DNA of 34,005 nucleotides from Clostridia bacterium. Its GTDB lineage: Bacteria; Bacillota; Clostridia; Oscillospirales; CAG-272. The position numbers and the translations under genes were made by a program. The notes under the pieces were generated by a model. The model worked only from the letters and a program-made list of their open reading frames with translations. It was not told where the DNA came from and did not search any database. Shown here piece after piece: positions 1-34,005 of the stretch. Each line of letters begins with the position of its first letter. The first letter of the stretch is position 1. The DNA lies in NCBI GenBank assembly GCA_017462545.1, contig JAFTQX010000008.1, forward strand, positions 1-34,005, in the 5' to 3' direction.

Positions 1-12
1 GCCCTTTGAAAT

Positions 13-35
13 AAAAGACCCCACCGGGGTCTTTT
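13..35. terminator. Terminator-like hairpin at window edge
   Basis: A 10-bp perfect stem (AAAAGACCCC at 13-22, GGGGTCTTTT at 26-35) with a 3-nt loop. The A/T ends make it usable in either direction. It probably ends a gene lying left of the window, so its owner cannot be assigned. Confidence 0.6.
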
Positions 36-78
36 CTACACGACCTCGCCCTTCTCGGGTTCAAGTCCCTCTGAAAAG

Positions 79-115
79 AAAAAGCAGACAACGCCTATTG
101 GCGTCATCTGCTTTT
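79..115 (-). terminator. Terminator of tRNA-Leu
   Basis: Stem-loop immediately 3' of the tRNA on the minus strand. An outer stem (AAAGCAGA/TCTGCTTT) and an inner stem (ACGCC/GGCGT) flank a symmetrical 2-nt internal loop. A T-tract follows when read on the minus strand. The run of A on the other side makes it potentially bidirectional. Confidence 0.75.
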
Positions 116-201
116 TGGTGCCGGTGGTGGGACTTGAACCCACACGCTGTTGCCAGCAGCGGATTTTGAGTCCGCCTCGTCTGCCATTCCAACACACCGG
201 C
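116..201 (-). tRNA. tRNA-Leu (anticodon CAA)
   Basis: The reverse complement folds as a class II tRNA. The acceptor stem GCCGGTG/CACCGGC is followed by discriminator A and an encoded CCA (plus-strand tgg at 116-118). The anticodon stem GCGGA/TCCGC encloses loop CTCAAAA, giving anticodon CAA, which reads UUG. A long variable arm and a T-arm with GGGTTCAAGTCCC follow. At 86 nt it has the expected length for tRNA-Leu. It carries its own promoter at 217-245 and terminator at 79-115, so it is a single-gene unit. Confidence 0.96.
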
Positions 202-216
202 ATATGCAACGTCATT

Positions 217-245
217 ATTATAACACGTTCTTTTCAAAAAATCAA
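217..245 (-). promoter_or_regulatory. Promoter of tRNA-Leu
   Basis: On the minus strand, -35 TTGATT (240-245), a 17-bp spacer and -10 TATAAT (217-222). Transcription would begin about 10 nt before the tRNA 5' end at 201. Confidence 0.7.
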
Positions 246-338
246 GAGGGATGGCATATTTTTTTCTTACAACCGTCATTTTACTTGTTTTACAGAAAAA
301 ACCTTTGCGCGAAATTTGTTAAAAATCCAAAAATACCA

Positions 339-367
339 TTGCAAGCGGGCAAAAAGTCGTGTATAAT
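339..367 (+). promoter_or_regulatory. Promoter of the P-protein-like gene
   Basis: -35 TTGCAA (339-344), 17-bp spacer, -10 TATAAT (362-367), about 50 nt ahead of the TTG start at 419. Likely drives 419-1604 and possibly on into the phosphoglucomutase gene. Confidence 0.7.
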
Positions 368-418
368 ATATGGTGGTAGAGTTTTTGTCTGTTCTACAAT
401 GATACGGAGGGATGTCTT

Positions 419-1342
419 TTGACGCAACGAGAACAAGATCTGCAAGTTTTGCGCGAAAATTTTTCCCTGCTGGATCGTCGCTCCATTCGCGAAGTGCAAA
501 AGCGGCTGCCTCTGGTTTCTGAATTTGCATCTCTTGCGCTGACCGAAACCGAGGGGGAGGCGCGTGAGCCATGGCTTAACATGATGCGTCGCGCAGCCTA
601 CGAGCTGCCAAAAAATGAAACGAGCGTATTACAAGAACCACACCGCAAGTCGATCGAAACTGCAAGAGAAACGCTCTACGCCATGGATCGTACTGCCTAC
701 ATAAACGCCTGTCTTTCGATGCAGGAGGACGCCCCCGATCGTCTGACGCTCTCGGATCTTTTACCCATGGCATCCTATGAAACGGCACGTATTGCGTATG
801 TGCGAAACCCTTATACCGATGAGGCGTACGAAAGCTTTGCAGACACCTTTTCTTCCCCCACCGTTCACTACACAAGCTCCTTCCGCGAGGCATGCGACGA
901 GGTAGCAGCAGGAGAGGCGGATTTTTGCATTCTTCCCTACCGCAATTCTACGGGACGTCTTGCCTCCTTTTCAGAGCTTGCCGAGCGTTATTCCCTTTAT
1001 ATATGCGCATTGTGTCGCGTTTTCCACGCGGATGGAACAGACGTAACGCACTTTTCCCTTTACGGCCGCCATCTGCCCACGCCGAGCGACACGGAAGGAC
1101 TGCGACTACGTTTTTCCTTTCTCGCCGCGGGGATGAATGTACTGGCAGGACACCTATGCGCGGCCGCCATGATGGAAGTGACACTGGAAGACATGAGGGT
1201 TGTGCCGTATGCGGCAAACGAAGGCTCTCTTCTCTGCACCGCAACAGCTGCACCACCAAAAGACAAACTACTCCCTTGGCTCACCTATCTGTCCGTTTTT
1301 GCGGATGGTGGTGTCTGCCACGGATTATACAAGGAGATTTGA
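419..1342 (+). CDS. Chorismate mutase/prephenate dehydratase-like protein, degenerate
   Basis: A 307-residue protein. Residues about 8-40 (LRENFSLLDR...RLPLVSEFA) have the spacing of a chorismate mutase first helix (LRxxIDxIDxxIxxLLxxR). Residues about 125-205 resemble the prephenate dehydratase fold, including an EAxxEVAAGEADFCILPYRNSTG stretch where true enzymes have GEADYGVxPIENSxxG. The order matches the bifunctional P-protein PheA, but the catalytic TRDxxF motif and an obvious C-terminal ACT domain are not visible. Enzymatic activity is therefore doubtful, and a binding or regulatory role is possible. The TTG start is chosen because GGAGG at 406-410 lies 8 nt upstream; an ATG at 412 is in another frame. 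The stop lies 1 nt before the next gene, so the two are co-transcribed. Family placement is inference from motif spacing. Confidence 0.5.
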   Translation: MTQREQDLQVLRENFSLLDRRSIREVQKRLPLVSEFASLALTETEGEAREPWLNMMRRAAYELPKNETSVLQEPHRKSIETARETLYAMDRTAYINACLSMQEDAPDRLTLSDLLPMASYETARIAYVRNPYTDEAYESFADTFSSPTVHYTSSFREACDEVAAGEADFCILPYRNSTGRLASFSELAERYSLYICALCRVFHADGTDVTHFSLYGRHLPTPSDTEGLRLRFSFLAAGMNVLAGHLCAAAMMEVTLEDMRVVPYAANEGSLLCTATAAPPKDKLLPWLTYLSVFADGGVCHGLYKEI

Positions 1343-1343
1343 T

Positions 1344-1604
1344 ATGGCAAAGAAGATCACATACCGCACACGCGGCACCTGCTCTCGTGACGTAACGGTA
1401 GAGCTGGATGACAATGGAACCATCGTATCGGCCGTTTTCAACGGCGGATGCGCAGGCAATACAGCAGGCATTAGCCGCCTGGTGGTCGGCATGGATGCGA
1501 AGGAGGCCATCGCACGGCTAAAGGGCGTTCGATGCGGTTTGAAAAGCACCTCCTGCCCTGACCAATTAGCTTTGGCGCTGGAGCAGTGCCTGAGCGAGCA
1601 ATGA
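1344..1604 (+). CDS. TSCPD domain protein (TIGR03905-like)
   Basis: A small 86-residue protein. It is recognisable by the C-terminal TSCPDQLA motif (about residues 71-78) that names the TSCPD domain. The same domain occurs as a C-terminal extension of some class II ribonucleotide reductases. Cysteines in GGCAGN, VRCGLKSTSC and SRD-proximal positions could bind metal. This stand-alone version is common in Clostridia and has no assigned function. The ATG is chosen because AAGGAG (1331-1336) precedes it by 7 nt and it begins 1 nt after the upstream stop. Longer in-frame extensions would overlap the upstream gene by over 100 nt. Confidence 0.85.
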   Translation: MAKKITYRTRGTCSRDVTVELDDNGTIVSAVFNGGCAGNTAGISRLVVGMDAKEAIARLKGVRCGLKSTSCPDQLALALEQCLSEQ

Positions 1605-1642
1605 TTTTTAGATACAATTGAGCTTGAAGAAAGGTTTTTGAG

Positions 1643-3367
1643 ATGAACTACAGAGAAGAATTTTTGCGTTGGAAAAACAGCGGCCGCATGGATGCCGCCA
1701 TGATGGCAGAAATTGCCGCCACCGAGCGGGATGAAGAGGCCATGACGCTGCATTTTGGCAGCAAGCTGGGCTTTGGCACGGCAGGACTGCGCGGCATTAT
1801 GGCACTTGGCCCCGGCTGCATGAATGTGTTTACCGTAGCCCAGGCAACCCAGGGCATGGCGAATCTGATCAAGAAAACGGGCGAGGGTGATCGCGGCGTT
1901 TCGATTGCTTACGACACACGCAACAATTCTGCCCTGTTTGCCGAGATTGCAGCTTGCGTACTGGCGGCAAACGACATCAAGGTATACCTGTTTGACGGGC
2001 CGCGCCCGACGCCGGAGCTTTCCTTCTCTATCCGCGCACTTTCCTGCATTGCGGGCATCAACATCACCGCCTCTCACAACCCGAAGGAATATAATGGCTA
2101 CAAGGCTTACTGGGAGGATGGCGCACAGCTGCCGCCCGACCACGCTGACACGGTAAGCGCCGAGATTGACAAGATTGATATCTTTACCGGTGTAACCACG
2201 ATGTCTTACGAGGACGCGCTTGCACAAGGCAAGATCACGCTGCTCTCCGATGAGATGGACAACCGTTACATGGCAGCCGTACACGCCACCACCATTCGCC
2301 CCGAAAGCATCCGCGAGGTGGCAAACGATCTGCGTATCGTTTACACCCCTCTGCACGGCACCGGCCGCATTCTGGTTCCCCGCGCGCTGCGTGAGATGGG
2401 GCTTACCCAGCTGCACACGGTTGACGAGCAGATGGTGCCGGACGGCAACTTCCCAACGGTAAAGAAGCCCAACCCCGAAATTCCCGAGGCCTTTGCCATG
2501 GGCATCGCGCTTGCCGAGCAGGTTGGCTCGGATCTTGTGATCGCTACCGATCCGGATGCCGACCGCGTTGGTGTTATGAGCCGCAAATCCGATGGCAGCT
2601 TTGCCTGCATCACCGGTAACCAAATGGGTGCACTTCTGCTTGACTACGTTATTAACGCACGGCGCGAAAGCGGCAAAATGCCCGCGCTGCCGTATGCGGT
2701 CAAATCTATCGTTTCCACCGAAATGACGACGAAGATCTGCGAGGTACAGAACGTCAAGATGTACGACGTGCTGACCGGCTTTAAGTTTATTGGCGAGGTC
2801 ATTAAAAACCACGAGGAGGGTGGCGAGCCGGGCGAGTTTATTATGGGCTTTGAGGAAAGCTACGGCTACCTGTTTGGCGGCTATGCGCGTGACAAGGATG
2901 CCGTTTCTGCCACGATGCTGATTGCCGAAATGACCGCCTACTACCGCAAAAAGGGTCTTACCCTCTCCGAGGCGCTTGACGAGCTGTTTGTTCGCTACGG
3001 CTACTATCTTGACAAGACGCATGATATTTACATGGAGGGTCTGGATGGCATTGAGCGCCGCAAGAACACCATGGCCAAGCTGCGAAACAACCCACCAAAG
3101 ACCTTGGGCGGCCACCGCGTTGTGCGCGTGGGCGATTATCTTGCCGGCATATTTACAAATACTGAAACAAACGCGACCGAGAAAACAGGCCTACCGAAGA
3201 GCGATGTGCTCTCCTATGAGACTGATTGCGGCGATAAGATCATCATCCGCCCCTCGGGCACCGAGCCGAAGATCAAGATCTACTTCCTGACGCATGCCGC
3301 TACGCAAGCGGAGCTGGCCCCAAAAATGGAGGCTTATCTGGCAGACGGCCGCGCCTTTGCCGATTGA
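1643..3367 (+). CDS. pgcA: Alpha-phosphoglucomutase / phosphosugar mutase
   Basis: A cytoplasmic alpha-D-phosphohexomutase of 574 residues, the usual size for the PgcA/PGM2-type group. It interconverts glucose 1-phosphate and glucose 6-phosphate through a phosphoserine. All four active-site elements are visible: catalytic serine loop TASHNP (Ser about 144), Mg-binding DPDADR (303-308), the sugar-binding FEESYGYL (403-410) and the phosphate-binding RPSGTEPK (536-543). It links glycolysis to cell-wall, glycogen or UDP-sugar synthesis. It starts 38 nt after the TSCPD gene behind a GAAAGG-type ribosome site and may share that transcript. A phosphomannomutase side activity cannot be excluded. Confidence 0.93.
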   Translation: MNYREEFLRWKNSGRMDAAMMAEIAATERDEEAMTLHFGSKLGFGTAGLRGIMALGPGCMNVFTVAQATQGMANLIKKTGEGDRGVSIAYDTRNNSALFAEIAACVLAANDIKVYLFDGPRPTPELSFSIRALSCIAGINITASHNPKEYNGYKAYWEDGAQLPPDHADTVSAEIDKIDIFTGVTTMSYEDALAQGKITLLSDEMDNRYMAAVHATTIRPESIREVANDLRIVYTPLHGTGRILVPRALREMGLTQLHTVDEQMVPDGNFPTVKKPNPEIPEAFAMGIALAEQVGSDLVIATDPDADRVGVMSRKSDGSFACITGNQMGALLLDYVINARRESGKMPALPYAVKSIVSTEMTTKICEVQNVKMYDVLTGFKFIGEVIKNHEEGGEPGEFIMGFEESYGYLFGGYARDKDAVSATMLIAEMTAYYRKKGLTLSEALDELFVRYGYYLDKTHDIYMEGLDGIERRKNTMAKLRNNPPKTLGGHRVVRVGDYLAGIFTNTETNATEKTGLPKSDVLSYETDCGDKIIIRPSGTEPKIKIYFLTHAATQAELAPKMEAYLADGRAFAD

Positions 3368-3407
3368 TCGGCTACTTAAAATTCCGTTTCAGGAAAGGAA
3401 CTGAACC

Positions 3408-5219
3408 GTGACCGACAAACAAAAACATATTCGCAACTTTTCGATCATTGCCCACATCGACCACGGAAAATCGACGCTTGCCGATCGCATTCTGGAGGTA
3501 ACACGCACCGTAGAGGAGCACGCGATGGAAAACCGTGTGCTGGATAATATGGATCTGGAGCGCGAGCGCGGCATCACCATTAAGGCACGTGCCGTGCGAC
3601 TCTCTTACCACGCGCATGACGGCGAGGACTATATTTTTAACCTCATCGACACCCCCGGCCACGTAGACTTCAACTATGAGGTCTCTCGCTCTCTCAAGGC
3701 CTGCGACGGCGCACTGCTGGTAGTAGACGCCACGCAGGGGGTCGAGGCACAAACGCTGGCTAACGCCTATCTGGCCATTGACAGCAACCTGGAGATCATT
3801 CCCGTCGTTAACAAGATCGACCTTCCCTCTGCCGACATTGATCGGTCGCGCAGCGAAATCGAGGATGTGATCGGCATTCCCGCCGAGGATTGCCCTGCTG
3901 TATCCGCCAAGACCGGTCTGAACATTGCCGACATGATGGAAAAGATCGTTTCTGACATTCCCGCCCCAAGCGGCGACATCCATGCGCCGCTGCGCTGCTT
4001 GATCTTCGACTCCTATTATGACAGTTATCTTGGCGTTGTTGTTTGTATTCGCGTTATGGATGGCAGCCTGCGTGCAGGTGACCGCATTCGCCTGATGAGC
4101 AACGGCGCAGAGTTTGATGTAGTGGATGTTGGCGTGCTGGAGCCGTTTGGCCTCAAAAGCACCGAGGTGCTGGCCGCCGGTGAGGTCGGCTATCTGACCG
4201 CAAGCATCAAAAATGTCTCCGAGACGCGTGTAGGCGATACCGTTACCACGGCTGAAGGCGGCGCTGCAGAGCCGCTCCCCGGCTTCCGCGAGGCACGCCC
4301 CATGGTTTACGCGGGCATTTATCCTGCTGACGGCGCACGCTACGGTGACCTGCGTGACGCGCTGGAAAAACTGCAGCTCAACGATGCGGCCCTTTCCTTT
4401 GAGCCTGAAACATCTATTGCGCTCGGCTTTGGTTTCCGTTGCGGCTTTTTGGGTCTTCTGCACATGGAGATCATTGAGGAGCGACTGGAACGAGAGTTCA
4501 ACCTCGACCTCATCACCACCGCGCCGAGTGTTATCTACAAGATCAAAAAGCGCGGCTGTGAGACTGTATTTATTGAAAATCCGTCAAATTACCCCTCGGC
4601 AGACGAGATCGAGCTGGCCGAGGAGCCGGTGGTCAAGGCAAGCATCATTACCCCCACCGAATTTATTGGCGGGTTGATGGATCTGTGCCAGGACAGACGC
4701 GGCGAATACCACGATATGAAGTATCTGGATGCCAACCGTGCCGAGCTGCACTACACCCTGCCGCTGAACGAGATCATTTACGATTTCTTTGACGCGCTGA
4801 AGAGCCGCAGCAAGGGATATGCCTCGCTTGACTATGAGTTTGACGGATATCGTCCGAGCAAGCTGGTCAAGCTGGACTTTTTGCTCAACGGCGAACCGGT
4901 AGACGCGCTCTCCTTTATCGTGCATGAGGAAAAGGCATACGGCCGCGCTCGCCGCATTGCGGAAAAGCTGAAGGAGAATATTCCGAGACAGCTGTTTGAG
5001 ATTCCGATTCAGGCAGCCATTGGCTCCAAGATCATTGCGCGCGAAACCGTCAAGGCAATGCGCAAGGACGTGCTTGCCAAGTGCTATGGCGGTGACATTA
5101 CCCGTAAGAAGAAGCTGCTGGAAAAGCAGAAAGAGGGTAAAAAGAAGATGCGCCGTCTTGGCTCGGTAGAGGTAACGCCCGAGGCATTTATGGCCGTTTT
5201 GAAACTGGATGACGAATAA
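3408..5219 (+). CDS. lepA: Elongation factor 4 (LepA)
   Basis: A ribosome-associated GTPase of 603 residues (family about 600). It carries the G1 motif AHIDHGKST at about 15-23, [12 protein letters not shown] (G3) and NKIDLP (G4), followed by EF-G-like domains and the LepA-specific C-terminal domain. LepA acts on translating or assembling ribosomes, in back-translocation or initiation depending on the study. The start is GTG at 3408, with AGGAAAGGA just upstream. It is separated from hemW by 47 nt containing a hairpin. The lepA-hemW pair is also found in Bacillus, which supports the assignment of both. Confidence 0.97.
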
Positions 5220-5227
5220 ACAAACGT

Positions 5228-5256
5228 AGCAGGGCGGCAGAATGTCGCCCTGCTTT
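5228..5256 (+). terminator. Hairpin between lepA and hemW
   Basis: Perfect 9-bp stem (AGCAGGGCG at 5228-5236, CGCCCTGCT at 5246-5254) with a 9-nt loop, followed by only a short T run. It may be a weak or leaky terminator, or an mRNA-stability or processing hairpin within a lepA-hemW transcript, because no separate hemW promoter is evident. Confidence 0.5.
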
Positions 5257-5266
5257 CAGGAGTGCT

Positions 5267-6400
5267 ATGAAGAAAAAAACGCTTGGACTTTATCTGCATA
5301 TTCCCTTTTGTCTATCCAAATGCCGCTACTGTGACTTTTGCTCCTATCCTGCCATGGCGGCAGAGACAAAGCACGCCTATACCATGGCGCTGATCAAGGA
5401 GCTTTCTTCCCGGGCGGAGGCGGCCAAGGATTATGTCGTAGATACCGTTTTTTTCGGAGGCGGAACGCCTACCTGCCTTGACACAGACGACCTTTTACGG
5501 TTAGCCGATTGCATTCAAAGCCGTTATCGGCTATCCGATGGCGTAGAATGGACCAGCGAGGCCAATCCCGCAACGGTAGACAAGGACAAGCTGCGCGCGA
5601 TGCGCGCATGCGGCTTTAACCGCATCAGCCTTGGTATGCAGAGTGCCCATGACAGCGAGCTTTCGCTTTTGGGGCGGGCGCACCGTACCTCCGATCTCTA
5701 TCAGGCAAGAGAGGCAATACATGAGGCGGGCTTTACCAACCTGAATCTTGACCTGATGTTTGGCATCCCCGCACAGACGGTGGACAGCTTTGACCGTTCG
5801 CTTGACGAGGCACTTGCGCTGGAACCAACGCATGTATCGGTCTATTCGCTGCAGATTGAGGAGGGGACACCCTTTTACCGTGAGCAAAACACGCTGGCAT
5901 TGCCGAGCGAGGATGAGGAGCGTGAGATGGCCGCCCTGCTCTACCGCAAGACAGAGGCTGCCGGCTATCGCCGCTATGAGATCAGCAATTTTGCAAAGCC
6001 GGGTCACGAAAGCCGCCACAATCTGCGCTATTGGCGCATGCAGGATTATCTGGGCTTTGGGATCGCGGCACATTCCTGCTTTGAAGGTGAGCGGTTTTAC
6101 AACCGCGAGGAGCTTGCTGCTTATCTGAAAGAGCCTTGTGAGCTGTGCGAGCAAGAAGAAACCCTGACCGCACGAGAGCGGGAATACGAAACGGTAATGC
6201 TTGGCCTTCGCCTCTCTGACGGCATAGACGAGGAGGATTTTTTGCGTACCTTTGGCTATGGCTTTTATGAAAAATACAAAAGACGGCTTATGCGCTTTTG
6301 CGAAGCAGGCTTTGCCACCTTTGACGGGAAAAGAACCGCATTGACCGAGAGCGGCATGGCGGTCTCAAACGCGATTCTTGCCGAAATTTTGGAGGATTAG
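5267..6400 (+). CDS. hemW: Heme chaperone HemW (radical SAM)
   Basis: A 377-residue radical SAM protein of the HemN/HemW family. Near the N-terminus is HIPFCLSKCRYCDFCSY: Cys15, Cys19 and Cys22 form the CxxxCxxC cluster site. The CDF following the third Cys is the HemW pattern, rather than the CGC of true coproporphyrinogen III dehydrogenase HemN. FFGGGTPTCL (SAM binding) and the HemN C-terminal domain follow. HemW is thought to bind heme and deliver it to apoproteins and lacks oxidase activity. The ATG at 5267 has AGGAG at 5258-5262. It was historically annotated as oxygen-independent coproporphyrinogen oxidase. Confidence 0.93.
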   Translation: MKKKTLGLYLHIPFCLSKCRYCDFCSYPAMAAETKHAYTMALIKELSSRAEAAKDYVVDTVFFGGGTPTCLDTDDLLRLADCIQSRYRLSDGVEWTSEANPATVDKDKLRAMRACGFNRISLGMQSAHDSELSLLGRAHRTSDLYQAREAIHEAGFTNLNLDLMFGIPAQTVDSFDRSLDEALALEPTHVSVYSLQIEEGTPFYREQNTLALPSEDEEREMAALLYRKTEAAGYRRYEISNFAKPGHESRHNLRYWRMQDYLGFGIAAHSCFEGERFYNREELAAYLKEPCELCEQEETLTAREREYETVMLGLRLSDGIDEEDFLRTFGYGFYEKYKRRLMRFCEAGFATFDGKRTALTESGMAVSNAILAEILED

Positions 6401-6432
6401 GAAAAGGCTTGCGGATTTTGCGAAAAAATCTA

Positions 6433-6461
6433 TTGACATACGAGCGATTTCTTGATAAAAT
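6433..6461 (+). promoter_or_regulatory. Promoter of the DUF1292 gene
   Basis: Consensus -35 TTGACA (6433-6438), 17-bp spacer, -10 TAAAAT (6456-6461). The ATG at 6508 lies about 40 nt downstream of the expected start site. This is the closest match to consensus at -35 in the window and suggests strong, constitutive expression. Confidence 0.8.
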
Positions 6462-6507
6462 AGAGGCGAAAAGAATATACTATCCACATAAAGGAGAAGT
6501 GAAGACA

Positions 6508-6810
6508 ATGGCAGATATGATGAATGAAGAATTGCAGGAGAATGAGGTATACACCTACACGCTGACCGATGAGGACGGCAAGGAGTATGAGTTTGAGCTG
6601 CTTGGCACCTGCGAGATGGATGGCAAGACATACTATGCACTCACCCCTGTTGAGGATAACGGCACCGAGGAATATGTGATCCTGCGCGGCGAGGAAGAAG
6701 AGGACGGTGCTGTAACGCTCGTTACCATTGAGGATGATGACGAGTTTGACAAGGTTGCCGAATTTTTTGATGACGAGCTGTTCAGCGAGGTTGATTACGA
6801 CGCTGAATAA
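6508..6810 (+). CDS. DUF1292 family acidic protein
   Basis: A 100-residue, very acidic protein. Its core (YTLTDEDGKEYEFELLGTCEMDGKTYYAL, shown here as the spacing of a YxLxDExGxxxxFELL motif, then KxYYALxP and EEYVILR) is typical of DUF1292 proteins (YrzB-like). These are abundant small Firmicutes proteins of unknown function. Acidic tracts follow at EEEED and EDDDEFD. The ATG is chosen because AAGGAG (6491-6496) precedes it and a consensus promoter sits just upstream. An in-frame extension to 6409 would run through that promoter and is rejected. It has no operon partner other than the downstream RNA. Confidence 0.88.
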   Translation: MADMMNEELQENEVYTYTLTDEDGKEYEFELLGTCEMDGKTYYALTPVEDNGTEEYVILRGEEEEDGAVTLVTIEDDDEFDKVAEFFDDELFSEVDYDAE

Positions 6811-6820
6811 GCGCTAAAAA
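6791..6820 (+). promoter_or_regulatory. Candidate promoter of the 6S RNA
   Basis: TTGATT (6791-6796), 18-bp spacer, TAAAAA (6815-6820). It lies partly inside the end of the DUF1292 gene and would start RNA at about 6827. Moderate match only. Confidence 0.45.
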
Positions 6821-6826
6821 GAAACA

Positions 6827-7040
6827 TCGTCCTGCTTAGTTCGTGATAGGGTTAGTTTTGGACCTACAAGATATTTATGGAGTCCGTTACTTCGTGAAAT
6901 GGGATTGCAGACCTCCCGCCCGCGCCGCCCTTGTGCCGCGCGAAGCGGATGCTGGGAGCACAAAATGACCGAGAGGACACCAACCTGCACACGCAGGGTT
7001 AAATACTTGCTCTACACGGCTCGGCGGGATTTTTGTTTTT
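6827..7040 (+). ncRNA. ssrS: Probable 6S RNA
   Basis: There is no plausible protein in this 266-nt gap, but it has structured-RNA features. A GTCCTG-rich 5' end resembles Bacillus-type 6S. A closing helix pairs TCCCGCC (6914-6920) with GGCGGGA (7023-7029), directly followed by a T-rich terminator tract. A hairpin AACCTGC/GCAGGGTT (6982-7000) sits just 3' of GAGGACACC. That GACACnnnACCT...AGGGTTnAA order matches, by my recollection of the E. coli RNA, the 6S region around the pRNA template. 6S mimics an open promoter and binds sigma70/sigmaA RNA polymerase in stationary phase. The length of about 210 nt fits the Firmicutes form. The 5' end is inferred from the upstream promoter. A covariance-model search was not possible. 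Confidence 0.62.
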
Positions 7041-7076
7041 TCGCATTCTTCATAAATACAAAAGGAGATACATAAA

Positions 7077-8366
7077 ATGGGATTGATCCGTGCAATTGCT
7101 GCCGCCACCTCGACTGTTGCGGCAGATCAATGGAGAGAATTTTTTACCTGTGATGCCCTTTCTAACGATGTGCTGGTTGCAAAAGGAACCATGCAGACCG
7201 AGGGGCGCGGCTTTTTTCGCCGCAACAAGGGTACGACCGATATTATAACAAACGGTTCTGTCATCAACGTCAATGAGGGACAGGCCGCGCTGATTATCGA
7301 CAACGGCAAGATTGTAGAGTTTTGTGCCGAGCCCGGCAAGTTCCAATGGGATGCTTCCTCCGAGCCCTCGCTCTTTGGAGGTGAGTTCTTCAAGGGACTG
7401 GTGGACTCCTTCAAAAAGATCGGCTATCGCTTCACCTTTGGCGGTGATGTTGGCTCGCAGCAGCGGGTCTACTATGTCAACACCAAGGAAATCATTGGCA
7501 ACAAATTCGGCACCACCACGCCGATGGCCTATGACGACCCCTACTACAAGACGGCACTTTACATCCGCTACTTTGGCCAATATTCGTTTAAGATCGCCGA
7601 TCCGATCGTATTCTTTTCGAGCATTGCGGGCAATGTGACGGATACCTATACTACCGCCGCGCTGGTTGCTACCTGCACAGACGAGTTTATGACTGCGCTG
7701 GACACGGCCTTGGCCATGTGTGCGGCAAATGGCATCAAGTTCTCCCAGCTGCCTGCCAAGCAGCGCGAGATCGCCAAATTCATGAGCGAAACACTGGATG
7801 CGGAGTGGCGTGAAAATCGCGGCATGGAGGTTGCCTCTGTGGCGCTGGCCAAGGTCACCCCCGATGACAAGAGCCGCGAGCGGATTGAAGAGTTTGACTC
7901 TAACGTGATGCACGCTGACCCTGCCGCCATGACAGGCGGTCTGGCCTATGCGCAAATGAAGGCCATGAAGGATGCCGCCAACAACGCAGGCGGTGCCATG
8001 AATGGCTTTGTAGGCTTTGGCATGGCAGCCAATGCCATGGGCGGTGCCGCCGGTCAAAGCACGCTGATGGAGAATGCCGAAAAGCTTGCTGCCGAGAAAA
8101 AGGCCGCCGAAAAGGAGACGGACGAAAGCGGCTGGGAATGCCCTGCCTGCGGCACGGTTTCTACAAACAAGTTCTGCCCCGAATGCGGCGAGCGCAAGCC
8201 TGAAAAGGACGAGTGGATCTGCCCCGCCTGCGGCAAGGCTTGCACCGGCAAGTTCTGTGCGGCTTGCGGCGCAAAAAAACCGACAGATTGTGTCTGCTCT
8301 GCATGTGGTCACACGGAGAAAAGTCCCTTTACCTTCTGCCCCGAGTGTGGCAAGAAACAAGGATAA
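7077..8366 (+). CDS. SPFH-domain protein with C-terminal zinc ribbons (YdjI/COG4260-like)
   Basis: A 429-residue protein. The first 290 residues match the SPFH (stomatin/prohibitin) group historically called virion core protein or YdjI: N-terminal MGLIRAI, an INVNEGQAALIIDNGKI segment and the GKFQWDASSEPS region. A Gly/Ala/Met-rich linker follows (about 300-335), then a short charged coil. Three treble-clef-like zinc ribbons complete it: Cys355/358/367/370, Cys382/385/394/397 and Cys407/410/421/424. In Bacillus, YdjI works with PspA and other membrane-stress proteins. The zinc ribbons presumably recruit partners. AAGGAG (7062-7067) precedes the ATG. It follows the 6S terminator and is 18 nt from the lipoprotein gene. 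A membrane-stress role is family inference. Confidence 0.85.
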   Translation: MGLIRAIAAATSTVAADQWREFFTCDALSNDVLVAKGTMQTEGRGFFRRNKGTTDIITNGSVINVNEGQAALIIDNGKIVEFCAEPGKFQWDASSEPSLFGGEFFKGLVDSFKKIGYRFTFGGDVGSQQRVYYVNTKEIIGNKFGTTTPMAYDDPYYKTALYIRYFGQYSFKIADPIVFFSSIAGNVTDTYTTAALVATCTDEFMTALDTALAMCAANGIKFSQLPAKQREIAKFMSETLDAEWRENRGMEVASVALAKVTPDDKSRERIEEFDSNVMHADPAAMTGGLAYAQMKAMKDAANNAGGAMNGFVGFGMAANAMGGAAGQSTLMENAEKLAAEKKAAEKETDESGWECPACGTVSTNKFCPECGERKPEKDEWICPACGKACTGKFCAACGAKKPTDCVCSACGHTEKSPFTFCPECGKKQG

Positions 8367-8384
8367 TCCTGAAACGGAGTATTC

Positions 8385-9494
8385 ATGAAACGATTGATCG
8401 CGTTGCTACTGGCTGCCATTCTGCTTTCTTCCCTTTCCGGCTGCGCTTGGCTGATAGATCCCCTTGCCTTGGAGCAGGCAAAGGATTACTTCGGCAATCT
8501 GTATGTGCAGGAAGAGCAGGAATCAGATGGCGGCACAGAGGACATCTACATCGAAGACACCCGTTCATACGGCTTTTACTACGATCAGCTTTCCGAGGAC
8601 AGCCGCGTTGTATACCGTTCGATCTATTTGGATAACAAGAATACAACTGGCATCGCCATCGTTTTCCGTGAGCCGCTCTCCTTCTCCTTTTCTTCTGACG
8701 AGACAGAGCGCGCAGACGAGACGGTGAGAAAAACGGTTGCCAGCATTGTACAGCCGGCGCTGGACGCCTTGGTATACGACCATCCGCGCATCAATTGGAT
8801 CTCGATGGATGAGGAAAGCGGTTCCACCTTCCGCATTTCTTCCCGCAAGGAGACAAAAGCAGACGGTAGCGTGGCCATATCCATCAAGCGACTGACCTTT
8901 CAATTGGTCTATGCCGCCGATATGACAGCCGAGAGCATTGCCGCATACGAAAGCGCGCTGGAGGCGGCCATTCTTGCTACCAATTCTCTTGTAGACGAGG
9001 AGGCCGGTCGGTATCAGACGCTTCGCACACTGCAAGAATTCCTTTGCGCGACGGTAACCTATCAAAGCGATGCCGCAAGAGCACATCATGCCGCCGGCGC
9101 GCTGCTTGATTGCCGTGCGGTGTGTGACGGATACGCAAAGGCCTTTAAGCTGCTCTGTGACGCATACGCAATCCCCTGCTTGGTCGTTCCCGGCACGGCA
9201 ACCCAAAACGGTAAGCAAGAGCCGCACGCCTGGAATTATGTGCAGATGGGGGATGGAAAATGGTACGCCATGGACGTTACCTGGGATGACCGTGGCGAGC
9301 AGGCAGAAAAAAACTATTTTCTTGTCGGCTCCGGCACCGTTACCTCGCTAACGCTCGGCCATTTTGAGAACAGCCACCACGAAAGCGGCAAGTTCTCTGC
9401 CGGTGACTATGTTCCCTTCTCATTCCCGGAGCTTTCCTTTTTCCGCTACACAGAATCAATCTTATCAAACGGATGGCAGAAGGATACCGAATAA
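8385..9494 (+). CDS. Transglutaminase-fold lipoprotein
   Basis: A 369-residue exported protein. The N-terminus is a lipoprotein signal (MKRLIALLLAAILLSSLSGC) with lipobox LSGC and lipidated Cys20. Residues about 205-330 form a transglutaminase-like catalytic domain with a plausible Cys-His-Asp triad: Cys247 in RAVCDGYAKAF, His281 in EPHAWNYV and Asp297 in MDVTWDD. Such surface proteins are thought to act as cysteine peptidases or crosslinking enzymes on cell-wall or extracellular protein. The 180-residue segment between signal and catalytic domain is not recognised. It is co-oriented with and 18 nt from the SPFH gene, so is probably in the same operon, and ends at a strong bidirectional terminator. 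Confidence 0.85.
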   Translation: MKRLIALLLAAILLSSLSGCAWLIDPLALEQAKDYFGNLYVQEEQESDGGTEDIYIEDTRSYGFYYDQLSEDSRVVYRSIYLDNKNTTGIAIVFREPLSFSFSSDETERADETVRKTVASIVQPALDALVYDHPRINWISMDEESGSTFRISSRKETKADGSVAISIKRLTFQLVYAADMTAESIAAYESALEAAILATNSLVDEEAGRYQTLRTLQEFLCATVTYQSDAARAHHAAGALLDCRAVCDGYAKAFKLLCDAYAIPCLVVPGTATQNGKQEPHAWNYVQMGDGKWYAMDVTWDDRGEQAEKNYFLVGSGTVTSLTLGHFENSHHESGKFSAGDYVPFSFPELSFFRYTESILSNGWQKDTE

Positions 9495-9537
9495 AAACAG
9501 GAACCGAAAACGCAATGCGTTTTCGGTTCCTGTTTTT
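9493..9537. terminator. Shared bidirectional terminator
   Basis: A 21-bp perfect stem (9493-9513 with 9517-9537) and a 3-nt loop AAT, flanked by A5 and T5. It lies between the convergent lipoprotein and VTC-domain genes and overlaps both stop codons. Confidence 0.92.
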
Positions 9538-10258
9538 ATTCGACGGATGGAGAAATCGGCATGCCGCCACGCTTGGCAAACTCTTTCTCATAGATGCGAC
9601 CATACTTGGTAAAGCTGGTGCGGCGAATTTTAAAATCATCAAGAAGACCCGTCAGCCACAGGGGCATGGCGGTGGACATTTTGATCTCCATCAAGTGCAT
9701 GTCCGGCGGGAGAAGCGTTTCACCATAGTTGCCCATATGCAGCTGCACATTCTCAAAACGATAGCGGATGTTGGAATCAAAGGTCAAGCGCAGATCCTTC
9801 TCTGCAATGCCCTTGAACGCCATGCGGTCATAGGAAAGATAAAGCTTGGGCTTGGGCTTATGTAGCTGCATAAAGTAGCGCAGCTCGCGCATGATCTGCG
9901 AATCGTGCGCCTCGGGATAGATACCAAAATCCAGGAAATCGCACGCCTCGGTATAGGTCAGCGTTTCACGACGCTTATAAACCATGCCGTCAAATTTCTT
10001 TTTTATTTCAAGAAAGACCTTGCTATCCGGCCCCGGAACGCCGTAGCTGCGCATACGCAGCTTTTCCTTGTACATCGGACGATCCAGCGACATGCGAATG
10101 AGATTGAAAACATCGGTGTCGTAATACACGTTACAAGCTGCGTATTCACCGTATTCATCTGCTTTCATATGCTTATCGATCTCGGCCTTGAATTCATAAA
10201 ACCGATCGATCGGGACAAAATATTTCATTTCTTTTCTGGAAAAGACGAGTTGTGCCAT
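9536..10258 (-). CDS. VTC-domain protein (polyphosphate polymerase domain)
   Basis: A 240-residue protein matching the VTC domain, a triphosphate-tunnel fold that makes inorganic polyphosphate in the yeast Vtc4. Basic tunnel signatures are in order: FSRKEMKYFV (residues 6-15), YKEKLRMR (63-70), FLEIKKK (82-88), YKRR (94-97), then YDRMAF, RLTFD and LMEIK. Length and the absence of SPX or membrane domains fit the bacterial stand-alone form. In many bacteria such genes sit beside DUF4956 membrane proteins and CotH kinases; here there are no such partners. GGAGGAG precedes the start. Polyphosphate synthesis is inferred from the fold and has not been shown for this subgroup. Confidence 0.87.
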   Translation of the reverse strand: MAQLVFSRKEMKYFVPIDRFYEFKAEIDKHMKADEYGEYAACNVYYDTDVFNLIRMSLDRPMYKEKLRMRSYGVPGPDSKVFLEIKKKFDGMVYKRRETLTYTEACDFLDFGIYPEAHDSQIMRELRYFMQLHKPKPKLYLSYDRMAFKGIAEKDLRLTFDSNIRYRFENVQLHMGNYGETLLPPDMHLMEIKMSTAMPLWLTGLLDDFKIRRTSFTKYGRIYEKEFAKRGGMPISPSVE

Positions 10259-10284
10259 AAAATCTCCTCCTTTTCTTCTTTCCT

Positions 10285-10290
10285 ATTATA
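10285..10290 (-). promoter_or_regulatory. -10 element of the VTC-domain gene
   Basis: Minus-strand TATAAT, 27 nt upstream of the start at 10258. No convincing -35 is seen at 16-18 bp, so the promoter may rely on an upstream activator or a TG-like context. Confidence 0.4.
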
Positions 10291-10382
10291 CATGATTTTT
10301 ACTTACCAAATATGAATAAATTGTGAACAATGGAGAAAAAGAAGAATATTCTGAAAAGAACCGAACGAGGCATGCAAAAAAC

Positions 10383-10411
10383 TTGATTTTTTTTGAGGTG
10401 TGTGGTAAAAT
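10383..10411 (+). promoter_or_regulatory. Promoter of dxs
   Basis: TTGATT (10383-10388), 17-bp spacer, TAAAAT (10406-10411), 34 nt before the GTG start. Confidence 0.7.
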
Positions 10412-10445
10412 AAAGAGAAAACGATGATGAAAGCGAGGTCTGCGT

Positions 10446-12338
10446 GTGAAAAGAAAAGACTCCCGTGTGCAAAAACAGCCACACGACCTGACAAAGCTGC
10501 ATACTCCCGCCGACCTTCGCGCCTTGCCGGAAAAGGAAATGCCCGTGCTGGCAGAGGAAATTCGGCAGTTTTTAATAGAAAAGGTCACTAAAACAGGTGG
10601 CCATCTGGCCTCTAACCTTGGCGTGGTAGAGCTTTCACTGGCGCTGCACCGCGTGTTTGACGCACCAAACGATCACATCATTTGGGATGTTGGCCACCAA
10701 AGCTACATTCATAAAATCATCACCGGTCGCGCTGACCGCTTTGACGAGCTGCGCAAGGTGGGCGGCCTTTGCGGCTTTACAAACCGCACCGAGAGCGAAT
10801 ACGACGCCTTTGGCGCAGGACACAGCAGCACCTCTGTCTCTGCTGCGCTTGGCTTTGCCACAGCTGACAAAATTGCCGGCAAGGATGCCTACACCATTGC
10901 CATCATTGGTGACGGCGCGTTTACGGGTGGCATGGTGCATGAGGCACTAAACAACTGCGCCCCAGATCTGCCGCTGATTATTGTGTTAAACGAAAACGAA
11001 ATGTCTATTTCGCGCAATACCGGTGCCTTTGCGCAGTACATTGCCAAAATCCGTTCCAGCCGCCACTATTTGCGCACCAAAAATCGCACCAAGGCGGTTT
11101 TATCGCGCATACCGCTGATTGGGCGTGGTCTATACGCCGCCACCAAGGGCTTTACGCGGTTTATCAAGCGGCGCTTATATCGCTCCAATTATTTTGAAGA
11201 GCTTGGCTTTTTGTACCTTGGCCCGGAGGATGGTAACGATTACGAGCGTACCGAGCGCATCCTGCGCCAGGCCAAAGAACGTCACGGCGCTGTGATCGTA
11301 CACTTAAAAACAAAAAAAGGAAAGGGGTACTTACCGGCAGAGAACGACCCCAGCCATTTTCACAGCACGCGCCCCTGCCAAACGAGCCCGAGTGAAGAAA
11401 CCTTTCACAGCGTATTCGGCAACGAGCTTGTTTCTCTTGCCAAGGAGCATGACAAGATCTGCGCCATTACAGCGGCAATGGGTCTTGGCTGCGGACTGGA
11501 TGCCTTCCGCGATGCGTATCCCGAACGCTTTTTTGATGTTGGCATTGCCGAGGAGCATGCTGCGACGTTTGCCGCCGGCATGGCGGCAGATGGTATGATC
11601 CCCTGCTTTGCCGTATATTCTACCTTCCTGCAGCGAGCCTATGACAGCGTGGTGCACGACATTGCCCTGCAAAATTTGCCTGTCAAGCTCTTTATCGACC
11701 GTGCGGGCCTAGCACACAGCGATGGCGCAACGCACCACGGCATCTTTGACGTGAGCTTTCTTTCGGCAATTCCGAACCTGCAGCTTTATGCTCCTGCCTG
11801 CTACGGCACGCTACGGGCCATGATGAAGGATGTTATTTGTACGGATGCCCCTTGCGCGGTTCGTTATCCCAACGCGGGCGAGGACGGTCGTGTGGCCTCC
11901 CTCTTCTACCCCGACGGCGATTTTGAAAACTACGGCGTTCGTTCGGATTTCGCGACAAATGTCCCAAAAAAGAACGTCATCATTACCTACGGCAATATCA
12001 TCAAGGAGGCGTTGGATGCCAAAGAAAAAGCAGAGCAAAACGGCCTTTCCGTTGGTATTCTTCTCGTAGAAACACTAAAGCCGTACGAGGCTACCGCCAA
12101 AAAAATTGCCCCTTATATTACGCACAACACGCACATTCTCTTCCTTGAGGAGGGGATCGAGCATGGTGGGGCGGCCTCCCTGACCGCGCTTGCGCTGCGT
12201 GAGCTCATGAAGGACGACTTCCCAACCGACTATCGCATTTTGGCCATCAAGGATCATTTTGCATCCCCCACCGAAAAGACCAATCTTTACCGCTACTGTG
12301 GTATTTCGGCCACGGATATTTTAGAAAACCTGATATAA
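10446..12338 (+). CDS. dxs: 1-deoxy-D-xylulose-5-phosphate synthase
   Basis: A thiamine-diphosphate enzyme of 630 residues (family about 620). It condenses pyruvate with glyceraldehyde 3-phosphate, the first step of the non-mevalonate isoprenoid pathway, which also feeds thiamine and pyridoxal synthesis. Visible motifs: GGHLASNLG (51-59), DVGHQSYIHK (81-90), GHSSTS (125-130), the ThDP/Mg motif GDGAFTGG (155-162) through NEN (182-184), and the catalytic-Glu motif VGIAEEHAATFAAG (365-378). A transketolase C-terminal domain follows. The GTG at 10446 is preceded by a weak GCGAGG site. It is a monocistronic unit with its own promoter and terminator. The frequent neighbours xseB, ispA and tlyA are absent. 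Confidence 0.97.
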   Translation: MKRKDSRVQKQPHDLTKLHTPADLRALPEKEMPVLAEEIRQFLIEKVTKTGGHLASNLGVVELSLALHRVFDAPNDHIIWDVGHQSYIHKIITGRADRFDELRKVGGLCGFTNRTESEYDAFGAGHSSTSVSAALGFATADKIAGKDAYTIAIIGDGAFTGGMVHEALNNCAPDLPLIIVLNENEMSISRNTGAFAQYIAKIRSSRHYLRTKNRTKAVLSRIPLIGRGLYAATKGFTRFIKRRLYRSNYFEELGFLYLGPEDGNDYERTERILRQAKERHGAVIVHLKTKKGKGYLPAENDPSHFHSTRPCQTSPSEETFHSVFGNELVSLAKEHDKICAITAAMGLGCGLDAFRDAYPERFFDVGIAEEHAATFAAGMAADGMIPCFAVYSTFLQRAYDSVVHDIALQNLPVKLFIDRAGLAHSDGATHHGIFDVSFLSAIPNLQLYAPACYGTLRAMMKDVICTDAPCAVRYPNAGEDGRVASLFYPDGDFENYGVRSDFATNVPKKNVIITYGNIIKEALDAKEKAEQNGLSVGILLVETLKPYEATAKKIAPYITHNTHILFLEEGIEHGGAASLTALALRELMKDDFPTDYRILAIKDHFASPTEKTNLYRYCGISATDILENLI

Positions 12339-12376
12339 AAGCAATCACACCGCCTTCCGGCGGTGTGATTGCTTTT
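12337..12376. terminator. Shared bidirectional terminator
   Basis: An 18-bp perfect stem (12337-12354 with 12359-12376), loop TTCC, with A and T flanks. It separates convergent dxs and the FAD oxidoreductase, overlapping both stop codons. Confidence 0.92.
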
Positions 12377-13572
12377 TACAAATCGCTTTCGTGCAGAACG
12401 ACACCGTTTCTTTGCAGTTTCTGCTGCAGGACGGCGACATCCAAGGTCGAAAAATCATCGGTCATGGCGGCGGCAGTACCGGCCGCTTGGCCGGTCACGG
12501 CGCAACAAGGAATAACACGCATCACGTCCCACATGGTATCGGTTACCGAGGTGCATCGACCGGCGGTGATCAGATTCTTGATCTTGCTGCTGTACAGGGC
12601 GCGGAAGGGCACCTCGTAAACAGGGCCTCGTTTTTTCCAATTGGAAATCATACCGACAGAGTCAGCAAATGCGGTATGCTCCTCTTTATCGGAAAGCACA
12701 TATTCACCGCAGATCTTGCGCGTCATGCGCAGCTGAGGGATGGTGGCCATCGTTACGGGAAAGAGGGAGTCATCCTCTTTGCGTTGCTTGACAAAATGCT
12801 GATAGGTGGATTGGTGAGAAAGCTGTACCATATCCGATATCTCTTTCCCTTCAACCCCCGCAAAGCGGCGGTTGACCAAAAGCGAAACGCCCTTGCCATC
12901 CTTCTTTTCGTCTTCGGGGATGTCGGAGCAGCCAACCATGTGCAGGTTGTAGCCCTTTTGCCCTGCCGAATAATACCAGGCTGCCAAAATGTTGCCCTGC
13001 TCAAAATTCTTGGTGGGGGCACCAGCCATATATGCCACGTCACAATCACCGGTGGCATCCACCACGGAGGAAACGGCATACGCCTGTCGCCCCGATTTGT
13101 TTTCGGTGATGAGGTGGCAGATCCTCCCTTCCTTCACGTCGGTCGCCACAACCGTGGTGCCGTAGAGAATGTCCACGCCGGCTTCACAAAGCAATTCTTC
13201 TGCGTGAATGGCAAAGAGCTGCGGGTTATACTGCACCTCATAGCGGGGATCCTTTTCGGTACGGGGACCTACCCCATCCAGCCAGTTGGTGGGATAACGC
13301 CCTTCTGCCCCGTCTATGATTGAAAGCTTGAACAGTTCTTCGGCAATGCCAAAGGAGACCTGGCGGCCAAGGCCGTCACAAAGCGGCAGGTAGATGGTAA
13401 CGATACCGGCGGTACCAAGGCCGCCAAGCATGAACATGCGTTCTAGGAGCAGCGTTTTCTTTCCCGCTCTTGCAGCGGCAAGCGCAGCAGCAATGCCGCC
13501 AAAGCCACCGCCGCAAACGGCAACATCATAGCGGGCAACAACAGGCGTCTCTATCCGTTCCTCGATATGCAT
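12376..13572 (-). CDS. FAD-dependent oxidoreductase (FAD_oxidored family)
   Basis: A 398-residue flavoprotein. The N-terminal dinucleotide fold is clear: YDVAVCGGGFGGIAAALAAA (GxGxxG around residues 21-26) and the ribose-binding acidic residue in LLLER (Glu44). A second FAD contact lies at VVDATGDCDVA and a C-terminal one at LITAGRCTSVTDTM. This layout matches PF12831-type oxidoreductases, whose substrates are mostly unknown. It is the last gene of the long minus-strand operon, 12 nt after tgt, with GAGAGGGAGAG upstream of the ATG. Its link to tRNA modification is positional only. There are no Fe-S cysteine clusters and no secretion signal, so it is presumably cytoplasmic. Confidence 0.82.
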   Translation of the reverse strand: MHIEERIETPVVARYDVAVCGGGFGGIAAALAAARAGKKTLLLERMFMLGGLGTAGIVTIYLPLCDGLGRQVSFGIAEELFKLSIIDGAEGRYPTNWLDGVGPRTEKDPRYEVQYNPQLFAIHAEELLCEAGVDILYGTTVVATDVKEGRICHLITENKSGRQAYAVSSVVDATGDCDVAYMAGAPTKNFEQGNILAAWYYSAGQKGYNLHMVGCSDIPEDEKKDGKGVSLLVNRRFAGVEGKEISDMVQLSHQSTYQHFVKQRKEDDSLFPVTMATIPQLRMTRKICGEYVLSDKEEHTAFADSVGMISNWKKRGPVYEVPFRALYSSKIKNLITAGRCTSVTDTMWDVMRVIPCCAVTGQAAGTAAAMTDDFSTLDVAVLQQKLQRNGVVLHESDL

Positions 13573-13584
13573 ATGCTCTCCCTC

Positions 13585-14721
13585 TCAATCGTCTACACGA
13601 TCAGCCAGCAAATTGACATGCGCGTGATAGAACTGCTCAAAACAGCCGTTATCCAGCGCATCACGAATATGCTGCATCAGCTCGTTGTAGAAATAGAGAT
13701 TGTGCAGCACGCACAGGCGCATACCCAGTGCCTCACGCGCCTTGAAGAGGTGGCGTACATAGGCGCGGCTGTAGTTGCGACAGGTAGGGCAATTACAGCG
13801 TGCGGAGATGGGACGCGGGTCGGCAAAATACTTCTCGTTGTTGATATTCAGCTTGCCTTCCCAGGTGAAGAGATTGCCGTGGCGCGCGTTGCGGCTGGGC
13901 ATGACACAGTCAAAGAAATCCACGCCGCGGTGCACCGCCTCCAAAATGTTTTGCGGAGTGCCAACGCCCATGAGGTAACGCGGCTTGTCGGCAGGCATAT
14001 GCGGCTCAACCGCCTCAATCGTTTCATACATTTCTTCAGCCGTCTCGCCCACGGCAAGACCGCCGATCGCATATCCGTCACAGGGGACTGTCGCGATCTG
14101 CTGCATGTGTTCGATACGCAGATCAGCATAGGTGCTCCCCTGATTGATGCCAAAGAGCATTTGATGGGGGTTGACGGTATCGGGGAGCGAATTCAGCCGA
14201 TCCATCTCCTCGCGGCAGCGAAGCAGCCAGCGGTAGGTGCGATCAATCGAACGACGAACGTACTTGTAGGTGGCGGGGTTTTCTACGCACTCATCAAAGG
14301 CCATGGCAATGGTAGAGCCCAGGTGCGACTGGATGCGCATGCTCTCCTCCGGTCCCATGAAAATACGTTTGCCATCCATATGGGAGTTAAAGGTTACGCC
14401 CTCCTCGGTAATCTTGCGGAGCTTGGCAAGCGAAAAGACCTGAAAGCCGCCGCTATCGGTGAGGATAGGCTTATCCCAATTGAAGAATTTATGCAGACCG
14501 CCGAGGCGATAGATCAGATCATCACCGGGACGGATGTGCAGGTGGTAGGTGTTGGAAAGCTCGACCTGGCAGTTGATCTCGCGCAGATCCATCGTAGAGA
14601 CACCGCCCTTGATGGCGGCACTGGTGCCCACGTTCATAAAAACGGGCGTCTGTATGGTGCCGTGCACGGTCTCCATCACGCCGCGGCGTGCTTTGCCTTC
14701 TGTTTTCAGTACTTTGAACAT
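13585..14721 (-). CDS. tgt: tRNA-guanine transglycosylase
   Basis: A 378-residue enzyme that exchanges guanine-34 for preQ1 in GUN anticodons during queuosine synthesis. It shows DSGGFQVFSL (Asp89, base recognition and catalysis), the nucleophile region FDCVMPSRNARHG (Asp about 271) and the zinc site Cys309, Cys311, Cys314, His340 (CNCPTC...LHN). The start is chosen at 14721 because the protein then begins MFKVLKTEGKARRG like its family. GAGG, overlapping the mutL stop, gives a good ribosome site. Upstream in-frame ATGs would overlap mutL. It lies 7 nt after mutL in the operon. No queC/D/E/F genes are in the window. Confidence 0.96.
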   Translation of the reverse strand: MFKVLKTEGKARRGVMETVHGTIQTPVFMNVGTSAAIKGGVSTMDLREINCQVELSNTYHLHIRPGDDLIYRLGGLHKFFNWDKPILTDSGGFQVFSLAKLRKITEEGVTFNSHMDGKRIFMGPEESMRIQSHLGSTIAMAFDECVENPATYKYVRRSIDRTYRWLLRCREEMDRLNSLPDTVNPHQMLFGINQGSTYADLRIEHMQQIATVPCDGYAIGGLAVGETAEEMYETIEAVEPHMPADKPRYLMGVGTPQNILEAVHRGVDFFDCVMPSRNARHGNLFTWEGKLNINNEKYFADPRPISARCNCPTCRNYSRAYVRHLFKAREALGMRLCVLHNLYFYNELMQHIRDALDNGCFEQFYHAHVNLLADRVDD

Positions 14722-14728
14722 AATATCC

Positions 14729-16786
14729 TCACATAATACGGTTGAATTGACGGTCAAGATAATTCTTGGTCAGGCGGACGGCAATCGGTCTGCCATGCGG
14801 ACAAACGGTGATATCCGGCAGGGCCATCACGCGCTCCACAAGCCAAGCGATCTGCGCCTCGCCATAGAGACGCCCGCCCTTGATGGCGGCCTTACAGGCC
14901 ACCTGATACAATGTACGCTCGCGCCGTTTTTCTTCGGTGACGGCAGGATTGCCTGCCCCCTCTGCCAGCTCTGCCGCCATGCGGGCAAACAGCTCCTCGG
15001 CATCCGGCATGTCAACGGCATCCGGCACTGCAGAGAGCGAGGCGGCACGTCCGGCGCGATCTATGGTGAAATCAAAGCCGACAGCCTCCAAATCAGAAGC
15101 ATATTCCTCGGCAGCAGCAATTTCCTCATCAGTTAGTGAAACACGCAACGGCACAAGCAGATACTGTGTGCCAACGCGACCATCCTGCCGCTGACGGGCA
15201 AGCAGCTCTTCAAACAGGATGCGCTCGTGTGCGGCGTGCTTATCGATCAGCAGCAGCTCGTCGCCCCGCTCAACGAAGATATAGCAACGGAATGCCTCGC
15301 CCACAATGCGGTAATCTTTTTCTGCGGTGAAAAGGGCATCCGCGTTGATCGGCGTTTCACCCGTTTCTTTAGCGAGAGAAACAGGCTGCGGCGTTGCCTT
15401 TGGCGGTGTCTCCACGGCGACAGGCTCTGCTTGCTTGAGTGGCATTTCCTGCACAGCAGGCTCTTCCTCCCCCAGCTTGGCAGGAGAGGCAAAGGCGAGC
15501 TTAGGCGGCGCAACACAAGACCGTGCCCCTTCTTCTGCCTCCTCGCGGAAAGCGTGCAGGCGGCCAAGCGCCTCAGAAACAGAGGAAACGCGCTCGCTCT
15601 CCTGCGGTTTTGACGGCTGAGGTGGTACGGGTGCTTGCGGCGGCGCGGATGGGCGAGGCGCTGCTGCTTGCGGCGCAGTAAATAACGAGCGAGTAGCAGA
15701 CAGCTGCTCCGCGCGGGAGGAATCCCCCACCGGCATAAAGGCAGAAAGTGGATTTTTACTTTGCTTTTTGTTAGGTAGCTCCAGCTCGGGACGGCTGACA
15801 TTTTCTTCAAGTGCCGAGCGAACCGCATAATAAACTGCCTCAAAAATCACGCGCTCGTCTGAAAATTTCACCTCCAGCTTGGCTGGGTGAACATTGACAT
15901 CGACGGCGTTTGGCTGTACGGTCAAGAACAGCGCACAAACGGGAAAGCGTTCCGGCGCGATGTAGGAGGTATACGCCTTTTCCAGCGCGGCCATCACGGT
16001 CTTGCTTTTGACATAGCGACCGTTGATAAAAATGTTCTGATGGTTGCGATTGTTGCGGACATTATCCGAGGTGCCGATAAAGCCGCCCACACCAATTCCC
16101 TGCACGCCGCCCTTGACGGCAAGCAGGCGGTGAGCAAAATCTCGCCCAAGGATGGCATACAGCGCATTGCGCAGCTGCCCGTCCCCCGTTGTTTTGAAAC
16201 GGGTGACGCCATCGGTAATCCATTCAAAGGCGATATCCGGCCTCGACATGGCGATTTTTTCAACCACAGCGGCAGAGGCCATGGTCTCTGTTGCATCCTT
16301 TTTGAGAAATTTGCGCCGGGCAGGAACATTGGCAAAGAGATTCTCCACCACGACGGTTGTACCGTCTGCGGCGCCAACCTCACAAACATCGGTCACCACA
16401 CCGCCCTCAGAAACCAGCATGGTGCCCGCCTCGGCCGCCCTTGTTTTGGTCATAATGCGCAGCTCGGAGACGGCGGCAATGGCGGCAAGAGCCTCGCCAC
16501 GGAAACCAAGTGTGGCAATGGCATCCAGGTCTCCCGCCTCACGAATCTTGCTGGTGGCATGACGGCGAATGGCCACAGGCAGATCCTCGGGCGTGATGCC
16601 GCAGCCGTTATCCGAAACCCGGATCAGCGCAACACCGCCGCGCTTAATCTCGGCGGTAATGCGGGTAGCACCCGCGTCTATGGCATTTTCAAGCAGCTCC
16701 TTGAGCACAGAGGCGGGTCTGTCAACGACCTCACCTGCCGCGATCAGGTTGGCAAGTTCAAAGCTCAGGACTTGGATATTTCCCAT
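14729..16786 (-). CDS. mutL: DNA mismatch repair protein MutL
   Basis: A 685-residue protein. The N-terminal GHKL ATPase is plain (KELLENAIDAG, DNGCGI, GFRGEAL). A Pro/Ala-rich linker (about 350-480) leads to a C-terminal dimerisation/endonuclease domain. That domain has DKHAAHERILFEE (515-527), a variant of DQHA(x)2E(x)4E, plus ACKAAIKGG (about 630) and CPHGRP (662-667). These mark the Mn-dependent nicking-endonuclease type used by bacteria without MutH. The start at 16786 is selected because GGAG lies 8-11 nt upstream. The alternative ATG at 16804 would place that ribosome site inside the gene. It follows mutS by 18 nt. Confidence 0.96.
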   Translation of the reverse strand: MGNIQVLSFELANLIAAGEVVDRPASVLKELLENAIDAGATRITAEIKRGGVALIRVSDNGCGITPEDLPVAIRRHATSKIREAGDLDAIATLGFRGEALAAIAAVSELRIMTKTRAAEAGTMLVSEGGVVTDVCEVGAADGTTVVVENLFANVPARRKFLKKDATETMASAAVVEKIAMSRPDIAFEWITDGVTRFKTTGDGQLRNALYAILGRDFAHRLLAVKGGVQGIGVGGFIGTSDNVRNNRNHQNIFINGRYVKSKTVMAALEKAYTSYIAPERFPVCALFLTVQPNAVDVNVHPAKLEVKFSDERVIFEAVYYAVRSALEENVSRPELELPNKKQSKNPLSAFMPVGDSSRAEQLSATRSLFTAPQAAAPRPSAPPQAPVPPQPSKPQESERVSSVSEALGRLHAFREEAEEGARSCVAPPKLAFASPAKLGEEEPAVQEMPLKQAEPVAVETPPKATPQPVSLAKETGETPINADALFTAEKDYRIVGEAFRCYIFVERGDELLLIDKHAAHERILFEELLARQRQDGRVGTQYLLVPLRVSLTDEEIAAAEEYASDLEAVGFDFTIDRAGRAASLSAVPDAVDMPDAEELFARMAAELAEGAGNPAVTEEKRRERTLYQVACKAAIKGGRLYGEAQIAWLVERVMALPDITVCPHGRPIAVRLTKNYLDRQFNRIM

Positions 16787-16804
16787 TGCCGTCACTCCTT
16801 TCAA

Positions 16805-19456
16805 TTATGCATTCGGATCGGTAGAAACGATTTTTTTCAGCTCAAAGACAAAATTCATCGCCTCAATCGGCGTCATGGTATTGAGGTCTGCCGCACGGAT
16901 CTTTTCGGCGGCCTCGCGCGCCTCTTGATCGACAAGCGAGGTAAAGAGATCGGGCGCGGCAGGGGCTTGCTCCTTCGCCGGACGGCGAGGAGCCTTTGCC
17001 TCACTTGCAGTACCATTTTCTATGCTATCCAGAATCTGGCGGGCACGGCGAACGACCTCATTCGGCACACCTGCCAGCTTAGCAACCTCAATACCGTAGC
17101 TGTCATCGGTTGCGCCACGCACGATCTTGCGCAGGAAGGTAATGCTGTCACCATGCTTTTTGGCGGCAACATTATAGTTGACAACCCCCTCAAACTCGTC
17201 TTCAAGCGAGGTCAACTCATGGTAGTGGGTAGCAAACAGCGTACGGGCGCCAATCTTTTTGCCGAGCGTGTATTCGGCCACGGCGCGGGCAATGCTCATG
17301 CCATCATAGGTGCTGGTGCCCCGCCCTACCTCATCATAGACGATGAGGGAGCGCGAGGTGGCCTTTTTGAGAATATTGGCAACCTCATTCATCTCCAGCA
17401 TAAAGGTAGACTGGCCGGAGGCAAGATCGTCCGATGCGCCAACACGGGTAAAGAGCTTATCCACAATGCCGATGTGGGCACTCTTGGCCGGCACATAAGA
17501 GCCAATCTGCGCCATAACCGCCATCAGGGCAACCTGGCGCATATAGGTAGATTTACCTGCCATATTCGGGCCTGTAATCAGCAAAAGGCGATTGCGGCCG
17601 ATATCCATTTTGGTGTCATTGGGAACAAAGTAGCTGTCTGTTACGAACTTCTCAACGACGGGGTGGCGTCCCTCTTCGATCACAAGCGTGTCAGAGAGGT
17701 CTACCTCGGGGCAGACATAGTTGTTTTTAGAGGCTACCTCGGCAAGCGAGAGGTACACATCCAGCTCTGCGATCTCGGAGGCGGCAAGCTGAATGCGCGC
17801 GGCGGCGGCAGCCACCGTCTCCCGCACGCGGGTAAAGAGCGAGAACTCCAGCGCGGTCAGCTTATCGGCTGCACCGAGAATGGTAGCCTCCATATCCTTG
17901 AGCTCTTGTGTGATGTATCGCTCGCAGTTGGCGAGCGTTTGCTTGCGAATGTAACGCTCGGGCACTTGGGAGATCTGGGATTTCGAAACCTCGATATAAT
18001 AGCCAAAGACCTTATTATAGCCGACATGCATGGTCTTGATGCCGGTGGCCTCTTTTTCTTTGATCTCGATCTCCTCGATCCACCCCTTGCCGTTTTTCAT
18101 CACCGAACGCAGATAATCTACGTCCTTATCATAGCCATCACGAATGATACCGCCATCACGCAGAGAAAAGGGCGGCTCGTCCGGCAGGGCGGCCGAGAGC
18201 AGCTCGGCCAGGTCTGTCAGCATATCTTGATTTTCATACAGCTCGCGCAGGGCCGGTGCAGAAAACCGCTGCAAATGCTCACGCAGCTCGGGCAGCACCG
18301 ATATGCTTTGCAGGATCGCACGCAGATCCTTGGCGTTGGCCGTGCCATAAACGGCTTTTGCCGTCAGACGCTCCAGATCCAGCACATGAGAGAGCAGATC
18401 GCGCATCTCCTGCCGTGTCATATAGTCGGCAAGGAAGGCACCAACCGCCTCTTGGCGAGAAAGGATGGTAACCGGATTGAGCAGCGGCTTCAAAAGCCAT
18501 GCACGAAGCATGCGCGCGCCCATAGAGGTCTCGGTCTTATCAAGCACCCAAAGAAGTGAGCCCTTCTTTTCTTTATTACGCATCGACTCTACCAGCTCCA
18601 GATTGCGGCGGGTGCTTGTATCAATCTCCATGGCTTGACCGTCGGTATAGACAGTGACCTCCTTGATAAAGGAATCGGTGCACTTTTGCGTTTCACGGAT
18701 ATAGGCGAGCAACGCGCCTACGGCACGCAGGGCGGTTGCATCGGTCACGCGAGAGGCGTAGTCGCCCGGCTGCCCCTCTAGCAGCATGCGGGCAGTCAGC
18801 TCGTCAAAAAGGTCAGCACGATCCTCGGTCAACAGGGTGCCGAAGCGCGCGGAAAGAAAATCTGCAATCTCATGGCAGGTATTTCGTTTCACATTGAGAA
18901 TGACCTCACGCGGCGCATAGATGCCAAGCTCGTTTTCAAGGCGCGAAAGAATATCGCCCCCCTCCAGCACCGTGACCAGGATTTGCCCGGTGGAGATATC
19001 GGCAAAGCCGACACCAACACCGTGGTCAGCATAGCAAAGGGCGGCCAGATAGTTGTTCTGCGCATCGGTAAGCAGGCTGCCATCGGTGATCGTGCCGGGC
19101 GTGACCACACGCACGATCTCACGTCGCACAAGCCCTTTGGCCTGGGCGGGATCCTCGGTCTGCTCGCAAACGGCGACCTTGTGCCCGCGCTCTACCAGTT
19201 TGCCAATATAGAGATCAGCCTTGTGGAAGGGCACGCCGCACATGGCAGCGCGACGATCGCCACCGCAATCGCGCCCTGTGAGCGTCAGCTCCAGCTCGCG
19301 CGAGACGGTAACGGCATCCGAAAAGAACATTTCAAAAAAGTCACCTAGGCGGTACATGAGGATATAATCGGCATACTGTGCCTTGATATCCAGGTACTGC
19401 TGCATCATGGGGGTGATGGTTGTAAGCGTGGAGGGGTCTGTGACCAATTCAGCCAT
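16805..19456 (-). CDS. mutS: DNA mismatch repair protein MutS
   Basis: An 883-residue mismatch-recognition ATPase. The mismatch-wedge motif is GDFFEMF (Phe40-x-Glu42) near the N-terminus. Connector, core and clamp domains follow. The C-terminal ABC-type ATPase has Walker A GPNMAGKSTYMRQ, the DEVGRGTSTYDG segment and ATHYHELT. It is slightly longer than the common 850-870. It binds mispairs and recruits MutL, which is encoded next. GGAG lies upstream of the ATG. It sits 32 nt after ricA in the same operon, matching the Bacillus order miaB-ricA-(cotE)-mutS-mutL without cotE. Confidence 0.97.
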   Translation of the reverse strand: MAELVTDPSTLTTITPMMQQYLDIKAQYADYILMYRLGDFFEMFFSDAVTVSRELELTLTGRDCGGDRRAAMCGVPFHKADLYIGKLVERGHKVAVCEQTEDPAQAKGLVRREIVRVVTPGTITDGSLLTDAQNNYLAALCYADHGVGVGFADISTGQILVTVLEGGDILSRLENELGIYAPREVILNVKRNTCHEIADFLSARFGTLLTEDRADLFDELTARMLLEGQPGDYASRVTDATALRAVGALLAYIRETQKCTDSFIKEVTVYTDGQAMEIDTSTRRNLELVESMRNKEKKGSLLWVLDKTETSMGARMLRAWLLKPLLNPVTILSRQEAVGAFLADYMTRQEMRDLLSHVLDLERLTAKAVYGTANAKDLRAILQSISVLPELREHLQRFSAPALRELYENQDMLTDLAELLSAALPDEPPFSLRDGGIIRDGYDKDVDYLRSVMKNGKGWIEEIEIKEKEATGIKTMHVGYNKVFGYYIEVSKSQISQVPERYIRKQTLANCERYITQELKDMEATILGAADKLTALEFSLFTRVRETVAAAAARIQLAASEIAELDVYLSLAEVASKNNYVCPEVDLSDTLVIEEGRHPVVEKFVTDSYFVPNDTKMDIGRNRLLLITGPNMAGKSTYMRQVALMAVMAQIGSYVPAKSAHIGIVDKLFTRVGASDDLASGQSTFMLEMNEVANILKKATSRSLIVYDEVGRGTSTYDGMSIARAVAEYTLGKKIGARTLFATHYHELTSLEDEFEGVVNYNVAAKKHGDSITFLRKIVRGATDDSYGIEVAKLAGVPNEVVRRARQILDSIENGTASEAKAPRRPAKEQAPAAPDLFTSLVDQEAREAAEKIRAADLNTMTPIEAMNFVFELKKIVSTDPNA

Positions 19457-19488
19457 TGGTAGTTTCTCCGTTTCGGGTTAAAATAAGA

Positions 19489-19884
19489 TCAGTGGCAACC
19501 GCTGCAGGTAGAGCAGTCATGCGTACAGCCGGAGGAGGGCTGAACGCCAAAGGCATAGAAGGAAATGGTCTCGTTGATCTGCTTCATCAGATCGTTGACA
19601 GCCTGCTGGGCAGCAGCAAAGCGGGCATAGGTCTCGTTTGCGTTGATTGAGCGGGCAAGCTCGTCCATCTTGGCCTTGAGGCTCTCGATCACGTCCTTAT
19701 CCTGCATCTCAAGATCCTTGTTGAACTCCTCAGCAAGGCAGGTGCGGTCGGTGTTGTACTCGTTCATCTGTGCGTTCAGTGCCTCGTCTGCCTCAAAGGC
19801 AGCCTTTGCCTCATCATAGGCAAGCAGCACAGCGTCGTTTTTGATCCCTTCTCCAAGGGCCTTTGCAAGTTCGATAACAGTCAT
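19489..19884 (-). CDS. ricA: YlbF/YmcA (RicA-like) family protein with C-terminal Cys cluster
   Basis: A 131-residue, mostly helical protein of the YlbF/YmcA family. In Bacillus, RicA, RicF and RicT form an Fe-S-containing complex affecting RNase Y-dependent mRNA maturation and developmental switches. Residues 1-110 are the helical domain. The last 12 residues carry Cys120, Cys124, Cys127 and Cys130 plus two His (SGCTHDCSTCSGCH), a compact metal-binding tail. Its place between miaB and mutS is the same as Bacillus ymcA (ricA), which supports the name over ylbF (ricF). The metal type is not determinable from sequence. Confidence 0.85.
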   Translation of the reverse strand: MTVIELAKALGEGIKNDAVLLAYDEAKAAFEADEALNAQMNEYNTDRTCLAEEFNKDLEMQDKDVIESLKAKMDELARSINANETYARFAAAQQAVNDLMKQINETISFYAFGVQPSSGCTHDCSTCSGCH

Positions 19885-19917
19885 GATTTTTATATTCCTT
19901 TCTTGTTTTTACAAAAT

Positions 19918-21318
19918 TTATGCATCTACGATCGCCCCGTGCAGGGCGTAGGGGTCGGCACGCTCAATCTTCACGAAAACGAATTGCCCGATCGCATCCT
20001 GCGTGGCCGGAAAATGCACCAGCTTACCTGCGGCGGTGCGGCCGCTGTACATATGACTATCCCCGCGGCTGATCGAATCGGTCAGCACGCGCAGTGTCTC
20101 TCCCTCATAGCGGCGGTTGGCCTCCAGCGCGATCTCATCCTGCAGGGCAAGCAGGCGGGAAAAGCGCTCGCCCTTGACATCATCCGGTACAAAGTCCTCT
20201 TCCCGTTCTGCGGCGGGCGTGCCGCTGCGCGGCGAATAGAGGAAGGAATAGACCATATCAAAGCGCACGCGGCGCAGCATGTCCAGCGTGGCGGCAAAAT
20301 CCTCTTCGGTCTCGCCGGGAAAGCCGACGATGATATCCGAGGTGAGGGTAACGTGCGGCATGGCGGCACGCAGCCTGTCTACGATGCCGAGATAATGCTC
20401 GGTGGTATAGCGGCGATTCATGGCGGCCAAAATGCGGTCACTCCCCGACTGCAGCGGCAGGTGGAAGTGGGGGGCCATACGATGCGGGTGTTTGGCCATG
20501 ACCTCGATCAGGCGATCAGAGACATCCTTCGGGTGGCTGGTCATAAAGCGAAGGAGAAAATCCCCCGGCAGCGCACAAAGCTTTTCAAGCAGACCGGCAA
20601 AATCACAGTCACTCTTGTAGGAATTGACGTTCTGCCCAAGCAGCGTGATATCGCGGCAGCCATCCTCCACCAGCTCCTTGACCTCGGCAACGACGAGCTC
20701 GCTCTCGCGGCTGCGCTCGCGCCCCCGCACATACGGCACAATGCAATAGGTGCAGAAGTTGTTGCAGCCGTACATGATGCTGACATAAGCGCGATGCTTG
20801 TGCGTGCGAGCAACCGGAACACCCTCGGCGGCCTCGCCATCGTCCTCACCAAGCAAGAAGCGACGACGTTTTTCCTCCATCACGCGACAAAGCACCAGCG
20901 GCAAGAGGTGAAGCGAAGCAGGCTCCAGCGTGAAGGTAACATAAGGATACCCCTTTTTGAGCTGATCTACCCGCTGCTGTCTGGCGGTCATACAGCCGCA
21001 AACGCCAACGATCAGCTCTGGATTTTTCTCACGCAGACGCTTGCAGTTTCCAATGATGGAGAGCGCCTTCAGCTCGGCGTGCTCGCGCACGGCGCAGGTG
21101 TTGAGCAGGATCAGATCGGCTTGCTCGGCATCGCTTGTATAACGGTAGCCCATCGCCTCTGCCATGCCGCGCAGCTTTTCGCCATCCGCCTCGTTTTGCT
21201 GACAGCCGAAGGTTTGAATATACACATAGCGTATTCTGCCGTTTTCAGCGTCACGCCTGTTTTTCTCTTTTACTTTTTCAAGGCAGCCCTGCAGCTGCTC
21301 GTTCTCTTTTATGTTCAT
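19918..21318 (-). CDS. miaB: tRNA-2-methylthio-N6-dimethylallyladenosine synthase MiaB
   Basis: A 466-residue radical SAM methylthiotransferase that adds the 2-methylthio group to i6A37 of tRNA. The N-terminal MTTase domain binds an auxiliary cluster through Cys39 (TFGCQQNEAD), Cys75 (LNTCAVRE) and Cys109 (GVCGCM). The radical SAM cluster is Cys185, Cys189 and Cys192 (GCNNFCTYCIVPYVRGRERSR). A TRAM-type RNA-binding domain is at the C-terminus. The FGCQ and VRGRERSR forms favour MiaB over MtaB or RimO. AGAGG precedes the ATG, and the upstream apbE stop lies 12 nt away. Confidence 0.95.
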   Translation of the reverse strand: MNIKENEQLQGCLEKVKEKNRRDAENGRIRYVYIQTFGCQQNEADGEKLRGMAEAMGYRYTSDAEQADLILLNTCAVREHAELKALSIIGNCKRLREKNPELIVGVCGCMTARQQRVDQLKKGYPYVTFTLEPASLHLLPLVLCRVMEEKRRRFLLGEDDGEAAEGVPVARTHKHRAYVSIMYGCNNFCTYCIVPYVRGRERSRESELVVAEVKELVEDGCRDITLLGQNVNSYKSDCDFAGLLEKLCALPGDFLLRFMTSHPKDVSDRLIEVMAKHPHRMAPHFHLPLQSGSDRILAAMNRRYTTEHYLGIVDRLRAAMPHVTLTSDIIVGFPGETEEDFAATLDMLRRVRFDMVYSFLYSPRSGTPAAEREEDFVPDDVKGERFSRLLALQDEIALEANRRYEGETLRVLTDSISRGDSHMYSGRTAAGKLVHFPATQDAIGQFVFVKIERADPYALHGAIVDA

Positions 21319-21330
21319 AACATTCCTCTC

Positions 21331-22323
21331 TTAAGCAGGAGTAAAGGAAAGACCGGGCGTGGTATAGATCTCTCCGTTTTCACGGATCAAGATCATGTCA
21401 AACGCGCCGTTTGCCTGTTCCCAAAGCTGAAGTGATCGCTCATAGCCGGCAACAAACAACGCCGTTGACCACGCGTCCGCACGCGCGCCGTCGCTTGCCA
21501 CTACCGTAACAGAGGCAAGATCGCTCACTGCCGGGCGGCCTGTCTGCATATCAAAGATGTGGTGGTATAGATTCCCCGCTTCATCCACCCGATAACGCTC
21601 ATAGGCGCCGGAGGTGGAAATATAGGCATTGCCCGCAATCGTCAACACACCCACCGTTCCACCATCCTTTTGGGGAGAACGGATGGCGACACGAAAGGGA
21701 CTGCCGTCATTTTTCTTGCCAAAAACCGCAACATTGCCACCAAGCGAAAGCACGCCGCCGCGCACACCCGCCTCCAAAAGAAGAGAAACAAGCTGCTCGG
21801 CCAAGTAGCCCTTGGCAATGGCACCAACATCAAGCACAGTGCCCACCGGACGAGTGACGGTCTCGCCTGTCAGCAAAACGGTCGAATAGCCGGTATAGCC
21901 CAGCGCGGCTTGCACCTGCTGCTCGCTTGGGAGTGGTGATGTGCCGGTGATATCATAAAGCTCGGAAAGGATGCCTGCGGTTGGATCAAAAAGACCCTCG
22001 GTTTCCAGCGCATAGGCAAGCGAAAGTGACAGCAAGGCCGCAAGCGCGGCGGAGACGGCAACCGTTGTCTTGGCAGACGCATTCAGCAGGGCAAGCTCGG
22101 CTTGCTTGTCGGTACGGGAGAACACCTTCTCTGCCCGATCAAGCAAAGCCTCACATTCCCGCAGCAGCTCTTCACACGTCTGATCGGTACCATCGGAATA
22201 CAGCGTGATGGCAATGTCGGTATTGAGCTTATTATACAGCACTGCAGAATAGGTCTGCGCGCCGCACGCGGGAAGAAACAAGAGTGACAAGCACAGAAAA
22301 AGAGCCAGACAACGTTTTTTCAT
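21331..22323 (-). CDS. apbE: FAD:protein FMN transferase lipoprotein (ApbE)
   Basis: A 330-residue exported lipoprotein. The signal peptide starts MKKRCLALFLCLSLLFLPAC, with lipobox LPAC and lipidated Cys20. The ApbE fold is recognisable from LFDPTAG, TVLDVGAIAKGYLAEQL, VLSLGGNVAVFG and HHIFDMQTGRPA, plus the ADAWSTALFV segment near the C-terminus. The enzyme covalently attaches FMN from FAD to Thr or Ser of flavoproteins acting outside or at the membrane, such as Rnf/Nqr subunits and FMN-binding proteins. The start at 22323 gives a 4-nt ATGA overlap with the upstream gene, indicating translational coupling. No obvious FMN acceptor protein is in the window. Confidence 0.93.
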   Translation of the reverse strand: MKKRCLALFLCLSLLFLPACGAQTYSAVLYNKLNTDIAITLYSDGTDQTCEELLRECEALLDRAEKVFSRTDKQAELALLNASAKTTVAVSAALAALLSLSLAYALETEGLFDPTAGILSELYDITGTSPLPSEQQVQAALGYTGYSTVLLTGETVTRPVGTVLDVGAIAKGYLAEQLVSLLLEAGVRGGVLSLGGNVAVFGKKNDGSPFRVAIRSPQKDGGTVGVLTIAGNAYISTSGAYERYRVDEAGNLYHHIFDMQTGRPAVSDLASVTVVASDGARADAWSTALFVAGYERSLQLWEQANGAFDMILIRENGEIYTTPGLSFTPA

Positions 22324-22835
22324 AAAAACCTCAAGGGTGGCAGCAGCGTTTCGCAGGCGTACAGCAGCACGCCGCAAAGTGTGCCAAATGGCAGCGCGGC
22401 GAATAGCAAAACCGGCAAATAGGAAAATACAGCCACGCCGTACAGCAGTGCGGCGGCCAACAGCTGCCCGATGCCATGTGCCGCAGCGCAGGCAACCGAA
22501 ACACCAATGCGACCAAAGCGTTTTGTAAGCGACAGCAAAACCAGTACGGCAAACGCAAGCATCGCCCCAAACGCCGAAAATAAAAACGAGACGGCAGAGC
22601 CAAAGAGCAAGGAAACCATCAGTACGCGCAAAAGGGAGACGGCAGCCCCCGCTGCGCAGCCGACATGAAAGAAGGCGAACATGATCGCCACATTGGGCAG
22701 CCCAAGCTTTACCCCCGGCAGGGCAAGCGGCAAGGGGACAAGACTCTCCACATAAGACAACAGCAGAGCCAACGCGAGCAGCAGCGCACTGTAGGCCAGG
22801 TGGCGGGTTGAATGCTTAACCGGCGACGGCATCAT
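22320..22835 (-). CDS. Gx transporter family membrane protein
   Basis: A 171-residue protein, hydrophobic throughout with about five membrane segments. The signature SYVESLVPLPLALPGVKLGL followed by PNVAIMFAFF is typical of PF07456, once named heptaprenyl diphosphate synthase component I and now called the Gx transporter family. It resembles ECF S-components. In Listeria a relative (EetB-like) belongs to the extracellular electron transfer locus. The start overlaps the upstream NusG-II gene by about 20 nt; GGGGAGGGG supports ATG at 22835 or 22832. The substrate is unknown. Confidence 0.85.
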   Translation of the reverse strand: MMPSPVKHSTRHLAYSALLLALALLLSYVESLVPLPLALPGVKLGLPNVAIMFAFFHVGCAAGAAVSLLRVLMVSLLFGSAVSFLFSAFGAMLAFAVLVLLSLTKRFGRIGVSVACAAAHGIGQLLAAALLYGVAVFSYLPVLLFAALPFGTLCGVLLYACETLLPPLRFL

Positions 22836-23196
22836 ACATCCCCTCCCCCTCTATTCTCAAAAGAACGCCTGCGCGGCTGCAAAGAATGCTCTCCCCCGGG
22901 TGATGGATACGACCGGTGCGACGACAGATCTGCTCGGGACAGCTTGATTCACAGACGAACACAGCCCCCGCTTCCACCTTGACGGTGAGGGTGTATCCGT
23001 TTTCCTGCAGCGTGATGGTGCGATCCTCATCCAACGGGTAATGTACCGTACCACTGGCGGTGACCACGGCAAGCGTTGTGCCGCTTCCTGCAAGAACCGG
23101 GAGAAGAAGCAAAAGGCATGCCACCGCCGAAACAACCAGCAGAACAAGCAGATCAAGCGGGCGAAAAAGCGGTGCCCGCGCACGGTCGTTTGCCAC
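22816..23196 (-). CDS. NusG domain II-containing membrane-anchored protein
   Basis: A 126-residue protein. One membrane anchor lies near the N-terminus (LDLLVLLVVSAVACLLLLLP). An extracytoplasmic NusG-domain-II follows, with the family cysteine pattern CESSCPEQICRRTG and a later GESILC. The GTG start at 23196 is preferred: GGGGGAGAG sits upstream, and the promoter at 23237-23265 would fall inside any longer version. It is the first gene of the long minus-strand operon. Relatives in Listeria (EetA-like) accompany Gx transporter and ApbE proteins in flavin-based extracellular electron transfer. It is not the transcription factor NusG. Confidence 0.82.
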   Translation of the reverse strand: MANDRARAPLFRPLDLLVLLVVSAVACLLLLLPVLAGSGTTLAVVTASGTVHYPLDEDRTITLQENGYTLTVKVEAGAVFVCESSCPEQICRRTGRIHHPGESILCSRAGVLLRIEGEGMYDAVAG

Positions 23197-23236
23197 CTTC
23201 TCTCCCCCGTTCTGTTTGCAAAATTCTACAAAATAT

Positions 23237-23265
23237 ATTATAACATACAAGGCGCGGGAAGTCAA
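23237..23265 (-). promoter_or_regulatory. Promoter of the NusG-II to FAD-oxidoreductase operon
   Basis: On the minus strand, -35 TTGACT (23260-23265), 17-bp spacer, -10 TATAAT (23237-23242). No other strong promoter was noticed before 12376, so nine genes including mutS, mutL and tgt may depend on it. Confidence 0.8.
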
Positions 23266-23288
23266 GGGCGGTCAAAAAAGAATGCCAC

Positions 23289-23314
23289 AAAAAAAGCGCC
23301 GCATTTGCGGCGCT
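23289..23314 (-). terminator. Terminator of the pyk operon
   Basis: Stem AGCGCCGC/GCGGCGCT (23295-23302, 23307-23314), loop ATTT, then a T7 run on the minus strand. It lies just before the next operon promoter and so insulates the two transcripts. Confidence 0.9.
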
Positions 23315-23322
23315 AAAGCAGA

Positions 23323-24111
23323 TTACCGTTCAAGCAAGAAGGAGTAGCCCGCACGCACGAGGGTGTTGCCCCGTTGCCATTCGGCCACCAAGATCAGCTG
23401 ATACTGCCCTTCCGGCAAGGCGGCAAGATCAGGCAATTCTTCTGAGGACATGATCTCGTCTGCCAAGGAATATATTTTGTAAATCGTCTTTTTGGGCTGC
23501 TCTGCGAATTGCGGTGCAAAGCTTGACAGATCAACGGAAAGGCTTTTTCCCTCTTCGTTAATATATTCGCCCGAGGAGACAGAAACAGCATGCGCACCGG
23601 ATGGTGTAATGGTGTAGGTCCAGCGGCAGAGCGAAAACGGAACCTCCCTTTCGGCAAGGATCAGAGCGGGCGGCTCATCGCCAATCAGAAGCGGGGCGGC
23701 AAATGCACTTTGCAGAAAAAAGAGTACGCCTTCCTCCGAAAGTCGAAAGGGGGTGCCACGCTCATCAACCAGATACCCCTCCCCCACGGCGGGTAACAGA
23801 TACAACCGCCATGCGTAGGCACGACCGTCTCTGATCCATTCGGTGGTCAGAAAAACAGCATCATCCAACTCGCCAGGTAACGCTTTTACAGCGCTTGCCT
23901 GCGCAAAGGCCGCCGCCGCACCATCAAAGGCACTTTCGCCAGCCTGATAAACACTCTCTGCACCATCGGGGGCAGTAACGGCAAAATAGTCATAGCTGGA
24001 CAAATCCTGTGGCATCATGGGAGTCTGCCAGAGGAAAACGACAAAAGCGATCGGCACTGCCACGCAAAGCAGCAGGAGAACAACATAGGCATATTTTCTT
24101 GCTTTATCCAT
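23323..24111 (-). CDS. Membrane-anchored protein of unknown function
   Basis: A 262-residue protein that I do not recognise. One N-terminal membrane anchor covers about residues 9-28 (YVVLLLLCVAVPIAFVVFLW), with no lipobox and no obvious cleavage site. The rest is predicted to face outside, with mixed beta-strand character (for example AYAWRLYLLPAVGEGYLVDE and GQYQLILVAEW). No catalytic motif is visible. AAGGAGG gives a strong ribosome site. It is the third gene of pyk-tcdA-this, ending at a terminator. The single anchor plus soluble ectodomain suggests an envelope role, but this is only topology. Confidence 0.75.
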   Translation of the reverse strand: MDKARKYAYVVLLLLCVAVPIAFVVFLWQTPMMPQDLSSYDYFAVTAPDGAESVYQAGESAFDGAAAAFAQASAVKALPGELDDAVFLTTEWIRDGRAYAWRLYLLPAVGEGYLVDERGTPFRLSEEGVLFFLQSAFAAPLLIGDEPPALILAEREVPFSLCRWTYTITPSGAHAVSVSSGEYINEEGKSLSVDLSSFAPQFAEQPKKTIYKIYSLADEIMSSEELPDLAALPEGQYQLILVAEWQRGNTLVRAGYSFLLER

Positions 24112-24144
24112 CGTTTCCTCCTTCTGCCGAAAAATAAGCGCCGA

Positions 24145-24858
24145 TTAGTCGATTTTAAGCAGGCGGCGCACAACGTATCCGCCCAGCATCAGCCCGGCAG
24201 CGGCCGGCACAAACGAGACCGAGGCGGGAATCGTCCGCCCCTCTTCCATAGTGGGAATGACCGGGGTGCGCGGTTGTTCGCTTGACCAAAGAACATCCAG
24301 ATGATCGATCCCCTCGCGGCGCAGCTTGGCACGCATGGTGCGCGCAAGCGGACAGGTATGCGTTTTGGCGATATCGCCGATCTGCAGCTTTTCGGGATAC
24401 AGCTTGTTCCCTGTTCCCATGCAGGAAATCACGGGGATATGATGCTTATGCGCAGCACGAATGATGGCCAGCTTACCCGGCACATGATCGATCGCATCAA
24501 TGATATAGTGCGGCGCGGTGGTAAGAATTAGCTCCTCGGCATTGTCGGTATCGACAAACTGCTCAACCGGATACACGCGAGTGGCAGGGGAAATGCGGGC
24601 GATCCGCTCGGCAGCAACAGCCGTCTTCCTACGACCAACCGTGGTATCATCTGCCAAGATCTGACGGTTGATATTACTGCGGCTAACCGTATCAAAATCA
24701 ACCAAGATCAGCTCCCCGATGCCGGCGCGGACAAGCGCCTCACAGGTATAGCCCCCTACGCCGCCAAGGCCAACCAACATCACGCGGCTCTTTTGCAGGG
24801 TAAAAACCGCCTCCTCACCAAGGAGCATGGCGGTGCGACAAAATCGTTCATCAACCAT
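24145..24858 (-). CDS. tcdA: tRNA threonylcarbamoyladenosine dehydratase
   Basis: A 237-residue ThiF/E1-like protein that activates t6A37 in tRNA with ATP and cyclises it to ct6A. The nucleotide-binding GLGGVGGYT (30-38), DFDTVSRSNINRQ (54-66, with the Arg used in adenylation) and the long IDAIDHVPGK segment are typical. SCMGTGNKLYP and a CPLARTMRAKLR motif are TcdA/CsdL-like rather than MoeB/ThiF. GGAGAAAGG precedes the ATG at 24858. It follows pyk by 32 nt. The window thus holds three tRNA-modification enzymes (TcdA, MiaB, Tgt). Confidence 0.92.
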   Translation of the reverse strand: MVDERFCRTAMLLGEEAVFTLQKSRVMLVGLGGVGGYTCEALVRAGIGELILVDFDTVSRSNINRQILADDTTVGRRKTAVAAERIARISPATRVYPVEQFVDTDNAEELILTTAPHYIIDAIDHVPGKLAIIRAAHKHHIPVISCMGTGNKLYPEKLQIGDIAKTHTCPLARTMRAKLRREGIDHLDVLWSSEQPRTPVIPTMEEGRTIPASVSFVPAAAGLMLGGYVVRRLLKID

Positions 24859-24890
24859 GGCCTTTCTCCATCTGCCTTGAAATATTGCTC

Positions 24891-26297
24891 TTATTCTACC
24901 GTTTGCACCTTGACCACGTTGGTGCTGCCGCTTTCGCCAATCGGTAGACCTGCCGTGATTACCACGCGGTCGCCACTCTTCACATACCCACTCTCGCGCA
25001 CAACCTGCATCACATGGCCAAACAGCTTGTCCGAATCGTTTTGCATTTGGGTACGCAGCGGCACAACGCCATGCGAAAGCGCCAGCTGCTGATAGGTCTT
25101 CTCCTCCGGGGTGAGTGCGAGAATCGGAATGCGCGGACGAAGAGCAGACATATCTCTAGCGGTCACACCGCCACGAGTCACGGCGAGCAGCGCAACAGCA
25201 CCAAGGTCACGCGCGGTGGTGCAGGCTGCATCACAAAGCGCTACGCTGACGTTGCTGCGATCGCGCACCGTGTCCAACAATCCTTCCGGCATATCCTGCT
25301 CGGCGCGGGCGACAATTTTTGCCATCACTTTTATAGATTCTACAGGATATTTTCCGGCAGCAGTCTCCGCCGACAGCATCACTGCCGAAGTGCCATCAAA
25401 GACCGCATTTGCCACGTCAGACACCTCTGCCCGCGTGGGCGTGGGATTGACGATCATGGAATCCAGCATTTGTGTAGCCGTAATGGTAGGCTTACCGGCC
25501 AAACGGCAACGGGTAATCATCGTTTTTTGCAGACCGGGCAGACGCTCATAATCAATCTCCACGCCCATATCGCCACGGGCCACCATGATGCCGTCTGCCT
25601 CTTCAAGGATCTCATCAAAATTGGCAATGCCTTGGCGGTTTTCGATCTTGGCAATAATGCGGATATCCTCTGCCCCGATAACATCCAGATACGCACGCAT
25701 CTGGCGCAGATCCTGTGCGGTACGGGTAAAGGATGCCGCGATATAATCCACATCATTTTCTGCGGCAAAGCGGAGGTCTGCCTTATCCTTTTCTGAAAGG
25801 AATGGCAGGTCAACTGCAACGCCGGGCAGATTGATACCCTTGTAGCCATGAATGGCGCCGCCGTTTTCAACCACGGTGTGAACACACACGCCCTCAATGC
25901 GCTCTACGCGCAGGGCAATCTTACCGTCATCGATCAAAACGCGATTGCCGGGGCGCAAGCAAGCGGCAAGACGCGGATAGGTGACAGCAACGACATTTGC
26001 TGCACCCTCTATCGGCTCAGGCGAAAGGATGATCTCCTCCCCCGCAACAGCAGGAATCTCGCCCTCCATTGGCAGGGTGCGGATCTCCGGGCCGCGCGTG
26101 TCAAGCAACAGGGCGGCAGGAACACCAACCGCCTCGCGCGCGCGGCGAAAATTGGTCAGATTCTCCAAATGCATGGCGTGATCGCCGTGCGAAAAATTCA
26201 TACGCGCTACGTTCATGCCGGCGCGCAGCATTTCTTCCATTTTTTCCTGCGTGGCACAGGCGGGGCCAAGGGTACATACAATCTTTGTGCTTCGCAT
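24891..26297 (-). CDS. pyk: Pyruvate kinase
   Basis: A 468-residue glycolytic enzyme that transfers phosphate from phosphoenolpyruvate to ADP. Visible motifs: TKIVCTLGPAC at the N-terminus, MNFSHG, DTRGPEIRT, the catalytic-Lys signature IIAKIENRQGIANFDEIL, the Mg-binding MVARGDMGVEI, and the TATQMLDSM and GTSAVMLSAETAAGKYP segments. The C-terminal domain is the normal allosteric one. The extra PEP-utiliser domain found in Bacillus Pyk is absent. The start at 26297 is chosen for GGAG upstream and family-like MRSTKIVCT. Upstream in-frame codons run into the promoter. First gene of pyk-tcdA-membrane protein. Confidence 0.96.
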   Translation of the reverse strand: MRSTKIVCTLGPACATQEKMEEMLRAGMNVARMNFSHGDHAMHLENLTNFRRAREAVGVPAALLLDTRGPEIRTLPMEGEIPAVAGEEIILSPEPIEGAANVVAVTYPRLAACLRPGNRVLIDDGKIALRVERIEGVCVHTVVENGGAIHGYKGINLPGVAVDLPFLSEKDKADLRFAAENDVDYIAASFTRTAQDLRQMRAYLDVIGAEDIRIIAKIENRQGIANFDEILEEADGIMVARGDMGVEIDYERLPGLQKTMITRCRLAGKPTITATQMLDSMIVNPTPTRAEVSDVANAVFDGTSAVMLSAETAAGKYPVESIKVMAKIVARAEQDMPEGLLDTVRDRSNVSVALCDAACTTARDLGAVALLAVTRGGVTARDMSALRPRIPILALTPEEKTYQQLALSHGVVPLRTQMQNDSDKLFGHVMQVVRESGYVKSGDRVVITAGLPIGESGSTNVVKVQTVE

Positions 26298-26355
26298 GGT
26301 TCTTCTCCGTTTTTTGTCATCTATTTGCATTTTCGAAAAAATTCGTACATGATAC

Positions 26356-26384
26356 ATTATAGCAGATTTTTTCCGCAGAAGCAA
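26356..26384 (-). promoter_or_regulatory. Promoter of pyk operon
   Basis: On the minus strand, -35 TTGCTT (26379-26384), 17-bp spacer, -10 TATAAT (26356-26361), about 59 nt before the pyk ATG. Confidence 0.75.
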
Positions 26385-26446
26385 GATGCTAAACGACATA
26401 TAACAAAATTTTTACGCAAGAAATCGTAACAAAACAAAATAGCCGC

Positions 26447-26475
26447 TTGCAAAAGGCCTCCTCTTCTGTTATAAT
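26447..26475 (+). promoter_or_regulatory. Promoter of the glycoside-hydrolase-like gene
   Basis: -35 TTGCAA (26447-26452), 17-bp spacer, -10 TATAAT (26470-26475). AAAGGAG and ATG (26533) follow about 50 nt later. Divergent from the pyk promoter across about 60 nt. Confidence 0.75.
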
Positions 26476-26532
26476 ACGAATCAACCGGCTTTCTTTTTAG
26501 GGGCATATCCCAATCACACAAAGGAGATTTGT

Positions 26533-28404
26533 ATGTACAAAATTTCTGTTCCTGTTATGAATAAAACCGTCAAACGCGTGGGAAAGGAGCAGACGCTGGC
26601 CGAGCTGCGTCGTTTTGACGCAGAGCGTGTATTTTTGGCGCTGGATTGCTATGAGACAGACGAAGAACGCCGCCGTGAATCTCTTTCTACGCTTGCCGAG
26701 AACTGCCGTTTTTTCAAGGAAAACGGTCTTGAGGTCGGGGCTTGGATCTGGACATTTTGGCTCAAAAGCAATGATAGCTTTCGCTGCATGCGCTCCATCA
26801 AGGGAACGGAGATTTCCGAGTTCATGTGCCCGACAGATGAGAGCTTTGTCAGCTTTGCCTGCGCCTATGCGCAGGATATTGCCCGTTGCGGCGTTGATCT
26901 GATCCAATACGACGACGATTTTCGCTACGGCTGGTTATCCGACGCGCCTGCTTGCTTGTGTGACGGTCACATAGCGGCCATCCGAACGATCACGGGCGAG
27001 GAGGTCACACGCGCAGAAATGGAAAAACACATCCTATCCGGTGAGAAAAACAAATACAGAGATGCGTATTTGCAGGCAAACGGCGATGCCCTGCGCCGGT
27101 TTGCTTCCGCCATTCGTGCGGCAGTCGATCAGGTCAATCCCTCCATCCGCATTGGTGCTTGCTCCTGCATGTCCTCTTGGGATATTGACGGCACAAGCGC
27201 GACAGAAATATCGCACCTGTTAGCCGGCAGCACAAAGCCCTTCACCCGCTTGATCGGCGCTCCCTACTGGGCCCGCACCGGGGATTGGGGACGGCTACAG
27301 GATGTGGTAGAGATGGAGCGCATGGAAAGCGCGTGGACAAGGGATGGCGAGATCGAGATCATGGCGGAGGGCGATGCCTATCCGCGGCCAAGGAGCCAAT
27401 GCCCCGCCAGCTATCTGGAAGGGTTTGACACCGCCATTCGCGCCTCGGGCTGCACAGACGGTATTTTGAAATACGGCATCGATTACCATTCCAACACGGA
27501 TTATGAGACAGGCTACGCCCGTTTTCACGAGAGAAACCGCGAGGTCTATGCAGCCATTGACAAATTATTTGCCGGCAAGCAAAGCAGCGGTGTGCGCGTA
27601 TATGAGCCAATGCACAAGATTGCCGACATGGTGATGCCCACCGCCGTCAACAATCAGGTGAATATTGAAGAGTTTATCTTCTCCAAGGCTGCCCGCACAT
27701 TGGCGCACAATGCAATTCCCACCGTGTATGAGGGAGAAGGCATTTGCGGCATCGTGTTTGATGAAAGCGCAAGAAACCTGCCCCCGGATGCCCTGAAAAA
27801 GGGATTGATCCTCGACATTGCCGCCGCAGAGATCCTTTCGGAGCGCGGCATTGATGTTGGCATTGAGCACATCGGCAAGGCGACCACCGGTGAGTGCGAG
27901 CATTTTATCACGGACAACAATCACATTTCGGCTTGCGGCACGATCGTTTACGATGTAAAGCTGAAGGATGGCGCAGAGGTTTTGAGCGACATGGAGACAC
28001 CCGAGGGCATTGTTCCTATCTCTTACCGTTACGAAAACAAGAGCGGCAACCGCTTTCTGGTGCTGAACATCAACACCCGCGCCAAGCAGGACAATCTGCT
28101 TAAGCACTATGCAAGAAGCGCACAATATGCCGACATCATTCCCTGGCTTGGTGGGAACACGTTACCTGCCTATACCTATGGAAATCCTGCGCTGTATCTG
28201 CAATGCAAAAAGGGGGATGGCAGCATGGCCGTTGGGCTTTGGAATTTCTTTGCTGACCCTGCCCTCTCGCCTACCCTACAGCTGGACGAGGAATACGCCT
28301 CGCTCTCTTGTGTCAACTGTGAGGGGCGCATCCATGGCAAAAGCGTTACCTTAACCGACATCCCCGCCTTTGGTTTTGCCTTCTTTGAGGTAAAGAAGAA
28401 ATAA
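26533..28404 (+). CDS. Putative TIM-barrel glycoside hydrolase-like protein
   Basis: A 623-residue cytoplasmic protein without signal peptide. I cannot assign a named family. Residues 1-360 look like a beta/alpha barrel: alternating strand-helix units, WIWTFWLK, an acidic strand end DLIQYDDDFRYGW (about 137-149), IRIGACSCMSSWDIDG, and MAEGDAYPRPR. Residues about 365-470 (LAHNAIPTVYEG, KKGLILDIAAAEILSERGID) resemble the amidotransferase-like trimerisation domain of GH42-type enzymes. The C-terminus (AVGLWNFFADPALSPTLQLD) is beta-rich. This domain order suggests a carbohydrate-active enzyme, but the acid/base and nucleophile are not proven. It is a monocistronic unit with its own promoter and terminator. 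Confidence 0.6.
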   Translation: MYKISVPVMNKTVKRVGKEQTLAELRRFDAERVFLALDCYETDEERRRESLSTLAENCRFFKENGLEVGAWIWTFWLKSNDSFRCMRSIKGTEISEFMCPTDESFVSFACAYAQDIARCGVDLIQYDDDFRYGWLSDAPACLCDGHIAAIRTITGEEVTRAEMEKHILSGEKNKYRDAYLQANGDALRRFASAIRAAVDQVNPSIRIGACSCMSSWDIDGTSATEISHLLAGSTKPFTRLIGAPYWARTGDWGRLQDVVEMERMESAWTRDGEIEIMAEGDAYPRPRSQCPASYLEGFDTAIRASGCTDGILKYGIDYHSNTDYETGYARFHERNREVYAAIDKLFAGKQSSGVRVYEPMHKIADMVMPTAVNNQVNIEEFIFSKAARTLAHNAIPTVYEGEGICGIVFDESARNLPPDALKKGLILDIAAAEILSERGIDVGIEHIGKATTGECEHFITDNNHISACGTIVYDVKLKDGAEVLSDMETPEGIVPISYRYENKSGNRFLVLNINTRAKQDNLLKHYARSAQYADIIPWLGGNTLPAYTYGNPALYLQCKKGDGSMAVGLWNFFADPALSPTLQLDEEYASLSCVNCEGRIHGKSVTLTDIPAFGFAFFEVKKK

Positions 28405-28410
28405 ACGCAA

Positions 28411-28438
28411 AAGAGCGCCGCTATCAAGCGGCGCTCTT
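28411..28438. terminator. Shared bidirectional terminator
   Basis: An 11-bp stem AAGAGCGCCGC/GCGGCGCTCTT with loop TATCAA, followed by CTTT on the plus strand and preceded by A-rich sequence. It lies between the convergent glycoside-hydrolase-like gene and the GDPD-family gene. Confidence 0.85.
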
Positions 28439-28443
28439 CTTTA

Positions 28444-29184
28444 TCACAGATCTTTCGGGGAAATCGTATTGGTCGTAAACCCGGAAACGTAGGGCAGATA
28501 TTCGTACATCACGGCGGGGTCGTCAATGATCCATACCTCCAGGCGCACGCCGCGCGGCAGACGCCGATTCAGCTCGATCACCTCTTCAACGGGGTGCTTG
28601 GTATAGATCATATTAATGGTGATCGTGTTCAGGTCGGTCTGGTACTTCTCTGCCATGGCAATGATCGGTGAAAGATCCTGCTCGGCCGTGACGAGAGAAA
28701 TTTCAGCCGTCGGATCCCATGCCAGCACACGCTCAATAACAGGCTCTCTGTTGGTCAGCCAGGCAACGTGATCCTCCATTTTATATTTCAGAACAAGGGA
28801 AAACAACGTGTTCCAGCGTTCGTCATCCCACGGATCCAGGTGGTCAATGTAAAGGCCAAGGCCGTTCGTTTTGCAGGTGTAAAGCACCTCGTCAAAGGTA
28901 GCGATTACCTCACCATAATAGCCATAGGTCTTCAGCTCTGCCAAGGTGTGCTCACCAATAACAATGCGGGTTTGGCCGTCATGGCTATCGGTATACGCCC
29001 TGTCGTGACAACAAACGGGGATGTTGTCTGATGTGAATTTAATATCGGTTTCTGCCCATTGAAAGCCCTGCTCTGCCGAGCCGATATAGGACGACACGCG
29101 CGAGTTGCCAAGCCACTGGTCGGTTACCGAAAAGCCCTGGTGGGAGATCATACGAAAGTTTGGGTTGTTGTTAGGATTGATCAT
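28444..29184 (-). CDS. Glycerophosphodiester phosphodiesterase family protein, atypical
   Basis: A 246-residue cytoplasmic protein with a GDPD-type TIM barrel. Recognised elements are SHQG (His15; families usually have HRG), the metal ligands in AETDIKFTSDNIPVCCHD (Glu45, Asp47, His60) and EVWIIDDP near the C-terminus (usually VWTVNDP). Departures from the family are Gln for Arg after the first His, no PENT motif, and YIDHL where ExK is usual. The metal triad is retained, so a phosphodiesterase or lyase on a non-standard substrate is possible. It is transcribed divergently from the phosphoesterase gene, with GAGAGG before the ATG. Confidence 0.78.
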   Translation of the reverse strand: MINPNNNPNFRMISHQGFSVTDQWLGNSRVSSYIGSAEQGFQWAETDIKFTSDNIPVCCHDRAYTDSHDGQTRIVIGEHTLAELKTYGYYGEVIATFDEVLYTCKTNGLGLYIDHLDPWDDERWNTLFSLVLKYKMEDHVAWLTNREPVIERVLAWDPTAEISLVTAEQDLSPIIAMAEKYQTDLNTITINMIYTKHPVEEVIELNRRLPRGVRLEVWIIDDPAVMYEYLPYVSGFTTNTISPKDL

Positions 29185-29208
29185 GGCACGATCCTCTCTT
29201 TTTTCTTT

Positions 29209-29237
29209 ATCATATCACACGCAAACACGTTTTGCAA
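29209..29237 (-). promoter_or_regulatory. Promoter of the GDPD-family gene
   Basis: -35 TTGCAA (29232-29237, self-complementary), 17-bp spacer, -10 TATGAT (29209-29214), on the minus strand. Confidence 0.65.
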
Positions 29238-29258
29238 GAGAATCTCTACATTTTTCGG

Positions 29259-29287
29259 TTTACAAAAAGAAATAAATATGCTACAAT
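29259..29287 (+). promoter_or_regulatory. Promoter of the calcineurin-like phosphoesterase
   Basis: -35 TTTACA (29259-29264), 17-bp spacer, -10 TACAAT (29282-29287), 41 nt before ATG. The two divergent -35 boxes are about 21 nt apart. Confidence 0.65.
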
Positions 29288-29328
29288 AAGAAAGTCATAA
29301 GGCAACAAAAAACACAAGGAGAACGGAC

Positions 29329-30303
29329 ATGAAAGCCATACCGTCTTATTGGATACCGCACCTCGAAGAAAAGCTGCAAAAAATCAACCGTATCGCCGCG
29401 GAAGGTGTTACGGATTCCTTCATTTTCATTTCGGATATACATTCCGAAAACAATACCCTGCTCTCTCCCGCGCTTGCACAATACATCAAAGAGAAAACCG
29501 GCATTGATCGCGTGATCATCGGCGGCGACCTGATCAATGGAAACAAAGAAAAGGAAAAAGCGCTTGCCGCGATGAATGCCATCCTTGATGAGCTTGCCCC
29601 CCTGCGCCCGTATGTTGTACGCGGCAACCACGACCAGAACACCGACTGGGGTCCGATCACGCCCGAGAATTTCTTTTACGACACCCTCTACCGTGAGCGT
29701 GTGCTGGGCATTGCCGCAAACGTATGCGAACCCGGCAAATTCTATGGTTATCTGGACGTGCCGGAGGCCAAGCTGCGCTACTTCTTCTTGGATACAGGCT
29801 CCTGCTATTCCGAGGCGTTCGGCTCGATGGATGGCAACTACGATTGGGTTGGCGGAAGAACCGCCCCCTACCAGGAGCAGCTGGTCTATCTGAAGGCAAA
29901 GGCAAGCGAGCTTCCCTCTGATTGGGGCATTATTGCCGTGCAGCACATTCTTCTTGGCGGTGGTCTGGTAGACAAGCACCAGATCACGAACATCATCACC
30001 GGGTGTCTTTTGGATCAGTTGGACGAGATTGCCGCCGACCCGAATGCGCCGACGGTGGTCGCAGCATTCTGCGGGCACAACCACCTTGACCGTATGATCG
30101 TCTCCCCCGCCGGCTACCCGGTCATTTCCCTGACCTGCGACGGAGGCGGCAGTTCCTCTTGGGACTGGGACCACAATAACCGCACCCGCACCCCCGGCAC
30201 GACCGAGGAGCAGGCCTTTGATGTGGTACAGATCGACCGCGCAAGCCGCACCATCTACATGACGCGCATCGGCGTCGGTCGGGATCGGAAGTGTAGGTTT
30301 TAA
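29329..30303 (+). CDS. Calcineurin-like metallophosphoesterase
   Basis: A 324-residue cytoplasmic phosphoesterase. The dinuclear-metal motifs are complete: SDIH (Asp36, His38), GGDL (Asp67), GNHD (Asn100, His101), VQH (His206) and GHNH (His250, His252). The substrate is unknown; relatives hydrolyse phosphomonoesters, cyclic nucleotides or nucleotide sugars. Divergent pairing with a GDPD-family gene suggests action on the same phosphodiester metabolites, but that is positional inference. AAGGAG precedes the ATG. It ends at a strong hairpin. Confidence 0.9.
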   Translation: MKAIPSYWIPHLEEKLQKINRIAAEGVTDSFIFISDIHSENNTLLSPALAQYIKEKTGIDRVIIGGDLINGNKEKEKALAAMNAILDELAPLRPYVVRGNHDQNTDWGPITPENFFYDTLYRERVLGIAANVCEPGKFYGYLDVPEAKLRYFFLDTGSCYSEAFGSMDGNYDWVGGRTAPYQEQLVYLKAKASELPSDWGIIAVQHILLGGGLVDKHQITNIITGCLLDQLDEIAADPNAPTVVAAFCGHNHLDRMIVSPAGYPVISLTCDGGGSSSWDWDHNNRTRTPGTTEEQAFDVVQIDRASRTIYMTRIGVGRDRKCRF

Positions 30304-30311
30304 TCAAATAC

Positions 30312-30344
30312 AGAACAAGCCGAGGCATAGCCTCGGCTTGTTCT
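30312..30344. terminator. Bidirectional terminator
   Basis: A 15-bp perfect stem (30312-30326 with 30330-30344), loop ATA, followed by only a weak T-rich tract on each side. It separates the convergent phosphoesterase gene from the zinc-ribbon operon. Confidence 0.8.
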
Positions 30345-30367
30345 CATTATATGACACCATAACTGCG

Positions 30368-30802
30368 TCAATCGCCAGCCCAATACAAGGAAATATCGCT
30401 ATACTCCCAACGTCCCCCTCTCATATTATAATTTAGTTGAACTTTTTTCCCGGAAGTACACTCCACCTCTATCGTCATATTTTTCTTATCCAAGCGCGCG
30501 GTAAAATGCTTGCTCTGATACTTGTCCGTATAATCCGCACTATGATAATAAGGATATGTATGCTGTGCTGAATAATAAAAAGAGCCTTCGATTGTCCCTG
30601 TAAGCGGATTATATTGACGAACGTTAAGCACTACCTCTTCTTCAACTTCCAATGCATAACCATAACCGCTGTAGTAGTGCCTTTCCGTGCCTTCAAAGTG
30701 CCCCGTTAAATGGAAAGCCAAATTCAAATGGTAAAGCACTGTAAAAAGAAGTATGGCAACCAATACGACGCTCACAATAAAAACCTTTTGTTTCTTTTCC
30801 AT
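30368..30802 (-). CDS. Single-pass membrane protein of unknown function
   Basis: A 144-residue protein, not recognised. A membrane anchor spans about residues 8-26 (FIVSVVLVAILLFTVLYHL). The remainder is Tyr-rich and presumably extracytoplasmic, with alternating polar residues suggesting a small beta-barrel or sandwich (SGYGYALEVEEEVVLNVRQY, GSFYYSAQHTYPYYH, KNMTIEVECTSGKKVQLNY). It is the last gene of the zinc-ribbon operon. AAGGAG for it overlaps the end of the upstream gene, 8 nt away, suggesting coupled translation. Base composition is AT-rich like the rest of the islet. Confidence 0.72.
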   Translation of the reverse strand: MEKKQKVFIVSVVLVAILLFTVLYHLNLAFHLTGHFEGTERHYYSGYGYALEVEEEVVLNVRQYNPLTGTIEGSFYYSAQHTYPYYHSADYTDKYQSKHFTARLDKKNMTIEVECTSGKKVQLNYNMRGGRWEYSDISLYWAGD

Positions 30803-30810
30803 AGGTCAAA

Positions 30811-32277
30811 TCACTCCTTGGTGGATACACAAGAAAACGAGGCGGCTCTTTTTTTGAAATACCCTTGATTCAGCAGAACGGCAGCAACCGTTATGGCTGC
30901 AAGCAACAGCAACGCGTAAAGCAGTGCGCCTTCTATGTTATCGTTAAATTTCAAACTGCAACGAAGTAACACGTGACTAAAAAGGTTGAGCAAACGCTCC
31001 TGTCTAAAGATCAGACATTCTACCGCCATCTGCCATGCCGAAATTCCGAATGAAACGAAAAAGAATGTCATCAACGAGGAGGGCGCATTTTTTTCAAAGT
31101 GCTCCAAGCGTCTCCGAACAACAAAGGCATATACGGCATCACCAAGATACAGCAAAAGCACGATCGCAACATAGGCGCGGATCATAATTTCATGTCCGCC
31201 TGAGAAAATTGGGTAATAGTACCCTTCGGGATTAACAAGCAAAAACGCATAATAACAGGCTGTAACGCCTCCCGACACAGCGGCCACAAGCAACCCGCAT
31301 GAAACCAAAAAGCGATACCAACCAAAATGAAGCTGATGAGACGGAAGGCCGTTATCACACCCGCAAACGGGACAAAATCTGCCATCAAAAATGCTTTCAC
31401 GACAGCTAATACAATTTCTATTTGCAGCAGGGATCTTACATGCGGCGTCTTCTTCTGCAGTATCATGTATGCCACTTTTAAGCCATAGAACAAAACATAA
31501 GGTACTAAGCAGCGATGTCACGCTCATAATAACAGACGTGACATCTGTGCTGTATTCGTATAGATTGAGCGAGACGATCCAATCGATTAGATTGACCGCA
31601 GAGCAGATCAAAGGAATAAACCAAGTCTTTTGAATGACTTTTGCTCTCGCCTTTAATTCGGGAGAGCAAGCATATATTGTGACCATACATAAGGAAATTC
31701 TGTTTAAAAAAGAAAGCAAAGTGATTGCGGTTATCGAGTAAATCTGAGAGGTCACAGAAATAAAAGTCGATGCTATCATTGTCATAGCTAAGTACTTGTT
31801 CTTTTTATTGCACACAAGCAGTACAATACGAGCAACAGACGGTATCATCGTTAAGAGAAAAGTACTGAAAATCCATTCAAAATGCAGCAATTTTACCAAG
31901 TACATCCCCTCTGCTACCAAATTTACCATCAAAAAAAGCGCGCTCAAAAGAGCATAGACATACCCCGTCTTGTTTTGCACAGCTCTTTTCGGCTTTTTAT
32001 TCTCCGAAGCATGTTTTCTTTGACCGCAATTCGGGCAAAAATTCCCCGTGTATTCGGTGGCACACGCAGGGCAATGATATGGCTTGGTTTTTGTGTGAAT
32101 AGAATTATCGGCACCGCAAAATGAACAAAATGGGCCATCGGATAACTCGTGTTGGCACTGCGAGCAAACACACAGCGTTTCCGTTTCTGCCACGGTGACA
32201 GGCTGAAAGTTTTCATGACCGCAGAAAGGACAGAAGCGCCCCTCACTGTATTCTTTTTCACAGTTCTTACATTTCAT
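30811..32277 (-). CDS. Multi-zinc-ribbon polytopic membrane protein
   Basis: A 488-residue protein of unknown function. Three zinc ribbons lie at the N-terminus (CKNC/CPFC, CSQC/CSFC, CPAC/CPNC, all before residue 85). They are followed by a first block of about five or six membrane segments (105-275). A fourth zinc ribbon (CISC/CPVC, about 290-310) and a second membrane block complete it. The second half, from the fourth ribbon on, resembles the whole 250-residue neighbour (32604-33356): both have W-Y-[KR]-F-L-V after the ribbon, then RxxLxx[FY]xK[DN]AP and a terminal LNxxYFxxR. It therefore looks like a duplication with an added N-terminal module. ATG has GAGG upstream. No enzymatic motif is seen. 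Confidence 0.8.
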   Translation of the reverse strand: MKCKNCEKEYSEGRFCPFCGHENFQPVTVAETETLCVCSQCQHELSDGPFCSFCGADNSIHTKTKPYHCPACATEYTGNFCPNCGQRKHASENKKPKRAVQNKTGYVYALLSALFLMVNLVAEGMYLVKLLHFEWIFSTFLLTMIPSVARIVLLVCNKKNKYLAMTMIASTFISVTSQIYSITAITLLSFLNRISLCMVTIYACSPELKARAKVIQKTWFIPLICSAVNLIDWIVSLNLYEYSTDVTSVIMSVTSLLSTLCFVLWLKSGIHDTAEEDAACKIPAANRNCISCRESIFDGRFCPVCGCDNGLPSHQLHFGWYRFLVSCGLLVAAVSGGVTACYYAFLLVNPEGYYYPIFSGGHEIMIRAYVAIVLLLYLGDAVYAFVVRRRLEHFEKNAPSSLMTFFFVSFGISAWQMAVECLIFRQERLLNLFSHVLLRCSLKFNDNIEGALLYALLLLAAITVAAVLLNQGYFKKRAASFSCVSTKE

Positions 32278-32304
32278 CGCATATTCCTCATAAATCGTTA
32301 GACA

Positions 32305-32559
32305 TTACTTTTTGAGTTTTTGCATAAGATCGTACTTTAAGCGCACAAAGCACGCCAAAAAGGCAAAAAAGGCATTTGAAATAGCGCGTCCCATTCGCTT
32401 TAACCCAAGAAGGACACGATCGCCCCATTGAGGATCGGAGCTTTGAACTCTTGGCTGTTGTACTTGAGGCGTTGGTCGAACGCTATGTATCCTTGCACCA
32501 CATTGGGAACAAAAAATATGGTCTTTCTCCACCTCTGTGCCGCATTGATGACACTGCAT
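32305..32559 (-). CDS. Small zinc-ribbon protein
   Basis: An 84-residue protein. One zinc ribbon lies at the extreme N-terminus (CHQC/CSQC, residues 3-20), then a Pro/Gln-rich linker. A C-terminal amphipathic or hydrophobic helix (about 58-72, ISNAFFAFLACFVRL) flanked by basic residues could bind the membrane. Second gene of the divergent operon, with AAGGAG before its ATG. It shares only the ribbon with its neighbours. Function unknown. Confidence 0.75.
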   Translation of the reverse strand: MQCHQCGTEVEKDHIFCSQCGARIHSVRPTPQVQQPRVQSSDPQWGDRVLLGLKRMGRAISNAFFAFLACFVRLKYDLMQKLKK

Positions 32560-32603
32560 AATATATTCTCCTTATACCTAAGTTTGGGTAATCGCAACAG
32601 AAT

Positions 32604-33356
32604 TCAGTTGATAAACAAGTCAGAACGATTTTCAAAATAGTTATAATTCAGCACAGCCATAACAAAGGCAGTAATCATGCCAATGATGCTGCTACCGACA
32701 GAAATGCCCATGATGCTATCCAAAACAAGTTGGCCAAAGGACAGCAGAGCAGAAGCAACATAGAGACCAACAATATAACGCGGCGCATCCTTTTTATATT
32801 TCACTAGTTTAGAACGCGTAAACAACGCCAGAGCAGCAAAGGCTAAGTACATGATTGCAAAAAGCATAAACGAGGCAAATGTGGTGAGGAAAAACGGCAT
32901 GTCTATCTCCTCCACTTGAGGAAACAATTCATCAAGATCACCATGAAGCAGCCCCACCCAATAAATAGATAAGTAATAACCAAAATTATATAAAGCGCTA
33001 ATTGCGGCAGCAAATAGAGAAAACCAAACCAAAAATTTGTACCATTTCATGCCGCGAGTGCCGATGTTGTGAAAGGACGCTTTTGGATTATCATATCCGC
33101 AAACGAGGCAAAACCGTTCATGCGTCATGTTTGCACCGCAATTTAGGCAGACGCGATGAGGGGTATGGCGTTTATTGTTTGTTTCAGGATGATCTACATC
33201 ACAACCGCAAGCAGGACAAAAATGACCGTGTTCAATTTTCTTTCCACAAGCTGGACAGGTTTTAGCCTCTGTTTGGGCGGGTGCAAGGTTGTCAAAGCCG
33301 CAAGAAGGACAAAATTGACCTTCAAAAAATTCCTTTTGACAGTTAGAACATTTCAT
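32604..33356 (-). CDS. Triple zinc-ribbon membrane protein
   Basis: A 250-residue protein of unknown function. Three zinc ribbons at the N-terminus (CSNC/CPSC, CPAC/CPAC, CLNC/CLVC within residues 3-90) are followed by about four membrane segments, a basic cytoplasmic loop with RSKLVKYKKDAP, and a terminal LNYNYF. It is paralogous to the C-terminal half of the 488-residue neighbour. It is the first gene of the operon and is read divergently from the XRE regulator; its promoter -35 touches the palindromic operator. AAAAGGAG lies 8 nt before the ATG. Confidence 0.8.
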   Translation of the reverse strand: MKCSNCQKEFFEGQFCPSCGFDNLAPAQTEAKTCPACGKKIEHGHFCPACGCDVDHPETNNKRHTPHRVCLNCGANMTHERFCLVCGYDNPKASFHNIGTRGMKWYKFLVWFSLFAAAISALYNFGYYLSIYWVGLLHGDLDELFPQVEEIDMPFFLTTFASFMLFAIMYLAFAALALFTRSKLVKYKKDAPRYIVGLYVASALLSFGQLVLDSIMGISVGSSIIGMITAFVMAVLNYNYFENRSDLFIN

Positions 33357-33405
33357 GATGAACTCCTTTTACAGTTTTTTGAGTTACACTTCTCAACTCA
33401 CGCCC

Positions 33406-33434
33406 ATTATATCACAATATGAGATTAAAGTCAA
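33406..33434 (-). promoter_or_regulatory. Promoter of the zinc-ribbon operon
   Basis: On the minus strand, -35 TTGACT (33429-33434), 17-bp spacer, -10 TATAAT (33406-33411). The -35 overlaps the start of the AATATCTC operator half-site, so a bound regulator would block polymerase. Confidence 0.8.
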
Positions 33435-33453
33435 TATCTCACCACGAGATATT
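33421..33453. promoter_or_regulatory. Palindromic operator between divergent genes
   Basis: Perfect inverted repeat AATATCTC (33433-33440), spacer ACCAC, GAGATATT (33446-33453), with a third half-site GAGATT at 33421-33426. It overlaps the -35 of the leftward promoter and abuts the -10 of the rightward one. This is a typical arrangement for an autoregulating HTH repressor. Binding by the adjacent XRE protein is inference. Confidence 0.7.
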
Positions 33454-33454
33454 T

Positions 33455-33460
33455 TATAAT
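33455..33460 (+). promoter_or_regulatory. -10 element of the XRE gene
   Basis: TATAAT 22 nt before the ATG at 33483, with GGGGGGAG between. No good -35 at 16-18 bp; that region is the operator, so this promoter may be weak or need an activator. Confidence 0.5.
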
Positions 33461-33482
33461 AAATAAAAAAAGGGGGGAGTTC

Positions 33483-33698
33483 ATGCGGCTTAAAGATTTG
33501 AGAGAAGATCACGACCTAACGCAAAGCGTGGTGGCAAACTATTTGCACATTCGGCAGAATACTTACTCCCAATACGAAAATGGTCAACGACAAATTCCCA
33601 TTCCTCTGCTTATAGCACTAGCAAAATATTATGGCACATCCGTAGATTATATTTTAGAATTGACAGATGTAATAGAACCTTACCCGAAGCAAAAATAA
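33483..33698 (+). CDS. XRE (Cro/CI) family HTH regulator
   Basis: A 71-residue protein that is essentially one DNA-binding domain (residues 3-60). It has the XRE pattern LKDLREDHDLTQSVVANYLHI, then RQNTYSQYENGQRQIP in the recognition and following helices, and LIALAKYYGTSVDYILEL. There is no sensor or dimerisation domain, so it probably dimerises through the HTH and responds via a partner or its own level. GGGGGGAG sits 3 nt before the ATG. It is divergent from the zinc-ribbon operon across 126 nt containing the palindromic operator, and is its likely regulator. Confidence 0.9.
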   Translation: MRLKDLREDHDLTQSVVANYLHIRQNTYSQYENGQRQIPIPLLIALAKYYGTSVDYILELTDVIEPYPKQK

Positions 33699-33738
33699 AA
33701 AGCGCATTCCTTTTGCAAGGAATGCGCTTTTTATTTTT
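33691..33738. terminator. Shared bidirectional terminator
   Basis: A 22-bp perfect stem (33691-33712 with 33717-33738) around loop TTGC, with AT-rich ends that supply a T-tract either way. It lies between the convergent XRE and GGGtGRT genes. Confidence 0.92.
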
Positions 33739-33744
33739 CGGATA

Positions 33745-34005
33745 TTACTTCATCGCCTCTTCGACAGCAACTGCAACCGCGACGGTCATACCAACCATCG
33801 GGTTGTTACCTGCGCCGATCAGACCCATCATCTCTACGTGAGCGGGCACGGAGGAGGAGCCTGCGAACTGTGCGTCGGAGTGCATACGACCCATGGTATC
33901 GGTCATGCCGTAGGAAGCAGGGCCTGCAGCCATGTTATCGGGATGCAGGGTACGGCCGGTACCACCGCCCGAAGCAACCGAGAAGTAGTTTACGCCGTTT
34001 TCAAC
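33745..34005 (-). CDS. GGGtGRT family protein, C-terminal part
   Basis: The last 86 residues of a gene that begins beyond the window. It contains the naming motif SGGGTGRTLHPDN, then MAAGPASYGMTDTMGRMHSD and VGMTVAVAVAVEEAMK. GGGtGRT proteins are a conserved Clostridia/Bacteroidia family without proven function, often near NifU-like iron-sulfur scaffold genes. The Gly-rich loop suggests nucleotide or phosphate binding (inference). The stop is TAA at 33745. Confidence 0.88.
   Translation of the reverse strand, partial: VENGVNYFSVASGGGTGRTLHPDNMAAGPASYGMTDTMGRMHSDAQFAGSSSVPAHVEMMGLIGAGNNPMVGMTVAVAVAVEEAMK

What the first reader, a model, noticed from the sequence alone, without database searches (positions are those of the whole stretch)
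30368..33698. AT-rich islet: XRE regulator divergent from an operon of zinc-ribbon membrane proteins
Four co-directional genes (triple-ribbon membrane protein, small ribbon protein, four-ribbon polytopic protein, single-pass Tyr-rich protein) are paired with a minimal XRE regulator. By eye the stretch is clearly lower in GC than the rest of the window, and no gene in it except the regulator has a known function. It lies between two strong bidirectional terminators, so it is a self-contained cassette with signs of recent gain. A membrane-stress, defence or signalling module built on ribbon-ribbon contacts is possible but only inferred.
Basis: partly seen in the sequence, partly recalled or inferred. 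Interest (0 to 1): 0.72.

Follow-up and report, generated by a model that had tools for sequence, protein, structure and literature searches.

The report
Portable XRE switch driving zinc-ribbon proteins
A small repressor-like gene and a very conserved DNA switch sit in front of an apparently acquired set of unknown membrane proteins; the same switch occurs in related bacteria in front of quite different genes, often ones for membrane or exported proteins.

Summary
The islet is real: five genes, 3.3 kb, GC 41.7% against 54.3 +/- 1.8% to its left. A 71-aa XRE regulator is divergent from g1 (three ribbons, 4 TM), g2 (one ribbon), g3 (3+1 ribbons, about 8 TM) and g4 (one TM). The set was not found again (g1 in 58, g3 in 390, g4 in 244 other genomes).
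What is general is the switch: two 19-bp palindromes 25 bp apart with the operon's -35 between them. A DNA-only search found 27 more sites, in 15 of 390 other class and 11 of 68 other genus genomes, reversed-pattern control zero. Ten were known from the XRE comparison; 17 were new. An XRE of 61-76% identity starts 16-47 bp away at 25; one of the others is a second site of the same XRE, one a contig end. The cargo varies; once, in the same genus, it is another triple-ribbon membrane protein.
g1 and g3 share a 4-TM 'WYKFL' domain, distantly like DUF2569. The islet abuts the 3' end of GGGtGRT, where at least four relatives carry extra copies of that gene end. Function is unknown; no defence link was found.

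The parts
33483..33698 (+). XRE regulator, 71 aa, one HTH_3 domain, recognition-helix signature QNTYSQYENG
33434..33452 (.). operator O1, ATATCTC-N5-GAGATAT, between the operon -35 and the XRE -10
33409..33427 (.). operator O2, ATATCAC-N5-GAGATTA, 25 bp from O1, overlapping the operon -10
33406..33434 (-). operon promoter: -35 TTGACT (33434-33429), 17-bp spacer, -10 TATAAT (33411-33406)
33455..33460 (+). likely -10 box (TATAAT) of the XRE promoter
   Evidence: sequence
32604..33356 (-). g1, 250 aa: three zinc ribbons + 4-TM WYKFL domain
32305..32559 (-). g2, 84 aa: one zinc ribbon + one short hydrophobic segment
30811..32277 (-). g3, 488 aa: three ribbons + about 5 TM, then a fourth ribbon + a second WYKFL domain homologous to g1
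30368..30802 (-). g4, 144 aa: N-terminal TM + about 110-residue domain probably outside; no convincing relative found
33691..33738 (.). hairpin with T-tracts on both strands, between XRE and GGGtGRT
30312..30344 (.). 15-bp hairpin between g4 and the metallophosphatase
33745..34005 (-). 3' end of the host GGGtGRT gene (PF14057), right flank; the contig ends here
29329..30303 (+). metallophosphatase gene (PF00149), left flank

Best explanation
The islet is an acquired cassette run by a local repressor switch. The XRE protein binds two palindromes, O1 and O2, 25 bp apart: O2 overlaps the -10 of the divergent operon, O1 touches its -35 and stands just before the -10 of the XRE gene. It so silences the zinc-ribbon operon and its own gene until an unknown signal lowers or disables it (the sites belonging to this XRE: strongly supported by conservation; binding, repression and autorepression: inferred). 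Released, the operon makes a membrane assembly: g1 and g3 as polytopic scaffolds with ribbons in the cytoplasm, g2 as a small ribbon adaptor, g4 as an anchored protein facing outward (topology inferred from hydrophobicity and charge; assembly inferred). It most likely adapts or protects the cell envelope, as many of the other, unrelated cargos of the same switch look membrane-bound or exported (inferred). Regulator and operator form a portable module in the class, apparently Clostridia, with varying cargo (shown by comparing neighbours; the route of exchange is not).
For: The pair of sites stands upstream of 9 of 12 XRE relatives with QNTYS in the recognition helix and 1 of 17 without (Fisher p = 1.9e-4; signature chosen after seeing the rows, rows related). 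A DNA-only search found the pair in 16 of 391 class and 12 of 69 genus genomes, own genome included in both, reversed-pattern control 0. Of the 27 sites other than the window's, 25 have an XRE of 61-76% identity in the same orientation 16-47 bp away. Ten of the 27 were in the set that suggested the pattern; of the 17 new ones 15 have such an XRE, one is the second site of a known XRE and one lies at a contig end. In 28 of 28 sites, window included, the best divergent -35 lies at one position between the operators (5/6 or better in 27), with a -10 at 17 bp in 26 and a TATAAT-like box before the XRE in 28. First divergent gene membrane or exported in 12 of 13 (class) and 5 of 10 (genus) against 92 of 253 background, p = 2.8e-4. 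Cargo genes poorer in GC than their neighbours in 19 of 23. A second triple-ribbon cargo at L292. Compositional break and comparison with G028.
Against: In the window's own genus only 5 of 10 cargos look membrane-bound or exported, so an envelope role is a tendency, not a rule. The predictor was my own hydropathy script. Two sites have no divergent protein gene within 350 bp though the contig goes on (L263, L287) and one has a tRNA gene first (L267). L121, with the QNTYS signature, has no site at 11/14 or better; the single-site score also reached 12/14 once in a control stretch (L125) and in L142, which lacks the signature. L144 has the pair without the signature. Binding, repression, signal and function are untested. 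The XRE has no sensor domain. No structure could be predicted. The four genes were seen together nowhere else.
Confidence: 0.62

Rival explanations
1. The cassette is an anti-phage or superinfection-exclusion module: the XRE keeps a costly membrane system off until phage entry, and the ribbon membrane proteins then block entry or damage the membrane.
For: Acquired-looking islet beside a likely hot spot; the XRE resembles phage repressors (PHROGs transcription regulators; phage records, all below 60% identity); membrane products without a family.
Against: No PADLOC match for g1-g4 and only HTH-level matches for the XRE, best 31.5 bits. Among 20 other window proteins four matched PADLOC models over shared domains only, which I read as housekeeping genes. 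A stricter form of the operator pattern, which 20 of 27 known loci meet exactly, gave 0 hits in viral contigs. Many cargos of the switch look like lipoproteins or secreted proteins by eye.
Confidence: 0.15
2. A type II toxin-antitoxin-like pair: the XRE is the antitoxin and a membrane protein the toxin.
For: Small XRE autoregulators are typical antitoxins (recalled); the XRE has weak matches to PezA, HipB and HigA models, all below cut-off.
Against: The XRE is divergent, not co-transcribed with g1; the same regulator stands before many unrelated proteins; antitoxin matches are far below cut-off.
Confidence: 0.08
3. The cargo is neutral or decaying DNA: an acquired islet kept silent by its repressor, with no present benefit to the cell.
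For: Patchy distribution; g4 without a convincing relative; cargo varying between genomes.
Against: All five frames are open; the CxxC pairs of all eight ribbons of g1-g3 are present; the promoter boxes keep their places in 28 sites.
Confidence: 0.12

Closest known systems
XRE/Cro-CI type small repressors (Pfam HTH_3, PF01381)
   Same: Single HTH domain above the curated cut-off; divergent, probably autoregulatory layout as in phage Cro/CI switches (recalled).
   Different: A clade marked by QNTYS in the recognition helix with its own conserved two-site operator and changing cargo; matches in phage and plasmid records at E 1e-5 are all below 60% identity; no PDB sequence match at E 1e-5.
DUF2569 (PF10754; E. 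coli YdgK is recalled as a member)
   Same: Membrane proteins of unknown function; 11 of 50 WYKFL members match at E up to 0.01, best 3e-5.
   Different: The one bit score printed is below cut-off (22.5 against 26.5); g1 itself did not match; WYKFL proteins mostly carry an N-terminal zinc ribbon.
TcaA-like zinc-ribbon membrane proteins (NF053815)
   Same: N-terminal zinc ribbon followed by a membrane segment (layout of TcaA recalled).
   Different: g2 scores 15.2 bits against a cut-off of 550 and only over residues 2-33.
Gene-3'-end integration hot spots (tRNA, guaA and the like; recalled)
   Same: Other DNA beside the 3' end of a host gene, with extra copies of that end in relatives.
   Different: The target here is the GGGtGRT protein gene; the window's own islet has no second copy of the gene end and no integrase.

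Membership tests
XRE/Cro-CI small repressor | HTH_3 domain above the Pfam cut-off | tested here: met
   55.9 bits, cut-off 23
XRE/Cro-CI small repressor | palindromic sites at its own and a divergent promoter | tested here: met
   two 19-bp palindromes; promoter boxes at fixed places in 28 sites
XRE/Cro-CI small repressor | binding and repression | not testable with these tools
   needs protein-DNA and transcript measurements
QNTYS-XRE switch (group defined here) | paired operator at 25 bp with an XRE close downstream | tested here: met
   25 of 27 further sites, 15 of the 17 that were new; the two others are a second site of one XRE and a contig end
DUF2569 | profile match above the curated cut-off | tested here: not met
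   no match for g1 or g3 at E 0.1; L161 22.5 bits, cut-off 26.5
Type II toxin-antitoxin | toxin co-transcribed with the XRE antitoxin, known toxin family | tested here: not met
   divergent layout; no toxin family in g1-g4
Known anti-phage defence system | match to a defence model in the cargo | tested here: not met
   0 PADLOC families for g1-g4 at E 0.1
Integrative element | integrase inside the islet and flanking att repeats | tested here: not met
   no integrase family; no second GGGtGRT end in the window; the contig ends 0.3 kb past the islet
Integrative element | position at a site used by other islands in relatives | tested here: inconclusive
   extra gene-end copies in 4 of 20 relatives fetched, three of them fetched because one search had shown a second fragment; integrase fragment in G028
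Prophage | structural or packaging genes | tested here: not met
   PHROGs on the five genes: only regulator matches and unknown families over the ribbons

The most novel reading that the evidence does not exclude
A portable genetic switch: one clade of minimal XRE repressors moves between Clostridia with a fixed two-operator divergent promoter and picks up unrelated, mostly envelope-directed cargo, much as cassettes do. In the zinc-ribbon versions the cytoplasmic ribbons of the cargo themselves report membrane or metal state back to the XRE, closing a sensing loop that the sensorless regulator lacks.
Probability: 0.22. Interest if true: 0.75.

Novelty: new variant of a known kind. Interest (0 to 1): 0.5.

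Why it matters
Small XRE regulators are common and mostly unassigned (71 of 291 class genomes have a relative at E 1e-12; 'mostly unassigned' is recalled). A DNA signature that finds the operator of one clade, with no reversed-pattern match in the 391 class and 69 genus genomes scanned, makes regulator, promoter and cargo directly testable and lets one list probably silenced, probably acquired genes of uncultured species. It also gives a handle on a widespread ribbon-plus-4-TM protein family whose membrane part has no clear Pfam family, and points to the GGGtGRT gene end as a possible integration site.

Tried and rejected
Rejected: that the four-gene set is a conserved system (g3 gave no relative in genome contigs, and g1 none at full length in 58 other relatives; g4 had only two marginal matches in 244 other genomes). 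That the XRE beside a WYKFL gene in L224 is the same switch: its intergenic DNA has no site at 11/14. That this XRE generally sits beside ribbon genes, which I expected from memory: among the 30 XRE loci (1.5 kb each side) only the window's own has ribbon membrane genes next to it, and L138 has a 109-aa frame with one CxxC pair; L292, found later, is the second true case. That the cassette is viral or plasmid-borne: no relative of g1, g3, g4 or the WYKFL profile in viral contigs, none for the islet DNA in plasmids, none for g1 in phages; one 45% XRE relative in a viral contig. That it lies in a defence island.

Led nowhere: the first operator scan did not turn minus-strand loci and was redone. 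PDB searches for g4, the WYKFL profile and the XRE gave nothing usable; g4 also has one weak NCBIfam match, 20.2 bits against 170. Paper searches, listings only, no paper opened: operator strings 4 papers, unrelated by title; zinc ribbon + XRE + three more terms 0; XRE + divergent promoter + three more terms 0; DUF2569 1; GGGtGRT 17, by title partly proteomics and partly papers on other subjects; TcaA 1; ydgK 5.

Rows dropped or biased: in the cargo count 4 of 27 sites without a divergent protein gene within 350 bp (L263, L265, L285, L287; L265 and L285 lie near contig ends) are left out of n = 23; L267, whose first divergent feature is a tRNA gene, is kept as 'no'. In one search, 12 of 80 WYKFL loci had no gene picked and were read; L180 and L207 were scored on wrong frames. 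GGGtGRT regions: 20 fetched of 33 other genomes with a match; G028, G450 and G456 were taken because one search already showed a second fragment there, so 4 of 20 is not a rate; 4 of the 20 have under 2.5 kb downstream. One search used the 30 loci that one search returned, not all its matches.
Full report
The window is the whole of contig C56 of a 2.0-Mb, 78-contig assembly, 81% complete, so nothing beyond 34005 can be read here. The class is not named by the tools; two same-class genomes, G345 and G184, hold contigs whose records are titled Clostridia bacterium and uncultured Ruminococcus sp., so I take it as Clostridia. Their composition stands far off the host: GC 0.417 against 0.543 +/- 0.018 in 271 windows of the same size to the left, GC3 0.40 against 0.63. 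High GC returns in the piece of GGGtGRT at the right edge (0.58), so this is an islet in host DNA rather than a contig of another organism.

The proteins. g1 has three C4 ribbons, then four hydrophobic segments. g3 is composite: three ribbons and about five TM, then a fourth ribbon followed by a second copy of the g1 membrane domain (30% identity over 65-214 of g1; alignment). This domain, called WYKFL here after its start, belongs to a wide family. A three-row profile found it in 11 of 391 class genomes, own included. A scan of one genome per species found 249 pattern stretches, confirmed 92 and kept 80, titled mostly as Clostridia, Oscillospiraceae, Lachnospiraceae, Erysipelotrichaceae and a few Coriobacteria or Olsenella, largely from gut or rumen. 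Of the 80, 60 show one N-terminal ribbon, three show two, none three, and 17 none, some of these through truncated or wrongly chosen frames. The family mostly stands alone, sometimes in tandem (L191 three genes, L213 two); an XRE lies within three genes at 4 of the 68 loci scored. DUF2569 matches 11 of 50 members at E up to 0.01; the one score printed is below cut-off, so it is a distant relative at best. g2 is a ribbon with a short hydrophobic stretch. g4 has an N-terminal TM and a domain probably outside; in 245 genomes only the own copy and two marginal matches (E 0.003 and 0.01) appeared. Charge counts place the ribbons of g1 in the cytoplasm: the loop after TM2 has 5 K+R in 11 residues, the loop after TM1 none in 25.

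The four-gene set elsewhere. g1 in 59 relatives gave the own genome and three others, over residues 2-62, 2-51 and 2-135. g3 in 391 class genomes gave 29 with a match, own included; in the others the matches lie within residues 1-185, except G345, which matches 316-423, the WYKFL part. g3 gave no relative in genome contigs, and g1, g3 and g4 none in viral contigs. The set was thus not seen a second time in these searches; g2 was not searched by itself, and many genomes are incomplete.

The switch. Between the XRE and g1 lie O2 (33409-33427) and O1 (33434-33452), two 7-5-7 palindromes with like half-sites, 25 bp apart. The operon -35 (TTGACT) lies between them, its -10 is overlapped by O2, and a TATAAT for the XRE follows O1. 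Among 29 XRE loci outside the window returned, best sites of 12/14 or better stand upstream of 12; the control stretch on the other side of the gene reached 12/14 in one (L125), and one of the 12, L142, looks unlike the rest. The pair at 24-26 bp, with at least one site of 12/14, stands upstream of 9 of 12 with QNTYS in the recognition helix and 1 of 17 without.

I then searched for the DNA alone, both sites at a fixed period with one mismatch allowed. In the class 16 of 391 genomes have it, own included; in the genus 12 of 69, own included. The reversed pattern gave no match in either. One pair per genome is the rule; G473 has two, on either side of a single XRE, and G362 shows a further overlapping match. 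Ten of the 15 other class sites were in the set that had suggested the pattern (L120, L122-L129 and L131); the other 5 and all 12 in the genus were new. Of the 27 sites other than the window's, 25 are followed by an XRE of 61-76% identity in the same orientation after 16-47 bp; the two others are the second site of the G473 XRE (366 bp, opposite strand) and a site 55 bases from a contig end. Among the 17 new ones this is 15 of 17. Over all 28 sites the best divergent -35 stands at one position, 5/6 or better in 27; a -10 at 17 bp in 26 and at 15 bp in two; a TATAAT-like box before the XRE in 28 (the -10 and XRE boxes were best-of-range picks, so less strict than the -35). This is strong evidence that the XRE acts on this DNA and on the divergent promoter. 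That it represses is inferred from the sites lying on the promoter.

The cargo. The divergent gene varies. By eye there are lipoprotein-like, signal-peptide and polytopic proteins; L290 is a DUF6809 protein. Some pairs look alike (L268 and L273, L269 and L270, L290 and L291). Membrane or exported first genes are 12 of 13 in the class set but only 5 of 10 in the genus set, against 92 of 253 other genes nearby (p = 2.8e-4 overall, by my own hydropathy script). Cargo genes are poorer in GC than neighbours in 19 of 23, by more than 0.05 in 14. In G472, a member of the same genus, the cargo is a 569-aa protein with three ribbons and about eight TM in a stretch of GC 0.37 against 0.48 around it. Its membrane part does not match WYKFL convincingly; the ribbon part aligns with g1 (35% over 94), as ribbons tend to. 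So the layout of a divergent XRE with a triple-ribbon membrane protein occurs at least twice in this genus.

The place. In G028 the flanks match the window (95% over 26981-29184, 72% over 29423-30342, 95% over the GGGtGRT end), but 13.5 kb of other genes lie between them, with a 94-bp copy of the GGGtGRT end 11 kb downstream and a fragment with a phage-integrase SAM domain. In 4 of 20 relatives fetched (G028, G450, G456, G023) one or two direct copies of the last part of GGGtGRT, 50-94 bp, lie downstream; three of the four were fetched because one search had shown a second fragment, so this is no rate. The segment -230 to -130 gave no copy in 20, and -700 to -600 one 26-bp match in 19. This suggests an integration site at the end of GGGtGRT. 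The window's own islet has no such copy, so how it came in is open.

Function. No member of the operon has a known function; no defence, toxin or phage family matched g1-g4 beyond ribbon-level or sub-threshold scores. Of 20 other proteins of the window 16 had no PADLOC match at E 0.001; the four that did (PDC-M51A, MzaB, mad8, E1-E2 models) match over shared domains and look to me like HemW, MutL, MutS and a ThiF-like protein (names recalled). My choice, an envelope-adapting membrane assembly under a silenced, inducible switch, rests on topology and on the tendency of the other cargos. It is the weakest step. The tie between regulator and operator is the strong step.

Known or new. XRE repressors with divergent promoters are a known kind (recalled). 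The operator, its tie to one recognition-helix clade and the varying cargo were not found in the paper searches I ran, which cover open-licence papers only. I therefore call it a new variant of a known kind.

Noticed in passing
window:33745-34005 and relatives L099, L100, L101, L104: The 3' end of the GGGtGRT gene may be an integration hot spot in this genus: four relatives carry one or two direct copies of its last part (50-94 bp) downstream.
   Followed up: partly
window:29184-30303: Identity to G028 falls from 95% (26981-29184) to 72% in the metallophosphatase, so the variable segment may begin left of the islet.
   Followed up: no
L294 (G473): One XRE gene flanked by two operator pairs, each in front of a different gene (a lipoprotein-like 714-aa protein and a 409-aa protein).
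   Followed up: partly
L101, L109, L118, downstream of GGGtGRT: Small proteins of the four-helix-bundle type (L101 is a 23S_rRNA_IVP match; the others look alike by eye) in the same place.
   Followed up: no
L191:4995-7196 and L213:2035-3141: Tandem arrays of ribbon + WYKFL membrane proteins (three and two genes), suggesting local duplication of the family.
   Followed up: no
window:26533-28404: 623-aa protein with no Pfam match at E 0.1; the part compared, from 26981 on, lies in a stretch 95% identical to G028.
   Followed up: no
window:22001-23000: Marked AT skew (0.34) at normal GC, with a weak 16-bp repeat at 22397-22427.
   Followed up: no
window:9488-9542: Near-perfect 55-bp palindrome, probably a terminator.
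   Followed up: no
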